This document shows positions 1 to 64,000 of a stretch of DNA of 64,000 bases, piece after piece. Made by a program: the position numbers and the translations under genes. The DNA lies in contig NZ_CP011388.1 in the NCBI RefSeq assembly GCF_001644605.1, positions 140,001 through 204,000 of the forward strand. Direction: 5' to 3'. The stretch comes from Paenibacillus swuensis (lineage in GTDB: Bacteria > Bacillota > Bacilli > Paenibacillales > DY6). Under the pieces are notes generated by a model that was not told the DNA's origin, ran no database searches, and worked only from the letters and a program-made list of their open reading frames with translations. How positions within the stretch are numbered: position 1 is the first letter of the stretch; each line of letters begins with the position of its first letter.

Positions 1-167
1 GAACTGCTGTAGGCATCAAGTAGGTGCCCTTCCTGCAATTCTTTCTTGCTCTGTAAATAGTTGTACATAAATCGTGCAAATGCAGTAAACAGATCCTGCT
101 CCCGCTTCAATTGATGCGATTCCTGTTCCAGGCCGGCTCTTGCCAGGATTATATCTCTATCCAACAT
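1..167 (-). CDS. Partial gene, possibly YgxA-type nucleotidyltransferase-like protein
   Basis: The minus strand is open from an ATG at 165-167 to the window edge (55 codons visible), preceded by a good ribosome-binding site (TAAGGAGAG, on plus at 171-179). The visible end has a K-E-L-x-x-G-H-x-L-D-A-Y pattern that, from memory, resembles the middle of YgxA-type nucleotidyltransferase-like proteins. The neighbours support this: in Bacillus subtilis ygxA lies beside ygzB and perR, and homologues of both follow here. An in-frame TAA lies four codons before the ATG, so the protein begins later than the full-length family seems to. It could be a shortened form, a truncated gene, or an unrelated short protein. 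The product name is tentative. Confidence 0.4.
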   Translation of the reverse strand, partial: MLDRDIILARAGLEQESHQLKREQDLFTAFARFMYNYLQSKKELQEGHLLDAYSS

Positions 168-407
168 AATCTCTCCTTAAACTATCCATTCCAATCCTCG
201 TCGTCAGATGATCCCTAATAATAATCATTACACACAGATACCGCTGTTGAAACGACCGATCTGAATTTCTAGCTGTTGGCAGGGTTATTGCTATGAAAGA
301 GATGGGATTTGATATATAATGTTTCTACATTAGCCATCGTGTTTCCTGCAACTTCATGAGGTCGGGGAACTGATTATTTTGGGTACACAAGGAGAAGAGG
401 TACGGTT

Positions 408-788
408 ATGTTTTTTAAATCCAGTAAAATCAATGAGTTCCGACTTTGGGGACTCCTGCTTACATTGTTCGGAATGGGTCTCATGATTATGGGGACAGCG
501 GGAATATTATTATGGGGACAAGCAGGTAAAATTGTTGCAGCCATATTCATGGTTTTCGGTATGATTTCCATGTTAGTGTCCGTCGGTATTTACTTCTGGG
601 CAGGAATGCTGTCAACTACCGCAACTATGCTGCAATGTCCGGAATGCGCCAAACCAACCAAGATGCTTGGTAAGACCGATCGTTGTATGTTTTGCAAGAC
701 CATCCTTACGCTAGACCCTGACAAAGCAACAGAACAGGTACCTGTCATGAATGATTCTTCCGCTATAGACCGTAAGTTAACAAATTAA
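408..788 (+). CDS. ygzB: YgzB-family membrane protein with zinc ribbon (UPF0295)
   Basis: This 126-residue protein has two membrane segments (about 12-34 and 41-66) followed by a cytoplasmic zinc-ribbon-like tail with Cys pairs C-P-E-C at 77-80 and C-M-F-C at 93-96, then T-L-D-P. That order and length match Bacillus subtilis YgzB (117 residues), a protein of unknown function encoded next to perR. The ATG at 408 follows an AAGGAG site with normal spacing. A perfect TATAAT at 316-321 may be its -10, but the matching -35 is poor. The 240 bases before it separate it from the divergent partial gene and otherwise show nothing clear. Function is unknown; the family call is firm. Confidence 0.85.
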   Translation: MFFKSSKINEFRLWGLLLTLFGMGLMIMGTAGILLWGQAGKIVAAIFMVFGMISMLVSVGIYFWAGMLSTTATMLQCPECAKPTKMLGKTDRCMFCKTILTLDPDKATEQVPVMNDSSAIDRKLTN

Positions 789-797
789 TTTACAAAA

Positions 798-845
798 AAG
801 CCCGAAGGTTGATTCCTTAAATGGAAATAAACCTTCGGGCTTTAT
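798..845. terminator. Bidirectional rho-independent terminator
   Basis: A 13-bp perfect stem (798-810 with 830-842, AAGCCCGAAGGTT arms) has a 19-base loop and A/T runs on both sides. It lies between the convergent ends of ygzB and the GH18 gene, whose stop codon it overlaps, so it should serve both. Confidence 0.85.
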
Positions 846-2587
846 TATGGTTTTCGAAAGAGCTCCTGCTGTAAACCGGCCCAGATTTCCGGTGTTTCAA
901 ACCCCCGTCTCCAGGATGCCGTGCCAGCCAACTTATATTTACGGACCAACTCCATGCGCGCTTTCACCGAAGTTGCATCCTCCAACCAAGCTCTGTAACG
1001 CTTGCCGCCTTCCGTGTATTCCACATAATGCTGACCGATGTCCGGCAGAAAGACGGGTTTCAACTTCTTCTCAAGAATGATCCCGTTGATCTTTTCCATG
1101 GATAGCGCTTTGGACGACACATCCAACGTACCGTTAACCGTCTCTTCCGTCCACAACCGAGTGTAGAATGGTATAGCCAGCACCACTTTGTCAGCGGGGA
1201 CCTCATCTTCCTCAAGGATACGTCTCAGGCTTACCTCCGTCCAAGGTAAAGAAGCAACGGATCCCGCTTCCGGACTGCTTGCCCAGTGTTCGTCATACGC
1301 CATAATCATCATATAATCCACAGTCTGAGCCAATGCCTTCCGATCATAGAACAGGGACCATACCTCACTTGTTGATTTGGGCGTTACATCCATAGACACC
1401 ACCAGACCTTGCTCATGCAGCAACGGGGTAAGTTCCCGAACGAATTGGGTCAATAGCGCCTTATCCTTCAAATAAACATGCTCAAAATCCAAATTGATGC
1501 CCTGCAGATCATAAGTTTCCGCGTAACTGAGGATCTGTTTAATCATAGATAGTCTGCGGTCGTAAGTAGCAAGTGCGGCTGATGTGCGATCGGGCTCAAA
1601 CCCGTTACTGAACAACGCCCATACCTGCAATCCTTTAGCGTGTGCCCATTTGACATAAGGCATGTCCGCTTTACTTGCGATATTTCCTTGTCCGTCTAAC
1701 AATTCAAACCAGGTGGGACTGATGACGTTCACCCCGGGCATCGGCGCAAACCCCGCAGGATCCGGAGTAGCCCGGACAACATGTTCCCAAGTAAGATTGA
1801 CCTTACCGGCAGCGGGTTTCCATGGTGTATATGGCATTTTTTCCGCCGTAGGGGCCTTAACTGTCTCCTCCTTACCCTGCAATACATGATTCGTCTTGAT
1901 ATACCCAACGACACCGTTCTGTAACTGAACTTTAAGCCAATCGTCTGTACTATCCCATACCGTGACCTGCTGACCTTTGATCAGATCAGCCACAATGGGC
2001 GCACGCCGGTCCGGTTCCACACGCAAAGGAAATGAATTTCCCTTTAGGTCATCTTGGGATTCCGCTGTAGCTGAGCGAATGACATCCCCTGTTTTCTTTA
2101 ACAGGACAGCTCCCGTACTTGGATTTTCTGTGATTACTAAACCATACAGTTGCTTTATGGGGGCAACCGGGACATACAGCCTCCCCTGGATCTTCTTCAC
2201 TGGAAAATGCAACTGAAGAGGCTTGGCATTCAACAATCCAGTCAGTCGTTCTGTCCGGAGGCGAACAACCTTATCTTTCGTAGTTAAGATGACAGATTCC
2301 GTTGTTTCCTCATAATAGATGGAACCATCGATATGTTTTTGCAACGTTTCTAAAGTAAGCATGAGTCCTTCGCCCGTGCCGACGGCAGCTTCCTCCAATT
2401 GAAGCCCGCGATAAAAGACCGGCTTGTCCAACCCGTGAAAATCCGGTTCCACGCGCTCCGTGTTCGGGGCAAATAGCAAATAGTATACAGACAGACATAT
2501 AGATGTCACTATACAAATCCAGATAAACAGATACATGCCTGTTTTCCCCCTGGAACGCCGAGGACGCGGGGTGTATATCGGTTCCAA
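845..2587 (-). CDS. Membrane-anchored GH18 glycosidase with SH3 domain
   Basis: A protein of 580 residues with an N-terminal basic tail and one membrane segment (17-39). It then has a stalk resembling copper-amine-oxidase N-terminal repeats (about 75-165), a bacterial SH3 domain (about 186-237) and a glycoside hydrolase family 18 barrel (about 260-575). The GH18 signature Q-G-I-N-L-D-F-E at about 362-369 supplies the catalytic Glu. This architecture is common in Bacillales spore and cell-wall glycosidases such as the YaaH/YdhD/YvbX group, so peptidoglycan or cortex is the likely substrate; that is inference. The start is TTG (2585-2587), since no ATG fits the frame and GAGGGGG lies 11 bases upstream. 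It is followed by a shared terminator. Confidence 0.85.
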   Translation of the reverse strand: MEPIYTPRPRRSRGKTGMYLFIWICIVTSICLSVYYLLFAPNTERVEPDFHGLDKPVFYRGLQLEEAAVGTGEGLMLTLETLQKHIDGSIYYEETTESVILTTKDKVVRLRTERLTGLLNAKPLQLHFPVKKIQGRLYVPVAPIKQLYGLVITENPSTGAVLLKKTGDVIRSATAESQDDLKGNSFPLRVEPDRRAPIVADLIKGQQVTVWDSTDDWLKVQLQNGVVGYIKTNHVLQGKEETVKAPTAEKMPYTPWKPAAGKVNLTWEHVVRATPDPAGFAPMPGVNVISPTWFELLDGQGNIASKADMPYVKWAHAKGLQVWALFSNGFEPDRTSAALATYDRRLSMIKQILSYAETYDLQGINLDFEHVYLKDKALLTQFVRELTPLLHEQGLVVSMDVTPKSTSEVWSLFYDRKALAQTVDYMMIMAYDEHWASSPEAGSVASLPWTEVSLRRILEEDEVPADKVVLAIPFYTRLWTEETVNGTLDVSSKALSMEKINGIILEKKLKPVFLPDIGQHYVEYTEGGKRYRAWLEDATSVKARMELVRKYKLAGTASWRRGFETPEIWAGLQQELFRKP

Positions 2588-2608
2588 CAGCTTTTCATCC
2601 CCCTCAAA

Positions 2609-2673
2609 AAATAAAAGACGCTAAAAGCCGAGACTGTTCCGGGCATCCGGATCTCCGCTTCCTAAGCGTCTTA
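2609..2673 (-). terminator. Terminator downstream of perR
   Basis: On the minus strand AAGACGCT (2665-2672) pairs with AGCGTCTT (2615-2622) and is followed by TTTTATTTTTT. The loop holds a second small GC-rich hairpin. It lies just after the perR stop. Confidence 0.7.
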
Positions 2674-2690
2674 CATCTGTATAGTATAAA

Positions 2691-3131
2691 TTAGTGCAGC
2701 TTTACTGTACAAGCTGCACACGACCCGTAGATCTCCATGCGATGCCCGCGGACTTTAAATCCCGTTTCCTGCGAAGCGGATTCCTCCACGTGATCGAGCT
2801 TCGGATAGTGAAAATCGACAATCACTCCGCAGGTTTCACAGATCGCATGATAGTGCTCCGTCGTATCTCCGTCGAAACGGCTTGAATCATCCCCGTAAGT
2901 CAGCTCGCGAATCAAACCGGCTTCGACAAACAGCTTTAAATTATTGTAGATCGTCGCAACACTCATATTCGGAAAGCGCTCTTCGAGTGCTTTGTAAATA
3001 TCATCGGCCGTCGGGTGCGCCAGTGAATCCAGCAAATAAGATAATATGGCGTGTCGTTGAGGAGTCATGCGAACACCGGACACCTTCAACTTCTGCATCG
3101 CTTCTTCGAATCGGTTATTCAAGACCCTCAC
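2691..3131 (-). CDS. perR: Peroxide-responsive repressor PerR (Fur family)
   Basis: A 146-residue Fur-family regulator with an N-terminal winged helix (T-P-Q-R-H-A-I-L at about 23-30, H-P-T-A-D-D-I-Y) and a C-terminal metal domain. The H-Y-H-A-I-C-E-T-C and V-D-F-H-Y-P segments keep the His ligands and the Asp that distinguish PerR from Fur; the Asp favours Mn/Fe binding and His oxidation by peroxide. Two CxxC pairs (C-E-T-C and C-A-A-C) form the structural zinc site. Family knowledge: PerR represses catalase, alkyl hydroperoxide reductase, iron storage and itself. The start is uncertain: GTG at 3129-3131 sits on its own Shine-Dalgarno, and TTG at about 3119 is an alternative. I saw no convincing Per box upstream. 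Confidence 0.92.
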   Translation of the reverse strand: MRVLNNRFEEAMQKLKVSGVRMTPQRHAILSYLLDSLAHPTADDIYKALEERFPNMSVATIYNNLKLFVEAGLIRELTYGDDSSRFDGDTTEHYHAICETCGVIVDFHYPKLDHVEESASQETGFKVRGHRMEIYGSCAACTVKLH

Positions 3132-3218
3132 CGCCTTTACGCTTATGAATTTAAGAGTCCTTTTATTTTACGTGTCCGCTTTAAAATTTGTCAACGTTTA
3201 CAAGCGAATTACCTTGAA

Positions 3219-4352
3219 TTAACGTTTAATGATGTCAATGGAAGCGTTAGTGGTCTTCATACGTAGGGTATGTCCCCCTGCACCTATAGTGCCTTCCACC
3301 GTATGTTTATCAATCTTTAACGGCAGTTCGGACGATATAGATCCGTGACTGACCGAACCTTGGACGTGAAAGCTCCCTTCCTCCGGCAGCCCCGCCTCGA
3401 TGGAGCCATTCGTTGTTTTGAGTTCCCAATCTCCGCCAACCGTTGTGCTATATGCCTGAATACGTCCATTACTCGTATTCGCTTGAACAGCTCCGGTAAT
3501 CTGATTGAATTCCACCTTGCCGTTCGTGGTACTCAAATTCGCCGAACCATTTACCTCGGACAAGGATATGGCTCCATTGGTTGTTCTAAGCGCAACGTCA
3601 CCTTCTACACGGCTGACAGTCACATTGCCGTTGACTGACGTTACCCGGAGTTCCTTCTGAACCGACAAATTTTCACCTGAGAACGTACCGTTAACGAGTC
3701 GGATTTGCAAGTTCAGCTTCCGTCGCTCCGGCACAACCACCACCAAATTCATTCTCGGCCTGCGTCCAATGCCCTGTCCATAATTTTTGCTGTCAGTCTT
3801 CATGAGCAATGAATCTCCGTCACTAGAGTAATATACTACAGATGCTTGAGCGATTTCCTTTGCTTTCTCCTCATCTATACGATTTACCCATACAACGGTC
3901 TGAATTTCGATAGCTTCAACCGGTCCTTTCCGTATCGTTACGGAACCATTAGGGTTATCGAGTTCAAGATTATGGATATCTTCTTTAAGTTCAATACGCA
4001 TCAGTTCTTTGTCAAACCGATGACCAACTTCATTCGAAGTGGACATTACGATATTAGATAGGTATTGTCTGATCCCTTGCAACGAGTAGGCAGAGGTTTC
4101 ACTGTAGGCGGCTACGGCGACGGACAGCAGTCCGGCTATCAACAAAGCTCCCCAGTTCAACCTGAATTTCTTCTCTTTTTGATAGTACACAAGACTTACA
4201 ATCACATATTCAAGACCAAGCAGAATAAGCGCGACCGGCCATAAGTCCTTAATCCACATCAATCCGTTCGTACCGCGCAGCATATCGCCTAGGAGGATGA
4301 AACCCACTGTGACAAGAATAATCGCGGAAGTGATTCTGCCGATCCTTACCAT
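3219..4352 (-). CDS. DUF4097-family membrane protein (LiaF-like N-terminus)
   Basis: A protein of 377 residues. The first 80 residues hold three membrane segments arranged like the LiaI/LiaF-type transmembrane module. The rest (about 130-377) is a repetitive beta-helix-like DUF4097 region rich in T-T-N-G, V-N-G and T-S-N-G turns. Such proteins occur beside cell-envelope stress systems, but no two-component pair is adjacent here. The ATG follows AGGAGG with 7-base spacing. The upstream GNAT gene ends 11 bases away on the same strand, so the two are probably co-transcribed. Function is unknown; a role in envelope sensing is a guess from domain type. Confidence 0.75.
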   Translation of the reverse strand: MVRIGRITSAIILVTVGFILLGDMLRGTNGLMWIKDLWPVALILLGLEYVIVSLVYYQKEKKFRLNWGALLIAGLLSVAVAAYSETSAYSLQGIRQYLSNIVMSTSNEVGHRFDKELMRIELKEDIHNLELDNPNGSVTIRKGPVEAIEIQTVVWVNRIDEEKAKEIAQASVVYYSSDGDSLLMKTDSKNYGQGIGRRPRMNLVVVVPERRKLNLQIRLVNGTFSGENLSVQKELRVTSVNGNVTVSRVEGDVALRTTNGAISLSEVNGSANLSTTNGKVEFNQITGAVQANTSNGRIQAYSTTVGGDWELKTTNGSIEAGLPEEGSFHVQGSVSHGSISSELPLKIDKHTVEGTIGAGGHTLRMKTTNASIDIIKR

Positions 4353-4363
4353 ATGGTGTCCTC

Positions 4364-4855
4364 CTATTCTGCTGAAGACTGTACTCGATCGACTCGCCTA
4401 GGTTTCGAGAACAAAGTTATCCATACATCCGGAGCGACTTCGCGGCTGCCTACCTCACTGTACTCATATTTTCTGTAAAGTTGAATAGCCGGTTCGTTTA
4501 AAGCCCCTGTGGATACCTCTAACACGGAACAATCGGTCCTCTCCTCGAAAGCTTTAATCAGTTGCCCGGCTATGCCTTGACGGAAATGTTCCGGATGAAC
4601 CATCATTCTGCAAAGCGTTGCCACATCACCCGCTTCCGAATAGGCTAATGCTCCGGCTAATTCGCCCTCTCGTTCGTAACCAATAAACTGTTCCCCGCAT
4701 TCCCTCAACGTCTCCAGTGTATCCATTAAAGGGGGTATGGCGTCAAAGCCGATCAATTGGGCTTCCACTTTATAGGACGCATGCTGCAAATACCACAGCC
4801 GACTCAGTTCTTCTTCATCGCTTAAGTTTATGGCTGTTATCACAATTAAGGACAT
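4364..4855 (-). CDS. GNAT-family N-acetyltransferase
   Basis: About 160 residues with the GNAT fold. The acetyl-CoA-binding motif H-P-E-H-F-R-Q-G-I-A-G-Q-L-I (about 93-106) matches the Q/RxxGxG/A loop, and N-E-P-A-I-Q-L-Y-R-K-Y is the usual C-terminal helix. The acceptor substrate cannot be read from sequence. The first ATG (4853-4855) abuts the AAGGGAG site with no spacing. The in-frame GTG four codons later (4841-4843), 12 bases after the site, is a better-spaced start. It precedes the DUF4097 gene by 11 bases, probably in one operon. Confidence 0.8.
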   Translation of the reverse strand: MSLIVITAINLSDEEELSRLWYLQHASYKVEAQLIGFDAIPPLMDTLETLRECGEQFIGYEREGELAGALAYSEAGDVATLCRMMVHPEHFRQGIAGQLIKAFEERTDCSVLEVSTGALNEPAIQLYRKYEYSEVGSREVAPDVWITLFSKPRRVDRVQSSAE

Positions 4856-4890
4856 CTCCCTTGTTCGTAGTAACGTATTATGGATTCATT

Positions 4891-4938
4891 GAAAAAAGAA
4901 GGCTTCCCGGTTTTAATAACAAAACCGGAATCGCCTTC
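4891..4938 (-). terminator. Terminator of the gatCAB operon
   Basis: A two-part stem (GAAGGC/GCCTTC at 4898-4903 and 4933-4938, CCGGTTTT/AAAACCGG inside) is followed on the minus strand by TTCTTTTTTC. It lies between the gatB stop and the GNAT gene. Confidence 0.8.
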
Positions 4939-4948
4939 ATGTTCTTGC

Positions 4949-6394
4949 TTAGCCGTTCAGAATCTGAATTAATAAGGAGTTGACCAAAGCAGGGTTCGCC
5001 TTACCTCTGGATTCCTTCATTACTTGTCCAACCAGAAAGCCGATCGCTTTATCTTTACCTGCCTTGAAATCGGCTACTGACGCCGGGTTCGCAGCAACAA
5101 CCTGCTCGACGATGGCGCGGATCGCTCCTTCATCACTGATCTGGACTAATCCCTGTTCTTCTACGATCTGTTTAGGAAGCTTGCCGGATTGCAGCATTTC
5201 TTTAAAGACCGTTTTGGCAATTTTGCTGGAAATCGTACCCGCTTCAATTAACCCGATCATCTCGCCCAAGCCTTGACCGGTGATCGGCACATTCGCCAAC
5301 TCCAAACCGTTCGCATTCAGATGACCCAATAAATCCCCCATAATCCAGTTCGATACGGCTTTGGCATCTTTGGTGTAGTTCAGGCTTTCCTCAAAGAAGT
5401 TAGCAAGATGGATGGAAGACGTAATAACTTCCGCATCGTATCCCGGGAGTTCATACTCTGATGTATAGCGTGCTTTGCGCGCGTCCGGCAACTCAGGGAT
5501 CGTCGACTTGATGCGCGCTTTCCATTCTTCATCAATGAACATTCGGATGAGATCCGGGTCCGGGAAGTACCGATAGTCATGCGCTTCTTCCTTACCGCGC
5601 ATGGAAACCGTTCGATTCTGAGCTTCATCCCACCGACGGGTTTCCTGAACAACCGTCCCGCCGTCATCCAGGATGTCCGCTTGGCGAAGCTCCTCGTATT
5701 CCAGACCTTTCTGTACGCCTCGGAAAGAGTTCATGTTCTTGAGCTCGGCTCGGATTCCGAACTTCTCCTGACCGTAAGGACGAATGGAAACATTCGCGTC
5801 GCAACGAAGTGAACCTTCCTCCATCTTCACATCGGATACATCGCAATATTGCATGATGGCTTTAATCTTCTCCAGATAAGCGCGGGCTTCGGCAGGTGTG
5901 CGAATATCCGGTTCGGATACAATCTCAATCAGGGGTGTGCCTACCCGGTTAAAATCGACCAATGAGGCAAATCCGCCGTCCACGTGCGTCAGTTTGCCCG
6001 CATCTTCTTCCAGGTGAACGCGCGTGATGCCAATTCGCTTCGTGTACCCGTCCACTTCAATATCCACAAAACCATGTTCGCCTACAGGTTGATCATATTG
6101 AGAAATTTGGTAGGCCTTCGGGGAATCGGGGTAAAAATAATTTTTGCGGTCGAACTTGCTCTCCGTCGCAATCTGGCAATTCAGCGCCATGGACGCTTTC
6201 ATGGCATACTCAAGCGCTTGCTTGTTGAGCACCGGCAATACGCCGGGATGTCCTAAACAAATTGGACAGGTATGGGTATTCGGAGGTGCGCCGAAAGCTG
6301 TGGAGCAACCGCAGAAAATCTTGGAATGGGTATGCAGCTCAACGTGCACTTCCAATCCAATGACCGTTTCATATTTGGTACTTGTCGATGACAT
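4949..6394 (-). CDS. gatB: Asp-tRNA(Asn)/Glu-tRNA(Gln) amidotransferase subunit B
   Basis: 481 residues, the normal length for GatB. The N-terminal kinase/cradle domain opens with [13 protein letters not shown] and contains zinc-binding Cys pairs (F-C-G-C-S and C-P-I-C-L-G-H-P-G). The C-terminal GatB/YqeY tRNA-binding tail ends with G-K-A-N-P-A-L-V-N. It phosphorylates and transamidates misacylated Glu-tRNA(Gln) and Asp-tRNA(Asn) with GatA and GatC, supplying Gln- and Asn-tRNA where a dedicated synthetase is lacking. The ATG follows AGGAGG by 6 bases. It is the last gene of gatCAB, 26 bases after gatA, and ends before a clear terminator. Confidence 0.97.
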
Positions 6395-6420
6395 GGATAT
6401 CCTCCTATCGCGAACGACGC

Positions 6421-7878
6421 CTATAGCTGCGGGCGCTCTTTATGGTAATCGGTGTGCTGCTCGAAGGCGTGGGCCACACGTAAAACAGTGGATTCGTCAA
6501 AAGCTTTGCCAATAATCTGCAGTCCTAGAGGCAATCCGTCGGCAAATCCGCAAGGAACGCTAACGGCGGGTACGCCTGCAAGACTGACAGGAATGGTAAC
6601 TATATCGTTCAGATACATCGTAAGCGGGTCATCCACCTGCTCTCCCAGCTTAAACGCCGCTGTCGGCGAAGTTGGCCCGATGATTACATCATATTTAGCA
6701 AAGACTTCGTCGAAGTCTTGTTTAATCAGAGTACGCACCTTCTGTGCTTTCAGATAATAGGCATCGTAATACCCGGAGCTGAGCGCGTATGTACCGAGCA
6801 TAATCCGACGTTTAACTTCACTGCCGAAACCTTGGCTGCGGGACTTATGATATAGCTCCAACAGATTTCCGGCATCCGTCGCGCGCTCTCCATAGCGTAC
6901 CCCGTCAAAACGAGCCAGATTGGAAGATGCTTCCGAAGAAGCCAGCAAATAATAAGCGGCTACGGCGTATTCCGTATGCGGAAGAGAAACTTCCTCCCAG
7001 ACCGCGCCCAAGCTTTCCAATACTTTAAGGGCGGACAGCACGGACTCCTTCACCTTCGGGTCTATCCCTTGTCCGAGGTATTCCTTAGGAACCCCGATCT
7101 TAAGGCCTTTCACGTCGCCTGTCAGAGCGCTCAGGTAGTCAGGAATCTCCACATTCGCGGATGTGGAATCCATAGGGTCATATCCCGCAATGGATTGCAG
7201 CACATATGCGCTGTCCTCTACATTCTTCGTAATGGGTCCGATCTGGTCTAGCGAAGATGCGAAAGCAACCAAACCAAAGCGCGATACCAATCCGTAAGTC
7301 GGTTTCAAACCGACTACACCGCAATACGCCGCAGGTTGACGTATGGAACCGCCCGTGTCCGAACCTAAGGAGAAATAGACTTCCCCTGCAGCTACAGCCG
7401 CAGCGGAGCCACCGCTGGAGCCGCCCGGGACATAGTCGAGATTCCAAGGATTATGCGTAGGGAAGAACGACGAATTCTCATTCGAACCGCCCATTGCGAA
7501 TTCATCCATATTTAATTTCCCCATGGTTACGGATTGTGCGGAGCGCAGCTTGTTCACAACGGTTGCATCGTAGACGGGCGTGAAATTCTTCAGAAATTGA
7601 CTTCCGCATGTCGTACGCAGACCTTCAGTAGAGATATTATCCTTTACCCCCGCAGGCAATCCAAACAACAATCCCCGTTCTCCGCCGTTGGCTAACTGCT
7701 TGTCCATAATCAGCGCGGCAGCGCGCGCCCCTTCTTCATCCAGCGTCAGAAACGCCTTGACCTTGGAATCCACTTCTCCGATTCGCCCAATCGAAGCCTC
7801 CACTAAGTCTGTCACGGAAAGCTCCTTGTCGCGGAGCCGGTTATGTACTTCTTGTAATTTCAGATCAAATAATGACAA
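6421..7878 (-). CDS. gatA: Asp-tRNA(Asn)/Glu-tRNA(Gln) amidotransferase subunit A
   Basis: 485 residues with the amidase-signature fold. The catalytic Ser-cisSer-Lys triad is visible as K79 (G-V-K-D-N), S154 (P-G-G-S-S-G-G-S) and S178 (D-T-G-G-S). GatA releases ammonia from glutamine or asparagine and channels it to GatB. The start is TTG (7876-7878) with GGAGG 8 bases upstream. It lies 47 bases after gatC and 26 before gatB, as in most Firmicutes. Confidence 0.97.
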
Positions 7879-7925
7879 CTTTGAGGCCTCCCTTCAATGT
7901 AAAACCGCATTCTGCATGTAATCGA

Positions 7926-8213
7926 TTATTCCAGCACAGCCGGCACTTTTATTTGGCCATCTTCTTCATCAGGCGCATTCAGCAACACTTTGTCAATCGT
8001 CAGTGATTCTCTTGTGATATCTTCACGCATTACATTCGTCAGTTGCAATACATGGCTTGTAGGATCCACGTTCTCCGTGTCGAGTTCGCCCAGCTTCTCG
8101 GCATATTTAAGAATCGCGTTTAACTGGACCGTGAACTTTTCTTTCTCCTCTTCCTCCAGATCCAGTCTGGCCAACGCCGCTACTTTCTCTACATCTTTTC
8201 CGGTAATGCTCAT
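7926..8213 (-). CDS. gatC: Asp-tRNA(Asn)/Glu-tRNA(Gln) amidotransferase subunit C
   Basis: About 95 residues matching GatC: K-D-V-E-K-V-A-A-L-A-R-L-D-L near the start, L-N-A-I-L-K-Y-A-E-K-L in the middle, and M-R-E-D. It is a small belt subunit that stabilises GatA and GatB. Three in-frame ATGs exist further upstream (8246, 8240 and 8219). The promoter at 8254-8282 predicts a transcript starting near 8247, which would leave the first two ATGs with little or no leader. The AAAGGGG sequence just before 8219/8213 therefore fits better; 8213 gives the usual family N-terminus. First gene of gatCAB. Confidence 0.93.
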   Translation of the reverse strand: MSITGKDVEKVAALARLDLEEEEKEKFTVQLNAILKYAEKLGELDTENVDPTSHVLQLTNVMREDITRESLTIDKVLLNAPDEEDGQIKVPAVLE

Positions 8214-8253
8214 GGACATCGGTCCCCTTTCCCTATTCATGCTCATTCCTTCT

Positions 8254-8282
8254 ATTATAACTCAGTACAAAATCGAACTCAA
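8254..8282 (-). promoter_or_regulatory. Sigma-A-type promoter of gatCAB
   Basis: On the minus strand TTGAGT (8277-8282), a 17-base spacer and a perfect TATAAT (8254-8259) lie directly upstream of gatC. Predicted transcription start is near 8247. No T-box or other leader structure fits between it and the gene. Confidence 0.75.
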
Positions 8283-8417
8283 CGACTACTCCCCCAACCT
8301 TCCGCTTTTGCCACCCTGCGAATGCCTTATTCCGGTTAGGTCGTTCTCGAATAAGATAATGTCAGGAAGATAGACTTTACCGAATTTATTATGAATGGAA
8401 AGAAGGTTACCGTCACG

Positions 8418-9185
8418 ATGAATAAACTGCCGCGGATACAGCGGGTTCACAGTAAATGGAATAAAACCCGTATTCTATTGGTTAAAAAGGGACTAAAAAA
8501 CTATGTTCCGGATACGCGCAAATTAAGTCGCGCCACCTTGGAAACGATGCTGAATCTGTATCAGATGGTTTATGTAAAACCGGATCATGGTACGTACGGC
8601 AAAGGGGTCATGAGGGTCGAGAAAGAGTTAACGAACCAAGGTGTCCGGTACGCATATCAAGCAGGAGAGACGCGCAGGGGCTTCACGACATTGGACTCTC
8701 TATATGCATCCCTTCAGAGCAAGAAAACGAAACGCATCTATTTGATCCAAAAAGGGATTCATCTTCTCAAGTACAATAAACGCCGGTTTGATATCCGGAT
8801 CATGGTTCAGATCAATCCGCAAGGTCGATGGGAATCCACAGCATGGATCGGCAGGGTGGCCGCTCCGAGAAAAATAGTAACCAACTATCATAGCGGAGGA
8901 ACGCCTACTGCCGTTGAAACATTGTTAAAGCATTATATGTCTCCTAGTGACATCAAAGCTTTTCATCAAAAATTAAACCGGCTTGGCGTGGATACCGCCC
9001 GTCAGTTCGCCAGAAAGTACCCGCGTGTGAAAGAAATTGGTCTGGATATCGCGTTGGATCGCAAATTTCATCCCTGGATTCTGGAGGTCAATACGAAGCC
9101 CGATCCATATATTTTCCGTAAACTCAAAGACAAGAGCATCGCTCGTAAAGTATACCGGTACGCTAAAGCCTACGGAGGAGTATAA
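8418..9185 (+). CDS. YheC/YheD-family ATP-grasp endospore coat-associated protein
   Basis: A protein of about 255 residues matching YheC/YheD, an ATP-grasp family found in spore coats of Bacillus and Paenibacillus. Visible landmarks are Y-V-K-P-D-H-G-T-Y-G-K-G-V (nucleotide loop), Q-K-G-I-H-L-L, F-D-I-R-I-M-V-Q and the Mg-binding end W-I-L-E-V-N-T-K-P-D-P. The reaction is unknown. An upstream in-frame ATG at 8391 has no ribosome-binding site; the ATG at 8418 has AAGAAGG 10 bases before it, so I chose that. It is monocistronic and followed by a strong hairpin. Confidence 0.85.
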   Translation: MNKLPRIQRVHSKWNKTRILLVKKGLKNYVPDTRKLSRATLETMLNLYQMVYVKPDHGTYGKGVMRVEKELTNQGVRYAYQAGETRRGFTTLDSLYASLQSKKTKRIYLIQKGIHLLKYNKRRFDIRIMVQINPQGRWESTAWIGRVAAPRKIVTNYHSGGTPTAVETLLKHYMSPSDIKAFHQKLNRLGVDTARQFARKYPRVKEIGLDIALDRKFHPWILEVNTKPDPYIFRKLKDKSIARKVYRYAKAYGGV

Positions 9186-9200
9186 TAAGCTTACTGGATA

Positions 9201-9243
9201 GAAGAACAGCCCCGCACCTGTGTAAGGTGCGGGGCTGTTCTTC
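9201..9243. terminator. Bidirectional terminator
   Basis: An 18-bp perfect stem (9201-9218 with 9226-9243) with a 7-base loop lies between convergent genes. T-runs are weak on both sides, but the stem is very stable. Confidence 0.75.
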
Positions 9244-9259
9244 TAACTTCAAGCCAGGT

Positions 9260-9649
9260 TTATATCCAGGCTTTCAGATTGATCTGCTTAATAAAGTCTT
9301 CTTGACTAAGCAAATCCTTCACCGGCTCTTCTTCCTCCGAATGCAAGTCCAGTTCTTCTGCGCCGTTCATCACCCGTCTGAACAGTTCCTCATTCCGGGT
9401 AGCCAGCGCGAAGTCGATTAAGGCTTCCCGCTCAACTCGGTCCGCTTCCAATTCCAACAACACTTCTTCCATCTCCACATCCGCATCGACGACGAAATAA
9501 TGTTTACTGGTTTTCGGAACCCGTACGACATAATCAAACACGTTATCTTGATTGCGTTCATAAGCAATAATATAACCATACTCGCCCAGCGGTAAGTTCT
9601 GTTCGAAATGATCATCTATAATGTAGACCTTCTGGCCTAATTTAAGCAT
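9260..9649 (-). CDS. Hypothetical protein with SH3-like N-terminus and acidic tail
   Basis: 129 residues, no family recognised with certainty. The first 45 residues (L-G-Q-K-V-Y-I-I-D-D, G-E-Y-G-Y-I-I-A-Y) look like a small beta-barrel of the KOW/SH3 kind. The remainder is helical and strongly acidic (E-E-E-E-P near 105). There is no signal peptide or membrane segment, so it should be cytoplasmic. The ATG has AAGGGGG 8 bases upstream. It stands alone between the YheC/D terminator and the tetR gene. Confidence 0.65.
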   Translation of the reverse strand: MLKLGQKVYIIDDHFEQNLPLGEYGYIIAYERNQDNVFDYVVRVPKTSKHYFVVDADVEMEEVLLELEADRVEREALIDFALATRNEELFRRVMNGAEELDLHSEEEEPVKDLLSQEDFIKQINLKAWI

Positions 9650-9751
9650 TGGAGCAGCCCCCTTCTTCGAGCAAATCTACTATTTATACAGGGTATCTAT
9701 CAATATTTAGTTATGATTCTACTAAAAAAAGCAGGCGCTGTCCAATCTAAA

Positions 9752-10348
9752 TCAGGAGAATTTATAGCCTAACCCGCCAAGAACATAGTGCAACGTATCT
9801 TGAATAAGCTCTTCCATGTCTCCCGCGGTTTCTTCCGTAAGGATCGGACGGAAGTAAGCAGGGTTGCGATGAAACAGGACCGTACCCATCACAAAAAACA
9901 ACATGTGATTCAGCGACCGGAAATGAAACAACCCCTCTTGTCTGCCTTGCTCCAACAAATCCCGCAACTTACGCCAGACGGGCATTGTATGGCCCTGAAT
10001 GACGTTCATGCGAGGAGAATCCGTTGCGATTTCTCTTTGCAGAATGGCGACTAACTCCGGTTCATTGCTCCGAAACCGAATGACTTCCCGGAGAAAGAAG
10101 GTAAGGCGTTCGGGAACCGTACCTTCAAAGAGATCAAATTCAGGCAAGCGCCCTCCGGGATAAAGGGTATCGAATAAAGCGACAAACAGATTATGTTTAC
10201 CTCCGAAATGGTAAGAAACGAGGGCCGGGTTAGCCTCCGCTTCTTCACAGATTTGACGGACGGTTGTAGCGTCGAACCCTTGTGCCGCGAACAGTTTTTT
10301 GGCTGCCTGAAGAATCTTGTACTTAATGTCCGGCTCTTTCAATTGCAT
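9752..10348 (-). CDS. TetR-family transcriptional repressor
   Basis: 198 residues. A classic TetR helix-turn-helix occupies about 10-57 (I-L-Q-A-A-K-K-L-F, T-T-V-R-Q-I-C-E-E-A, L-V-S-Y-H-F-G-G-K), followed by a helical ligand domain with a C-terminal part like those of efflux-pump repressors (YfiR/CecR type). It starts 4 bases after the stop of the permease gene on the same strand, so the two are translated from one mRNA. The tandem palindromes at 11549-11584 upstream of that operon are its probable operators, making it an autoregulated efflux cassette. The inducer is unknown. Confidence 0.85.
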   Translation of the reverse strand: MQLKEPDIKYKILQAAKKLFAAQGFDATTVRQICEEAEANPALVSYHFGGKHNLFVALFDTLYPGGRLPEFDLFEGTVPERLTFFLREVIRFRSNEPELVAILQREIATDSPRMNVIQGHTMPVWRKLRDLLEQGRQEGLFHFRSLNHMLFFVMGTVLFHRNPAYFRPILTEETAGDMEELIQDTLHYVLGGLGYKFS

Positions 10349-10352
10349 GATA

Positions 10353-11519
10353 TTAAGCCAATCCCGGCGAAATATCGCTTCCGGGTTGACGCTGCGGTTG
10401 CGGCGCTCTTCTTACAGCGGTTACACCGGCACCCAGTACAATGGCAACTAAACCGATGATAACTAGAGCCAAACTTGCTTCTCCCACGCTCGGACCGCCA
10501 AAAAGGATATTCATATTGCCTTCCACCGCATATGTCGCAGGCAGGTAACTGCTGAGAGAAAAGTAGAAATCGGACAAGAGTTCACGCGGAACCATGGCTC
10601 CGGACGTAACCAATTGCGCAGAAAGCATAATAATATTGAACAGCATCCCCGCCATACCGAACAGCAGAAGAAAGAGTTGAGAAACAAACATGAACACCAT
10701 TACGAACAGACTTTGAAACAGCCACATCGTCAGAAATCCTTGCTCGGACTGACCTCCAAGCGCGAGGACAAGCGAACTGCCTACCAAAGCTACAACAAGC
10801 GCGGAGACCGCGTTAATGATGGTTCGCGCGCCGAATCTACGCCACTTGCCGACCTGTCCGCTGAGGGCCATAGAGGATTGTTCCATGTTCATCCCCATAA
10901 TCATGGCGCCTACATAGGACGCAAGCACCATCATCATAGGCACCATTTGATTGTTCATGCCCTCTACTTTGTTATCCGTTTGAACGTTGGAAATTACACG
11001 TTCCGACAACCCGCCTGATATAGCGGAAACCTGTTCCCCCGGCATCTTGGCTTGGGTAAGGATTCCGGCAGCGCCCGCTTCAATAGCCTGTTTATTTACC
11101 GTAGCCGTAATCTGAGCGGATACGCCCGTCATAATACTCTTAATGGTCGCCGGATTGGACTCATTTAAATAATATTTCAATTCTCCGGGCTGTCCTGGTC
11201 CCGCAACCTTTGCGGAGAAATCAGCCGGAATGTGCACTACCATCTGGATCTCTCTGTTGTTTAGTTGTTCTCTGGCAGCTTCAATGGATGAGGACTTCTC
11301 CACGTGAAAAGGTAAATTCTTTTCAAGCTGCTCCTGTACCTTAGAGCCCATCTGAGTATCTTCATTAACGATGGCAATTCTTAAATTCTTCGTATTGTCT
11401 GTGACCCCGTTGTACCCCGTCATCCAAATCAAACTAAAGATCACCTGAAACATAAGCGCCGTTATGATGCCGATCTTGGTTGTCGGTCTCTTCATAAAAG
11501 CTTTAATCGCTTCTCCCAT
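10353..11519 (-). CDS. ABC-2-type / YhgE-Pip-like membrane permease
   Basis: About 388 residues: a cytoplasmic tail, membrane segment about 15-37, a long external domain (about 40-200), then five membrane segments at the C-terminus. The external domain begins L-R-I-A-I-V-N-E-D, the typical opening of YhgE/Pip and ABC-2 exporter permeases, and P-R-E-L-L-S-D-F and L-P-A-T-Y-A-V-E-G match the family. Such proteins export drugs, lipids or wall compounds. No ATPase is encoded nearby. A GTG at 11528 overlaps the Shine-Dalgarno; the ATG at 11519 has AAGGAG 10 bases before it and is preferred. Followed immediately by tetR. Confidence 0.82.
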   Translation of the reverse strand: MGEAIKAFMKRPTTKIGIITALMFQVIFSLIWMTGYNGVTDNTKNLRIAIVNEDTQMGSKVQEQLEKNLPFHVEKSSSIEAAREQLNNREIQMVVHIPADFSAKVAGPGQPGELKYYLNESNPATIKSIMTGVSAQITATVNKQAIEAGAAGILTQAKMPGEQVSAISGGLSERVISNVQTDNKVEGMNNQMVPMMMVLASYVGAMIMGMNMEQSSMALSGQVGKWRRFGARTIINAVSALVVALVGSSLVLALGGQSEQGFLTMWLFQSLFVMVFMFVSQLFLLLFGMAGMLFNIIMLSAQLVTSGAMVPRELLSDFYFSLSSYLPATYAVEGNMNILFGGPSVGEASLALVIIGLVAIVLGAGVTAVRRAPQPQRQPGSDISPGLA

Positions 11520-11548
11520 TTCCTGCACACTCCTTAAAATAATAAGAT

Positions 11549-11584
11549 TTAAACAATCGTTTAATTTAAACGATCGTTTAAATT
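11549..11584. promoter_or_regulatory. Tandem TetR-type operators
   Basis: A perfect 22-bp palindrome (11563-11584, core AAACGATCGTTT) abuts a second, one-mismatch copy (11549-11564, core AAACAATCGTTT). Their centres are 17 bp apart. They sit upstream of the permease-tetR operon where its promoter should be, so repression by the encoded TetR protein is likely. Confidence 0.8.
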
Positions 11585-11716
11585 TTAGCAGGAGACAAAC
11601 TCATCTGTCAATGAATACCTTCTTGATTCAATTGGGATTCTTTCCCTATCATCTTGGAATCGCATACATTTTCCGTAGGATTACCTCTTATATCCAACAT
11701 TGTTCGGATTTTATAA

Positions 11717-11851
11717 TTAAAGCGACTGATAAAGGGAGGAGGATCACATAATTTTTCCTGGGAAGAAGGTGAGAAAGGCAAGGAATATCAACTGAGCATT
11801 GATTTTGGCTTTCAAAAAGATGCACTTAAAACGATCCTACAAACATTTTGA
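11717..11851 (+). pseudogene. Possible coding remnant before the GH87 gene
   Basis: A frame open from 11717 to the TGA at 11849-11851 reads like real protein (for example S-W-E-E-G-E-K-G-K-E-Y-Q-L and F-G-F-Q-K-D-A-L). It has no ATG, GTG or TTG start in frame with a usable ribosome-binding site; the purine-rich AAAGGGAGGAGG at about 11731 lies inside it. It may be the 3' end of a gene lost by deletion. No family was recognised, and chance is possible at this length. Confidence 0.25.
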
Positions 11852-11862
11852 GGAGGAATATA

Positions 11863-14800
11863 ATGCGTAACAAGTTCGTAGTCTGGTCACTTGTATTCAC
11901 CATGCTTATCAGTAGCTTATTCCTGTCCATCGGAACTCCAGCAACCGTTTCAGCCGCCGGCGGAACAAATCTGACATTGGGTAAAAATATAACGGCAAGC
12001 GGTCAATCCCAAACGTACGGACCAAACAACATTAAAGACAGCAATCAAGGCACTTACTGGGAAAGCACCAATAACGCCTTTCCTCAATGGATTCAAGTCG
12101 ATCTGGGTACGAACACCAGCATAGACCAAGTGGTTCTGAAGCTTCCCGCAGGATGGGAAGCGCGAACCCAAACGTTAGCGGTACAAGGCAGCCAGGACGG
12201 CTCCGCCTTCACCGATATTGTCGGTTCTAAAGGCTATGTGTTCAATCCGACAGTGAATGGCAACGGCGTCACGATAAACTTTACCTCAATCAGCACACGC
12301 TTTGTCCGTCTCCAAGTAACGGGTAACACGGGCTGGCCGGCTGCACAGTTAGCCGAATTTGAAATTTACGGCACAGGCGGCACTCCGCCCACAACAGGCA
12401 TGTATCAGGCAGAATCTGCCGCATTATCCGGCGGGGCCAAAGTGAATACCGATCACGTCGGCTTCTCGGGCACCGGCTTTGTAGACGGCTATTGGAGCCT
12501 GGGCGCGACAACGGCCTTTACGGTTAATGTGCCGGAGTCCGGCAGCCATGGCGTAACACTAAAGTACGCCAATGCCGGCGGGAATACAGCGTCAGTCAGC
12601 ATTTACGTCAACGGCTCAAAGATTCGTCAAACCTTGCTGCCTAATCTTGCGAACTGGGATACGTGGAGCACCAAGGCCGAGACGCTGATTCTGAACGCGG
12701 GCAACAACACCGTTGCTTACAAATACGATTCCGGAGACAACGGCAACATCAACCTTGACCAAATTGTAGTCGAGCCGGTCACAACCGCCCCGAGCCCAGA
12801 CCTTACCATTACGGGATTGTCATGGTCACCGTCCTCTCCGGTCGAATCCAGCTCCATTACACTGAACGCGACAGTCAAGAACAACGGATCCGCCGGTTCC
12901 GCCGCCACTACGGTTAACTTTTATCTCAATAATACGTTGGCTGGCACAGCTCCGGTAACTGCACTTGCAGCTGGCGCTTCGGCGACCGTTTCGCTGAATG
13001 CGGGAACGAAATCCGCAGGAACTTACACTGTCAGCGCAAAGGTAGATGAAAATAATACGATCGTCGAGCAGAACGACTCAAACAACAGCTACACGAACTC
13101 GTCATCGCTCAACGTCAATGCTGTTGCCAGCGCGGATTTGACAGGTACCGTTTCCTGGTCACCGGGAAATCCTGTGGCCAATAGTGCCGTAACCTTTACG
13201 GTAAACCTAAAAAACCAAGGCAACCTGTCTTCGGCAAGCGGTTCGCACGGAATTACAGTAGCTCTCAAAAATTCGACCGGCTCCACAGTTCAAACCTTGA
13301 ACGGAGCCTATAACGGCACGCTGGCTGCCGGAGCATCGGTCAATGTGGTAATGCCGGGGACATGGACAGCGGTCAACGGCAGCTACACGGTAACCACAAC
13401 TGTAGCGGCGGATGTAAACGAGGTAACAGCCAAGCAAGGGAATAATGTAAGCACTGCCAATTTAGCCGTTTATTCCTCCCGCGGGGCAAGTATGCCCTAC
13501 AAACGGTATGACACCGAAGATGCAACACGAGGAGGAGGCGCCACAATTCAGTCCGCACCGACCTTCGATCAAGCACTGACGGCTTCGGAAGCTTCCGGGC
13601 AACGCTATATTGCGCTTCCATCAAACGGCTCCTATCTTCAATGGACGGTCAGACAAGGAGAAGGCGGCGCAGGTGTAACGATGAGGTTTACTATGCCTGA
13701 CTCCGCAAGCGGAATGGGATTAAACGGGGCGCTTGACGTATACGTGAACGGCACCAAGGCCAAAACCGTATCGTTAACGTCGTATTACAGCTGGCAATAT
13801 TTCAACAGTGATCATCCGGCTGATGCTCCTGGCGGCGGTCGTCCGCTCTTCAGATTCGACGAAGTACACTGGAAATTGGATACACCTCTTCAGAGCGGAG
13901 ACACCATCCGTATTCAAAAGAACAATGGCGACACCCTGGAATATGGTGTGGATTTTATTGAAATCGAGCCCGTTCCTATCGCCATTGCCCGTCCGAGCAA
14001 CTCCATATCCGTAGCGGATCACGGCGCTGTTCCGAATGACGGAGGGGATGATCTTGCGGCGTTTGATGCTGCTGTATTGGCAGCCGTCGCATCGAGCAAG
14101 ACTCTCTATATCCCGGCAGGGACGTTCCACTTGGGCAATATGTGGAAAGTTGGTTCTGTCAGTAAAATGATAGACGACATTACGATTGTAGGGGCGGGTG
14201 TCTGGCATACAAATCTGCAGTTCACCAATGCCAGTGCGGCCTCCGGAGGCATTTCGCTGCGTGTTAAAGGTAAGCTTGATTTCAGTCATATCTATATGAA
14301 TTCCAATCTACGGTCCAGGTATGATCAAAATGCGATCTATAAAGGATTTATGGATAACTTCGGATCCAAATCCAAAGTACACAACGTATGGGTTGAACAC
14401 TTTGAATGCGGTTTCTGGGTAGGGGATTACGCCCATACTCCGGCTATCATAGCTAATGAATTAATTATTGAAAACAGCCGCATCCGTAATAACCTTGCCG
14501 ATGGGATCAACTTCGCCCAAGGCACCAGCAATTCAAGCGTACTTAACAGCAGTGTGCGGAATAACGGTGACGACGGCCTGGCCGTATGGACCAGTAATGT
14601 CAACGGTGCGCCGGCCGGAGTGAACAACACGTTCTCCTTCAACACCATCGAAAATAACTGGCGTGCGGCAGCAATTGCATTCTTCGGAGGAAGCGGACAT
14701 AAAGCTACGCATAACATGATTATTGACACGGTAGGCGGATCCGGATTCAGAATGAATACCGTGTTCCCCGGATACCACTTCCAGAACAATACGGGTATTC

Positions 14801-15183
14801 TCGTTTCGGATACTACCATGATTAACAGCGGTACCAGTAAAGACTTGTACAACGGAGAACGCGGGGCCATTGATCTGGAGGCTTCCAACGGTTCGATCAA
14901 GAACGTAACGTTTACGAACATCGATATCCTTAATACACAACGCAGCGCTGTCCAGTTTGGATATGGAGGCGGATTTGAGAACATCGTGTTTAACAACATT
15001 AACATTAACGGTACAGGGCTTGACGGCATTCAAACTTCCCGTTTCTCTTCCCCGCATCCAGGGGCGGCGATTTACACTTACACGGGTAACGGTGCCGCAA
15101 CATTCAACAACTTAACGACCAGCAATATTGCTCATCCCAATAAATATTTCATTCAGAGCGGATTTAACTTGATTATCCAGTAA
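11863..15183 (+). CDS. Secreted multi-module GH87-type alpha-1,3-glucanase (mycodextranase/mutanase-like)
   Basis: About 1,106 residues. The order is signal peptide (1-32, ending V-S-A-A), discoidin/F5-8C domain (about 37-170), CBM6/35-like domain (about 180-305, Q-A-E-S-A start), two CARDB repeats (about 313-410 and 423-530), another beta-sandwich (about 540-700) and a right-handed beta-helix (about 710 to the end). The helix opens V-A-D-H-G-A-V-P-N-D and carries acidic turns D-G-I-N and N-N-G-D-D-G-L-A-V-W, the pattern of GH87 catalytic domains that cut alpha-1,3-glucan of fungal walls or dental and soil polysaccharides. The GAGGAGGA site 5 bases before the ATG at 11863 fixes the start. The upstream gap (11585-11862) has a weak promoter-like pair (TTGATT/TATCAT about 11623-11652) and a degenerate reading frame. 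Confidence 0.85.
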   Translation: MRNKFVVWSLVFTMLISSLFLSIGTPATVSAAGGTNLTLGKNITASGQSQTYGPNNIKDSNQGTYWESTNNAFPQWIQVDLGTNTSIDQVVLKLPAGWEARTQTLAVQGSQDGSAFTDIVGSKGYVFNPTVNGNGVTINFTSISTRFVRLQVTGNTGWPAAQLAEFEIYGTGGTPPTTGMYQAESAALSGGAKVNTDHVGFSGTGFVDGYWSLGATTAFTVNVPESGSHGVTLKYANAGGNTASVSIYVNGSKIRQTLLPNLANWDTWSTKAETLILNAGNNTVAYKYDSGDNGNINLDQIVVEPVTTAPSPDLTITGLSWSPSSPVESSSITLNATVKNNGSAGSAATTVNFYLNNTLAGTAPVTALAAGASATVSLNAGTKSAGTYTVSAKVDENNTIVEQNDSNNSYTNSSSLNVNAVASADLTGTVSWSPGNPVANSAVTFTVNLKNQGNLSSASGSHGITVALKNSTGSTVQTLNGAYNGTLAAGASVNVVMPGTWTAVNGSYTVTTTVAADVNEVTAKQGNNVSTANLAVYSSRGASMPYKRYDTEDATRGGGATIQSAPTFDQALTASEASGQRYIALPSNGSYLQWTVRQGEGGAGVTMRFTMPDSASGMGLNGALDVYVNGTKAKTVSLTSYYSWQYFNSDHPADAPGGGRPLFRFDEVHWKLDTPLQSGDTIRIQKNNGDTLEYGVDFIEIEPVPIAIARPSNSISVADHGAVPNDGGDDLAAFDAAVLAAVASSKTLYIPAGTFHLGNMWKVGSVSKMIDDITIVGAGVWHTNLQFTNASAASGGISLRVKGKLDFSHIYMNSNLRSRYDQNAIYKGFMDNFGSKSKVHNVWVEHFECGFWVGDYAHTPAIIANELIIENSRIRNNLADGINFAQGTSNSSVLNSSVRNNGDDGLAVWTSNVNGAPAGVNNTFSFNTIENNWRAAAIAFFGGSGHKATHNMIIDTVGGSGFRMNTVFPGYHFQNNTGILVSDTTMINSGTSKDLYNGERGAIDLEASNGSIKNVTFTNIDILNTQRSAVQFGYGGGFENIVFNNININGTGLDGIQTSRFSSPHPGAAIYTYTGNGAATFNNLTTSNIAHPNKYFIQSGFNLIIQ

Positions 15184-15206
15184 GGATTTTTATGAGGTCC
15201 AAAGAA

Positions 15207-15256
15207 TAAAACAGGATACCTCCCCCTCATCCCCGGGGAAAGGTATCCTGTTTTTC
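15207..15256 (+). terminator. Terminator of the GH87 gene
   Basis: Arms AAAACAGGATACCT (15208-15221) and AGGTATCCTGTTTT (15241-15254) are followed by further T's. Located 25 bases after the stop. Confidence 0.85.
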
Positions 15257-15259
15257 AGA

Positions 15260-15306
15260 AAAATAAAAGAGCATCAGCTGCCCTAAACGCGAGGCAGCTA
15301 ATGCTC
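15260..15306 (-). terminator. Terminator of the thioredoxin/MBL operon
   Basis: On the minus strand a 14-bp stem with one mismatch (15293-15306 with 15269-15282) is followed by TTTTATTTTT. It faces the GH87 terminator between convergent genes. Confidence 0.8.
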
Positions 15307-15330
15307 CTTCTTCTGTAGTTTTCCATATAT

Positions 15331-15963
15331 TTATCGAATGTACGGATTATTGTCTTTCTCGGACTTGATGGTCGTCCGCGGACCATGTCCGGGGTAAACC
15401 GTGACGTCGTCCGGAAGTGTAAACAGTTTCCCCCGGATGCTGTTATACAACTCGCGCTCGCTGCCGCCGGGTAAATCCGTGCGTCCGACGGACATTCGAA
15501 ACAGCACATCCCCGCCAAACAAATGCTTGCCGTGCAACAAACTGCAGCTCCCCGGGGAATGACCCGGTGTATGCATAACCCGGAACGTCTCACCCAGCAA
15601 CACCAGCTTCTGACCTTCATCCAAGGCATACTCGGCGGGATCTGTTGAAATGGGCGGTCCCAGGTCGGACCAGCGCAGAGAGCCGTTCAGCTCCGGATCC
15701 GTTAACCACTCCGCCTCCGCATCATGCAGATACACCGGGCAGCCTTTAAGTTTGCGGATTTCATCCACACCGGCAATATGATCCAGATGCGCGTGTGTTA
15801 AAACAATCGCTTCAATGTCGATATGTTCAATCCGCTTGATCAGCGATTTAGGGTTCATTCCCGGATCAATGATAAAACCCTTGGTTCCCTCGGAATCGGT
15901 TATGAGATATGCATTTGTTTGGAAAGGGCCTAAGGTGAATGTCTCAATTTTCAAAGTTGTCAT
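15331..15963 (-). CDS. MBL-fold metallo-hydrolase (YqgX/glyoxalase-II-like)
   Basis: 210 residues with all metallo-beta-lactamase landmarks: T-H-A-H-L-D-H at about 56-62, H-T-P-G-H-S-P-G-S at about 131-139, G-G-D-V-L-F with the bridging Asp, and Y-P-G-H-G-P near the end. The set matches the YqgX group, annotated as hydroxyacylglutathione-hydrolase-like thioesterases. The true substrate (perhaps a bacillithiol adduct) is not known. It starts 3 bases after the stop of the thioredoxin-like gene, so the two form an operon and may share a thiol-related role; that is inference. Confidence 0.88.
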   Translation of the reverse strand: MTTLKIETFTLGPFQTNAYLITDSEGTKGFIIDPGMNPKSLIKRIEHIDIEAIVLTHAHLDHIAGVDEIRKLKGCPVYLHDAEAEWLTDPELNGSLRWSDLGPPISTDPAEYALDEGQKLVLLGETFRVMHTPGHSPGSCSLLHGKHLFGGDVLFRMSVGRTDLPGGSERELYNSIRGKLFTLPDDVTVYPGHGPRTTIKSEKDNNPYIR

Positions 15964-15966
15964 AGT

Positions 15967-16533
15967 TTAGAACGAAGCCAACAAATCGCGCATCTCTTTC
16001 ACAATGACGGTTTGATAGCCTGTGCCCTCTCCGTATTCCTTCATCATATCTGCGCGCGCCACAGCAATTTTCTCCTGATAGTCCGCCGCGTCACGATCGG
16101 GGTTGTGCTTCTTGAATTCATTCATAATCGCTTGCACTTTAGCAGGGCGAGGTCCCCACGTACCCAATACATATCCTCCGGTATCCGCAAAGATAACGAC
16201 CGGTATCGCGCGTCCTCCGCCCGTCAGAAATTGATCCATTGTATCCAGATGATCTTCCATGATCAACACTTCTACCGGAATACCGGAGTTCTCCAAGGCC
16301 CGGAATATGACCGGTACGTTACGCACCACATCTCCGCACCATTCCGCCATGAGAATCAAACACCGTAGATCATCACGGTTATTCATAGATTCATAGAATT
16401 CACGATCGTCCTCATTAGCCCAGACGAAATTGTTGTGCCATTCTGTGAAAGCCTCTTTATTCTTCTCCATGCCCGCTATGAATTGTTGCGGGGTGATGCC
16501 TTTGCCTAATTTGTCCGCTACGGTTTTACTCAT
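15967..16533 (-). CDS. Thioredoxin-family protein with single active-site cysteine
   Basis: 188 residues. A thioredoxin-fold core is indicated by L-I-L-M-A-E-W-C-G-D-V-V and A-I-P-V-V-I-F (cis-Pro loop). The usual C-x-x-C is reduced to W-C-G-D, so it lacks the resolving Cys; similar proteins are common in Bacillales and have no assigned reaction. The annotated frame could begin at a GTG at 16542, but AAGGAGT is spaced 8 bases from the ATG at 16533, which I chose. Upstream there is a perfect TATAAT without a clear -35. Translationally close to the MBL gene. Confidence 0.78.
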   Translation of the reverse strand: MSKTVADKLGKGITPQQFIAGMEKNKEAFTEWHNNFVWANEDDREFYESMNNRDDLRCLILMAEWCGDVVRNVPVIFRALENSGIPVEVLIMEDHLDTMDQFLTGGGRAIPVVIFADTGGYVLGTWGPRPAKVQAIMNEFKKHNPDRDAADYQEKIAVARADMMKEYGEGTGYQTVIVKEMRDLLASF

Positions 16534-16624
16534 ATGTAACACTCCTTATTCGGTCCATAGTCCATGCTAGATGTATTCCGTTCCATTATATCAGATCCCG
16601 TCAGGCAGCCCTAATATAAGCGGC

Positions 16625-17227
16625 TTAACCTTGAACACGCTTGGACTGACGCCATTTGTACAGAAAGAATACCGCCATCAAGAGAACAGCCACAATCAAG
16701 ATCGGCGTAATATAAGCGCCCGCCTTCTCTTCCACATGTTCCCATTGATCCCCCAGGGTGTATCCTAAATACACAAACAAAATGGACCACGGAATGACGG
16801 CCAGTGTCGTCAGAAACGTGAACTTGCCCAAAGGCATCTTGGCAATCCCGGCCGGAACCGAAATCGCGTGACGTACGACAGGAATAAAGCGCGCTGTAAA
16901 AATAACGCCCGTCCCGTATTTCTCGAACCACGCTTCCGACATGTCAATCTGTTTCTTGTTGATGAGAATATATTTACCGAACTTTTCGAGAAACGGTCTG
17001 CCTCCGTATCGTCCAATCCAGTAAACGAAGATTTGGGCAATGACTCCGCCAATAGTCCCGAATATAACCGCGCCCAAAAATGAAACCTTCCCCTGGGCCA
17101 CTAAATAACCGCCGAACGCCAATACGATTTCACTCGGAATCACTTCGATCATTAAGCCTAGCATGATTCCCCAAGCCCCAAGCGATTCTACCCATAACAG
17201 CAAGTTACTAACTAGATCATGCAGCAT
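16625..17227 (-). CDS. DedA-family membrane protein
   Basis: 200 residues with about five hydrophobic segments. The DedA/SNARE-associated signatures E-V-I-P-S-E-I-V-L-A-F-G-G (about 28-40) and F-T-A-R-F-I-P-V-V-R-H-A-I (about 110-122) are both present. DedA proteins act in undecaprenyl-phosphate or phospholipid flipping and membrane homeostasis. The N-terminal Glu and Arg motifs are intact. It is a single gene on the minus strand with its own ribosome-binding site. Confidence 0.9.
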   Translation of the reverse strand: MLHDLVSNLLLWVESLGAWGIMLGLMIEVIPSEIVLAFGGYLVAQGKVSFLGAVIFGTIGGVIAQIFVYWIGRYGGRPFLEKFGKYILINKKQIDMSEAWFEKYGTGVIFTARFIPVVRHAISVPAGIAKMPLGKFTFLTTLAVIPWSILFVYLGYTLGDQWEHVEEKAGAYITPILIVAVLLMAVFFLYKWRQSKRVQG

Positions 17228-17352
17228 CCGGTTCTCCCAACTCCTCTATGTATAATCCCCACTATTCTATCATAAGCTGACAAGCCTGTGCATAGACATG
17301 TTGTATCAATGACTCCGGTAGGAGATTACAGAACGTGAATGGAGGCGTGACG

Positions 17353-17814
17353 ATGTCTAAATTTTTTGTGGTGACCAAAAGACAGCTTCAGCTTGTGCTA
17401 CTTTCCGGGATGATGGTCGTAGCCGCAACGATGTATTTAAATCTGCATAAAAGCAATGCTTTGGAGGAACCCGTAACGACCGGATCCAAGGAAGCGGAAC
17501 GGACTATACATATTGTGACAGGGGAATATAAGTCCACGTCGGCTGACGGGAAAGAGATCGAAGCTTATACGTTTCACCCGGGTACGGTGTATGTGGGTAA
17601 GGGAGAAGCGGTCAACTTATCCTTCTATGGGGTCAACGGCGGCAGTCATCCCTTCATTATTGAAGGCACTAACATCAAGAGTGAAGTGAGAAAAGGCAAG
17701 GAGACCGTTGTGAGGTTCCAAACCGAACAGGAAGGCACGTACCGCATCGTCTGTCTTACCCATCCCGAATCGGGACCCAGCGCGCCGATGATCGGCTATA
17801 TCATAGTGGATTAA
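17353..17814 (+). CDS. Membrane-anchored cupredoxin-domain protein
   Basis: 153 residues: a signal anchor (about 11-29) and an external cupredoxin-like domain (about 50-153). Candidate type-1 copper ligands are H99 (G-G-S-H-P-F), C134 and H137 (I-V-C-L-T-H) and M146 (A-P-M-I-G), in the right order. It probably binds copper outside the membrane and may carry electrons or handle copper; no oxidase lies next to it. An in-frame GTG at 17335 precedes the GGAGG site; the ATG at 17353, 7 bases after GGAGG, is the better start. Confidence 0.8.
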   Translation: MSKFFVVTKRQLQLVLLSGMMVVAATMYLNLHKSNALEEPVTTGSKEAERTIHIVTGEYKSTSADGKEIEAYTFHPGTVYVGKGEAVNLSFYGVNGGSHPFIIEGTNIKSEVRKGKETVVRFQTEQEGTYRIVCLTHPESGPSAPMIGYIIVD

Positions 17815-17850
17815 ATCACAGCCTTTCCTGGATTCGGTAGCCTACCGCCC

Positions 17851-17880
17851 CCTCTCTGCATAATCTATTGCAGAGAGGAG
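17851..17880 (+). promoter_or_regulatory. Hairpin covering the ribosome-binding site of the next gene
   Basis: CCTCTCTGCA (17851-17860) pairs perfectly with TGCAGAGAGG (17869-17878) around an 8-base loop. The right arm is most of the Shine-Dalgarno (AGAGAGGAG) of the gene at 17894. No T-run follows, so this is not a terminator. Confidence 0.5.
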
Positions 17881-17893
17881 CGGGTGATGAACG

Positions 17894-18205
17894 ATGCAGC
17901 AACATAATGAAAAGCATAAGGCCACCTTGCCGACGGCGCGGAAAATACGCAGGGCATGCAATAAAGAATTATACCGTGCGGTCAAACGGTTAAAGAAGTA
18001 TATCCCGGAAGCCAAATTGGCGGAAGGTGAAGATCTTTATTTCAAAAAGGTCATGTTGAATCTGGTGTGGGTCCATGAGAACAGCAGCAATCGAAAGCTC
18101 CTTGCGGATTGGTGGGATGAGAACGTTTGCCCGGAGCTGTCCGCGCTTTGGGAAGTGGATCCCGCTCCGTTAAGCCGGGCCTTCCGGGAAGCGTTCGGCG
18201 GATAA
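17894..18205 (+). CDS. Hypothetical protein, basic N-terminus and Trp-rich C-terminus
   Basis: 103 residues, no family recognised. The N-terminal half is basic and helical (A-R-K-I-R-R-A-C-N-K-E-L-Y-R-A-V-K-R-L-K-K), the C-terminal half has several Trp residues (L-V-W-V-H, D-W-W-D-E). There is no signal peptide or membrane segment. The GAGAGGAG site is 13 bases before the ATG, longer than usual, and lies within a hairpin. The next 160 bases (18206-18365) hold only a 12-bp palindrome at 18220-18231 and a terminator. Confidence 0.6.
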   Translation: MQQHNEKHKATLPTARKIRRACNKELYRAVKRLKKYIPEAKLAEGEDLYFKKVMLNLVWVHENSSNRKLLADWWDENVCPELSALWEVDPAPLSRAFREAFGG

Positions 18206-18331
18206 GTTATGTAAAATAACCTCGATCGAGGCCTCCCAGGATGAGCGACCGCGTTTATAGGTTGGTTATTATGCCAATTGGATAGCGTGTTTTCGAGGAC
18301 GAAAACATATACGTTCCAATGTGGTAAAGTA

Positions 18332-18357
18332 AAGACCGCTCCCAAAGGGGCGGTCTT
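18332..18357. terminator. Hairpin terminator between convergent genes
   Basis: An 11-bp stem with one G-T pair (AAGACCGCTCC with GGGGCGGTCTT) and a 4-base loop lies between convergent genes 17894 and 18366. T-runs are weak. Confidence 0.6.
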
Positions 18358-18365
18358 GATGTGTT

Positions 18366-18725
18366 TTAGCCGATAATGCCGAATACTTCGACCCGAGCCG
18401 GAACCGTTCTCGTTCTGAACACGACGCCGTTCGAATCTACGGCTTGCAGCGTATAGCTAACACGTGTTAAAGCGTCAATAGTACTAAAACGCGCAACACC
18501 GTAACGATCGAACTGGGTGACTGCAACCACTTGACCGTTGCGAATCAATCTTGCTCTGAACCCGGCTGTGTCAAACGGATTTCCGTTCTGCTGCAGCCAT
18601 ACAATCGTTAATCTGGAAAACCGCTGACTGGCTACTTTGCTGAGGACTTTCCCCCCGGATACAACCTTGCGGAGAACTTTACCTTTGACCATCGGATCTT
18701 TCAACTTCGGTTTAACTCCTGGCAT
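18366..18725 (-). CDS. Hypothetical protein, Ig-like beta fold
   Basis: 119 residues. After a basic N-terminal stretch (K-P-K-L-K-D, K-G-K-V-L-R-K-V-V) the sequence alternates short beta strands (F-R-A-R-L-I-R-N-G-Q-V-V-A-V-T-Q, Y-T-L-Q-A-V-D-S-N-G-V-V-F) as in Ig-like folds. No signal peptide is seen. A GTG at 18734 overlaps the ribosome-binding site; the ATG at 18725 has AAGGAG 8 bases upstream and is preferred. No function is known to me. Confidence 0.6.
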   Translation of the reverse strand: MPGVKPKLKDPMVKGKVLRKVVSGGKVLSKVASQRFSRLTIVWLQQNGNPFDTAGFRARLIRNGQVVAVTQFDRYGVARFSTIDALTRVSYTLQAVDSNGVVFRTRTVPARVEVFGIIG

Positions 18726-18813
18726 GAACTTCACTCCTTATACGCATTCTCATAAATACAGTATGCGTGCAGGAATGTCAGTGCTTGGACAGATTACCAC
18801 GGCTGAGACCCGT

Positions 18814-20901
18814 TTATTCAGGTATCGGCAACTGAAACCGGGTTGCTGTGCGGATTGCGGCCTCTCTCGCCCGCTCTGTCAGGAAGAAGAGACGGTCATT
18901 CTTCTTCTCGGGGTCCGCTTGCCTTGCCCGGGCAGCGAATGCCTCATAGGCATCAAGAGATCGCACGGCATAATCCCGAGCAACTTCGGCTTCTCCCCTC
19001 TGTCCGGCCTGCAAAGCCGCTTCATACCAGAGCTGAATGAGTTGCTCCTGCTTTCTTTTGTCATAGGGGTCAGACTCTACTGCCGTTTGCCATTCCCCTT
19101 CCGCCGCCTCCATCTGACCTAATGCCGAATAAGCAATGCCCAACTGCCAATGCAACTCCGGATTACGGGGCTCATAGCGAAGGCCTTCTTTCAGCAACGG
19201 GATGGCTTTACGCTTAGGCAGCCGCTCCGCAAGAGCAAGCCTGTCGTCCGCAGAATAGGGATACAGACGCAACGCCGTTTGCCGCTGGTTGAGACCGGGT
19301 TCACCGCCCGCACCCCCTGACCGATTCGCAAGCGGATTGGAACTGTTCCACCATCTCACGGCTTGGGTTGGAAGGCTCTCACCCGGAACGGCGGAAATGA
19401 CAAACCTGGCCGCATCCATCCGCACGGAATAGAATATTCCGGCAGAAAGGAGCAGGAGTAAAGCAAAGGTGGCTCTTTTTTGCCATGGGAATGAGAAGTG
19501 TTCTGCAGCGTTGTGGTTGCGGGGTAAGCTCAAGTTATCGGTCCCGCCTAAGGCGATCCATAGGAATGACAATATCCAGAAAAAACCGTAGGACATATCA
19601 AAATCAACGGCGCTATGCGCAAACAAGACGGCCAGCGGCGCCAGCAGCATGGAATGCCGCCTGGCCACCCGAACGGCAAACAGAAGTAACATGACTATGA
19701 ACAACAGGCCCCCAACCGTCCCGGTGTCCATCCAGATATCCAGATATCCGCTGTGAACCTCAGATCCTACGTATGGGTTGCTTTGGTAGGACGTGTATAA
19801 CTTCCCCCAGCTGTTGCCGCCCGAGCCTGCCCAAGGAGACTCGCTGATAATGGTCATAGCATCATTGTAAAACTGTGCGCGCGCATTCGCCGTTTCGTAA
19901 TGACCGCTCACTCGTTCGGTTGTGGTAGCCGGTATGATGAAACTGAACAGCAGCATACCTAAAGCTATAACCGCGCTTGAACCGAGATAGACAACCCTGT
20001 TCATAGAAAGTCGTACAATTAAAGGGATAATCATACTTAGGATAATACTGATGACGATCAGGCTGTAAATTCCCGGAAACGACGTTGGGCCGGATTGTAT
20101 AGAGGATACGATCGTAAAGTGAGCGATACCTGCCGCACATAAGACCAAGACCGATAGTAAAGCATAATTGAACTTGACGGCTTTGGCGATGCAAATCCAA
20201 CCGGCCATCCATCCTATACCGATGGCGATCCAGGCTCCTCTGGATTCAGTCAGCAGGATTGCCGTGGCATATGGAACTAAAGGGATGGCTTGAAGCCAAA
20301 TTCGCAAGTAGGTTGTGGACCGCGCTTGACCGGAGGATGGACTGACAATACCTCCCATTGTATACAACAGATAGGCCCCCATCACCGCCCCGAACATATT
20401 CGCATATTGAAAATAACCGGATAACCTTAAGCCTAAAGCGGATAATCGCTCGTCGGAGGCGTGCTGTACAATCTCGGGATAGTCCAATAGTCCGTAAAAC
20501 CCTGACCATGCGCCGGCCAAAATAAATAAGCCGGATGCGGTCAAAATGTGATTTAACACCGCTCTATGATGTGACCGATGCTGAATATAAAGAACACATA
20601 ACCACAGAAAGCAGCCATAGGCTGTCCATCTTAAAGCTTCGTGGATGGTGCCTCCGACCGATGCCGGATTCATAAAGGTTGACACGGTGTAAAATAAGGC
20701 CATGCTGAATGGAAGGAGCGCCCAACCGGAGGTTCGGATCCAAAGAAGTCTTGTGGTTATCGCATAAACGAGGCATACCGCCGCAAAGCCAAAGAGGACC
20801 CACTGCAACGTATAGAAATCTTTATCGAAAAAAAGGCCGCGGCGAAAGGCCGATAACATGCAAACTAAACCTATCAAGAGAGCTAACCAGGATGATTTCA
20901 T
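18814..20901 (-). CDS. O-antigen-ligase-family membrane protein with C-terminal TPR region
   Basis: 695 residues. About twelve hydrophobic segments span residues 5-475 with the Wzy_C/O-antigen-ligase core: L-T-E-S-R-G-A-W near 225 and the G-S-G-G-N-S-W and V-H-S-G-Y-L-D-I loop near 360-390. A tetratricopeptide-like tail follows (about 540-690, N-P-E-L-H-W-Q-L-G-I-A-Y-S-A-L-G). Family members polymerise or transfer glycans on the outer face of the membrane. In a Gram-positive this would be a secreted or wall polysaccharide, or a glycoprotein. There is no glycan locus around it. The ATG follows GGGGAAC with 7-base spacing. Confidence 0.82.
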   Translation of the reverse strand: MKSSWLALLIGLVCMLSAFRRGLFFDKDFYTLQWVLFGFAAVCLVYAITTRLLWIRTSGWALLPFSMALFYTVSTFMNPASVGGTIHEALRWTAYGCFLWLCVLYIQHRSHHRAVLNHILTASGLFILAGAWSGFYGLLDYPEIVQHASDERLSALGLRLSGYFQYANMFGAVMGAYLLYTMGGIVSPSSGQARSTTYLRIWLQAIPLVPYATAILLTESRGAWIAIGIGWMAGWICIAKAVKFNYALLSVLVLCAAGIAHFTIVSSIQSGPTSFPGIYSLIVISIILSMIIPLIVRLSMNRVVYLGSSAVIALGMLLFSFIIPATTTERVSGHYETANARAQFYNDAMTIISESPWAGSGGNSWGKLYTSYQSNPYVGSEVHSGYLDIWMDTGTVGGLLFIVMLLLFAVRVARRHSMLLAPLAVLFAHSAVDFDMSYGFFWILSFLWIALGGTDNLSLPRNHNAAEHFSFPWQKRATFALLLLLSAGIFYSVRMDAARFVISAVPGESLPTQAVRWWNSSNPLANRSGGAGGEPGLNQRQTALRLYPYSADDRLALAERLPKRKAIPLLKEGLRYEPRNPELHWQLGIAYSALGQMEAAEGEWQTAVESDPYDKRKQEQLIQLWYEAALQAGQRGEAEVARDYAVRSLDAYEAFAARARQADPEKKNDRLFFLTERAREAAIRTATRFQLPIPE

Positions 20902-20981
20902 CGTTTCGTTCCCCGCTTCCTTCTAGTCACTTCATAGTATCAGGAAAATGCAGGGAATTCTATTCCAAAGGGGGTTTAGAG

Positions 20982-21548
20982 ATGGAACGCGCATTTTATG
21001 AGCGGCATACGGTTACCGTGGCCCAAGATCTCATCGGCTGCCTACTGATTCGCAGAGGCTTCTCAGGGCTTGAGGACATCGTGGTCCGCATTACGGAGAC
21101 GGAAGCGTACCGGGGAGCGGACGACCCGGCAAGCCATGCTCACCGCGGCGTGACGCCGAGGAACCGCCTGATGTTCGGACAAGCCGGGCATCTGTACGTG
21201 TACCTCTCGTACGGGATGCACTATTGCATGAACATCGTGACCGAGGGCGAAGGCGAGCCCGGCGCCGTGCTGCTGCGCGGAGCGGAAGTCGTCCAGGGGC
21301 TGGAGCTCGTCCGAGCGAACCGCCCCGGCGTGCGGGACGCGCAGCTGCTGAACGGTCCGGGCAAGCTCACGAAGGGGCTTGCCCTGGATCTCGCATACAA
21401 CGGGTACGATGTATGCGGTGGTTTCGGCGGCGGCGAGCTCGAGCTGCTCCCGCCGCCGACAGGGATGCGACCCCTTCCCCTGAAGGAAACCGGTCGCATC
21501 GGGATCTCCAAAGGCCAGGCTATGCCCTGGCGCTTTGTCGAGGGTTGA
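20982..21548 (+). CDS. DNA-3-methyladenine glycosylase (AAG/MPG family)
   Basis: 188 residues matching the alkyladenine DNA glycosylase family: V-A-Q-D-L-I-G-C-L-L near 13, I-T-E-T-E-A-Y-R-G-A-D-D-P-A-S-H-A (about 40-55, holding the catalytic Glu), M-F-G-Q-A-G-H-L-Y-V-Y-L-S-Y-G-M-H-Y-C and N-G-P-G-K-L-T. It excises 3-methyladenine and related lesions in base-excision repair. The open frame extends upstream to 20709, but AAGGGGG 7 bases before the ATG at 20982 and the family N-terminus fix the start. The middle of the gene is much richer in GC than its surroundings, which creates long false frames on both strands. Confidence 0.93.
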   Translation: MERAFYERHTVTVAQDLIGCLLIRRGFSGLEDIVVRITETEAYRGADDPASHAHRGVTPRNRLMFGQAGHLYVYLSYGMHYCMNIVTEGEGEPGAVLLRGAEVVQGLELVRANRPGVRDAQLLNGPGKLTKGLALDLAYNGYDVCGGFGGGELELLPPPTGMRPLPLKETGRIGISKGQAMPWRFVEG

Positions 21549-21581
21549 GGGAGGCGGCTTGGGGGAACCGGCGCCGCCCGA

Positions 21582-21617
21582 AACAGGAAAGACCGGCTAA
21601 TCGCCGGCCGGTCTGTT
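21582..21617. terminator. Hairpin between convergent genes
   Basis: AGACCGGC (21590-21597) pairs with GCCGGTCT (21607-21614), and flanking AACAG/CTGTT can extend it. T-runs are poor. Probably a weak terminator for the glycosylase and PilZ genes. Confidence 0.45.
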
Positions 21618-21619
21618 CC

Positions 21620-22312
21620 CTATTCCTCTGCTGCTTTCGAGGCATCATCTTTCTTCTTCGAGAAATAAGTCACGGTCTGTGTCTTGACGATAAAGGCACG
21701 GATGGCACTCGTCTGCTCCGAGGTTAAAGATAACATGCGCACCCCGTAATAATGACCTTGGCCGATAAATTCACAGCGGATGATTTCGACTCTGCAGGTC
21801 AGCGGGAAGCCGATATCCACTCGGACACTCATCTGGGAGCCAACGGGAATCGGCTCATAAGCGTAAACCGCCAGCCCCATCCCGCTCAAGCTGATATTCT
21901 TCAGACTTAAAGCAATCGGCTCATTGTCGGGATTGTCTTTCGATGCGTGATCCCTTAACAAGATACCCTTGCAATCTACTTGTACACGTGTGGTTTCACG
22001 TTGTTCCTTGAATTTCTTCCGGTTGTCCGGCGGGTTCAGCACCATGATCGCCCCTCGGTCTTTAGCTACAACCATGGTATGAAACACATAAATCCCTGCT
22101 TTCGAATATACGGTCAACTTCACAGGTTTCCCGAGATCAAACAGCTTATATTCCGCGATTTCAACCTCAATAACGTCCCCTTCGGCATAGGTGAGGATCC
22201 CGGTGGATACGAAATCTTCTTTCTCCACAACGGTCTTGCACTGCAATAAGACGGAAGCGGCAATACTCGTCTGGTAGTTCATCTTCTTAGCTAAGTTGCT
22301 GTTCGTATACAT
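21620..22312 (-). CDS. PilZ-domain protein with YcgR-like N-terminus (c-di-GMP receptor)
   Basis: About 230 residues. The N-terminal beta domain (about 20-105) resembles the YcgR N-domain (PilZN). The C-terminal PilZ domain (about 108-225) carries both c-di-GMP-binding motifs: R-E-T-T-R (RxxxR) and N-I-S-L-S-G-M-G (D/NxSxxG). YcgR-type proteins brake flagellar rotation when c-di-GMP is bound. The frame is open back to 22432, but that would cover the riboswitch and terminator; the ATG at 22312 lies directly after GGAGAG and is the plausible start. It is controlled by the c-di-GMP-I riboswitch upstream. Confidence 0.88.
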   Translation of the reverse strand: MYTNSNLAKKMNYQTSIAASVLLQCKTVVEKEDFVSTGILTYAEGDVIEVEIAEYKLFDLGKPVKLTVYSKAGIYVFHTMVVAKDRGAIMVLNPPDNRKKFKEQRETTRVQVDCKGILLRDHASKDNPDNEPIALSLKNISLSGMGLAVYAYEPIPVGSQMSVRVDIGFPLTCRVEIIRCEFIGQGHYYGVRMLSLTSEQTSAIRAFIVKTQTVTYFSKKKDDASKAAEE

Positions 22313-22358
22313 CTCTCCACACCGCCTTGTTCTCCAAATTTGTACATTTTTCGGCAAC

Positions 22359-22418
22359 AAAAAAGACCGCATCCTCCAACAGACACAGCCTTTAGGCTTG
22401 TAGGAAAGGATTTTCGGT
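22359..22418 (-). terminator. Riboswitch expression platform (intrinsic terminator)
   Basis: On the minus strand ACCG (22415-22418) and ATCCT further in can pair with AGGAT and CGGT (22366-22369), closing a stem immediately before a run of six U's (22359-22364); an inner AGCC/GGCT hairpin fills the loop. The ACCG is also the conserved end of the aptamer, so the two structures exclude each other. Confidence 0.75.
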
Positions 22419-22506
22419 AGCCAGGCTGCCATCGTTACAACTCGCGTTGTAACCTTAGACCCTAAGCTTTGCGTCCTTACTTTTCAATAAGTTTGCCGTT
22501 ATCGAA
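22411..22506 (-). ncRNA. Cyclic-di-GMP-I (GEMM-I) riboswitch aptamer
   Basis: Read on the minus strand, the conserved GEMM-I blocks occur in order: GGCAAAC, a GAAA tetraloop hairpin, GGACGCAAAGC, GG-TCTAA, a second hairpin (GTTACAACGCGAGTTGTAAC) and ATGGCAGCCTGGCTACCGA. TTCG and CGAA at the ends form P1. It lies between a promoter and the PilZ gene. It binds c-di-GMP and, from the overlap with the terminator stem, should favour read-through when bound (inference). Confidence 0.93.
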
Positions 22507-22533
22507 TACTTAAGCACTATGTTATTAAACGAT

Positions 22534-22562
22534 ATCATACCGTATTTTGACAATTTTCGCAA
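22534..22562 (-). promoter_or_regulatory. Promoter of the riboswitch-PilZ transcript
   Basis: Minus-strand TTGCGA (22557-22562), a 17-base spacer and TATGAT (22534-22539). Predicted start near 22527, about 20 bases before the aptamer. The rest of 22563-22670 shows nothing further. Confidence 0.6.
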
Positions 22563-22690
22563 TAGACCGCTGCTCGCATTTAGTTCTAATGTACTATGCT
22601 TTAACAAAATATTAAAATAAGCAAAGAATCCCCTTAACATTCGGATGCTACTATGAACACATAGCTTGTTTGCATAAGAGGAGGCTTACC

Positions 22691-23197
22691 GTGGAAGTGG
22701 TGACGATCAGCCAAGCGCGGAGAAATGATTTCCAGGAAATGATTCAGCTTGCGGATCTAACTTTGCCGGACCGCATGAATCAGCATGAGCTCAAAAAATA
22801 TTTCGAGTTGTTTCCCGATCTGATTTTTAAAGCAACCCATCAAGGACAATTAATCGGCTTCTGTTGCGCCGGCATTGATATGTATCATACAACGGGCTGG
22901 CTTCTTTTTAGTAATGTGCACTCGGAATTTCAAGGTAAGGGCATCGGCAAGCGTTTCATTGAGGCGCGACTGGAAGCTCTCCGGAAATTCGAACGTCTCC
23001 AATCCGTACAAGTAACGGTCAGCGACGGAAACATCCCTTCGATTCGCGCCCTCTCGGCGCATGGATTTCGGCATCGCAACACCGAAGCGGACTACTACGG
23101 TACCGGCAAGCACCGCAGTATTTATGAGCTCTCCTTGTGCTCCTGGGATTTCCAACCCCGGTTCGCTTATCCCATGCCCCTGGTTGATATGAAGTAG
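22691..23197 (+). CDS. GNAT-family N-acetyltransferase
   Basis: About 168 residues. The acetyl-CoA motif E-F-Q-G-K-G-I-G-K-R-F-I (about 83-94) and the downstream V-S-D-G-N-I-P-S-I-R-A-L-S-A-H-G-F helix place it in the GNAT superfamily. The acceptor is unknown. The start is GTG at 22691, 6 bases after AAGAGGAGG; the in-frame ATG at 22670 lies before that site. It is divergent from the riboswitch transcript and upstream of the DUF2252 gene, which has its own ribosome-binding site 76 bases later. Confidence 0.82.
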   Translation: MEVVTISQARRNDFQEMIQLADLTLPDRMNQHELKKYFELFPDLIFKATHQGQLIGFCCAGIDMYHTTGWLLFSNVHSEFQGKGIGKRFIEARLEALRKFERLQSVQVTVSDGNIPSIRALSAHGFRHRNTEADYYGTGKHRSIYELSLCSWDFQPRFAYPMPLVDMK

Positions 23198-23273
23198 TGG
23201 GGCAATTCTGCTGATCTGTTCCAGTTGTGGTAAAATACTCTTATTCTAGTTGATTCCGAGGAGTGTTGTACCT

Positions 23274-24614
23274 TTGAAAAGTTTGTATTCACCGGAGCGC
23301 ATCAAAACTACACATCACCTTCTACGTACACATACGATTACAACGGTATTGAACGAATTCGATCAAGAAATCATGAAGCTGTCACCGGATAAACGCCGGG
23401 AGAAATACGCCAAAATGACCGAAAGCGTCTTCCGTTTCTTTCGCGGAAGCGCTTATTTGTTTTATTTTGACGTGACGCGGATTCCCTTCACCTTTCATAC
23501 TCCGGACGACCGGCCGACCTGGATTCAGGGGGATCTCCACTTTGAGAATTTTGGCGCTTTCCTGGACGAAGACCGCGAAATTGTTTATGACGTCAATGAT
23601 TTTGACGAAGGATACCTCGGTTCCTATCTGTATGACGTGTTGCGTATGTCCGTCAGTATTGTGCTGGTTGCGGAGCTGCGGGGGTTTGATCCCGAGGATT
23701 GCCGGGAAGCCGTCGAAACGTATCTCAAGTCTTATTATAAGCAGATTCGACGCTTTGCCGAGGGCAAAGAAGATCCTACTCGCATTCGCTACACGGAAGA
23801 TGAGACAACGGGCGTTATCCGTAAGCTGTTGAAGAAGTTGAATAAGCGCAGCGTTACCCACCTGCTGGACGGGGTTACGGATGTTGCCGACAATCACCGC
23901 CGCTTCAAGAGCACATCCGAGCTGGAGTCGGTGGGAGAGGACCAGCGGGCTTTGTTAACCTCCGCATGGACGGAATATTATTCTTCTTTAGATGCACAGT
24001 TGAAAAAAGAGGAAGGCTTCTACGGCATCAAGGATGTTGTCGTGAAGCATGCTTCGGGAACCGCTTCAATCGGCCTCGATCGCTACTATATGCTGATTGA
24101 GGGCGGACGTGAACACGGAGCGCTGGACGACCTCGTGCTGGAGGCGAAGGAAGTGCGCGCCCCTGTTCCGGCTTACTTCCTGCCGCACAACGATCAGTTC
24201 TGGACACTCTTCCCTCATCAAGGCAAACGTGTCATCATGACCCAGCGGGCCATGCATCATAAAGCCGATCCTTTTCTTGGCCATTTCACACTTGGCGGCG
24301 ATCATTATTATGTCCGGGAACGGTCGCCTTATAAGAAACGGGTAAAGCTCGAGGCGATTGAGACGATGGATGATTTGACGACCATGGTAAAGACAATGGG
24401 CCAAATTACGGCAAAGATGCATGCCCGCGCGGATCGGGATACGGAGCATACCCTGATGCCTTACCATAGCGAGGAAGAAATTGTCCGTGCAATCGGTAAG
24501 GATGATGAAGCATTCGTCAGTCAGCTTTCATTCGCCGCGCTTACTTATGCAAAGCAGGTGCACAGCGATTATGAGATATTCTGCAAATGGACAGCGACTT
24601 CTGATCCAACCTGA
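23274..24614 (+). CDS. DUF2252-family protein
   Basis: About 446 residues. The pattern F-F-R-G-S-A-Y-L-F-Y-F-D, I-Q-G-D-L-H-F-E-N-F-G and V-Y-D-V-N-D-F-D-E matches DUF2252, a protein-kinase-like (aminoglycoside-phosphotransferase-like) family. Q-G-D-L-H-x-x-N and the D-x-N-D-F-D block would be the catalytic and metal loops. The biochemical role of the family is not established. The start is TTG (23274), 9 bases after GAGGAG; an earlier in-frame TTG (23250) precedes that site. It ends at a clear terminator. Confidence 0.8.
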   Translation: MKSLYSPERIKTTHHLLRTHTITTVLNEFDQEIMKLSPDKRREKYAKMTESVFRFFRGSAYLFYFDVTRIPFTFHTPDDRPTWIQGDLHFENFGAFLDEDREIVYDVNDFDEGYLGSYLYDVLRMSVSIVLVAELRGFDPEDCREAVETYLKSYYKQIRRFAEGKEDPTRIRYTEDETTGVIRKLLKKLNKRSVTHLLDGVTDVADNHRRFKSTSELESVGEDQRALLTSAWTEYYSSLDAQLKKEEGFYGIKDVVVKHASGTASIGLDRYYMLIEGGREHGALDDLVLEAKEVRAPVPAYFLPHNDQFWTLFPHQGKRVIMTQRAMHHKADPFLGHFTLGGDHYYVRERSPYKKRVKLEAIETMDDLTTMVKTMGQITAKMHARADRDTEHTLMPYHSEEEIVRAIGKDDEAFVSQLSFAALTYAKQVHSDYEIFCKWTATSDPT

Positions 24615-24637
24615 ACGCGATCTGTTAGCCAAAACTG

Positions 24638-24670
24638 CGAAGGCCGCCCCTGACGGGACGGCCTTTCTTC
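24638..24670 (+). terminator. Terminator of the DUF2252 gene
   Basis: AAGGCCGCCC (24640-24649) pairs with GGGACGGCCTT (24655-24665, one bulge), followed by TCTTC. Just downstream, GTTGATTCATT is tandemly duplicated (about 24674-24695). Confidence 0.7.
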
Positions 24671-24690
24671 ATTGTTGATTCATTGTTGAT

Positions 24691-25719
24691 TCATTCTTGA
24701 CGCAGATAACGCTTATCCTTCAGAAAGAGCTTCCAGAACAGGTAAAACGCCGGACCCAGAATCAGTAAGCCCACGATGTAAGCTATTAGTAGCGCTCGGA
24801 ATGTGGCAGGATCCGTAAATCCTTCCTCCACGGTCAGGTAAGGCTGAATAATGAAGGGCATATGCGAAAGTCCGTAACCAATGCTGGCGAACGCGTACTG
24901 AATGATAATCGCGGTGAAGGCCACTCGCGGAACCCCCGGGGTCCCGTCCCCTTGCCTCCAGAGCAAAGCGCTGTAGCCAAATATGAACGCGAGCACCGAG
25001 AAGATGAACCACAAGAAATTCTCTTCAATACCATCCCTGATCCATTGCGCCTCGGGAACGAACGTGAACGTTGTAATCACCGCGAAGAACAGGGTGAAGG
25101 GTCCCAGCCACAATGCGGCTTTCCGATACAGTAAATACGCGCTGCGATCTCCGGACTCGCTTGAATAGTCTGAAAGAAACAGGGAGGCTAGAAACAGTTC
25201 CGTTGTCAGTCCGAAGCCCAAATGAGCCCACAGGGTTACGGAGCCTAGCAAACGACCGAAATGAAGCTCCGGAACACCTTCGGGGTTTATATCAATAAAT
25301 CCACCGAGGGAAATCGGCAGAATACTCAGGAGCAACCCCGGAATGAGCAAACCGGTAACACCGGAGACAATGTTCAGTTCTTTGCCGTATTTACGCGAGG
25401 AGTATGCGTAAACCATAAACGTGCTGCGAATCAGCAATAGCAACAACACCAGGGAGACGGGCACCAGTAAGGCGGTTCCCAACATGGCGATCGCGGTGGG
25501 AAAGAAGCCGACCAGCGCGATCACCACCATGACCAGAAACGTATTCGTTACTTCCCAGGTCGGGGACAGAAATCGGTTTGCCAGAGCCCCTGCGTTACTC
25601 CCCTCGCGGTTCCCAAACAGCATGCCCCAAAAGCCCGCCCCGAAGTCCACCGAACCGAGGATGGAATAAACAAACACGATAACCCATACCAGCAGAATCG
25701 CTATCGTAGACTCAGCCAT
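24691..25719 (-). CDS. cydB: Cytochrome bd quinol oxidase subunit II
   Basis: 342 residues with about eight to nine membrane segments and the CydB opening V-F-V-Y-S-I-L-G-S-V-D-F-G-A-G-F-W-G. It pairs with CydA to form the bd-type terminal oxidase that reduces oxygen at low tension using menaquinol. Its ATG lies inside the end of cydA (8-base overlap), implying translational coupling. No cydCD genes for the bd assembly exporter are present in the window. Confidence 0.95.
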   Translation of the reverse strand: MAESTIAILLVWVIVFVYSILGSVDFGAGFWGMLFGNREGSNAGALANRFLSPTWEVTNTFLVMVVIALVGFFPTAIAMLGTALLVPVSLVLLLLLIRSTFMVYAYSSRKYGKELNIVSGVTGLLIPGLLLSILPISLGGFIDINPEGVPELHFGRLLGSVTLWAHLGFGLTTELFLASLFLSDYSSESGDRSAYLLYRKAALWLGPFTLFFAVITTFTFVPEAQWIRDGIEENFLWFIFSVLAFIFGYSALLWRQGDGTPGVPRVAFTAIIIQYAFASIGYGLSHMPFIIQPYLTVEEGFTDPATFRALLIAYIVGLLILGPAFYLFWKLFLKDKRYLRQE

Positions 25720-27073
25720 TCGTGTTCACCCCTTCATCCTCCAGAATCGGCGTATCCGGCGTAAGGTCTTTGGACACCGGATGACGCTTGAAGTAAAATC
25801 GAAGCACGAAGGCGGTAAGAAACAGCAGTACCACATAGATCCCGATGAACATGAAGAACAAAGTGGGCAAATTATCGGATTTCGTTGCCGCATCCTTCGT
25901 TAACTGCATGTGATAGATCGTCCATGGCTGTCGGCCGGTACAACTGAAAATCCAACCGGTTTCGATCCCGATCATGGATAAAGCGCCGCTGCTGACCAGA
26001 ACCCAGAGCATCCAACGCGGCAGTGACTTCTTCAGAACATACCGCCAGGCTAGTACACCGAAAGCTAGAACGATCAGAAACCCTCCGATGACCACCATGA
26101 TGTTAAACAGGGTGTGGATATATAGCGGCGGCCAGAGCTCCTGAGGATATTCGTTCAGTCCCTTCACGACCGTATCAAAACTGTTACCGGCAAGAAAGCT
26201 GAGCGCCCAGGGAATTTCAATGCCTCCCTCGACCTCCCCGGTTTCCGGATTCGCCACCCCGAAGACCGCAAGCGGCGCGTGGCTCGTTGTCTCGAAGAGG
26301 CCTTCGGCCGCCGCGAGCTTCTCAGGCTGATACTTATGCAGCATCTGTGCCGTAGCGTGACCGTTGATGGCCGTAAATAAGGACAAGGTGCCTCCCACCA
26401 CCAATGCCAGCATTAAGCTGCGATGATGGTAAGCTCTCTCTTCCTTGGTGGATCCTCTCTTCAACAACTTGTATGCCGCCAGGGACACAATAACAAATGC
26501 GCCAGTCATATAAGCGGAGGACAGCACATGGAGAGCGGTGGAGTACAAGCTGGGGCTGAAGATCGCCGCAATGGGATCGACGTTCGTCACTTCTCCGTTG
26601 ACCAAGTCAAACCCTCGGGGGGTATTCATCCATGCATGAGCATCCGTAATGAGTACCGCCGACGCGCTCGCGCCGAGGGCAACGAAAAAGACGCTGATAA
26701 TCCGTAAGGTCGGAGTCAGCCGATCCGCGGCATAGATATAGATAGACATAAATAGTGCTTCCAGCATAAAGGCCCATATTTCAACCTGAAACGGAACGGC
26801 AATCACTTTGCCGACAATCTCCATAAAACCCGGAAACAACAAAGAAAGCATTACGCCCACAATCGTTCCCGACGGAATGGCTACACCTAAAATAATGGCG
26901 AAGCCTTTCGTCCATCGTTTGGCCAAGATCGCGTAATGCTTATTCTTCTTTGTGTGATAGAGTATTTCCGCAAAAACAACCATGAACGGAATCCCGACTC
27001 CCAGCGTCGCAAAAATAATATGAAACGCCATTGAGGATCCGAACAAAGCGCGTGCCAGAACTACGTTGTCCAT
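25712..27073 (-). CDS. cydA: Cytochrome bd quinol oxidase subunit I
   Basis: 453 residues, about nine membrane segments. The haem-ligand His is in M-A-F-H-I-I-F-A near 19, and the invariant G-R-Q-P-W-T-I-Y motif is present. The length indicates the short-Q-loop type usual in Firmicutes. The ribosome-binding site (AAGGGAAG, 8 bases before the ATG) sits in the 3' arm of a large hairpin (27082-27146). A KinB-like kinase ends only 83 bases upstream on the same strand, so co-transcription is possible. I found no Rex-type operator in the gap. Confidence 0.95.
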   Translation of the reverse strand: MDNVVLARALFGSSMAFHIIFATLGVGIPFMVVFAEILYHTKKNKHYAILAKRWTKGFAIILGVAIPSGTIVGVMLSLLFPGFMEIVGKVIAVPFQVEIWAFMLEALFMSIYIYAADRLTPTLRIISVFFVALGASASAVLITDAHAWMNTPRGFDLVNGEVTNVDPIAAIFSPSLYSTALHVLSSAYMTGAFVIVSLAAYKLLKRGSTKEERAYHHRSLMLALVVGGTLSLFTAINGHATAQMLHKYQPEKLAAAEGLFETTSHAPLAVFGVANPETGEVEGGIEIPWALSFLAGNSFDTVVKGLNEYPQELWPPLYIHTLFNIMVVIGGFLIVLAFGVLAWRYVLKKSLPRWMLWVLVSSGALSMIGIETGWIFSCTGRQPWTIYHMQLTKDAATKSDNLPTLFFMFIGIYVVLLFLTAFVLRFYFKRHPVSKDLTPDTPILEDEGVNTNG

Positions 27074-27081
27074 GCTAAACG

Positions 27082-27146
27082 CTTCCCTTCAATTACGATA
27101 ATGGAACATACAATGTTTTCCATCGTAATATGAGCGAAAAGGGAAG
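27082..27146 (-). promoter_or_regulatory. Large hairpin in the cydA leader covering its ribosome-binding site
   Basis: On the minus strand CTTCCCTT (27139-27146) can pair with AAGGGAAG (27082-27089, the Shine-Dalgarno). Inside, ATTACGAT (27122-27129) pairs with ATCGTAAT (27092-27099), and GG-AACA/TGTT-CC closes the top. No T-run follows. Confidence 0.6.
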
Positions 27147-27156
27147 ATAATATGCA

Positions 27157-28446
27157 TCATTTTTCCAAATTATCGGTTTCCAGCAATAATGGAAGTTCAA
27201 TAATGGTTTCGGTACCATTGCCAAACTGGCTGTCAACCCGGATGGTTCCGCCCATAGCTTCGATAATGCTGTACACGACCATCATTCCGAGCCCCGTCCC
27301 TTTCTCCTTACTGGAGAAATAAGGTTTCCCCAACCTTCCGAGCTGCTCTGGCTTCATGCCGATTCCCGTATCCCTGATTTGCACTCTTGCCTGATTGCCG
27401 TATTCCGCGCAAGCCACGATAATGGTTCCCCCGCTTGGCATGGCTTCTATGCTGTTCTTTACGATATTGATCAGTGATTGATGCAGCTTCTGACGGTCGC
27501 CGCGGATCCAAATCTCTTGATTCATTTGATTCTCAAAATAAACTTCCTGCATCATGGCATATGGAGACATTACATCCGTCACATATTGCAGCTCTTTGCA
27601 TACATCCAGATTCTCAACATTCTCCATCTGCGGTTTGGCAAAGGACAAGTAGTCGGACAAGATATCTTGTGCGCGGTTCAGCTCGAGCAAAGCCAGTTTC
27701 GTAAATTCCTTCTTCTTCTCATCGGAATACTTATGGTTCTGAAGCAATTGAATGAACCCTCGTGTGACGGTGAGCGGATTCCGGACCTCATGCGCAACCG
27801 AAGCCGCCAATTCCCCTACCACCTTCATCTTCTCAGCTTGTCTTACCTCTTCCACTAAAGCAGAACGGTTCTGGATCGTCTCCACCAAGGAAACCATGAG
27901 CATAATACCCGCGGTTTCAAACAACAACAGGATGACCGCGTATAAGACGCGCTCCGAAAGGACAGGCAAGAACGCAATGCCTATAACGTACCATAGAAAC
28001 ATGAATACAACGGATAAGGAACCCGATAACCAAATGCGATTTTTGGAGACCAGGGTCCTGAACTTTGGAATGAAAAATACAAGGACCAGAAAGATAATAG
28101 CCGATGACAGAACGGAAGGCAGCACGCCGCCGCCGCCTAACATCCATCGGTAGCCGCTAACGAAGAGAAATAATATAAACGAAACAACAGGTCCGCCGTA
28201 TAAAGAACCTACAATATAGGGAATTTGTCTAAGGTCGAATTGATGCCCTTCCGCGACTTCAACGGAGGTATGTAATGCAAGAACTATGCCCGCCATGGAA
28301 ACCATGGTAATGAATGACTCATTGATTTTGAACTTCTTATGCGGGTTGTCCGAATAGAACAAATGGTATAGAAATACCGGTAACAATAGCAATAGTACTG
28401 CGAATATCATGTCTTTCAGCGCCTCGATAAACAAACCATTCACCAT
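27157..28446 (-). CDS. KinB-like membrane sensor histidine kinase (5TMR-LYT type)
   Basis: 429 residues: six hydrophobic segments (about 12-190) of the 5TM/LYT kind, with G-S-L-Y-G-G-P near 82, then a HisKA domain with V-A-H-E-V-R-N-P-L-T (His near 219) and an HATPase domain (I-V-K-N-S-I-E-A-M-P, D-T-G-I-G-M, G-T-G-L-G-M). The N-P-L-T-x-x-x-G-F phosphorylation box is that of sporulation phosphorelay kinases such as KinB. No response regulator is adjacent, as expected for a kinase feeding Spo0F. It is followed by cydAB. The ribosome-binding site is weak. Confidence 0.85.
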   Translation of the reverse strand: MVNGLFIEALKDMIFAVLLLLLPVFLYHLFYSDNPHKKFKINESFITMVSMAGIVLALHTSVEVAEGHQFDLRQIPYIVGSLYGGPVVSFILFLFVSGYRWMLGGGGVLPSVLSSAIIFLVLVFFIPKFRTLVSKNRIWLSGSLSVVFMFLWYVIGIAFLPVLSERVLYAVILLLFETAGIMLMVSLVETIQNRSALVEEVRQAEKMKVVGELAASVAHEVRNPLTVTRGFIQLLQNHKYSDEKKKEFTKLALLELNRAQDILSDYLSFAKPQMENVENLDVCKELQYVTDVMSPYAMMQEVYFENQMNQEIWIRGDRQKLHQSLINIVKNSIEAMPSGGTIIVACAEYGNQARVQIRDTGIGMKPEQLGRLGKPYFSSKEKGTGLGMMVVYSIIEAMGGTIRVDSQFGNGTETIIELPLLLETDNLEK

Positions 28447-28493
28447 CTAACTCTAGGAATTTACTGTACTAAATGTCTCCTATTTTGAAATTT

Positions 28494-28522
28494 TTGACAA
28501 GTGTTTTTTTCCAATTCATAAT
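28494..28522 (+). promoter_or_regulatory. Sigma-A-type promoter of the SRAP gene
   Basis: Perfect TTGACA (28494-28499), 17-base spacer rich in T, CATAAT (28517-28522). Located 60 bases before the SRAP start codon. Confidence 0.65.
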
Positions 28523-28581
28523 ATGCCTATACTGAGAAGGGATGAGAGTAAGCAACATCCAATAGATTGAGGAGGGATTCT

Positions 28582-29295
28582 ATGTGCGGACGCTTCACTT
28601 TGGCGAAAGAGGAAGATGAACTGTTGGAACGATTCGACGCCATCGGTTTATCCTTTCCGTATGTTCCCAGGTACAATATCGCACCGCGGCAATGGGTAAC
28701 CGCCGTGCTTCGCAAAGATGGAGTCAACCGAATCGGACAGCTTCAGTGGGGGCTTCTGCCGCCTTGGGCTAAAGATGAAAGAATGGCGTCTCAGCTGTTG
28801 AACGCCAAGGCGGAAACCATCCGCGAGAAGCCTTCTTTCCGTAAAGCTTACCTTAGTAAGCGCTGCCTCATTCCTGCAGACGGCTTCTATGAGTGGAAGC
28901 TCACCCCGCGGGGAAAGCAACCCATGCGGATCCAGCTGAAGGATCGGGGAATTTTCTCTATGGCCGGACTCTATGAATTCTGGAAAGACCCGAATATGCC
29001 CGATAGACAAGCCATTGCTACTTGTACCGTAATTACGACCACGCCTAACCGTCTTATGGAAGGGATTCATGACCGCATGCCTGTCATTCTAAGCCGGGAA
29101 GATGAACACCGCTGGCTGGACCGTCATGAGGATCCAGACCTACTGTATCAGCTTCTGCGTCCCTATCCGGCAGAAGACATGATAGCGTATCCCGTTTCCA
29201 AGCTTGTAGGGAATGTGAAGAATGAGTTACCTGAATGCATAGATGAAATGTCTCATGAATATGGGGATGTGGATGAGGAGCCTACCCTATTCTAG
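28582..29295 (+). CDS. SRAP (HMCES/YedK) family DNA-protein crosslink protein
   Basis: About 237 residues. Starts M-C-G-R-F so that, after Met removal, Cys2 can form the thiazolidine link to abasic sites. Further landmarks are N-A-K-A-E-T near 75, D-G-F-Y-E-W-K near 100 and H-D-R-M-P-V-I-L near 160 with the catalytic His. SRAP proteins shield abasic sites in single-stranded DNA. The ATG at 28582 follows GAGGAGGG. Its 3' end overlaps the convergent yyaC gene by 9 bases. Confidence 0.93.
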   Translation: MCGRFTLAKEEDELLERFDAIGLSFPYVPRYNIAPRQWVTAVLRKDGVNRIGQLQWGLLPPWAKDERMASQLLNAKAETIREKPSFRKAYLSKRCLIPADGFYEWKLTPRGKQPMRIQLKDRGIFSMAGLYEFWKDPNMPDRQAIATCTVITTTPNRLMEGIHDRMPVILSREDEHRWLDRHEDPDLLYQLLRPYPAEDMIAYPVSKLVGNVKNELPECIDEMSHEYGDVDEEPTLF

Positions 29296-29814
29296 TGAAA
29301 CCGGGTATGTCCGCTGAATGGCAATAACAATATGTTTAGCCATCGTGACTACGAAGTGAAGCGATGTATTTTGCAGAATCCAATATTTCTTGGGACCGTC
29401 GGCGTTCACGATGGCCGCAATACTGAAATCACCGACATGAGGTAATTGTTTGCCCACGGATTCGCCCGGTACCAGCGGTTGGTTCGCTACCTGGAAAAAC
29501 CCGACGGATGTCAATCGGCCGAGACATGCGTCAATCGCGATAACGGTTGCCCCTTTCGGAATTTGTTGTAACCGCGCAGCCAAATTGCTCGCGTCACAAG
29601 GAGCATCCAGCGTTCCGATCACTTGGGTGTATCCGGCCTCTTTCAGAAAAGTCCCGGTTAACGGGCCCAAGGAGTCTCCCGTGGACCGGTCCGTTCCGAT
29701 ACAAACAAAGTATAAATCCTCTAATGACGGACAGAACACTTTGACATTGCTAAAAAAGGTGGGAAGCTGCTCTCCGGAAATTTTGGCTCTGAACGAATAA
29801 GATTGTTCTGACAT
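29287..29814 (-). CDS. yyaC: YyaC-family sporulation protein (GPR-protease-like fold)
   Basis: 175 residues. C-I-G-T-D-R-S-T-G-D-S-L-G-P-L-T-G (about 38-54), G-T-L-D-A-P and A-I-D-A-C-L-G are characteristic of YyaC, which resembles the hydrogenase-maturation/GPR spore protease fold. In Bacillus it is a sporulation gene of unknown substrate. A nearby AAAGGAG lies 12 bases before the ATG. It lies between SRAP and YfkK and flanks two sporulation-type kinases. Confidence 0.88.
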   Translation of the reverse strand: MSEQSYSFRAKISGEQLPTFFSNVKVFCPSLEDLYFVCIGTDRSTGDSLGPLTGTFLKEAGYTQVIGTLDAPCDASNLAARLQQIPKGATVIAIDACLGRLTSVGFFQVANQPLVPGESVGKQLPHVGDFSIAAIVNADGPKKYWILQNTSLHFVVTMAKHIVIAIQRTYPVSLE

Positions 29815-29925
29815 TATTCGGGTAGGCTCCTTTCGACCGTAGAGGGTTGTTACCTTATTTATGTTACAATAGAGCGTATTGAGTACTTCGCGTCCCGCGT
29901 CATTAAACTAGAAAGGGTGAGCCCC

Positions 29926-30153
29926 ATGGATTTGTCCCACGCCTCGATTACGAATATCGCTTACATGCTGGATGAAATTAAAGGTAAATTAAAAATGGCC
30001 TCTGCCGCCGCCATTAAACCGGAGCATTTTGATGAGAATCAATATGAAGATATTAAGGACATTTACGAAATTATAAACAGTAAGGCTAATTTCAGTATCA
30101 GTGAGATTGAACAACTGGTTTCGGAATTAGGCAAGTTGCGCAAGATCGTCTAG
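29926..30153 (+). CDS. yfkK: YfkK-family protein (DUF1128)
   Basis: 75 residues. M-D-L-S opening, Y-E-D-I-K-D-I-Y-E-I and F-S-I-S-E-I-E-Q-L-V-S-E-L-G match Bacillus YfkK/DUF1128, a small helical cytoplasmic protein of unknown function. A GTG at 29917 is in frame but overlaps the AAAGGG site; the ATG at 29926 is 8 bases after it and matches the family start. It is followed by a hairpin terminator. Confidence 0.88.
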   Translation: MDLSHASITNIAYMLDEIKGKLKMASAAAIKPEHFDENQYEDIKDIYEIINSKANFSISEIEQLVSELGKLRKIV

Positions 30154-30163
30154 TTTCTTGTCA

Positions 30164-30198
30164 CAAATAACCATCGTTCAAGTAACGATGGTTATTTG
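30164..30198. terminator. Bidirectional hairpin terminator
   Basis: A 15-bp perfect stem (CAAATAACCATCGTT and its complement) with a 5-base loop between the convergent yfkK and kinase genes. T-runs are short. Confidence 0.7.
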
Positions 30199-30202
30199 CT
30201 TA

Positions 30203-32434
30203 TCAGGGCGTCAGAGGCAGCTCAATGTCGACCGTTGTCCCTTCGCTCACTACGCTGTGAATACGCAGCCGACCTCCGTGAGACTCAATAATTTTGTAAC
30301 AAACCATAAGCCCTAGACCTGTCCCCTTCTCCTTCGTTGTATAGAATGGCTCGCCCAACTGGGGCATTCGCTCTTCCGGAATCCCTTCCCCTTGATCGAC
30401 GATCCGGATGCGGATCTTGTCTTCCGGCCGCTTGCTGAAATCAATACGCACAATTCCGCCTCTGGGCATAGATTCGACGGCATTCTTCAAGATGTTAATA
30501 TAAACCTGTTTCATCTGATTTTCGTCACACATCACATACAGCTCATCTGTAGTTGTTGCAATAATAAATTGGACATTGTACAGGGCAGCCTGAGAGCTTA
30601 ACAGTGAGATGACCTGGTCCATAATATCCACGGCGTGATTTCTTAAATATTGAATGCTTCCCTGAGGTTTGGCCACCAACATAAATTCACTCACGATATA
30701 GTTAATTCGATCTAATTCGGAAGACATAATATCAAGGTAATCCCTGAATTCGTGACTGCGGGATTTGAGTAAGTGAACAAAACCCTTCAAGGATGTGAGC
30801 GGATTTCTGATTTCGTGCGCCACCCCGGCCGCCAGTTGTCCCACAACGGAGAGACGATCAGACTTACGCAGCATTTCCTCTGTCTTGTTGCGTTCCGTGA
30901 CATCCATGATCGTACCTATTATCGCGGGACGACCGTTAAACATCGTAAAGCTTCCATTTCCCTCCAACTCGGCGATGGAACCGTCCTTACGATATAATCT
31001 GTAAACGTAGGAGACACTCTTACGCTCTCCCGATAAACCGATTCTTAAATTTTCTCGAAATAAAGCCAAGTCCTCAGGCACGATGAAATGCTCTACGGGA
31101 TGTTGCTTTAATTCTTCCGAGGTGTAGTTCAGAAATTCACAAAAACGAGGATTGATATAGAGAAAGTGATCGTCCTGGCACAGATATACGCCTACCATCG
31201 CTTCTTCTACAAGTACGCGGTATTTCGCTTCCGCTTCCGCCAAGGCAAGCTCCGCGTGTTTCCTTTTTGTAATATCACGTGAAACGACCGATAAGTACAC
31301 TTTACCTTGAACCTCGTCGTTTACCGGCACGGAATGGCATTCCAGCACGATCTGGGTCCCGTCGGGACGAATGTAGTTCAATTCAAGCGTTGTAGACATG
31401 TGATTCTTATTAGACAGTACCTCAAGCTTCTTCCGTTCGCTCTCCTCAACCCATTCCTCTGCTTTGGTACCTAACATTGCCTCAGGAGGATAACCTAAAA
31501 TTTGGGAAGAAGACGGAGACATAAATTGAATCGTGTGTTTTTCGTCGAGCAGACAAATCAAATCCGTCATATTCTCAGCTATAAGTTTGTATTGCTGTTG
31601 CCCTTCACGCAGTAAATGCTCCATGTCTTTATAAGCCGTTATGTCCCTAAACACACCGGAATAAGCGGAGACATTCCCCTCTCCGTCCGATATCGGGGAA
31701 GTCTGCATGTCGAGCACTACAGGTTCACCGCCTGCGCGGACATGATTAATTTCCATGTTAAAACGATGTTTGCCATTGCAAATGTTAATCATGATGTGTT
31801 CCAGCGTGCTTCGGTTCAGATAATTCGGAAGTTCTTGCAGATTCCTGCCTACATACCCTCCTTGTTCTACAGGAAACAAGTTTCGGAATGCGTCATTCGT
31901 ACGGATAATCTCCCCCTGTAATCCTGACACGACTATACTGTCCGATGAGTGGTTGACAAAGGATTCAATCAGTTCTTGAGCCTTCCGCAGCTCTAAATCC
32001 GCTTTAATCTGTTCCGAAATATTTTTAAATATCCCGAATACGCCAGCAACCCTTCCACTGACGAACATCGGCACCAACTTCGTTGATACATCTATGGAGT
32101 ACCCATCCTTATGCCTCATTTTCATATCAAAAGCATGCGGTTCTCCCCCGAGCGCCTCTCTGAAATAATAAGATGCTTTCTCGAGATCTTCATGGGGTAT
32201 GATTTCAGTGAAGTTGGCGCATTTGTTGATCTCTTGCTTTGTATAGCTCAAAATCTGTTCAGCGGCGGGATTCGAGGCAAGAACGTTACCCGTTTTATTG
32301 AGAACAAGTATTCCGTCGGGATTATGTTGCAGCAGAGATTGATACCACTGGGATATAACCGTCGCTTTTTCAAGCCCGGCTGTTTTGTGGAGTCGAGCTA
32401 TACGATGCGTTGAACTGCTTTTACGCCTTCTCAT
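30203..32434 (-). CDS. Multi-PAS soluble sensor histidine kinase (KinA/KinE-like)
   Basis: 743 residues, no membrane segment. Four PAS domains follow each other (starting about 25, 150, 275 and 400), each with an N-P or D-G-I/L type core, two with clear PAC tails ending D-I-T-K-R/V-T-E-R. HisKA has V-A-H-E-I-R-N-P-L-T-S-L-K-G-F near 537; HATPase has N-I-L-K-N-A-V-E-S-M-P and G-T-G-L-G-L-M. No regulator is adjacent. The H-box and soluble multi-PAS build are those of sporulation kinases, so input to Spo0F is likely. GGGAG is 9 bases before the ATG. The 208 bases upstream have no clear promoter. Confidence 0.87.
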   Translation of the reverse strand: MRRRKSSSTHRIARLHKTAGLEKATVISQWYQSLLQHNPDGILVLNKTGNVLASNPAAEQILSYTKQEINKCANFTEIIPHEDLEKASYYFREALGGEPHAFDMKMRHKDGYSIDVSTKLVPMFVSGRVAGVFGIFKNISEQIKADLELRKAQELIESFVNHSSDSIVVSGLQGEIIRTNDAFRNLFPVEQGGYVGRNLQELPNYLNRSTLEHIMINICNGKHRFNMEINHVRAGGEPVVLDMQTSPISDGEGNVSAYSGVFRDITAYKDMEHLLREGQQQYKLIAENMTDLICLLDEKHTIQFMSPSSSQILGYPPEAMLGTKAEEWVEESERKKLEVLSNKNHMSTTLELNYIRPDGTQIVLECHSVPVNDEVQGKVYLSVVSRDITKRKHAELALAEAEAKYRVLVEEAMVGVYLCQDDHFLYINPRFCEFLNYTSEELKQHPVEHFIVPEDLALFRENLRIGLSGERKSVSYVYRLYRKDGSIAELEGNGSFTMFNGRPAIIGTIMDVTERNKTEEMLRKSDRLSVVGQLAAGVAHEIRNPLTSLKGFVHLLKSRSHEFRDYLDIMSSELDRINYIVSEFMLVAKPQGSIQYLRNHAVDIMDQVISLLSSQAALYNVQFIIATTTDELYVMCDENQMKQVYINILKNAVESMPRGGIVRIDFSKRPEDKIRIRIVDQGEGIPEERMPQLGEPFYTTKEKGTGLGLMVCYKIIESHGGRLRIHSVVSEGTTVDIELPLTP

Positions 32435-32642
32435 CTTGTTGCACTCCCGTATATCATAGTTAGTATCAAATTTCGACTCCCTTCACGATAATCCTCTATT
32501 TCCAGTCAAAAGTGACTCATTTCCTCATGGAATCATTCATATGCCTACAGGAAATCATTACATCGTGCTATACTGATTCAAGTTAACAGCAGTATGGTAA
32601 TATACTAAACGTGTGTTTACTACCAGAAGGAGGTCCTAAATC

Positions 32643-33860
32643 ATGCGCACTCCTTTACAGGAACGCTCGTCCCAAGGCGCCGGCAAACACATTCCGGAAC
32701 TTTATATTTTTCGCGCAATGGCTTTATTCGCCGTATTGATCATTCACGGAACCAATATCTCCGTAGCCCGATTGGACCCCCAGTCCTCGGTATATGGAGT
32801 TTATTTATTCGCTAATATTTTTTCATCTTTTGCCGTGCCCGCTTTTATTTGCGTGAGCGGTTTCGTGCTGTTTTACAGTTACTATAAGAAGCCATTAACT
32901 CGCACAGTCATTACTACTTTCTATAAAAAGCGAACAAAATATATTCTTGTGCCTTATCTGATTTTTTCTGTACTTTATTTCGTCATTAAATCCTTATTGA
33001 ATCCACATGCGGACGTGCAAACCGCAGCCCTGAAATTTGTATATCAAATGCTCACAGGCGGAGCGCATGAACACTTGTATTACATGTTTCTGATGATTCA
33101 ATTGTATTTTCTGTTTCCGTTGCTTCTCTGGTTGATGCAGAAGGGGGTTGCGCGCTCCGCAATTCTGTTCGGTTTGGCGGTGCAGTGGGGGTATATTTAT
33201 GTGAACAGAGAAGTCATCCAATATATGACCGACTTACCGGGGGTATTCCATAAGAGCGGGAGTATTCTGTTTTCATATTTTGCCTACCTCATGTTGGGGG
33301 CATATCTTGGGATGTTTTATTCCGAGGTACAAAAATGGCTGAAGCGTCCTTGGAACAATATTCGTCGGGGTCTCGCCAGCGGTATTCTATGGTTCGTATG
33401 GTTTGCTCTGGGCAGCTTCTATGTTTATATGCACTACTTGCTTAGAACAGGGGCTACTCCCTACCACGCCAACCAATATAGTATTGTCTGGTGCGGTTTT
33501 TGCCTGGCCAGCAGTGTGGTGTTGTTGCAAGCTTCGTTCGTGATCTACCGTAACCTGGCGCCGAAAGCCGTGAATACGCTGATTCGGATCGGAATCGCAT
33601 CGTTTGGAATCTATTTGATTCATCCGTTGGTCCTTCTATTCTACCGCATGCTATCGCTAGGCAACACGCCGCTGGAATTCCATGTATTTCAGTTCACAGG
33701 ATTCGTACTCTCTCTGATGGTTTCATGGTTAGTTACAGAGGTTATATTGCGCTTCTTGCCTTGGTCCTGGATGCTCGTAGGTTCGGTCCCAAGAGATCCG
33801 GGTTACCTGTCTCACCGTCACAAAACAGCGGTTTCCGCTGACAAGCCCGTTTCATTCTAA
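32643..33860 (+). CDS. Acyltransferase family 3 membrane protein
   Basis: 405 residues, about ten membrane segments. The N-terminus F-R-A-M-A-L-F-A-V-L-I-I-H-G-T-N (about 24-39) carries the R-x10-H signature of acyltransferase-3 enzymes, which O-acetylate or succinylate wall and exopolysaccharide glycans. The acceptor is not known. AAGGAGG is 8 bases before the ATG. It is transcribed alone, divergently from the multi-PAS kinase. Confidence 0.85.
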   Translation: MRTPLQERSSQGAGKHIPELYIFRAMALFAVLIIHGTNISVARLDPQSSVYGVYLFANIFSSFAVPAFICVSGFVLFYSYYKKPLTRTVITTFYKKRTKYILVPYLIFSVLYFVIKSLLNPHADVQTAALKFVYQMLTGGAHEHLYYMFLMIQLYFLFPLLLWLMQKGVARSAILFGLAVQWGYIYVNREVIQYMTDLPGVFHKSGSILFSYFAYLMLGAYLGMFYSEVQKWLKRPWNNIRRGLASGILWFVWFALGSFYVYMHYLLRTGATPYHANQYSIVWCGFCLASSVVLLQASFVIYRNLAPKAVNTLIRIGIASFGIYLIHPLVLLFYRMLSLGNTPLEFHVFQFTGFVLSLMVSWLVTEVILRFLPWSWMLVGSVPRDPGYLSHRHKTAVSADKPVSF

Positions 33861-33959
33861 TGAATATGTATTAAGTAATTTCATACTCTGCTAACAATGA
33901 ACTGAATCGAGGCTAAAACCTCTTATGTATCCTAATACTACAGATCAAGGAGGCGAATG

Positions 33960-34187
33960 ATGTTGCGTACTTCAGCAATGATTTCTTATAAGAACAAACA
34001 AATCACAGTCCACAGTGCTCTTGGCAGCGCTGCTAACTTAAATTTACTCTACACGAAATTGGATGAGATGCAGTATGATTTTGACTTTCGCAAAAAGTTA
34101 AAAAAGATTTCGTTTATTGAAATGGTCGGTGACGTGGCGATCTTTAAGTACACGGATGGAACCAAGCTTTACCTGGAAGTTTCATAA
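33960..34187 (+). CDS. Hypothetical small protein
   Basis: 75 residues, not recognised. It reads as a small alpha/beta protein (I-S-Y-K-N-K-Q-I-T-V-H, then D-F-D-F-R-K-K-L-K-K, then V-A-I-F-K-Y-T-D-G-T-K-L-Y). Cytoplasmic. Two adjacent ATGs (33957 and 33960) are available; AAGGAGG is better spaced from the second. It ends just before a strong bidirectional terminator. Confidence 0.6.
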   Translation: MLRTSAMISYKNKQITVHSALGSAANLNLLYTKLDEMQYDFDFRKKLKKISFIEMVGDVAIFKYTDGTKLYLEVS

Positions 34188-34199
34188 ACAATTTAATAT

Positions 34200-34242
34200 C
34201 CCAAAAAAACGAATACCCCTAGTGGGTATTCGTTTTTTTGGG
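34200..34242. terminator. Strong bidirectional terminator
   Basis: Nineteen-base arms (34200-34218, 34224-34242) include CGAATACCC/GGGTATTCG flanked by A7/T7, with a 5-base loop. It serves the small gene at 33960 and the convergent hydrolase. Confidence 0.9.
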
Positions 34243-34262
34243 TGTTTGGTTAATCGAGCGCT

Positions 34263-35069
34263 TTACACGGTTCGCAGAAATTCCTTTACAACCGCGGCCA
34301 ATTGTCTCGGCGTCTCCAGCATACTCATATGACCGGCGCTTTCCAGCCGTGCTTGGGTAATATGATTACCTGTGGAAGAGAACGTCTTTTCCGGCGGAAT
34401 GACCCCGTCTTCCCCTCCGGCAACAAGCAAGACGCGTAAATTCGTATCGGCGATCACCGCTGTTCGATCCGGACGGTCACGCATGCCTTCAGCCGCCGCG
34501 GCTGCCGCATGGGGTTCTGTGCCTAGGCCGATATTCTTCACGGTATCCACCGCATCCAATCCGGATTGTCGATGAGAAGGAGCAAAAAGCTTCGGTGCCA
34601 ACCCGTCCATAAATACTTCCAGGCCTTGCTCACGAATGGTGGAAATGGCCTTGCCTCTGCCGGCTTTCCCCTCAGGCGTATCCGGATAACCCGTGGAATG
34701 AATCAAACCGAAACTCTTTAACGAATCGGAATGGGTTTCAGCAAAGGCCAAAGTAATATAACCGCCCAAGGAATGCCCTAATAAATGAACCTTATTTAGT
34801 TCAAGCTCCTCCAGCAGTAACCGGATATCCTCAGCCATAATTTCCATCGAATAAGCCCCTTGAGGTGCAGAGGAATTTCCATGACCCCTTAAATCCGGAG
34901 CGATTACCCTGTAATCTTCACTAATCATAGGAATGAACTTTTCCCAATATGCCGAGCTGCCGCAGTACCCGTGTAACAATACGACCGGGGCTTGCTCCGC
35001 AGTTGCCGAACCCTCATCCAGATAACTCATTTCCAAGCCATTGCTTAGCTTAATCTTATGCTGTGCCAT
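34263..35069 (-). CDS. Alpha/beta-hydrolase fold protein
   Basis: 268 residues. L-L-H-G-Y-C-G-S-S near 32 (oxyanion hole), P-D-L-R-G-H-G near 60, G-H-S-L-G-G near 98 (nucleophile Ser), V-A-G-G-E-D-G-V-I-P (acid) and S-A-G-H-M-S-M-L-E near 247 (catalytic His) are all present. Related to esterases and haloperoxidase-like enzymes; the substrate is not apparent. Two in-frame ATGs exist (35075 and 35069); GGAGG is 9 bases from the second. Confidence 0.85.
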   Translation of the reverse strand: MAQHKIKLSNGLEMSYLDEGSATAEQAPVVLLHGYCGSSAYWEKFIPMISEDYRVIAPDLRGHGNSSAPQGAYSMEIMAEDIRLLLEELELNKVHLLGHSLGGYITLAFAETHSDSLKSFGLIHSTGYPDTPEGKAGRGKAISTIREQGLEVFMDGLAPKLFAPSHRQSGLDAVDTVKNIGLGTEPHAAAAAAEGMRDRPDRTAVIADTNLRVLLVAGGEDGVIPPEKTFSSTGNHITQARLESAGHMSMLETPRQLAAVVKEFLRTV

Positions 35070-35208
35070 ATTCATAGTCCTCCCCGATTCATCGAATTAA
35101 CATCGTCCACATTCACATTCTACTACCATTACCCCAATTCTCGATTTCTATATCAAAAGCATAAGCATATTATCCAATGTGATTGAGAATTCGAGTTATT
35201 AAGGTGAA

Positions 35209-35240
35209 AGACGACAAATTTCCCGGGAAATTTGTCGTCT
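35209..35240. terminator. Perfect 32-bp palindrome, probable recQ terminator
   Basis: AGACGACAAATTTCCC and its exact complement meet without a loop, centred on CCC|GGG. It lies 9 bases after the recQ stop. Following T-runs are short, so it may act as a terminator or stabiliser. Confidence 0.6.
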
Positions 35241-35248
35241 CTTGTACT

Positions 35249-37030
35249 CTATTTGCTTGCCAGTGCGTAACTAGCAATAAACTCCATAAACGGTATGCCG
35301 TACTTATTAAACTTGGCTTCCCCTACACCCTTAATTCGCATCATGGATTGTTCATCCGTCGGCATTTGTTCGGCCATTTCCCGTAATGCGGTATCCTGAA
35401 AAATAATAAAAGGAGGTACCTTGGCCTTTTCGGACATTTCCTTACGTAACCGACGCAGCTCTTCAAACAGCTCACGATTCGGTTCCGCGTGCTGAGCGGA
35501 AGTCACCTTCACCGCTCTGCGGCTAACCTGCTCCCGTCCGGCAAGCACTTCAGCGGCGCGTTGTGTCAGCTTGACGACCGGATATTGCCCGCCATCCATA
35601 ATCAGATAGCCTTCGGCTGCTAAATAGTTAATCATGGCTGAAATCTCTTTCTCCGGTAATCTGCTGAATAAACCGTAAGTCGGCAACTCATCAAACCGAA
35701 GTTCAAGTATCCGTTTATCCCTGGAGCCCTTTAGTACCTTCGCCACCAACGATACGCCAAACCGTTCCCGCATCCGTCGTATACATGAGAAGATTTTCTG
35801 AGCCTCTTCGGTCATGTCCGTCATCTTGGTCTCGTCGGTACAATTGCTGCACTTGCTGCATGTGTCATCATTCTCTTCCCCGAAATAACGAACGATATAA
35901 TTCTGCAGGCATCTGCCTGTATGGCAATAATCCACCATAGATTTAAGCTTCTTATACTCCATAGCCTTTCGTTCATCCGAAAGCTCACCCTGCTCAATCA
36001 AGAACTTCTGCAGCTGCGTATCTTGTGACGAGTACAGCAGGATGCATTCACTTTCTTCCCCGTCTCGACCTGCGCGGCCCGCTTCCTGATAATAGGCTTC
36101 CATGTTCTTAGGCATATTATGATGAATAACGAATCTCACGTTGGATTTATCAATCCCCATACCAAACGCATTGGTGGCCACCATGACCCGAATATCATCA
36201 AACAGGAAGCGCTCTTGCATCGCGCATCGCTCCGATTCATCAAGACCAGCGTGATATTTACCGGCTGAAATCCCTTTACGGTTCAGAAAGGTGTGAAGGT
36301 CATCCACCTCTTTACGGGTTGCCGCATAAATAATTCCTGATGCCTCAGGATGTTCGCTTAAATATCGGGTAATGAAGTCCCGACGGTCCGCTCCTTTAAT
36401 AACGGAGAAGGATAAGTTTTCGCGACTGAAACCATTAACAAAGACGTTATGATCTTTCAGCGATAATGCCTCAGCGATGTCCTGAATAACCTCCGGTGTA
36501 GCCGTAGCCGTAAACGCGGCCACCACCGGCCGCTCTTCAAACTTGCGAATGAAAGATACGATGTTCAGATAACTTGGTCTGAAATCATGGCCCCACTGAG
36601 AGATACAATGCGCTTCATCAATAGCGATAAGGGGAACATACATCGATTCCATCAAATAACTAAAGCTGCCTGTATCCAGCCTCTCCGGGGCGATATAAAG
36701 CAATTTGTAGGCTCCGTTCGCAGCCTTGCGAAGTCGATCATTCGTTTCGGCGCTGCTCAAGGAGCTGTTAATATACGCAGACGGAATGCCCATACTCTCC
36801 AGCGCGTCCACTTGATCCTTCATCAGTGAAATTAAGGGAGAGATGACTAACGTGGTTCCTTCTGATAATAATGCGGGAATCTGGTAACAGATGGATTTCC
36901 CGCCTCCGGTAGGCAACACGCCCAGTGTATCTTGTTTCCGTATCAAGTTTTCTATAATCGGTTCCTGCCCCTTACGAAAGGAAGGATATCCGTAAAATCG
37001 TTGTAGCAGCCTGACGGCTCCTTGCAGCAT
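35249..37030 (-). CDS. recQ: ATP-dependent DNA helicase RecQ
   Basis: 593 residues. Walker A T-G-G-G-K-S at 41-46, D-E-A-H at 138-141, the aromatic-rich H-C-I-S-Q-W-G-H-D-F-R-P loop, C-terminal helicase motifs with Q-E-A-G-R-A-G-R-D, a zinc site (C-L-Q-N-Y, C-S-K-C-S-N-C), winged helix and HRDC domain (about 510-590). It unwinds DNA in recombination and fork restart. The frame is open back to 37099, but AGAGGTGA precedes the ATG at 37030, which starts at the family N-terminus. Confidence 0.95.
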   Translation of the reverse strand: MLQGAVRLLQRFYGYPSFRKGQEPIIENLIRKQDTLGVLPTGGGKSICYQIPALLSEGTTLVISPLISLMKDQVDALESMGIPSAYINSSLSSAETNDRLRKAANGAYKLLYIAPERLDTGSFSYLMESMYVPLIAIDEAHCISQWGHDFRPSYLNIVSFIRKFEERPVVAAFTATATPEVIQDIAEALSLKDHNVFVNGFSRENLSFSVIKGADRRDFITRYLSEHPEASGIIYAATRKEVDDLHTFLNRKGISAGKYHAGLDESERCAMQERFLFDDIRVMVATNAFGMGIDKSNVRFVIHHNMPKNMEAYYQEAGRAGRDGEESECILLYSSQDTQLQKFLIEQGELSDERKAMEYKKLKSMVDYCHTGRCLQNYIVRYFGEENDDTCSKCSNCTDETKMTDMTEEAQKIFSCIRRMRERFGVSLVAKVLKGSRDKRILELRFDELPTYGLFSRLPEKEISAMINYLAAEGYLIMDGGQYPVVKLTQRAAEVLAGREQVSRRAVKVTSAQHAEPNRELFEELRRLRKEMSEKAKVPPFIIFQDTALREMAEQMPTDEQSMMRIKGVGEAKFNKYGIPFMEFIASYALASK

Positions 37031-37198
37031 GTTCTTCACCTCTGTACGCGGACCGTGTCCATCTATAAATCTACGAATTGTATACTTTAATAGTACCATT
37101 CCAACGGGTTGAAGTCACGGCATCGAAGCGCGTCCCTCTTATGTATGTTTTGGGATTCAAAGGAAACATTAAAGGGGTTCATTCAGGAGGTGCTAATA

Positions 37199-37417
37199 TT
37201 GGTTGATAATGTGGATACACCCGAGGAGCAACCTGTCCTCACGCCGACTCCAATCTATAGATGCAAAGATCCGGCTTGCAAAGCTTGGGTCAGGGAAGAG
37301 TATCTTCCCGCCGACCAGAAGTGTCCGATGTGCAAAGGACCGATGTCCAGAAGTATGAAGCATTTGCCTGCGTTGACAAAGGGGAAGAAAAAGCGCGCAG
37401 GGAAGGGAAAAGGCTAA
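37199..37417 (+). CDS. YdjO-family cold-inducible small zinc-finger protein
   Basis: 72 residues. C-K-D-P-A-C-K-A-W-V-R-E-E and K-C-P-M-C-K-G-P-M-S, followed by L-P-A-L and a Lys/Arg-rich tail, match Bacillus YdjO, a small cold-shock-associated protein with a probable zinc-binding site. The start is TTG (37199), 8 bases after AGGAGGTG; an in-frame ATG at 37109 precedes this site. It is divergent from recQ and ends before a terminator shared with mglC. Confidence 0.82.
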   Translation: MVDNVDTPEEQPVLTPTPIYRCKDPACKAWVREEYLPADQKCPMCKGPMSRSMKHLPALTKGKKKRAGKGKG

Positions 37418-37468
37418 TGCGGTTCGCTAGCGCAGGCGCACGGATGCGAAGGTTCCAATCGCAGGAAA

Positions 37469-37490
37469 AAAACCGCCAATTGGCGGTTTT
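37469..37490. terminator. Bidirectional terminator of ydjO and mglC
   Basis: A perfect 22-bp palindrome with AAAACCGCCAA arms, flanked by A's on the left and T's on the right. Confidence 0.8.
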
Positions 37491-37501
37491 CTTAGCAACA
37501 T

Positions 37502-38518
37502 TTATTTCTTTGCTAGATATTTACGAATATCGAAGGCTACCGCGGCGACAATGATCAAACCTTTGATGATCAACTGCCAGTAAGGGCTGACACCGATGAA
37601 CGTTAGTCCGAAGTTGATAACACCGAAGATCATAACCCCCGCCACAACTCCCGGAACGGTTCCGATTCCGCCAGCCGTGGAGACGCCGCCGACTACGCAA
37701 GCGGCAATCGCATCCAGCTCATACATGTTACCGTAATTGTTCGTAGCTCCGCCGGTTCTGGCGGCTTCCAACACGCCCGCCAGACCATATAACGCGCCGG
37801 CAATGGAGTAAATGTAAATCAGGTTCCGGCTTACGTTGATTCCGGATACGGTAGCGGCTTGCTCATTTCCGCCAATGGCATACATGTTCTTGCCTAAGCG
37901 AGTTTTGTTGAAGATAACCCATACGATCAGGGCCACGACAATCGCGATGATGACAACATAAGGAATGGAATAAGGTCCATTGGGACCAAAAAACCCTGTC
38001 CCTAAGTTGGTAAAGTCGCCCCTCAAGCTTCCGATGGGCTGCGAGTTATTCGGCTCCATGTCGAAGTACAAGGAGTTGGCTCCGTAAACGATAACCATCG
38101 TACCCAAGGTAGCGATAAACGGCGGAACACGCAGCTTTGCGACAATCAAACCGTTTACTAAACCAACAATTAAACCGGCCAATATCGCCAAAATAATAGG
38201 AACAAACAAATTCTGTTCCGATAGATTCGGGAAAAACTTGCGCGGATAGTCCGACATCTGCAGCATGGATGCCGAGATGACCGCTGACAATCCCACAATC
38301 CGTCCGGAAGACAAATCGGTTCCGCCGGTAATCAGGATAAACGCGGCGCCTAATGCAATAATGACACGCGTGGAATTTTGAAGAATAATTTCACGAAAAA
38401 TTTCTACCGACAAGAACGTCGGATCGGATATTCCGATGCCTGCGATGAGGATAAGAAGTACGAAGAAAATGGCATATTTCATCAAGAAACTGCTAATGTT
38501 TTGTCTGGTGATATTCAT
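37502..38518 (-). CDS. mglC: Galactose/methyl-galactoside ABC transporter permease
   Basis: 338 residues, about ten membrane segments, of the branched-chain/ribose (BPD_transp_2) type: G-A-A-F-I-L-I-T-G-G-T-D-L-S-S-G near 57 and Y-A-I-G-G-N-E-Q-A-A-x-x-S-G-I near 215. It forms the membrane channel for the sugar importer with MglA and MglB. GGGAGGG is 8 bases before the ATG; 19 bases follow mglA. Last gene of the six-gene cluster. Confidence 0.93.
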   Translation of the reverse strand: MNITRQNISSFLMKYAIFFVLLILIAGIGISDPTFLSVEIFREIILQNSTRVIIALGAAFILITGGTDLSSGRIVGLSAVISASMLQMSDYPRKFFPNLSEQNLFVPIILAILAGLIVGLVNGLIVAKLRVPPFIATLGTMVIVYGANSLYFDMEPNNSQPIGSLRGDFTNLGTGFFGPNGPYSIPYVVIIAIVVALIVWVIFNKTRLGKNMYAIGGNEQAATVSGINVSRNLIYIYSIAGALYGLAGVLEAARTGGATNNYGNMYELDAIAACVVGGVSTAGGIGTVPGVVAGVMIFGVINFGLTFIGVSPYWQLIIKGLIIVAAVAFDIRKYLAKK

Positions 38519-38537
38519 GTTGGTTTCCCTCCCCTAA

Positions 38538-40049
38538 TTAAGTCATGTACTTGGTGGCTAGTCGCATTACTTCTTGTTCCGTTGCCGAAGCCCCGTCCAC
38601 AAAGCCCGATACGCGGCCTTCGCACATGACCATGACCCGATCCGACATGCCGAGCAGCTCGGGCATTTCAGAGGAAATCATGATGATACTTTTACCCTGC
38701 TTCGCGAGATCCGCAATAATCGAGTAAATTTCGTACTTAGCGCCTACGTCGATGCCCCGGGTCGGCTCATCCAGTAACAGAATATCCGGATTCGTCAGCA
38801 GCCATCGGGACAGCAGCACTTTCTGCTGATTACCGCCGGACAAGTTACGAATCAGCTCGTGCACGCTTGGCGTCTTCACACGAAGCTTCTCGACACTGGC
38901 TTTGATGACATTCTTGTATTTGTTACGGTTGAGCAATCCTAGTGGTGAAATATATTCACCGATGTTGGCAATCAACGCGTTCTCTTCAATCGATAAGACC
39001 GGGAAAATCCCTGTAACCCGGCGTTCTTCCGTCAACAGCGCCATCCTGTGTTTCTTGGCATCCACCGGCGACTTGATCTTCACCGGCTTGCCGTTCAATT
39101 CAATCGTGCCTTCCGTCATCGCGCGGAGCCCGAACAGCGCCTCGATGACCTCAGTCCGCTGAGCGCCTACAAGACCGCCGATACCCAGAATTTCACCTTT
39201 TTTCAATTCGAACGACACATTCTTGAAGGAAAGAGGATTAGGCGACGTCATATTCTCCACCTTCAACAACGTTTCTCCCGGCACATTCGTGCGGTCCGGA
39301 TATCGGGAGCTGAGGTCGCGGCCGACCATCTTCTGAATAATGGTATCTGTGGTCAGCTCCGATGCCGCCCAAGTTCCGATATATTTACCGTCACGCATAA
39401 TCGTTACATCATCCGAAATACGAAGAATTTCTTCCATCTTGTGAGAAATGTAGATGATAGAGCATCCGCGTCTGCGAAGTTCATTAATTATTTTAAACAA
39501 CTGCTCCACTTCATTGCCGGTCAGTGAAGAAGTCGGTTCATCCATAACGATAACTTTCGATTTAAAGGAAACGGCTTTGGCAATTTCAATGGACTGAACC
39601 ATCGATACAGACATGGAGCCGACCAGCGTATGCGGGTTGATATCCATATCCAGCTCTTTAAACAGAGCTACCGAGTCTTTATACATTTGGGCATGATCGA
39701 TAAAGCGGAATGGCCAGATGCCTTTCTCAGGAAAGCGGCCAAGCCATAAGTTCTCCATCACATTGCGGTGAGGGACAGGATGCAATTCTTGGTGAATCAT
39801 GGATACACCGTGCTTTAAAGCATCTTTGGAACTGTTAATTTCAACTTTCTCCCCGTTGATGATGATTTCTCCGCCATCCGGTTTGTACAGACCGAATAAG
39901 CATTTCATTAAGGTGGATTTACCCGCGCCGTTCTCTCCCATCAGGGCATGAACGGAGCCCGGACGGATCTTGACGGTTACGTCATCCAGCGCTTTAACGC
40001 CGGGAAATTCTTTGGAAATATGATTTAATTCAAGCAAAAATTCAGACAT
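38538..40049 (-). CDS. mglA: Galactose/methyl-galactoside ABC transporter ATP-binding protein
   Basis: 503 residues with two fused ABC domains. The first has Walker A G-E-N-G-A-G-K-S-T near 38-46 and Walker B V-I-V-M-D-E-P-T-S-S-L near 165. The second keeps the signature L-S-G-G-N-Q-Q-K-V and L-L-D-E-P-T-R-G-I, while its P-loop is degenerate (G-L-V-G-A-Q-R-T-E), as usual for RbsA/MglA. It powers uptake with MglBC. AAGGAGG precedes the ATG. A GC-rich hairpin separates it from mglB. Confidence 0.94.
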   Translation of the reverse strand: MSEFLLELNHISKEFPGVKALDDVTVKIRPGSVHALMGENGAGKSTLMKCLFGLYKPDGGEIIINGEKVEINSSKDALKHGVSMIHQELHPVPHRNVMENLWLGRFPEKGIWPFRFIDHAQMYKDSVALFKELDMDINPHTLVGSMSVSMVQSIEIAKAVSFKSKVIVMDEPTSSLTGNEVEQLFKIINELRRRGCSIIYISHKMEEILRISDDVTIMRDGKYIGTWAASELTTDTIIQKMVGRDLSSRYPDRTNVPGETLLKVENMTSPNPLSFKNVSFELKKGEILGIGGLVGAQRTEVIEALFGLRAMTEGTIELNGKPVKIKSPVDAKKHRMALLTEERRVTGIFPVLSIEENALIANIGEYISPLGLLNRNKYKNVIKASVEKLRVKTPSVHELIRNLSGGNQQKVLLSRWLLTNPDILLLDEPTRGIDVGAKYEIYSIIADLAKQGKSIIMISSEMPELLGMSDRVMVMCEGRVSGFVDGASATEQEVMRLATKYMT

Positions 40050-40137
40050 GGTTTGTTCGCCTCCTTATGCCACAAGTGCTTTTACAGTAAATACGCGATC
40101 TCTACCCGTTCTCCGATGCTATCTATACATAACAAAA

Positions 40138-40170
40138 CAGGGGGGCCGGCGCAAGCCTGTTGCCCCCCTG
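40138..40170 (-). terminator. Intercistronic hairpin/attenuator between mglB and mglA
   Basis: CAGGGGGGC (40138-40146) pairs with GCCCCCCTG (40162-40170); on the minus strand it is followed by TTTTGTTATG. A partial terminator here would lower expression of mglAC relative to mglB. Confidence 0.7.
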
Positions 40171-40192
40171 CCTATGTTTATTTCTTTAAACT

Positions 40193-41257
40193 TTATTGTG
40201 CTTCAGCAATGTTGTCTTTCGTGATGGCTTTGTAGTTAATCCAAACATATTTACCGTCTGTGATGTCATAGCCTGTGTTCTCTTTGGAAGGGGTTTCGCC
40301 TTTAGCCAATACCGCTGCCAGTGCTGTTGTTGCCGCACCTTGGTTCTTCGCATCGTTCAAAACGGTTCCAAGCAAGGTTCCGTCTTGCAGCGCTTGCAGA
40401 GCCGGAGCCGTAGCGTCAACGCCAACAACCGGCATGTATTTGTTATCTTTGAAGTATCCTTTAGCTTTCAAAGCTTCGATTGCGCCCAGAGCCATGTCAT
40501 CGTTGTTCGTAATGACGACTTCAATTTTGTCGCCGTGTGCGGCAAGGAATGAAGCCATTTTGTCTTGAGCTTTAACGCGGTCCCACATCGCTGTATCTTC
40601 AGCAAGCTTCTCTACTTTCATGCCCGCATCTGTGATAGCCTGAATGGAGAACTGTGTGCGAAGTTCCGCATCTTGGTGTCCCGGCTCGCCTTGCAGCATC
40701 ACGTATTGAACGACGCCGTCTTTATTCTTATCCGCTTCCGGATGTGCTTTAAAGTAATCTACAACCAGCTGGCCTTCCATCGTACCGGACTGCTCCGCTT
40801 TGGCGCCGACATAGTAAACTTTATCCCATTTCTTCATGTCGTCCGCCATAGGCTCGCGGTTCAGGAATACGACAGGGATGTTCGCCGCTTTCGCTTTGTC
40901 GATAATAACGCCCGCCGCTGTGCGGTCAACCGGGTTTACGGCAATCGCTTTGTACTTCTTCGTAATAAACAAGTCTACTTTATTGTTCTGCTCCGGTTGG
41001 GAGTTCTGGCTGTCTACGATGTCCATCTCTGCTTTGTCTTTAGCCGCATCCGCAATCGCCGCGCGAACGCCGGACATAAAGGTGTCGTCAAACTTGTAAA
41101 TGGCTACCCCGATTTTCGGCTTGTCGCCTCCGCCGTTGTCAGCACCCGCGTTACCGCCGTTGCCTGCTTCTCCATTATTGTTAGAAGCGTTCGAGCATCC
41201 TGCTGCCAATACCATGGTTGCCGCTAGAAGTGCTAGTAAAGTTTTTTTCTTTGTCAT
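40193..41257 (-). CDS. mglB: Galactose/glucose-binding lipoprotein MglB
   Basis: About 354 residues. Lipobox L-A-A-G-C (Cys near 21), an Asn/Gly linker, then a periplasmic-binding type-I fold opening K-I-G-V-A-I-Y-K-F-D-D-T-F-M, very close to enteric MglB. It ends I-T-K-D-N. It delivers sugar to MglAC. The frame is open back to 41323, but GGAGG is 8 bases before the ATG at 41257 and the signal peptide begins there. The 137 bases before it are AT-rich, with no confident promoter or cre site. Confidence 0.92.
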   Translation of the reverse strand: MTKKKTLLALLAATMVLAAGCSNASNNNGEAGNGGNAGADNGGGDKPKIGVAIYKFDDTFMSGVRAAIADAAKDKAEMDIVDSQNSQPEQNNKVDLFITKKYKAIAVNPVDRTAAGVIIDKAKAANIPVVFLNREPMADDMKKWDKVYYVGAKAEQSGTMEGQLVVDYFKAHPEADKNKDGVVQYVMLQGEPGHQDAELRTQFSIQAITDAGMKVEKLAEDTAMWDRVKAQDKMASFLAAHGDKIEVVITNNDDMALGAIEALKAKGYFKDNKYMPVVGVDATAPALQALQDGTLLGTVLNDAKNQGAATTALAAVLAKGETPSKENTGYDITDGKYVWINYKAITKDNIAEAQ

Positions 41258-41394
41258 GACCCTGACCTCCAAATGAATGATGTCTCTCTCTTGCTTCCTC
41301 ATTATCACGGATTTGGAGAACAAACGACATGCAATATCCTCATATGTTCTATCGAAATTCTAATGTATTTATCATTTTTATATAATTTTTTTGT

Positions 41395-42402
41395 TTATCG
41401 TACAAAAGGGAACAGAAGTTTCTGGTTATCAGACCAGAACATATTCTCTTGATCAATCACTTTCGTTTCCGTATTAAACCGCTTCGGAATGGTCTTCCCG
41501 TCGAGCACTTCAACCGCGCTCTTGACGCCCAGATATCCGATATTGAACGGATTGAGGATAATACTTGCATGGATGGTGCCTTCCTGCATGAGTTCTATAT
41601 CCTCTTGGGTGGTATCAAACGTAACAATCTTCGTTACGCCGCTGAGTCCCATATCTACAATAGCTTGAGCGACACCTACAGACGAAACCGCATTTAACGC
41701 CAGCACCCCGTCAATCCCTCCGTGAATCACAATCGCCTTGCGTGTGAGCTCATCGCATAAATTAGGATTCGTATAACAATACTGCTTGGTTACCAATGTA
41801 ATCTCGGGATGCCGCGCAAGCTCATCCAGCACGCCTTGTTCGCGCTGCTCTGCATTCTGTTGCCCTTGCTTGAAGCCCATGACGGCAACCTTGCCCTTAT
41901 TTCCGACTAGCTGAGCGAGCTTGGCACCCGCCTTCCTTCCGGCCTCGTAATTATCAATACCAATAAAACCCCGCACTCTGGGGGATTCAAGCTCGGTATC
42001 GATGGCAATGACAGTCTGCCCGTCCGATACCATCGAATCGACCGCCTCTGACATAGCCTTGCCGTCATTCGCCGCAATGACGAAGGCTTCCGCTCCCTCT
42101 TTCACATAGGCTCTGAGCGACTTCACCTGGTCGTCAATATTCTCCTCATCCCGAGGCCCGCTGATCCGCAGGTCGACATTAAATTCTTTGGCCGCTTCCT
42201 CCGCGCCCATTCGGGCTGTTCTCCAGAAGTCGGCGCTGTCCGAGCGAAGGATCAGGGCAATCTGCTTCTTCGGCTGGTCTGGCGTTAACTCCGGGCTCCT
42301 TGAACAGGAAGCAAGAATGAGGATCATGAACGTTAAACCAACATACATGCCGAACAGTATAAAGCCCATTTGGCTGTCTTTGTTCTTATTCTTGCAGCTC
42401 AT
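41395..42402 (-). CDS. Sugar-binding lipoprotein, probable sensor partner of the adjacent kinase
   Basis: 335 residues: signal anchor with lipobox L-I-L-A-S-C (Cys near 33), then a type-I periplasmic-binding fold (Peripla_BP_4) with I-A-L-I-L-R-S-D-S-A-D-F-W and V-I-A-I-D-T-E-L. Its start overlaps the stop of the kinase gene (ATGA), so it is translationally coupled to it, while mglB follows 137 bases later. This gene order suggests a three-component sensor in which this lipoprotein reports sugar to the kinase, as described for XylFII-LytS-type systems; a second transport receptor is the alternative. Confidence 0.85.
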   Translation of the reverse strand: MSCKNKNKDSQMGFILFGMYVGLTFMILILASCSRSPELTPDQPKKQIALILRSDSADFWRTARMGAEEAAKEFNVDLRISGPRDEENIDDQVKSLRAYVKEGAEAFVIAANDGKAMSEAVDSMVSDGQTVIAIDTELESPRVRGFIGIDNYEAGRKAGAKLAQLVGNKGKVAVMGFKQGQQNAEQREQGVLDELARHPEITLVTKQYCYTNPNLCDELTRKAIVIHGGIDGVLALNAVSSVGVAQAIVDMGLSGVTKIVTFDTTQEDIELMQEGTIHASIILNPFNIGYLGVKSAVEVLDGKTIPKRFNTETKVIDQENMFWSDNQKLLFPFVR

Positions 42403-44207
42403 GCCAGCCTCCCCTCCCCATCACTTATCATCGCAGGGATAACGATGCGCACGTCGGTTCCCTCTTCAAGTTCACTCGTAATGGTAATTCCATATCGGTT
42501 GCCGTAGTAGAGCTTGATACGCTGGTCGACGTTCTGCAGACCGACGCCGGAACCCTCGCCTTCCTGCTTCGCATTGGCCGATAGTAACGAAGAAAGCTTC
42601 TGCGGAGCGATGCCCAAGCCGTCGTCCCGGACATGAAAGACAATCTGTCCGTTCTCCAATGACGCCGTAATTTCAATCGCGCCTTCATCCGCCATCATTT
42701 CTATGCCGTGGTAGATCGCGTTCTCGACCAAAGGCTGCAGCAATAATTTCAGTGTGGAGTATGAAAGCACGTCCTCATCCGCCCGTATGACATAATTAAA
42801 TTTATGTTTGTAACGAAACTTTTGGATGACCAGATAATTGCGGATATGTTCCAGTTCTTCTTCAACGGTGATAATATGCTTGCCTTTACTGAGCGAAATC
42901 CGAAAAAACTTGGATAAGGCCGTAATCATCTGCACCACTTCCTCGCTCTTTCCGATACTGGCCATACGAACGACGGAATTCAGCGTGTTATACAGAAAAT
43001 GAGGGTGGATTTGCGATTGGAGCACATCCAGCTCGCTACGGCGCTTCGCTTCCTGCTCTTCAATCAGTTGCTCCTTCTGCTGACTGATCCGCCCTACCAT
43101 GATATTGAAACGGCGGGAAAGGCGGCCGACTTCATCGTCCCCCTTAACCTGCAGCTGAATGTCGAAATCCCCCTGCTCCACTTTGGCCATAGAACGCTCC
43201 AGTCTGCGGACCGGATTTGAAATCTTGGCAGACATGTAAGCGGAAATCAACAATACGAACAGGAGCACGACAGGCAGCATCCATACCATAAATCTTCCGA
43301 TTTCCCGTTTCGCGGTCACAATTTCATTCATATAAGAAACACCGACAATTTTCCAGCCGACCATATCCGTGGTTTGAATCGTAATCAGCCGGTCCTCGCC
43401 GGTGGACGTGTCCTTGTAAGTGCCGAAGGTGTATTTCAATGCCTGCTCCACATTCTCATATTTCAGTCCGCTGTAAATTAACTCTTGTTGCGGATGGTAA
43501 ACGATGTTTCCGGCGGATTTATCGATAATGTAGACATAGCCTTTTTGCCCCAAAGAAACTCTTCGGAACAGATCATCGATCGTCTTGAAATTAATATCCA
43601 TCACAAGCACGGCATCCACCCGCCCGCGTTCATCGGTAAACGAAATGCCTTTACTCATGGACACGACCCAGGTATAGCTGCCTTTGTATAAGTTTTGAAT
43701 ATGGGGCAAAGAAAACGAGAGGTGATTCGGACTCGCGAGCGCGGAGGTGAACCAGCTCTGACCTGTCAATCCGGAATTGGAGCGCATTGCCTGGTTCGGA
43801 TAATTGGCAATAGGCTGCCCTTCAGGAGTAAACAAGCCGACAGACACAAGGTCCTCCCTTGTGCTCAGAATCGTTTCCAGGTGTTCTCTGAGCGATGCTG
43901 TAGGCACTCCTTTATTGAGCAATATCTGATCATCCGCCATTTCGAACGTCTGGGCCATGCCCCGCAAATAAATATCCAGGTTGTAGTTGACCTGTTCCAC
44001 GATTTGTTGATTGTTCAGAAAGGTGTTGTTCTCCGCCGTTTGCGAAAACTTCGTGTACAGGATCCCGCTGACCGCCGCCATGACCACGATTGTAATGATC
44101 ATGATGGAAGCCGCGATCGTAAATTGGATGCCCGTTACCCGAAACGTATCCGCCAGAAACGAACGCACCGTTTGAAGTCCCTTGGCCGCCGTAGCCTTTA
44201 GTTTCAC
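42399..44207 (-). CDS. YesM-type sensor histidine kinase
   Basis: 602 residues. Membrane segments about 28-50 and 310-330 flank an external dCache-like domain; HAMP follows (about 330-385, I-S-N-P-V-R-R-L-E), then the His_kinase domain with Q-I-H-P-H-F-L-Y-N-T-L-N (His near 395) and HATPase (Q-P-L-V-E-N-A-I-Y-H-G). The start is GTG, one base after the regulator stop. Works with the upstream AraC-type regulator and the downstream lipoprotein to control sugar uptake. Confidence 0.9.
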   Translation of the reverse strand: MKLKATAAKGLQTVRSFLADTFRVTGIQFTIAASIMIITIVVMAAVSGILYTKFSQTAENNTFLNNQQIVEQVNYNLDIYLRGMAQTFEMADDQILLNKGVPTASLREHLETILSTREDLVSVGLFTPEGQPIANYPNQAMRSNSGLTGQSWFTSALASPNHLSFSLPHIQNLYKGSYTWVVSMSKGISFTDERGRVDAVLVMDINFKTIDDLFRRVSLGQKGYVYIIDKSAGNIVYHPQQELIYSGLKYENVEQALKYTFGTYKDTSTGEDRLITIQTTDMVGWKIVGVSYMNEIVTAKREIGRFMVWMLPVVLLFVLLISAYMSAKISNPVRRLERSMAKVEQGDFDIQLQVKGDDEVGRLSRRFNIMVGRISQQKEQLIEEQEAKRRSELDVLQSQIHPHFLYNTLNSVVRMASIGKSEEVVQMITALSKFFRISLSKGKHIITVEEELEHIRNYLVIQKFRYKHKFNYVIRADEDVLSYSTLKLLLQPLVENAIYHGIEMMADEGAIEITASLENGQIVFHVRDDGLGIAPQKLSSLLSANAKQEGEGSGVGLQNVDQRIKLYYGNRYGITITSELEEGTDVRIVIPAMISDGEGRLA

Positions 44208-44208
44208 A

Positions 44209-45858
44209 TTATCCCTCTTTCATGCTGTTTCGATATTCTTTAGGCGATATGCCATATAATTTACGGAAAGAGAAGCTGAAGTAATTTGGTTCCGCAAAGC
44301 CCACTTTCTCCGCAATCTCGAACAGTTTAAGATCGGTTGTCCGAAGCATCTCCTGCGCCGCTTCCATGCGTATTTGCTGAAGGTAGGCTACGAAGGTGGT
44401 TTTGCATTCTTTTTTGAAAATAGAGCTGAAGTAACCGGCGCTGATATGCAAATGTCCGCAAACCTTATTAATGGACACATCGGTTTCATGGTAATGCGCT
44501 TTGGCATAATCCTTCGCCTGATCCACAAGGGACTTGTAGGCGTACTGCCGCTGATTGGAAATGTGGCCCATGATGTTCAGGCACAAATGAAGAATCCATT
44601 CCATCGCTTGATCCACATGGGTGAAACCCCTGATCTCCGCGAACGGATCAAAATCCGCGCCGAAGATCTCATCCATACCTGTGCCTAAATCTTTGGCCGC
44701 TGTAAGAATAGAGGTTACGATTTCCACGAGGAAAATTTGATAGTCCTTCACGGAAATATTCGTGTCCGTAACACCCGCGAACAGTTCGTCCACGACGGAT
44801 TTCATCTCTTGCGGCGTACCCACTTTAATGCCCCGGAGCAAAGCATGTTCCTTCAGCTCGTCAAAGCGCAGTTTCTCGGCAAAACGAGTTTCCACATCAT
44901 TGATACAAATGACCCGGTTCGTTCCGAGAATCATCCGGTAATCCAACGCCTGATTGGCGTCTTTATAAGAATAGTTGATCTGGGAAATTTCACTGACAAC
45001 CGTACCGACGCCTATGGTGAGGGTAATTTTCAAATATTTCTCCGTGCTTTGGCGAATTTCTTCCAGAACGGTTAGGAGCCGCTCCATAATCCGCTCCGGA
45101 TCCTCTTCCCCGCTGACCGATAGCATAATAATGTGATCATGATGAATAAAAACGTGACCGATGCTGTGAGCGATTGATATTTCCTGCGCAATATTGAGGA
45201 CGGCGAACAGCTGGAGTTGTCTGTCTTTGGAATCTTTGAGCGAGGGGGAAATGACAACAGGCGAATTTCCCGCCAATTTAGTCCCTGGATCGTCGATGCT
45301 TAGCACGGACACCACATAACCGCTTCCGGACAGATCCAAATTGTACGTGTAGGCTTTCTCTTCGATTTCATTGCGACGCATCGTGGTGGACACGAGAGAG
45401 GACAGAAATACTTCCCTGAGTACCGGCAAGCTTTTGCGGTAATGTTCCTCCAGCAAGTGAATATTTTCTTTTTGCTCCATCTCGCTGACCAACTGGTCCT
45501 TAAGCCTCTTCAAGACGATAATAAGCTCCTGGGATGAGAATGGTTTCAGCACATATTCGTCAATCTGTAATTTTACCGCCTTCTGCGCGTATTCAAATTC
45601 ATCGTGTCCTGTCAAAATAATGATTTTCGTCGTCGGGTAATGAGCGCGAATCCATTCCGACAGCTGCATGCCGTCCATGAAAGGCATCCGAATATCCGTC
45701 ACCACCACATCCGGTACGTTACGTTCGATACACTCGATGGCGTCCTTACCGTTCTCGGCTTTATCAATGACCTCATATCCGTATCGGTTCCAGTCGATTT
45801 CCTGCAATACGCTTTCGCGCACTTCTTCTTCGTCTTCAACCAAAAGTAATTTATGCAT
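44209..45858 (-). CDS. YesN-type response regulator with AraC DNA-binding domain
   Basis: 549 residues. Receiver domain 1-120 (L-L-V-E-D-E-E-E, phospho-Asp in V-V-V-T-D-I-R-M-P, Y-V-L-K-P-F), a long middle region, and two AraC helix-turn-helix motifs at the C-terminus (I-N-K-V-C-G-H-L-H-I-S-A-G-Y-F-S, then F-E-I-A-E-K-V-G-F-A-E-P-N-Y-F). The ATG at 45858 has GGAGGG 9 bases upstream. First gene of the cluster; likely activates the mgl genes. The 145 bases upstream show no confident cre or promoter. Confidence 0.92.
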   Translation of the reverse strand: MHKLLLVEDEEEVRESVLQEIDWNRYGYEVIDKAENGKDAIECIERNVPDVVVTDIRMPFMDGMQLSEWIRAHYPTTKIIILTGHDEFEYAQKAVKLQIDEYVLKPFSSQELIIVLKRLKDQLVSEMEQKENIHLLEEHYRKSLPVLREVFLSSLVSTTMRRNEIEEKAYTYNLDLSGSGYVVSVLSIDDPGTKLAGNSPVVISPSLKDSKDRQLQLFAVLNIAQEISIAHSIGHVFIHHDHIIMLSVSGEEDPERIMERLLTVLEEIRQSTEKYLKITLTIGVGTVVSEISQINYSYKDANQALDYRMILGTNRVICINDVETRFAEKLRFDELKEHALLRGIKVGTPQEMKSVVDELFAGVTDTNISVKDYQIFLVEIVTSILTAAKDLGTGMDEIFGADFDPFAEIRGFTHVDQAMEWILHLCLNIMGHISNQRQYAYKSLVDQAKDYAKAHYHETDVSINKVCGHLHISAGYFSSIFKKECKTTFVAYLQQIRMEAAQEMLRTTDLKLFEIAEKVGFAEPNYFSFSFRKLYGISPKEYRNSMKEG

Positions 45859-46006
45859 GGCGGGGATCCCTCCTTTCAAATGACATGTTAAGCGTTGATG
45901 GTTTGGCGGGACTGTGTCCGGGTTGAATAAGTCGACCGTTGAATGGGCTTGTCAGGCAGTTCCCCATGAGGCACCCAACGCATAGGCTGATATCGGAGGT
46001 GTTGAT

Positions 46007-46238
46007 GATGGCATGGCAACAAGAAATTTACAGTTACGTCGGTCAGCCCGTAGGGATTTCGCTGGTTAACGGTCAAGGGGTATCCGGGGTATTGTGTCAG
46101 ATCGGAAACGGGCGCTTGTACGTGTTGGAATATTTATATCAATCCCAGTTTGCGACCAAACAATATATGTTCGGGCAAGTCCAGAATGTGACCGTCTTCC
46201 CGGGTTGCGGCCCGTCCCAATCAGGATTGTTGTATTAA
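46007..46238 (+). CDS. Hypothetical small protein, possible Sm/SH3-like beta barrel
   Basis: About 76 residues. Y-V-G-Q-P-V-G-I-S-L-V-N-G-Q-G-V-S-G-V-L resembles the first strands of Sm-like or small spore-associated beta-barrel proteins; the tail is Gly/Ser/Cys containing. No signal peptide. GGAGGTG is 8 bases before the ATG at 46007 (46004 is an alternative). Divergent from the mgl-cluster regulator. Not recognised further. Confidence 0.65.
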
Positions 46239-46244
46239 CTGAAC

Positions 46245-46378
46245 AGGCGATAAATGCTGGATGAGTGCAATATCATTCGCAGGTGATAAACACTGGAAAG
46301 TGCATACCATAAATTTGCAGGTGATGAACACTGGAAAGTGCATACCATAAATTTGCAGGTGATGAACGCTGGATAAGG
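46245..46378. repeat. Tandem repeat, 38-bp unit, about 3.5 copies
   Basis: Units begin at 46245 (36 bp, diverged), 46281, 46319 and 46357 (truncated). Units 2 and 3 differ at one base. Each begins AGGTGAT(A/G)AACACTGGA and ends CCATAAATTTGC. There are no unrelated spacers, so it is not a CRISPR array. It ends at the stop codon of the AlkD gene. Confidence 0.9.
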
Positions 46379-46379
46379 C

Positions 46380-47063
46380 TTAGCGCGACGTAGTGCGCCG
46401 GATGACCTTAAGCCCTTCAGTAACGCTTAACGGTGATAGCTTTTCTTCTTCAATAAACGTAATTACTGCCGCGGCATCCGTCTTCGAATACTCTCTTAAC
46501 GCCCAGCCGATGGCTTTGCGGATAAAGAAATCTTTATGATCCGCGAGCTCGCGAATGCGGGTAAAGAGCAGTTCCGTATCGGTGTTCTGTTTATATTTAA
46601 GCTGAAAAAGAAGCACGCTTCGCTGTAACCACATATTCCCGGAGTTCACCCATTGTTCCGTGTAAGTCGGGATTAGCTCCGGAAACTTCTTGAACTGGGC
46701 GCCCACATCGGTCCCCGCCAATAAATCCACTGTATCCCACCAAGATTTAGTAGTTATCAACTCTTCTATCAACTGAATATGATCCGGACCTGCTTTCGGG
46801 GTACATTTCGTTACCAGTTGCATGGCTGCGTAAGCATATTCCCGCTCCGGCAGGCTCCACAATTCCCGGACAAACTGTACCATATCAGGCGTTGGCGGCA
46901 TTCCCTGAGCTTTCAACAGAGTTCTCATCAGGGCTCTACGCTCCGGCGTTCGAATTCCCAGAAAAGGGAACTGGTTCCGCATATAATTCCGCATCGGTTC
47001 GGCTAATGCCGTACTCGCATGCGGGGACAATTGGTTAACAACTAGTTGCGTATAGAAATGCAT
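46380..47063 (-). CDS. AlkD-like DNA alkylation repair protein (HEAT repeats)
   Basis: About 227 residues of helical repeats. F-L-G-I-R-T-P-E-R-R near 38, W-W-D-T-V-D-L-L-A near 120, and F-F-I-R-K-A-I-G-W-A-L-R-E-Y near 185 match AlkD, a HEAT-repeat glycosylase that removes alkylated bases without base flipping. The frame is open to 47267, but CGAGGTG precedes the ATG at 47063. It starts 17 bases after the methyltransferase gene. A second alkylation-repair enzyme (the Mpg-type glycosylase) lies at 20982. Confidence 0.88.
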   Translation of the reverse strand: MHFYTQLVVNQLSPHASTALAEPMRNYMRNQFPFLGIRTPERRALMRTLLKAQGMPPTPDMVQFVRELWSLPEREYAYAAMQLVTKCTPKAGPDHIQLIEELITTKSWWDTVDLLAGTDVGAQFKKFPELIPTYTEQWVNSGNMWLQRSVLLFQLKYKQNTDTELLFTRIRELADHKDFFIRKAIGWALREYSKTDAAAVITFIEEEKLSPLSVTEGLKVIRRTTSR

Positions 47064-47080
47064 CGCGCACCTCGGTTTAT

Positions 47081-48058
47081 TTAATAGCAGAGCAGGATGT
47101 GCCTCGTGAACTTGCCTTTGCGGACCTCCGCGCGGTCCGCTATGATGAACCCGGCGTCCGCGATGCCGCCGTCCATGGGCTCGGCCGTGACAATTACGGC
47201 CCGGTCCGCCAAACGGCGCAGGCTGCGCAGCATCTCGTTCCGTTCCTCCACCGGAAGAACGGAACATAGATTATAGGGCATATCGAGCACCGCGGCGTCG
47301 AAATGCCCTGAAAGCTCGCGCAGATCGGCGATGGCCACGTTGCTGGGCATACCGAAATGCGCCAGGTTCTCGCGGGCGCCCCGCACGGCGAGGGGATTGA
47401 TATCGTAGCCGACGATATCGATTCCCATCGACAGCGCCTCCACGAGCACCGTGCCGATGCCGCAACACGGGTCCACGACCCGTACGCCGGCAGGCTCAGG
47501 CACGGCGATGTTGGCCACCGCGCGCGCCATGCGTGTGCTGAGCGCGGTGGAATAGTGGCGCGGCTTGGCGTTATGCGTAAGCCAAGCCGCGCCGCTTTCT
47601 CTGCAGCCGCCGAGCATCCAGCGGCTGCCGATCCGCGCAACGCCGAGCAGCTGCTCCGGCGCGCGCATGTCCGCTTGGCCGCGGATGCGGGCCCCTACAG
47701 CGCGCTCAGTGGCGCGCTTGTCGGTATAGTCCGCGGCCCCGGGGGCGGTTTCAACGTACACGACTTTGAACGTTGAACCGCCAAGCTCGATTGCCGCAGC
47801 GTGCTGCGCGAGTTCCTCCAGGGATTCGGCCGTGTACTCCACGGCCAATTCCAGCTTGAGGAACGGGCTGCGGCTCGGATTTATCGCGTGCTCGCTGCTG
47901 AAATAGCGCCCGCCGTCGGATTGCAGGAGCTGCGCGTCGGGCATAGTAAACAGCGCGCGCAGCTCCATAGCGCAAAGCGCCTGCTCTTCTTCGTGGCAGA
48001 CATACGTATATAAGAACTCGGATGGTGGCAATGGGATCTCTTCCTTTTTGGACAACAT
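47081..48058 (-). CDS. Trm11/UPF0020-type RNA methyltransferase
   Basis: 325 residues. N-terminal part unassigned (about 1-150); the C-terminal Rossmann methyltransferase has V-D-P-C-C-G-I-G-T-V near 195 (SAM site) and L-D-M-P-Y-N-L near 262, the D-P-P-Y-like catalytic motif of N2-guanine tRNA methyltransferases. The start is uncertain: the ATG at 48058 lacks a ribosome-binding site, whereas a TTG at about 48031 has AAGGAAGAG before it. A TATAAT lies upstream. The gene is markedly GC-rich compared with its neighbours. Confidence 0.8.
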   Translation of the reverse strand: MLSKKEEIPLPPSEFLYTYVCHEEEQALCAMELRALFTMPDAQLLQSDGGRYFSSEHAINPSRSPFLKLELAVEYTAESLEELAQHAAAIELGGSTFKVVYVETAPGAADYTDKRATERAVGARIRGQADMRAPEQLLGVARIGSRWMLGGCRESGAAWLTHNAKPRHYSTALSTRMARAVANIAVPEPAGVRVVDPCCGIGTVLVEALSMGIDIVGYDINPLAVRGARENLAHFGMPSNVAIADLRELSGHFDAAVLDMPYNLCSVLPVEERNEMLRSLRRLADRAVIVTAEPMDGGIADAGFIIADRAEVRKGKFTRHILLCY

Positions 48059-48101
48059 GTCGTGCGTTCGTCATGATTTAGCTTAGTGCCACCATTATAG
48101 C

Positions 48102-48902
48102 TTACCTGTCCCGATCCAACCAACTCCAGACCGCATCGGTGGTTAAAGTGAGATTGGCAACGCCTTCGGCATTCCGGTAGGCCTGCGACGTCCGAAAGTA
48201 ATCCGCATGACCCCCGCGCAAACATATACCTGTTACACGCTCAGGTGCGTATAGCATCGAATTCCAGCGAGGTAACATTCCTTGAGCCTCATTCCGAATC
48301 TTTCCCAAACGCGAACGCGACCGATCCAAACCGCCCCAGCTGCCCAAACGCGTCACTCTGTCAGTAGGTCTGCCTGTCGCATTCGTTGCATAGAAGTAGG
48401 CGCTAATGGCACGGAGTTGATCGGGCAGGGGACTTTTGGGTGAGCCAATTTGGACAAGACGCCCCAACGGAAAGCCTTCATGCAAAAGTCGGAGTCCCGC
48501 ATGGACCGCGGCGGTTCCCCCCGCACTGTGACCAACCAAATAAAGAGCGCCTCCGGCATAAGAAGCCTTGACGGCTTCCGCGGCGTTCAGCCCTCCCAAT
48601 CGATCTTCGTATCTTGATGTGCGGTTTCGCCAAGGGAACACATCGCGCCGAATTTCCCGCAGCTGTGGAATAAGACGGCGGCTCCAGTTGCCATAAGGGT
48701 ACACAATATCGATGCGTGCGGACACCCCTTTTGACCTAAACCTTGTAGAAAGTTCCCCCTGAAATCCATCAAAAAAATCAGGTGATGTCGCGAGCCCTGC
48801 CATAATAAAGAGGTGAACTTCCACTTTCTCCGGCATCGCCGTCCCTTTCGCCAATCCCGTAGCCCCTTCTGTGCTCATTCCTTTGACCGTTCCCTGTTTC
48901 AT
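48102..48902 (-). CDS. Alpha/beta-hydrolase (lipase-like)
   Basis: 266 residues. F-I-M-A-G-L-A-T-S near 32, G-H-S-A-G-G near 124 (nucleophile Ser) and R-G-G-H-A-D-Y-F near 232 (His) fit the alpha/beta-hydrolase fold. There is no signal peptide; cytoplasmic. Its ribosome-binding site is poor at the ATG at 48902, and an internal ATG eight codons later directly follows AAAGGA. The upstream 415 bases hold the inverted repeat array. Substrate unknown. Confidence 0.75.
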   Translation of the reverse strand: MKQGTVKGMSTEGATGLAKGTAMPEKVEVHLFIMAGLATSPDFFDGFQGELSTRFRSKGVSARIDIVYPYGNWSRRLIPQLREIRRDVFPWRNRTSRYEDRLGGLNAAEAVKASYAGGALYLVGHSAGGTAAVHAGLRLLHEGFPLGRLVQIGSPKSPLPDQLRAISAYFYATNATGRPTDRVTRLGSWGGLDRSRSRLGKIRNEAQGMLPRWNSMLYAPERVTGICLRGGHADYFRTSQAYRNAEGVANLTLTTDAVWSWLDRDR

Positions 48903-48936
48903 TCATATGTCCTGCCTTCTCCTTAGCGTGAATCTC

Positions 48937-49313
48937 CCGTTATCCCATAGACTCAGTAACCACTCTGGTGGTAATCCATGAAAACCTGCAAAGATCTAGA
49001 GCCACAACGCTTATTCCTACAAATGGCTAAAACATCGTTATCCCTTTAACTCAGCAACTTTTGTTTTTGAACCATTTATAAATTAGTTCCATTGATGGTT
49101 TCTCCGCAGCCCATAAACCCCCGTTATCCCGTTGATTCAGCTAATAATATTTTATAGATAGCAGACGCATATAGATAGCAAACGCACTTTGCTAACACTT
49201 TTAAGTATGAGTCAACGGGATCCAGCTCTTTGCTCACAACAATGCCGACTCCTGCTGAATCAACGGGATAACGCTCTGTGGGCACTGGGCAGCACTGATT
49301 CAATGGGATAAGC
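48937..49313. repeat. Six-copy inverted repeat array in a 415-bp gap
   Basis: The consensus CGTTATCCCGTTGATTCAGC occurs three times on plus (about 48937-48960, 49035-49058, 49121-49144) and three times on minus (about 49206-49226, 49253-49274, 49292-49313). The region also has a 17-bp tandem duplication (49154-49187). No gene is seen in 48903-49317. Confidence 0.8.
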
Positions 49314-49317
49314 CAGC

Positions 49318-50589
49318 CTATTGCTCCACACCTTCACGTTGTCCCGCCTCCAAAGCGTAGATAATTCGCTCAAGCGCACTAGGGTGCGTGGAACGGAACA
49401 AGCGCACCAGCAGCGGAGGGTCCACATCGCTGAGCGAGGTGGCCGCCAGCTTCTGGTGCAACGATACCGCGGAGGCCGCACTCCCGTTGCCGATCAACTG
49501 CAAAGCGTAGCGGTCGGCTTCTTGCTCCGCATGGCGTGAAACGGCACCTGCAAAGGGAGCGCTCACAAAGCCTAGCAACGAGATCAGCAATAGCACCAAC
49601 GGCAAGGCGGCGATATCGGCTTCTCCGCGGATCCCCCACCTTTGGCCCCAACCTGAAATGATATACCTGTAAACCGCTGAGCCGATCCAAAGCACGAAGA
49701 AGGAAGAAATTACCGCGCCTACAGCGCTCCATTCCAAGTGGTGCATTACATAATGCCCCATTTCATGCGCCATCACGATCAATACTTCTTCCGGAGCTAA
49801 CCGGCCTAACGTCGTATCCCACAGCACGATACGGAGTGATGATCCGATGCCCTGTACATAAGCGTTCAACGCGTTTGTTTTTTCGGACATGTTGACTTCA
49901 TACACGCGGCTGGCAGGAATTCCGGCCTTATCGGCAAGTTCCAGAATCGCCCGTTCCAGCTTTGGGTCGCTCAATTCGGTAAAGGTGTTGTACAGCGGAT
50001 CAATCACAACGGGTTGAATATACATCATGAACAGGGTGAACGGGACGGACAACAGCCAGAGCTTGATCCACCACCGCCCGCCCCTGCGAATGAACCAGAA
50101 GGCAACTGCGGAGACGGCGAGTAATGTAACATAACTGATTCCGAACGAGAGCAGCTTATCCCGAATCCATCCGCCAACCGGTTGTACGGAGATGCCGAAG
50201 CCGCGAGAAAGGGAGTAGCCGACGATCCGTATAGGCAAAAAGAGCAAAAATGACGCCCCGCTCACCCCCAGCACGTACAACGGAAACCCCATCCATCGAC
50301 CGGAAACCCATGATTGCGTTCTGCTCCGTAATGCCGCTGACCAACCGCTGAACAGCAAGAAAAGGTATATTCCCCACTCCCATGGCATGCTCACAAAGTA
50401 AAGCCAATTCCCAAGTAAGGAATACACCTGACTCCGGTCGATCTGAGCCGATGTTAGGAACGTTACGGGATCAGCCGCAGTCCCTTGAAAGCGGGTTGGA
50501 ACCGTCCCTGTAGTGAACCACAGATAGACGGCTATGAGCACCGCAAAGCCCAGCCAGCCCCACAAGTAACGTCTTCCCCAGCGCCGCAT
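49318..50589 (-). CDS. M48-family membrane metalloprotease (CAAX-protease/HtpX-like)
   Basis: About 423 residues with several membrane segments. The zinc motif H-E-M-G-H (V-M-A-H-E-M-G-H-Y-V) with the third ligand in H-A-E-Q-E-A-D-R-Y matches M48 peptidases of the Ste24/CAAX prenyl protease type. Such proteins act in membrane quality control. The frame is open to 50691, but GGAGGGG precedes the ATG at 50589 by 8 bases. Stands alone on the minus strand. Confidence 0.9.
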   Translation of the reverse strand: MRRWGRRYLWGWLGFAVLIAVYLWFTTGTVPTRFQGTAADPVTFLTSAQIDRSQVYSLLGNWLYFVSMPWEWGIYLFLLFSGWSAALRSRTQSWVSGRWMGFPLYVLGVSGASFLLFLPIRIVGYSLSRGFGISVQPVGGWIRDKLLSFGISYVTLLAVSAVAFWFIRRGGRWWIKLWLLSVPFTLFMMYIQPVVIDPLYNTFTELSDPKLERAILELADKAGIPASRVYEVNMSEKTNALNAYVQGIGSSLRIVLWDTTLGRLAPEEVLIVMAHEMGHYVMHHLEWSAVGAVISSFFVLWIGSAVYRYIISGWGQRWGIRGEADIAALPLVLLLISLLGFVSAPFAGAVSRHAEQEADRYALQLIGNGSAASAVSLHQKLAATSLSDVDPPLLVRLFRSTHPSALERIIYALEAGQREGVEQ

Positions 50590-50711
50590 GATATCCGCCC
50601 CTCCCATCCTTGCCTCCGCTATCCCGGGCACCTGTCTCGTTCGCTGCCTGCCTCGGCTCGCTATCCCGACACTTGTTTCATCCTCTTCCATGTCTCCACA
50701 TATCCGCCAGT

Positions 50712-51035
50712 CTAAGCTTCGGAATCCTCTTCTTCACGCTGGCTAAGCTTCGCCTTAGCCGCTTCCACCAGTTGTTCATATAATTCATCATTATCTTCAA
50801 TCAGGTCTTCCGCCGCGAACAGCTCGTCTTCACTGCCCGGCTCTCCGCTGAAGTGAAGGCCATAGCTCCATTCTTTCGCTTTACGGCTTTTTTGCAACGT
50901 GATGGCATAGGGATTCTTGTGTCCTTCCAACGTAAACTCAACTTGTCCCACATAGCCGTCTGCCCGGTTAAATGACATTTCAGCGCTCATAATCGTTAAC
51001 ATCGCACTCACCTTTACTTTCTCTTTTTCTACCAT
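50712..51035 (-). CDS. Hypothetical small acidic protein
   Basis: About 107 residues. A predicted beta-rich N-terminal half (M-S-A-E-M-S-F, V-E-F-T-L-E-G-H-K-N-P-Y-A-I-T-L-Q) and an acidic helical tail (E-D-L-I-E-D-N-D-E-L-Y-E). No family recognised. The frame is open to 51125; GGGAG before the ATG at 51035 gives the start. No signal peptide. Confidence 0.6.
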   Translation of the reverse strand: MVEKEKVKVSAMLTIMSAEMSFNRADGYVGQVEFTLEGHKNPYAITLQKSRKAKEWSYGLHFSGEPGSEDELFAAEDLIEDNDELYEQLVEAAKAKLSQREEEDSEA

Positions 51036-51080
51036 TATATTTCTCCCGGCCTCCAAAATAAACCTGTCCCCCCATAAACA

Positions 51081-51102
51081 CAAAAAAACGCCCTTCGGCG
51101 TC
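51081..51102 (-). terminator. Terminator of the lipase gene
   Basis: ACGCC/GGCGT stem with a four-base CTTC loop, followed on the minus strand by TTTTTTT. Just after the lipase stop. Confidence 0.7.
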
Positions 51103-51131
51103 CATGGGTAAAAGCACATACACACTAAACT

Positions 51132-51911
51132 CTAAGGACAAAAACCCGGGTTCTTATTGCACAACGCATCGGCGTAAGCGGGACTCTTCAACCTTATAGC
51201 AGCGAAATAATTACGCAACGCGTGATTGGCCGCAATGCCTCCTTTGCGAAAGGATATGGGCACTTCCCCCTTCACATGTGCATATTGAAACACCTGGCGG
51301 GTCTGCGCTGAACGATACACGCGAGGCGGCAGACTCGGCACAATGTCTTGCGTATTGGCAATCCTCCGGGAAACCCGAATCAACCGGTTGAACTTGGCCG
51401 CAAATGCGTCATTCCCCACCCGCGGAGACCCGAACGTATAGATTCTAGGCCGGCTGAACTTGGAATGAACCGCGACATCCACCGCGCATAAGGTAGCCAG
51501 CGCTCCTCCGAGGCTGTGACCCGTAATGTAGAGGGGCTTGCCCGAAGGAAGGCCGCGCAGCGTTCGCAGAATATCCTGTCGCATCGAAGCGTACAAAGCC
51601 GTGAACCCGCTGTGTGTCTTTCCCCCATTTCGAACAAACCGAAACGGCACTTGACCCGCCATGGAATCCGACACCCAGTCCTCGGCCGAGTCGGTTCCCC
51701 GAAAGGCGATCACGAACTCATTGGCACTCTCCAGAACAAACCCATATAACTCCTTCTTTGAATCAAGTAAGGTGCCCCGGAACACACCCACTTGTTTATA
51801 TCCTCCCGCAAGAACATAATTCCCGCCCCGTTTATATTGCGTATACGCTTGCTCGCACAGTCCCGCAAACAGAATTGCCCGCCTGGCGGCAGGTCCCTTA
51901 AGCATCGCCAT
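51132..51911 (-). CDS. Class 3 lipase (alpha/beta-hydrolase)
   Basis: 259 residues. V-I-A-F-R-G-T-D-S near 68 and I-T-G-H-S-L-G-G-A-L near 129 (nucleophile), Q-D-I-V-P-S-L-P-P (Asp) and A-N-H-A-L-R (His) make the lipase-3 triad. No signal peptide is evident, so location is uncertain. A terminator follows. The ribosome-binding site is weak (GGTGGGG). Confidence 0.83.
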   Translation of the reverse strand: MAMLKGPAARRAILFAGLCEQAYTQYKRGGNYVLAGGYKQVGVFRGTLLDSKKELYGFVLESANEFVIAFRGTDSAEDWVSDSMAGQVPFRFVRNGGKTHSGFTALYASMRQDILRTLRGLPSGKPLYITGHSLGGALATLCAVDVAVHSKFSRPRIYTFGSPRVGNDAFAAKFNRLIRVSRRIANTQDIVPSLPPRVYRSAQTRQVFQYAHVKGEVPISFRKGGIAANHALRNYFAAIRLKSPAYADALCNKNPGFCP

Positions 51912-51994
51912 AGACTACCCCACCTTCAACATGATGCTGATGGCTTATCCTATGCGAACATTTGAAGAACTGCAGAGGCGAATAGTCGTCAGAA

Positions 51995-52042
51995 AGCACA
52001 AATAAGCCGATGCCTGCGTACACAACAGGACACCGACTTATC
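51995..52042 (-). terminator. Terminator of the CUT1 sugar operon
   Basis: On the minus strand ATAAGTCGGTGTCCTG pairs with CAGGCATCGGCTTAT (one bulge and G-T pairs), then TTGTGCTTTC. Located 7 bases after the permease stop; the rest of 51912-51994 shows nothing. Confidence 0.65.
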
Positions 52043-52048
52043 TGTGAA

Positions 52049-52885
52049 CTATTTCAAACCTGTCAGAGCCACACCTTCGATAAATTTCTTTTGCGCAAAA
52101 AAGAACAGAATCAACAGGGGCAGCGTAGCCACCACGGATGCGGCCATCACCAGATGCCATTGGGTCCCGCTCTCGGAGGTGAACAGCGAAAGTGCCAAAG
52201 GAATGGTATAGAGATGACTTGAGTTCAGATACACCAACGGCTCGAAAAACTCATTCCAGCTATGCAGCAACGTGAAGATGGACAGTGTCGCAAGCGCCGG
52301 CGTCGCCAAGGGCAGCATGATGCTGACGAAGGTTCTGAGCGGCGAACAACCGTCAATCTTGGCCGCTTCATCCAGCTCCGATGGAATCGTGATATAGAAC
52401 TGTCGGCACAGGAACACGCCGAACATCCCGCCCGCGCCCAACATCGGCGGAACAATTAACGGAAAATGCGTATCGACCAATCCCCAATTCGACATCCAGG
52501 CAAACAACGGAATTGTTGTCACCTCGGTAGGAATCATCATGGAGCTGAGAAGCACGAGGAAGATGACATTTTTGAACGGAAAATGAATTTTGGCAAAAGC
52601 ATACCCGGCCAAGGCCGCAAAAAAGCACGTTCCCGCGGTTACGATTGCCGCAATATACAGACTGTTGAACAAGTACAGATGAAACGGGTGGGTTTGAAAC
52701 AAATCCACGTAGTTCTGAAAGCGGACCGGACTAGGCAGCCATTGCGGCGGAAACAGAAAGATCTTCGTGAAATCTTTCAGGGATGTGGATACCATCCAGA
52801 AGAACGGCAGCAATACAATCAGCGAAACGATGCTAAGAACCGCATATTTAAGCGTGTAACGAAGCACTTTGTTGTTATTCCTCAT
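52049..52885 (-). CDS. Sugar ABC transporter permease (CUT1, AraQ/ThuG-like)
   Basis: 278 residues, six membrane segments. The EAA loop E-L-D-E-A-A-K-I-D-G-C-S-P near 185 and ending V-A-L-T-G-L-K mark it as the inner-membrane subunit (MalG class) of a CUT1 importer. It overlaps the preceding permease by 11 bases and is the last gene of the cluster. No ATP-binding subunit is present, as usual for CUT1 clusters in Paenibacillus, which share MsmX-like ATPases. Confidence 0.92.
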   Translation of the reverse strand: MRNNNKVLRYTLKYAVLSIVSLIVLLPFFWMVSTSLKDFTKIFLFPPQWLPSPVRFQNYVDLFQTHPFHLYLFNSLYIAAIVTAGTCFFAALAGYAFAKIHFPFKNVIFLVLLSSMMIPTEVTTIPLFAWMSNWGLVDTHFPLIVPPMLGAGGMFGVFLCRQFYITIPSELDEAAKIDGCSPLRTFVSIMLPLATPALATLSIFTLLHSWNEFFEPLVYLNSSHLYTIPLALSLFTSESGTQWHLVMAASVVATLPLLILFFFAQKKFIEGVALTGLK

Positions 52886-53768
52886 GATGCACCCACCTCT
52901 TCCGGCCTACCCACTGAATGATTGTAAGGACCATGATGATAAAGAACAGCACGAACGCGATGGAGGACGCGTAGCCGAATTCGTACATTTTGAACGCTTG
53001 CTCGTAAATGTAGTATACAAACACATAGGTGCTTGTGCCCGGACCGCCGCCGGTCATCACGTAAATCTGTCCGAACACCTTCAAGGAACCGATAATGGTA
53101 ATGATCAACACCATGAAAATCGCCGGTGAAATCATCGGCAAGGTTACGCTGCGGAACGTTCTCCACTTTGAAGCACCGTCGATCTTGGCCGCTTCATAAT
53201 ACATTTGCGGAACATCATTCAGGGCGGCAAGGAAAATGACCATGTTCATGCCTAACCCTTTCAACAATGTAACCGTCACAACCACGGGGATCGCCAAGCT
53301 CAGGTTGTATAGCCAGGCCTGCCCTTCGAAACCGAGCATCTTGATAATCGTATTCAATAATCCGTTATCGGTCTGGAAAATATATTTCCACACAATGGCC
53401 CATACCACCACTGAGGTCACCACAGGGGTAAAGATGGCGGTACGGAAAAAACCGATGCCGGGAATTTTCTCTTGTAGCAACATGGCCAGTCCCAACGTAA
53501 GAACGATGTTCACCGGGACCAGAATCAAGGTGAAATATAACGTATTTAAGGCGGTATCATAGAATAGCGGATCCGCGGTAAACATCCGTTTATAATTGTC
53601 TAGCCCAATAAATTTAGCCTCTTTAATCAGCGACCAATCCGTAAAGCTCATCATAAACGAAGTGATGATCGGACCCAGTAAGAAAATGCCGTAACCGATC
53701 ACCATCGGTAGAATAAACAGATACCCGTACCACATTTCACTCTGCTTTAACTTGCCGTGCATACGCAT
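52875..53768 (-). CDS. Sugar ABC transporter permease (CUT1, AraP/ThuF-like)
   Basis: 297 residues, six membrane segments; L-F-I-L-P-M-V-I-G-Y near 15 and the EAA loop Y-Y-E-A-A-K-I-D-G-A near 190. Partner of the next permease. Two ATGs (53768 and 53762) are possible; GGGAG is better spaced from the second. It follows the binding-protein gene after a 66-base gap that holds an 11-bp hairpin. Confidence 0.92.
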   Translation of the reverse strand: MRMHGKLKQSEMWYGYLFILPMVIGYGIFLLGPIITSFMMSFTDWSLIKEAKFIGLDNYKRMFTADPLFYDTALNTLYFTLILVPVNIVLTLGLAMLLQEKIPGIGFFRTAIFTPVVTSVVVWAIVWKYIFQTDNGLLNTIIKMLGFEGQAWLYNLSLAIPVVVTVTLLKGLGMNMVIFLAALNDVPQMYYEAAKIDGASKWRTFRSVTLPMISPAIFMVLIITIIGSLKVFGQIYVMTGGGPGTSTYVFVYYIYEQAFKMYEFGYASSIAFVLFFIIMVLTIIQWVGRKRWVHHEE

Positions 53769-53792
53769 GACTCCCTTCCCTGCACAGATGGT

Positions 53793-53818
53793 TTCGCCAA
53801 GCGTTACCGCTTGGCGAA
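53793..53818 (-). other. Intercistronic hairpin after the binding-protein gene
   Basis: Perfect 11-bp stem TTCGCCAAGCG/CGCTTGGCGAA with a 4-base loop and no T-run, likely an mRNA stabiliser that favours the binding-protein transcript. Confidence 0.7.
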
Positions 53819-53834
53819 GATCTGTTCATTTAAT

Positions 53835-55178
53835 CTATTTCAGTAGAGGAGACACTTCTTTCTCCATCCGTTCCAACACTTGTTTCGGTGTTTCGGTCTT
53901 CGTGTACATCAAGTCCATCAAAGTTTGAACCTTCACATCAATTTGTTGCCAGTTCTGATGAAGCGGCTGCGGCCTTACACCACTGTTCAACGGACCGATG
54001 TAAGCGGCTTTAATGGCTTCCACCGACGGCTTAGGATCAATGTTCAGGAACACGTCGGATTCCAGAATGGATTTACGTATCGGTGCGAAGGATTTCGCCA
54101 AGTCGGTCGACCCTTGTTTGCCCGTCAGGTATTTCAACAACTCCAACGTTTCTTCCGGATGAGCTGTATCTTTCATAATTGCATAGCCGGCGATACCTAC
54201 CGCGGACGGCGCGTCGGCTGCCGGACCTTTCGGCATTGGCGCGATGTCCCAATCGAAATTAGTAATCTTGCGAGCGTTATTGGAGAAGCTGAAGTTGTTG
54301 CGGTACATCCCGATGTTGCCGGATTCAAACGTCAGCTGATTACCCGGATCCACATGCGATTTGTCTGTAAATAACAGATCGTAGTAAAGTTTGAGCGCTT
54401 GTTCGCCTTCCGGAGAATTCAGCACAAACTTGCTGCCGTCTTCGTTAAACACATCCGCGCCGTGAGCCCAGAACGTATCGACGAGACCGTCCGTCCAACT
54501 CTTCCAAGAGTTGTTCGCTCCGAACAAATGCACGCCGTACACGCCTTTCGAAGAATCCGTCAACGTTTTGGCTGATTTCACAAATTCCTCGTATGTCCAC
54601 TTGCCTTCTTTCGCTAACTCCAGAGGCGTCTTTAAGCCTTTCGCTTTAAACATATCTTTGTTGAAGAAGAGAACTTTAGGTCCCGATGTGAAGGATACCC
54701 CGTAGAGCTTACTGTCTTTGCGGAACAGGTCCATCGTTGTCGGGTAAATATCTTTCAGATCATACTCCGCGTCTGCTTCCAGGGAGCTGATATCCAGTAG
54801 TTGACCGCTGTCGAGGAATTGGGGAACCATCCGCTCGGACAACCAGACAAGATCGGGACCCGACTTGGAAGCCGACATAATCGATAATTTCTGTTGATAA
54901 TCATTGAAAGGAATTAACATCACGTCCACCTTCACGTTCGGGTGGGTTTCCGTGTATTTCGCCATCAAGTCTTCGTATAATTTCTTGCGGTTCTCATCGC
55001 CCCAGATGCTTAGGTTCAGCTCTACCGGCTTTGCGTCGGATTCATTCTTCTTGCCGGAATTCTCGCCTGCTGCCGCATTCGTTGCTGTATTTCCATTGGT
55101 GTTTGTGTTGCCTGAACAAGCGGCAAGAATGGAAATCAGGAATACCAGTGTCATGCTGACGGATAACCATTTCTTCAT
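53835..55178 (-). CDS. Extracellular sugar-binding lipoprotein (SBP family 1)
   Basis: 447 residues. Signal peptide with lipobox L-A-A-C (Cys near 21), then a binding fold with L-S-I-W-G-D-E-N near 57 and the family-1 signature G-K-W-T-Y-E-E-F-V-K near 190. It captures an oligosaccharide for the two permeases. The ATG follows AAAGGGG. A promoter with a cre-like site lies upstream. Confidence 0.92.
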   Translation of the reverse strand: MKKWLSVSMTLVFLISILAACSGNTNTNGNTATNAAAGENSGKKNESDAKPVELNLSIWGDENRKKLYEDLMAKYTETHPNVKVDVMLIPFNDYQQKLSIMSASKSGPDLVWLSERMVPQFLDSGQLLDISSLEADAEYDLKDIYPTTMDLFRKDSKLYGVSFTSGPKVLFFNKDMFKAKGLKTPLELAKEGKWTYEEFVKSAKTLTDSSKGVYGVHLFGANNSWKSWTDGLVDTFWAHGADVFNEDGSKFVLNSPEGEQALKLYYDLLFTDKSHVDPGNQLTFESGNIGMYRNNFSFSNNARKITNFDWDIAPMPKGPAADAPSAVGIAGYAIMKDTAHPEETLELLKYLTGKQGSTDLAKSFAPIRKSILESDVFLNIDPKPSVEAIKAAYIGPLNSGVRPQPLHQNWQQIDVKVQTLMDLMYTKTETPKQVLERMEKEVSPLLK

Positions 55179-55222
55179 CTTTCATACCCCTTTCGTCTCT
55201 AAACAAAGTTGAAATCCGCTAT

Positions 55223-55271
55223 ATGAAGCGCTTTCATAACTTATTATAGAGGTTGCCGCTCCGCGTCTAAA
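55223..55271 (-). promoter_or_regulatory. Promoter of the binding-protein gene with cre-like site
   Basis: Minus-strand TTTAGA (55266-55271), 17-base spacer and perfect TATAAT (55243-55248), followed by ATGAAAGCGCTTCAT (55223-55237). The last resembles a CcpA cre but is one base short of the 14-mer. Confidence 0.5.
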
Positions 55272-55308
55272 TCCCGTAATATCGAGAAAAGGTACGGAAT
55301 ATCGTGCA

Positions 55309-55323
55309 TGTTAACGCTTACTG
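55309..55323 (-). promoter_or_regulatory. Cre-like site at the regulator-binding-protein junction
   Basis: CAGTAAGCGTTAACA on the minus strand matches the core and right half of the CcpA cre consensus, overlapping the regulator stop codon. Could be chance. Confidence 0.35.
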
Positions 55324-56076
55324 TATTTGTTGTTCCCTATATTGCGTCGGTGTGACACCGAAAGCATGCTTAAATACGGACATGAAATGTTTGCTGCTGG
55401 CATACCCGGACATTTCCGCCACTTCATAAATTTTCAGATTCGTTTCCTTCAGCAATTTCTTAGCTTTGTTCATCCGGCATTCGATGACGTAATCGAAGAA
55501 GTTCTGGCCTGTCTCATTCTTGAACAATACGGATAGGTATTGATGATTCAGATGCACCTGGTCGGCGATGGATTGCAGGGAGAGATCATGGTCCAATCCG
55601 TCCAGAATCAACTGCTTCACTCTGCGAATGATATAACGGTTCTCTTTGCCCGAGGCCTGTGTTTCTTGCGGTTCCCCGGTTTGAAAATTCGGATTATGGG
55701 CATCAAGTTCGGCTTTAAGAGCCATGAAATATTGCATAAATTCCATGCGGTCCACCGGCTTGAGCAGATAACCCGCGACTCCGTAGCGAATCGCTTGCTG
55801 CGCGTACTGAAAGTCGCTGTAACCGCTGATAATTAACACAGGAAGCTTCGGATAGTCGTTCCGAAGCCTGCCGATCAACTCAATGCCGTTCATCTCTTTC
55901 ATGCGGATATCCGTAATCACCACATCGGGCTCCGCCCCTTTATGGAGAATGGCTAAGGCTTCTTTGCCGTTACCCGCTTCGCCGATGACTTTAAAACCGC
56001 TGGCGACATCCTCAACCAGCGTCCGAAGTCCCGAACGGATCTGGATTTCATCTTCAATGAGCAGCACTTTGTACAT
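55318..56076 (-). CDS. Response regulator with AraC DNA-binding domain
   Basis: About 252 residues. Receiver (L-L-I-E-D-E, phospho-Asp in V-V-I-T-D-I-R-M-K-E, Y-L-L-K-P-V) and an AraC domain (L-S-L-Q-S-I-A-D-Q-V-H-L-N-H-Q-Y-L-S; I-Y-E-V-A-E-M-S-G-Y). The frame is open to 56280; GGAGG lies 9 bases before the ATG at 56076. Follows the kinase by 4 bases. Probably activates the downstream sugar genes. Confidence 0.92.
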   Translation of the reverse strand: MYKVLLIEDEIQIRSGLRTLVEDVASGFKVIGEAGNGKEALAILHKGAEPDVVITDIRMKEMNGIELIGRLRNDYPKLPVLIISGYSDFQYAQQAIRYGVAGYLLKPVDRMEFMQYFMALKAELDAHNPNFQTGEPQETQASGKENRYIIRRVKQLILDGLDHDLSLQSIADQVHLNHQYLSVLFKNETGQNFFDYVIECRMNKAKKLLKETNLKIYEVAEMSGYASSKHFMSVFKHAFGVTPTQYREQQIQ

Positions 56077-56080
56077 TTCC

Positions 56081-57838
56081 TTATTCCTCCCAATGAAAAG
56101 GCAATTTAATGATAAATGTCGATCCCTTCTGATCAACAGAGTCGATCGAAAGACCATAAGCCTCGCCATAAAGCAGCCGCAGCCGCTGATGAATATTGCG
56201 CAGCGCATAGCCCTTTCCTCTGTGATCAAAGCCCTCCCGCTCCAAAGTCCAACGTTTCTTCGCATACATTCTCTCTTCAATCTCTTGAATGTTCTCCGGG
56301 GTCATCCCTTGGCCGTTATCGGAAACATAAATATATAAATCTTCTTCCATAAGCTCAGTTCTTATAACAATCGTTAACGGTTCTTCTCCCATCCCATGCT
56401 CAATGGCATTTTCCACAAGCGGCTGGATCAGCAGCTTGGGTACTAACGCATACATCAGTGAAGGATCCACATACACTTCGCTGTTGAGCTGCGCTCCCAT
56501 ACGGAACGATTGAATCTGCAGATAGGATTCCACGAACCGAATCTCGTCCTTCATATACACCGGATGCTCTTGTTTGTTCACCGTATATCGTAGCAGCTTG
56601 CCAAGACTGACGACAATATCCGAAATCTCTGTACGATGTTCCCTTATGGCCAACATATTAATCGATTCCAGCGTGTTATAGAGAAAGTGAGGATGAATCT
56701 GACTCTGTAAGGCCGATAATTCGGCATCTCGTTCCCTGATTTTCGTTTCATAAACTTCCGTAACCAGGCGTTCAATTTCACTGACCATCGTGTTAAATCC
56801 TTCTGTTAAATGACCAATCTCATCATGCGTAATAATGGCTGCCCTTTCATGAAACGACCCCCGTTGAACGGCTTTCATCTTCATGTGAAGTCTGCGAATC
56901 GGTGTTACGAGTCTATTGGACGCCAAGACCGCCAACAGATAGGCCGCGATTAACGATGCCATCGATATCAGCAGGGTAAAGGAAATGAGTTCTCCCGCTT
57001 CCTGACGCAGATCGCTCTCGGGGATTTCCGCCGTGACCCGCAGACCCGCTATTCTGGTGTATGCTTCCGCTTGAATCCATTCTTGGTTTCCATTGACCTT
57101 CTCTTGTTCGGCATCGGGGTAAATTAACGTCCCATTTTTGTCATAAATATAGATGTTGCTGTTTTCCGTAATTTGCGGTGTTGTGACAAAAGGTTGAAAG
57201 CCCTTTGGGGTCAGGTCAATTTTCATGATACCTATGGGTTGATGCGAGTAGGGCTCGCGTATGAGTCTTCCCAGAGAAATGACACGTTGTTGGCCTACCA
57301 TGTAATAATTCACGTCATGCGGCGGCAAGATGACAAAGCTTCCCTGCTCTTGCTCCACGCTGCTCATCCATGTGTCTTCCTTCGGGTCCCAGATTCTTCT
57401 CAAGGTTGAATCCAGGTTACTAAACAGCATGCCGTCATTGGCAAACAACATCATGCTGCGCATCTCGGATCGTTGAAAAGACAGGGACGAAATGAACAGA
57501 TTGAGCTTCAGATCCTCGCTTGTATTCAGATATCGGTCGGTTCTTGATAAGTCGGAGTGGTTGCTGAGCACTTGCAGAACGGTTGCGTCATAGAGCGGCG
57601 ATGTGGTCAACCTTTCCATCTCGGCCATGTACGTATCCAGATTCATGCTGATTTGGGTAACCATATCTTCCGCGTACGCCCTTGTGTTATCTTGCAAGCC
57701 TTGCTTGTATTTGTCATAAATCATCGTTCCGCTCACAATAAACGGTATGGTGATCAGCATAAAGAACAGGATGATAAACTTGACCTTTAAAGGCACAAAA
57801 AGAGGCCCGGAACCCATCTTCCGCATCTTTGTGATCAT
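56081..57838 (-). CDS. YesM-type sensor histidine kinase
   Basis: 585 residues. Membrane segments about 22-42 and 282-302 flank an external sensor; HAMP about 300-355; Q-I-H-P-H-F-L-Y-N-T-L-E with the phospho-His near 383; HATPase Q-P-L-V-E-N-A-I-E-H-G near 485. First gene of the second sugar cluster (kinase, regulator, binding protein, two permeases). A good cre-like site lies 31 bases before the start. The Shine-Dalgarno (AGGAT) is weak. Confidence 0.9.
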   Translation of the reverse strand: MITKMRKMGSGPLFVPLKVKFIILFFMLITIPFIVSGTMIYDKYKQGLQDNTRAYAEDMVTQISMNLDTYMAEMERLTTSPLYDATVLQVLSNHSDLSRTDRYLNTSEDLKLNLFISSLSFQRSEMRSMMLFANDGMLFSNLDSTLRRIWDPKEDTWMSSVEQEQGSFVILPPHDVNYYMVGQQRVISLGRLIREPYSHQPIGIMKIDLTPKGFQPFVTTPQITENSNIYIYDKNGTLIYPDAEQEKVNGNQEWIQAEAYTRIAGLRVTAEIPESDLRQEAGELISFTLLISMASLIAAYLLAVLASNRLVTPIRRLHMKMKAVQRGSFHERAAIITHDEIGHLTEGFNTMVSEIERLVTEVYETKIRERDAELSALQSQIHPHFLYNTLESINMLAIREHRTEISDIVVSLGKLLRYTVNKQEHPVYMKDEIRFVESYLQIQSFRMGAQLNSEVYVDPSLMYALVPKLLIQPLVENAIEHGMGEEPLTIVIRTELMEEDLYIYVSDNGQGMTPENIQEIEERMYAKKRWTLEREGFDHRGKGYALRNIHQRLRLLYGEAYGLSIDSVDQKGSTFIIKLPFHWEE

Positions 57839-57868
57839 GTATCATCATCCTGTTCCGTAAGTTATGGT

Positions 57869-57883
57869 GGGTAACGCTTACAT
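57869..57883 (-). promoter_or_regulatory. Cre-like (CcpA) site upstream of the kinase
   Basis: ATGTAAGCGTTACCC on the minus strand agrees with the cre consensus TGTAANCGNTNNCA at 13 of 14 positions. A -10-like TATGCT is upstream without a good -35. Confidence 0.55.
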
Positions 57884-58061
57884 TGCTTCAACCTTAGCAT
57901 AACTTCCGACCTCGGTAAACGGGATAATGAAATGGCTCGACGTTACAGCCCTCGCTGCGGTTTTCTGTCCTGATTAACAGTCATGGAATGTGTTTAGAAT
58001 TTAATAGCATAGAATAGTACAAGAACTGCAAATTTTGCTTGATTTAAAGGAGGAATTTCCG

Positions 58062-58820
58062 TTGCGAGGATTATATCGTTGGCTTAACATCATCTTTTTT
58101 CTCGGCATGATATTTATTAACTATCTCTCCGGCTCCCAAGGCTTGTTCGGCCGTTCTACCAGGGAAGTATCCGACATGTTCCACGTGAATGTAACACCTG
58201 CCGGTTATGCCTTCCTCATCTGGTCGGCTATTTACATTTTGTTGGCAGGCTTTGTCATCGTTCAGGCGTTACCGAGCAAGCAGGACAATGCGGTCATCCG
58301 GAATATCGGTCCGTGGTTCATCCTAAGCTGTCTGTTTAACGGCACTTGGATCTTTGCATGGCACTCCGTTAACATGGGACTCAGCACGTTGCTGATCGTG
58401 GGTTTACTGCTGACATTAATTGTGCTGTATATTAAAACAAGACCGGCCGCCTCGGATTCTGACCGGGTAAACCGCTGGTTGATCGCCCTGCCGTTCAGCA
58501 TTTACATGGGCTGGATTTCCGTTGCCTCGATCGTCAATCTGACCATCTTCTTCAGTGAAGCCGGTTTTAACGGGTTTGGATTGTCCGGTGAAGTATGGGC
58601 GATTCTGCTCTTCATCATAGCCGCTTTGTTGGCTGTGTTTATCGGGATCCGCTTTAACGATCCTTACTACGGACTGGTCATTGTATGGGCATTGATTGCC
58701 ATCGGAGTGGAGCAACAGGAAACCGTACCTTCGGTTACTTACGGAGCTTGGATTGTATCTGCGTTCATACTCATCTTTGAATTGATTATTATGGCCAAAG
58801 TTGTGCGCTCCACACGTTAG
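58062..58820 (+). CDS. TspO/MBR-like tryptophan-rich membrane protein
   Basis: About 252 residues, eight membrane segments. P-A-G-Y-A-F-L-I-W-S-A-I-Y near 46 and N-G-T-W-I-F-A-W-H near 95 resemble the TspO/tryptophan-rich sensory group, although the family usually has five segments, so this is a longer relative. Role unknown. The start is TTG at 58062 with AAAGGAGG 8 bases upstream; the frame opens at 58035. A terminator follows. Confidence 0.75.
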   Translation: MRGLYRWLNIIFFLGMIFINYLSGSQGLFGRSTREVSDMFHVNVTPAGYAFLIWSAIYILLAGFVIVQALPSKQDNAVIRNIGPWFILSCLFNGTWIFAWHSVNMGLSTLLIVGLLLTLIVLYIKTRPAASDSDRVNRWLIALPFSIYMGWISVASIVNLTIFFSEAGFNGFGLSGEVWAILLFIIAALLAVFIGIRFNDPYYGLVIVWALIAIGVEQQETVPSVTYGAWIVSAFILIFELIIMAKVVRSTR

Positions 58821-58846
58821 AGATGGAATGTTAGGGATATAAGTAA

Positions 58847-58873
58847 TGGAGCCTCCATGTGAGGCTCTTTTTT
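58847..58873 (+). terminator. Terminator of the TspO-like gene
   Basis: GAGCCTC (58849-58855) and GAGGCTC (58861-58867) around a 5-base loop, followed by T6. Confidence 0.85.
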
Positions 58874-58954
58874 CATATTTTTCGGAGCTTTAAGACACAT
58901 CCGGGCGGGTCTCTTGAATAGGCTGAAAGATCCTACTTAGGAAAGGACTCCTCT

Positions 58955-59578
58955 ATGACGAACTATGCTTATCCTGTCGGTATACAATCGAAATCCATGC
59001 CCACACCCGGCGGTTCCTTTAATTATCCTGCGATTACAGGCTTAAATAATACGGCGATTCAGGACAAAATGAACCGGGAAATTGTACAGCTAATGCAAGT
59101 AATGATGAAATCGCAGCAAGATTACCTGAAAGGGACCGATCCCGAGTCCATCGGAAACTATGAGATCAAGACCAACGAGCGCGGTATTCTAAGCCTTGTA
59201 CTTAGCAGCTATGTATTTTCTTCTCCCATGGCGCACGGAAACACAATTGCGAGATCGCTTACCTTTGATGTGAAGACCGGGAAGTCTTATCAGCTCGCCG
59301 AGCTGTTCAAACCCGGTTCCGACTATGTAAAGACTTTGTCAGCGTTAGTAGCGGCCCAGATCAAGAGCCGGGATATCCAGACGCTGGAACCCTTCATGGC
59401 CATCTCTCCCGATCAGAATTTTTATCTGGCTGATAAAGCCCTTGTGTTGTATTTCCAACTTTACGAAATTACTCCGTATTACTTTGGCATCCCCATGTTC
59501 CCGATCTCTGTTTATGACCTTCAATCGATCGCGGTTGAAAATGGTCTTCTGGACGTATTATCCCAGCAGCTTTCTTGA
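58955..59578 (+). CDS. DUF3298/RsiV-C-terminal-like protein
   Basis: 207 residues. Y-P-A-I-T-G-L near 25, a Y-V-F-S-S-P-M-A-H-G-N-T loop near 87, T-F-D-V-K-T-G-K-S-Y-Q-L-A-E-L-F near 104 and A-L-V-L-Y-F-Q-L-Y-E-I-T-P-Y-Y near 168 match the DUF3298 domain seen in RsiV and PdaC C-termini. It has no signal peptide or anchor, unlike RsiV, so it would be cytoplasmic. Function unknown. Confidence 0.78.
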   Translation: MTNYAYPVGIQSKSMPTPGGSFNYPAITGLNNTAIQDKMNREIVQLMQVMMKSQQDYLKGTDPESIGNYEIKTNERGILSLVLSSYVFSSPMAHGNTIARSLTFDVKTGKSYQLAELFKPGSDYVKTLSALVAAQIKSRDIQTLEPFMAISPDQNFYLADKALVLYFQLYEITPYYFGIPMFPISVYDLQSIAVENGLLDVLSQQLS

Positions 59579-59605
59579 TAGGAACTATAGATGCCGCTGT
59601 AACAA

Positions 59606-59650
59606 AAAAAGGGCTTCCCTCAAGGCCTTAGCCTTATGGGGAGCCCTTCA
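59606..59650. terminator. Terminator, stronger for glutathione peroxidase
   Basis: AAGGGCTTCCC (59609-59619) pairs with GGGGAGCCCTT (59638-59648), with an AAGGC/GCCTT inner stem. On the minus strand the stem is followed by TTTTTTTG. Confidence 0.8.
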
Positions 59651-59667
59651 TTTCTTGCGCGACTAGT

Positions 59668-60144
59668 TTACAGCAATGCTTGAATATCCGATTCCATATC
59701 GAGAGGCGTCACTTGCGGCTCAAACCGCTTTACGACATTGCCTTCACGGTCAATCAGGAATTTGGTGAAATTCCATTTGATCTCTTTGTCCGCATCATCT
59801 GTAGGCGCGGTTTCCGTCAGATAAGCAAAGAGCGGATCTTTCGTGGCGTCCCGTACATCAATTTTCTCAAACATAGGGAACGACACGCCGTAATTCACCT
59901 GACAAAAGGAATCCACTTCATCATTCGTACCCGGCTCTTGCGCGCCGAACTGGTTGCACGGGAAACCGAGAATCACCAAACCGCGGTCCTTGTAAGTATC
60001 ATACAACTTCTGTAAATCCGTGTACTGAGGGGTCAAACCACACTTACTGGCCGTATTCACGATCACTACGGGTTGCCCTTTGTACGTATCCAGGCTAATT
60101 TCCTGTCCTTTGATGTTGGTCATCGTAAATGAATAGATACTCAT
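59668..60144 (-). CDS. Glutathione-peroxidase-family thiol peroxidase
   Basis: 158 residues. N-T-A-S-K-C-G-L-T near 30-38 has Cys where the animal enzymes have Sec; G-F-P-C-N-Q-F-G near 60 and W-N-F-T-K-F near 124 give the Gln, Trp, Asn tetrad. The enzyme reduces hydroperoxides, probably with thioredoxin or bacillithiol. GGAGGTG precedes the ATG. A sigma-A promoter with an OhrR-like operator lies upstream, suggesting induction by organic peroxides. Confidence 0.93.
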   Translation of the reverse strand: MSIYSFTMTNIKGQEISLDTYKGQPVVIVNTASKCGLTPQYTDLQKLYDTYKDRGLVILGFPCNQFGAQEPGTNDEVDSFCQVNYGVSFPMFEKIDVRDATKDPLFAYLTETAPTDDADKEIKWNFTKFLIDREGNVVKRFEPQVTPLDMESDIQALL

Positions 60145-60169
60145 GAACTAGTACACCTCCGAGTAAAAT

Positions 60170-60222
60170 CCGCAATTAAATTGCATACAATTTATTATAG
60201 GGAATTGACGTTCAGCTGTCAA
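60170..60222 (-). promoter_or_regulatory. Glutathione-peroxidase promoter with OhrR-type operator
   Basis: Minus-strand perfect TTGACA (60217-60222), 17-base spacer, perfect TATAAT (60194-60199). At and after the -10 lies GCAATTAAATTGC (60172-60184) with overlapping AAATTG-CATA-CAATTT (60178-60193), resembling the OhrR operator TACAATTAAATTGTA. Confidence 0.72.
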
Positions 60223-60260
60223 ATTAAAGAACCAGGCAACGAGGGATTATGCCAGGTACG

Positions 60261-60779
60261 CTATTGCGGCGCATTGGCTAACACGCTTTCCTTTACTTCT
60301 TCAATCTGCGCAATATGACGCTTCTCATGCACACCGATGAAATCGACCCATTGATTCCCGTCCATCAAACCGAATACCGGATGCGGATAGGATTTGCGCG
60401 CAAGGGTTTCTTCGTCATATTTGGCTAACAGGGAAGTGAGCGCTTCGCGGGATGAGTTCAGCCTCTGTTTAAGCTCTTCAAGCGACATGAAATGCGTAGG
60501 CGGTGTCAGCCCCTCTGGCGCATCCACTTTACGACTGCGATCCAGCGTGAGTTCGTAGGGCTTCTTCTCTGTCGGACGGTCTTCAGGATTGGCTAACACG
60601 CTTTCCAAAGATCGTACGATGATCGCCTCCATTCTGTAGACGTGTTCCATCACTTGAGCAATGTTCCAACGTCCTTCTTCAACTGCCTGATTCAATTGGC
60701 CGTCTGTCAACCCGTTAACGCTTGTCCAGAGGTCGACTCGAACTTGCTTCGTTCCATTCATTGCTTGTATTGACATCAT
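60261..60779 (-). CDS. DinB-family metal-binding protein
   Basis: About 172 residues, four-helix bundle. V-M-E-H-V-Y-R-M near 44 and V-H-E-K-R-H-I-A-Q-I near 150 supply the His triad of DinB/YfiT metalloenzymes, often thiol-dependent transferases. The frame opens at 60854, but AAGGAG precedes the ATGs at 60779 and 60776. Reaction unknown. Confidence 0.85.
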   Translation of the reverse strand: MMSIQAMNGTKQVRVDLWTSVNGLTDGQLNQAVEEGRWNIAQVMEHVYRMEAIIVRSLESVLANPEDRPTEKKPYELTLDRSRKVDAPEGLTPPTHFMSLEELKQRLNSSREALTSLLAKYDEETLARKSYPHPVFGLMDGNQWVDFIGVHEKRHIAQIEEVKESVLANAPQ

Positions 60780-60847
60780 CGCCAACTCCTTTATGTGTTC
60801 ATTAAGCTCAAGAGGCGTTTCGTGAATCAATTTTAACCAATAAAGAA

Positions 60848-60872
60848 GGAGCACACGCCTAAGCGCTGCTCC
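60848..60872 (-). terminator. Probable terminator of the cyanophycinase-SLH gene
   Basis: GGAGCA (60848-60853) pairs with TGCTCC (60867-60872) with further partial pairing inside; TTCTTTATT follows on the minus strand. Confidence 0.45.
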
Positions 60873-60889
60873 CCCATCATAACATGTGA

Positions 60890-63800
60890 TTACTTGGCGT
60901 TCAAAAGGTCGTTAAACCGCACTATAACTTCCGCCAGCTTACCTCGAGTTACCGTTTCCTGAGTGTCAATCGCTCCGCTCGCGAATAATCCGGATGTGAT
61001 TGCGGTCTCAACGGATTTGGCAGCCCACTTTGAAACTTTAGGGGTGCTGGCTGACGTTACCGATTTCATCAGCAAGCCGTTGGCTTCCGCAATACGAACT
61101 AATAGTACGGCAAGCTCTTCATAAGTCAGTCCCTTGTCCGGCATAAATTTGCCTGTACCTGTACCTGAAAGGACCTTGGCTTCTTTGAGAGCGGTAATAT
61201 AAGAAGCGTGCCAAGCGTCAGCCTTTGTATCTTCAAAAGCCGCGGTTGCACCTAAGTCTCGCAAGTTTAGCAGTTTCGCTGCGATCGTGGCGAATTCCGC
61301 ACGTGAGACTATGCCGGAGGGTTTGAATTGTTGATTGCCAATTCCTTTCACGATCCCTTTGGAAGCTAAGTTTAGAACCGCTGCGGAGACCGTTGCATCC
61401 GTGTTCATGTCTGTAAATGTTCCTTCGTAGTGGAATACAGCGACAGTTGCCGGTTGCAAGGCGTTTATGCTCCATGTGTTGTTGATTATTGCGGCATTGA
61501 CCGGATACCAGCCTTCGCTGTTGGCTCCCAATGTTCCGCCCTTTCCTTTAACCATAACCACAATGCGATTCTTGTCCAGCTCCTTGGCCGGCGTGTAACT
61601 CCACGTTAGAGTTACAGGTGTTTGGAACCGCTCCAATGCTTTACCGTTTGACTCGGCAATAAGTCGGATTCCTTCTGTCATGGAAGTATATCCGCTTAGC
61701 GTCGCCTTCGCTTTCTCTAGAGCCAGCAGAATGGGACCGTTGCCTGGTTCCAAAGCTTTTGGCGGTAATGTCACCTCAGCGCCGCTGCCTTTGAACAGGA
61801 TGCTGATTCCTGCACTGTCGGCTTCCGTTAGTACATTGGCCGGTACATTCCATTGTACCCGGGTTATGTCGGCAGCGGGTGCGGTGTCGATTGTGATGGA
61901 TTTCAAACCTGCTGTAACGGCTGCTTTAATGGATTTAATAGCCGCTTCCGCGGATATTTCCGTTGTCGATGTTTTGGCGCCTGTTAACGAATCGGTTCCT
62001 AGCTTGGTTTGATGCTTAGGCTCGGTTGTGACAGGTCCGGGATCCGGATTCGTAACAGGTGGAGATGTTGGGTTCGGGTTCGGATTCGGCTCTGGTTGTG
62101 GTTCTGGTTGAGGTTCTGGCTGTGGTTCTGGATTCGTATCCGGTAAGGTGCCTTCGTTGATTGCTAAACCCATGCCTCTGATCGTATAACGTTGGTCTTT
62201 AATGCTAAGTACCGTTTTGTCATTCTTGGTGAAGGTAACCAGATAACTTGGATCTGTTTCATCTGTAACTCCATACGCTGTCTGATGTCCGCTGTACGCG
62301 AGCTTCTTCATTAACTCTGTCGTTTGATAACCGGCAAAAATATCTGTACTGATTGGTAAAGGAGTAGTCGTATCTGCGCCTGTGAAATTAAAATCCGAGT
62401 GATTACTCTTTGCCGTATTTGTCGAGAAATCATACGTATCCCCTTCAGTCAGGTAGTGGACCGTTATTCCCTTGACACTGAATTTCTCTCCGGTCCCCGA
62501 TGGGCCATACTCCGCATTCGCAGCATCCAGAACGAAGACTGCACCAGTCCCCGTTACGGTTCCAATGCTGCCTGAAATGCTGATTCCTGTATCCTCGTCG
62601 ATGCCGAGGCCAATGGACTTGCCGGATTCGCGCATGGCGACAACCAATCGTCCTAGACGTCCCCGCGCATCAAAGTGCGAATCCGAAATGACATTCGCTG
62701 GCAGGAAGCCAAAGCCTTTCATCAGACCGGATTCATCGGTAGTCGTACTCCCGATCCACTTGGACGCAATCGTGCTCTCGATGAAATCATTTCGCTTCAG
62801 ATCCAGGTAGCTTACACCGCCGCCGAACATGATGTCGCTCAACACATGGTCGCCCGCGCTGGAACCCGCAATCACACCGCCGCTGAAGTATACGTTACGC
62901 ATCGCTCTCAAAGCCGGCGTATCTCCACCGGCATCGGTGAGGAAACTGCGCGCATGCAAGGCTTGGTCTCCTCCGGCAAGGAATACGGATGTTGCTTCAG
63001 CAATGGTTTTCACAACATCCGGATTTACGGAATCCTCGTCGTAGTATTTGCTTTCAATTCGAACCAAGACAGGATCAAATCCCTGTAATATCCACTCTTT
63101 CTCAATGGACACCGTTGATCCGGCATCGTTATAGTATTCCGCCTTCGCGGCGCTCCAGCTGGATTTGGATGACATAATATGCGCAATCACCGGCAATCGT
63201 CCGCCTGCCGCTTTGCGAACCGCTTGGTGAAGCGGATCGTTCGTGATCTTAAATGCGCCGCCGATCGGCAACACATTTCCGTTCTGTGCCGCATTGCCGA
63301 ATGCATCCTTAACGGAAGGCTTCAACCGAAGCTTAAACAGTCCGTTTTCCGGAACTAGAATCGGGTCTATTTGGATTGCGGCCGCAGGGATATTGTCCTC
63401 GTACGTTGTCCAGGTTACGGACCCCGCATTGGCGGAAAGGCTTACCGGGAAGGATTCATTGTTATTCGTAACCAGCTCCGCTGAAGCCAATAAGTCTGAT
63501 GCCAAATCAATGTTTAGCGTGTCCGCGCTCAGCGGCTCATTAAAGTAAACATACACATTATCCGTCACACCCGGCTCCGGCATAACCACCCGTGCTACCG
63601 GTCCGTCCGTGTCCGCTTCCGCAGGCAGAGTTACCGTAGGCGTTGCGGCATTCATGGCCAAATCCCTAACGGAAGACGCATACGTAAGCTTCAATCTTTC
63701 ACCTTGTTGTAATACTAATCCGGGCAATGCCACTTTCAAAATATCAGGACGAATCGATTCGACAGTACCGAAGTCCTTCACCAGAGGGAATGGCACACCA

Positions 63801-64000
63801 GTTCCGTCTTCCTGTAGAATCTCTACGGAATCGAACAAGGCATCCGCCGTGTCCAGATTTTCCACTTGATCATGCAGATCTTCCGAGAACACAATGTAGA
63901 ACTTACCATTCGTTCCCTCGGTCGGTTGATAAACGGATCCAACAGGAGCCACGGCATCGGCAATGTCTACATTTTTGGAGCCGTAAGCTTGGATTGTGTA
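60890..64000 (-). CDS. Surface-anchored cyanophycinase (peptidase S51) with SLH domains, 5' end missing
   Basis: Open to the window edge, so the true start lies beyond 64000 (over 1,030 residues visible). The order is bacterial Ig-like repeats (V-Y-V-Y-F-N-E-P-L type), a cyanophycinase/S51 domain (F-L-A-G-G-D-Q, nucleophile in G-S-S-A-G-D, D-S-H-F-D-A-R-G-R-L-G-R-L, G-L-G-I-D-E-D-T), a Pro/Glu/Gln/Asn linker, an unassigned beta-rich region, and three SLH domains at the C-terminus (starting near F-T-D-M-N, A-F-E-D-T-K-A and V-S-K-W-A). Cyanophycinase cuts cyanophycin (multi-L-arginyl-poly-aspartate) into Asp-Arg dipeptides. SLH domains tie it to the wall, implying extracellular polymer feeding. 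Confidence 0.9.
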   Translation of the reverse strand, partial: YTIQAYGSKNVDIADAVAPVGSVYQPTEGTNGKFYIVFSEDLHDQVENLDTADALFDSVEILQEDGTGVPFPLVKDFGTVESIRPDILKVALPGLVLQQGERLKLTYASSVRDLAMNAATPTVTLPAEADTDGPVARVVMPEPGVTDNVYVYFNEPLSADTLNIDLASDLLASAELVTNNNESFPVSLSANAGSVTWTTYEDNIPAAAIQIDPILVPENGLFKLRLKPSVKDAFGNAAQNGNVLPIGGAFKITNDPLHQAVRKAAGGRLPVIAHIMSSKSSWSAAKAEYYNDAGSTVSIEKEWILQGFDPVLVRIESKYYDEDSVNPDVVKTIAEATSVFLAGGDQALHARSFLTDAGGDTPALRAMRNVYFSGGVIAGSSAGDHVLSDIMFGGGVSYLDLKRNDFIESTIASKWIGSTTTDESGLMKGFGFLPANVISDSHFDARGRLGRLVVAMRESGKSIGLGIDEDTGISISGSIGTVTGTGAVFVLDAANAEYGPSGTGEKFSVKGITVHYLTEGDTYDFSTNTAKSNHSDFNFTGADTTTPLPISTDIFAGYQTTELMKKLAYSGHQTAYGVTDETDPSYLVTFTKNDKTVLSIKDQRYTIRGMGLAINEGTLPDTNPEPQPEPQPEPQPEPNPNPNPTSPPVTNPDPGPVTTEPKHQTKLGTDSLTGAKTSTTEISAEAAIKSIKAAVTAGLKSITIDTAPAADITRVQWNVPANVLTEADSAGISILFKGSGAEVTLPPKALEPGNGPILLALEKAKATLSGYTSMTEGIRLIAESNGKALERFQTPVTLTWSYTPAKELDKNRIVVMVKGKGGTLGANSEGWYPVNAAIINNTWSINALQPATVAVFHYEGTFTDMNTDATVSAAVLNLASKGIVKGIGNQQFKPSGIVSRAEFATIAAKLLNLRDLGATAAFEDTKADAWHASYITALKEAKVLSGTGTGKFMPDKGLTYEELAVLLVRIAEANGLLMKSVTSASTPKVSKWAAKSVETAITSGLFASGAIDTQETVTRGKLAEVIVRFNDLLNAK

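Follow-up and report, generated by a model that had tools for sequence, protein, structure and literature searches.

A c-di-GMP-I riboswitch, probably an OFF switch, ahead of a conserved PilZ gene in Paenibacillus swuensis and its relatives

Results and discussion

In the window, that is, the whole 64-kb stretch of Paenibacillus swuensis DNA analysed here, a riboswitch of the c-di-GMP-I (GEMM-I) class lies upstream of a gene for a predicted c-di-GMP receptor of the PilZ type. The riboswitch class is a known one, its target here is unusual and conserved, and the PilZ gene is most likely controlled through transcription termination by the aptamer. Such control by transcription attenuation would probably operate as an OFF switch, in which the receptor is made while c-di-GMP is low. 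The features on which the analysis rests are as follows.

22534-22562, minus strand: candidate sigma-A promoter TTGCGA-N17-TATGAT (pattern scan, 9/12 matches), position presumed right
22413-22507, minus strand: c-di-GMP-I (GEMM-I) riboswitch aptamer (RF01051, full length)
22503-22506, minus strand: P1 5' strand UUCG, partner of CGAA (sequence)
22413-22416, minus strand: P1 3' strand CGAA (sequence)
22419-22429, minus strand: predicted antiterminator 5' arm GCAGCCUGGCU, mostly the lower P3 helix in the folded aptamer (folding; homologous ACAGCCUGG in relatives)
22385-22398, minus strand: predicted antiterminator 3' arms AGCC (22398-22395) and AGGCUGU (22391-22385) (folding)
22362-22393, minus strand: intrinsic terminator T1, 13-bp stem AAAGGCUGUGUCU-GUUGGA-GGAUGCGGUCUUU (scan, -14.5 kcal/mol, alignment, covariation)
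22364-22359, minus strand: U-tract of T1 (scan)
22415-22418, minus strand: ACCG, 5' base of the alternative terminator T2 (energy fold; helix not conserved)
22366-22369, minus strand: CGGU, 3' base of T2 (energy fold)
21620-22312, minus strand: gene for a YcgR-type (PilZNR + PilZ) predicted c-di-GMP receptor, 230 aa (domain match, AlphaFold model, fold matches)
21591-21609, minus strand: terminator-like hairpin directly 3' of the PilZ gene (scan)

The aptamer and its transcription unit

The covariance-model match to RF01051 spans model positions 1-87 and scores 79.8 bits (E 4.5e-14) against a gathering score of 35 in Rfam, and c-di-GMP-I is the sole Rfam family found at gathering thresholds within the 64-kb window. 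A first-pass annotation of this DNA had described a GEMM-I aptamer with every conserved block and had proposed this search, and the full-length match above the gathering score bears the description out; the interval that it had assigned to the unit, 21620-22562, takes in the gene, the aptamer and the promoter. Both GGCAAAC and ACCG were seen in the alignment of the aptamer to the model. We take GGCAAAC to place a G at the ligand-contacting position, where variants for c-AMP-GMP would carry A, and ACCG to supply the partner C near the 3' end. The aptamer is of the c-di-GMP-I class, and it is predicted to bind c-di-GMP.

The 17-spaced promoter of the first-pass annotation is present as described (TTGCGA at 22562-57, TATGAT at 22539-34), but a match of this kind is expected by chance, as two promoter-like matches were observed in the region against 1.9 ± 1.5 in shuffles. 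The aptamer is separated from the PilZ start codon by 100 nt, and the unit looks monocistronic, given the terminator-like hairpin directly behind the gene. Many Paenibacillus leaders (including L018, L022, L023, L029, L032, L037 and L040) carry a dyad, for example TAGGTCTTTTAGACC or TAGGTATTAGTGCCTA, just 3' of a likely promoter (TATAAT) and some 35-75 nt before the aptamer. This dyad may be an operator or a hairpin at the 5' end of the RNA; the window's leader has at most the half-site GGTCTATT.

The PilZ protein

The product of 22312-21620, for which an alternative later start is possible at 22282, contains a PilZ domain (PF07238, E 2.7e-8). Its RxxxR and NxSxxG motifs are intact, as had been reported from the letters, and the residues concerned (R105/R109 and N139/S141/G144) are invariant among 36 homologues. 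The PilZNR domain reached E 0.033 in the window's protein, below cut-off, and was matched in 32 of the 36 family members scanned (E 0.1 or better). The AlphaFold model has a pLDDT of 82.5, and its best fold matches are two-domain PilZ proteins, with MotI/DgrA of Bacillus subtilis (5vx6) first and YcgR of Escherichia coli (5y6f) also present; their low TM-scores probably reflect domain placement. The protein probably shares the PilZNR-PilZ layout of MotI/DgrA (YpfA) and YcgR, although 5vx6 and the window's PilZ show no sequence match, and a sequence search of the PDB with a profile of the PilZ family gave no match.

MotI/DgrA acts as a flagellar clutch in B. subtilis (PMC7064775). An identification of the riboswitch-linked PilZ with this clutch was rejected, both on the missing sequence match to 5vx6 and because the MotI orthologue is a separate gene. 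The latter (L070, 1474-2211) lies between ypeB-like and cmk genes and matches 5vx6 with E 3.4e-17; no similarity between it and the riboswitch-linked PilZ was detected by BLASTP, and no aptamer was found at its locus within the DNA searched.

Conservation of the aptamer-PilZ pairing

The pairing was compared across 151 genomes of the same order, a set that includes the window's own genome as the only one of its family. The PilZ family is encoded by 61 relatives in this set, and according to Rfam searches a class I aptamer lies upstream of the gene in 46 of them, one of which gives its best match to the GGC variant model; this pairing exceeds chance. A single-protein query of genome contigs for the PilZ family returned no match, and a query with an alignment returned 68 loci in named records, almost all of them Paenibacillus, with an aptamer ahead of the PilZ gene in 50 of these by motif search. 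The 68 loci overlap with the 61 relatives, and the two counts are therefore not independent. As the arrangement is conserved across these sets of relatives, it is probably old and selected. In L054-L059, which belong to another GTDB family, the aptamer is kept ahead of the PilZ gene with a different platform and no clear antiterminator; the terminator is mostly of the CGTCCGCC-TTCG-GGCGGACG type, and L055 has none. Judged from these sequences, the expression platform has been replaced in this group.

A conserved terminator independent of the aptamer

T1 lies directly downstream of the aptamer and includes no aptamer base. Relatives have in common a terminator of the form AGGCUGUnnn...nnnGCAGUCU-UUUU, and when 34 sequences were aligned, AAAGGCUGUGUCU...GGAUGCGGUCUUU of the window occupied the same columns, with the terminator pairs formed in 93.2% of cells and a covariation score above that of all 500 shuffles. 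More widely, 62 of 63 distinct sequences have a terminator at least as stable as -8 kcal/mol that is independent of the aptamer and lies wholly 3' of it. When P1, P2 and P3 of the window's aptamer were held, the core of T1 formed at 0.998 in the ensemble, with ACCG unpaired with the terminator arm. T1 is therefore compatible with the ligand-bound fold of the aptamer, as an OFF switch requires of its terminator.

An antiterminator formed from the aptamer 3' strand

The conserved alternative pairing joins the 3' strand of the aptamer to the 5' arm of the terminator, the arrangement expected of an OFF switch. In Paenibacillus the T1 5' arm AGGCUGU is complementary to the aptamer 3' strand ACAGCCU, and ACAGCCUGG(UUACC) pairs with GGUAAUAGGCUGU over up to about 13 pairs; in the window, GCAGCCUGGCU forms 11 pairs with AGCC and AGGCUGU, and the GGUAA toehold of the relatives is missing. 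Relatives with a stronger antiterminator include P. silvestris (L086, identical in sequence to L023) and P. alginolyticus (L104). The antiterminator excludes both the ligand-bound aptamer and the terminator. In 40 of the 63 distinct sequences, taken individually, fewer than 1 in 20 shuffles matched the core helix that joins the aptamer tail to the terminator arm. In the window this core helix (GCAGCCU/AGGCUGU) was reached by 7 of 200 shuffles, and the antiterminator was only modestly better than shuffles (13/300). Across the alignment the antiterminator is 83% formed, against at most 47% for slid versions, and a C-G pair of the helix has become U-A in L015. Most covariation measures of this helix are reached by shuffles, its covariation being limited because one arm lies inside the conserved aptamer.

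Folding of partial window transcripts was performed with P2 held, since its tertiary contacts are assumed to hold it. For transcript ends from +27 to +39 nt past the aptamer, the free RNA has 7-12 antiterminator pairs and is more stable by about 4-6 kcal/mol than the aptamer-held ensemble, in which no such pair forms. The antiterminator state (-46.3 kcal/mol) and the aptamer with T1 (-45.2 kcal/mol) are closely balanced, about 1 kcal/mol apart, and bound ligand would tip this balance. For the full-length free RNA, equilibrium lies with T1 or T2, and read-through must therefore be kinetic. A home-made co-transcriptional simulation (P2 held, two rate settings), which is crude, setting-dependent and of little weight as evidence, predicted an OFF response under either rate for L023 and L030, only under the slower rate for L043, and nothing clear-cut for L015; for the window the antiterminator never formed, and termination occurred with and without ligand.

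Direction of the switch

We propose that, when c-di-GMP is absent, the aptamer 3' strand GCAGCCUGGCU would pair with the downstream AGCC and AGGCUGU as the RNA emerges, so that the antiterminator would occupy the 5' arm of the terminator and RNA polymerase would read into pilZ. With c-di-GMP bound, the aptamer 3' strand would stay in P3 and P1 and leave AGGCUGU free; T1 would then form, transcription would stop and less PilZ would be made. We infer both the direction and the size of this effect, and for the window's own copy the OFF direction, drawn from homology and energetics, is the more probable one. The purpose may be to make the receptor while c-di-GMP is low and to halt its synthesis once the ligand is high.

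The first-pass annotation had reached the opposite direction, holding that the ACCG that ends the aptamer is also the base of the terminator stem, so that c-di-GMP would block termination. In such an ON switch, ACCG of the ligand-free RNA would pair with CGGU as the terminator base, and P1, once stabilised by ligand, would take ACCG away, yielding PilZ at high c-di-GMP. The pairing itself can form: T2 reaches -15.9 kcal/mol against -14.5 for T1, and in the free full-length RNA the minimum-energy structure (-48.6 kcal/mol) is the one built on ACCG; these folding energies, like the others given here, leave out tertiary contacts and magnesium. In addition, of the alignment cells in the ACCG/CGGU columns, 88% are paired, and the class I switch Bc2 of Bacillus thuringiensis is an ON switch (PMC4933901). 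However, the helix contains a C.A mismatch in 15 of the 34 aligned relatives, and its sole covarying pair (A-U to G-C) tracks the split between two sequence groups. Furthermore, T1 remains (0.998 with the aptamer fully held) when T2 is blocked, so termination would not stop. That T1 uses no aptamer base, covaries and forms with the aptamer held speaks against a block of termination by ligand, and we regard the ON switch as unlikely; the feed-forward loop that had been drawn from it, with the receptor made only when its ligand is abundant, is probably reversed, given the OFF-switch layout of the conserved pairing.

There is some chance, albeit a small one, that the window carries a weak or decayed copy, in which the aptamer still binds c-di-GMP and the platform terminates mostly regardless, leaving low and little regulated expression. 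The simulated termination in both states, the loss of the toehold part of the antiterminator and the preference of both free and held ensembles for T1 at full length would all fit such a copy. The simulator, however, is crude and setting-dependent, every conserved block of the aptamer is kept at 79.8 bits, and the 11-bp antiterminator persists within about 1 kcal/mol of the aptamer with T1, which is unlikely in a decaying element. Action of the aptamer mainly on translation or RNA stability rather than on termination would be consistent with the 100 nt between aptamer and start codon and has a parallel in Vibrio cholerae, where class I switches act otherwise than by termination (PMC6366702); with a conserved, covarying intrinsic terminator between the aptamer and the gene, we consider it highly improbable.

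Comparison with known systems and possible roles

The OFF direction proposed for the PilZ leader agrees with that in Clostridioides difficile, where all seven functional class I switches are OFF by termination (PMC6366702). Cd1 (Cdi-1-3) of the C. difficile flgB operon is likewise of class I, with termination rising with c-di-GMP as predicted here (PMC6366702); its target is a flagellar operon, whereas that in the window is a predicted c-di-GMP receptor. Bc2, ahead of cap in B. thuringiensis, is also a Gram-positive leader that combines a class I aptamer with an intrinsic terminator (PMC4933901), but it is an ON switch with an adhesin as its target, unlike the PilZ target of the window. The literature searched, which took in only a minority of subscription papers, gave no account of a class I switch preceding a PilZ gene, and a paper on PlzD of Vibrio vulnificus mentions riboswitches as general background only.

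Across Paenibacillus and its relatives, an RNA receptor may restrain a protein receptor for the same ligand, so that the protein would be made only at low c-di-GMP and its synthesis would stop as the ligand rises; we hold this wider reading to be evenly balanced. If true, it would provide a built-in limit or a pulse in the c-di-GMP response. The ON feed-forward and the OFF limiter make opposite predictions, and with RNA and protein receptors for one ligand paired across the lineage, feedback on signal sensitivity can be tested directly. Should the PilZ protein, like its fold relatives, have motility as its target, then under an OFF switch motile cells with low c-di-GMP would produce it in readiness for a rise in the signal. 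In addition, this previously unstudied PilZ family gains a regulatory context.

Other c-di-GMP elements and neighbouring genes

The genome (5.01 Mb, one contig) contains five c-di-GMP-I aptamers, along with four PilZ, eleven GGDEF and seven EAL matches. The four other class I aptamers are L001, L003, L004 and L005 (G000:C1 1132594, 1230005, 1885788 and 2510459), two of which match the c-di-GMP-I-GGC model. The genes behind these four, named from their translations, are those for an S-layer-homology protein, a transglutaminase-like secreted protein near a sortase-like gene, a short unresolved reading frame, and a VWA surface protein behind fliD-fliS-like genes. Within the window, 18814-20901 (minus strand) encodes a 695-aa O-antigen-ligase-like (Wzy_C) membrane protein with a TPR tail, and two neighbouring reading frames at 24691-27073 (minus strand) resemble, from their translations only, subunits of cytochrome bd oxidase.
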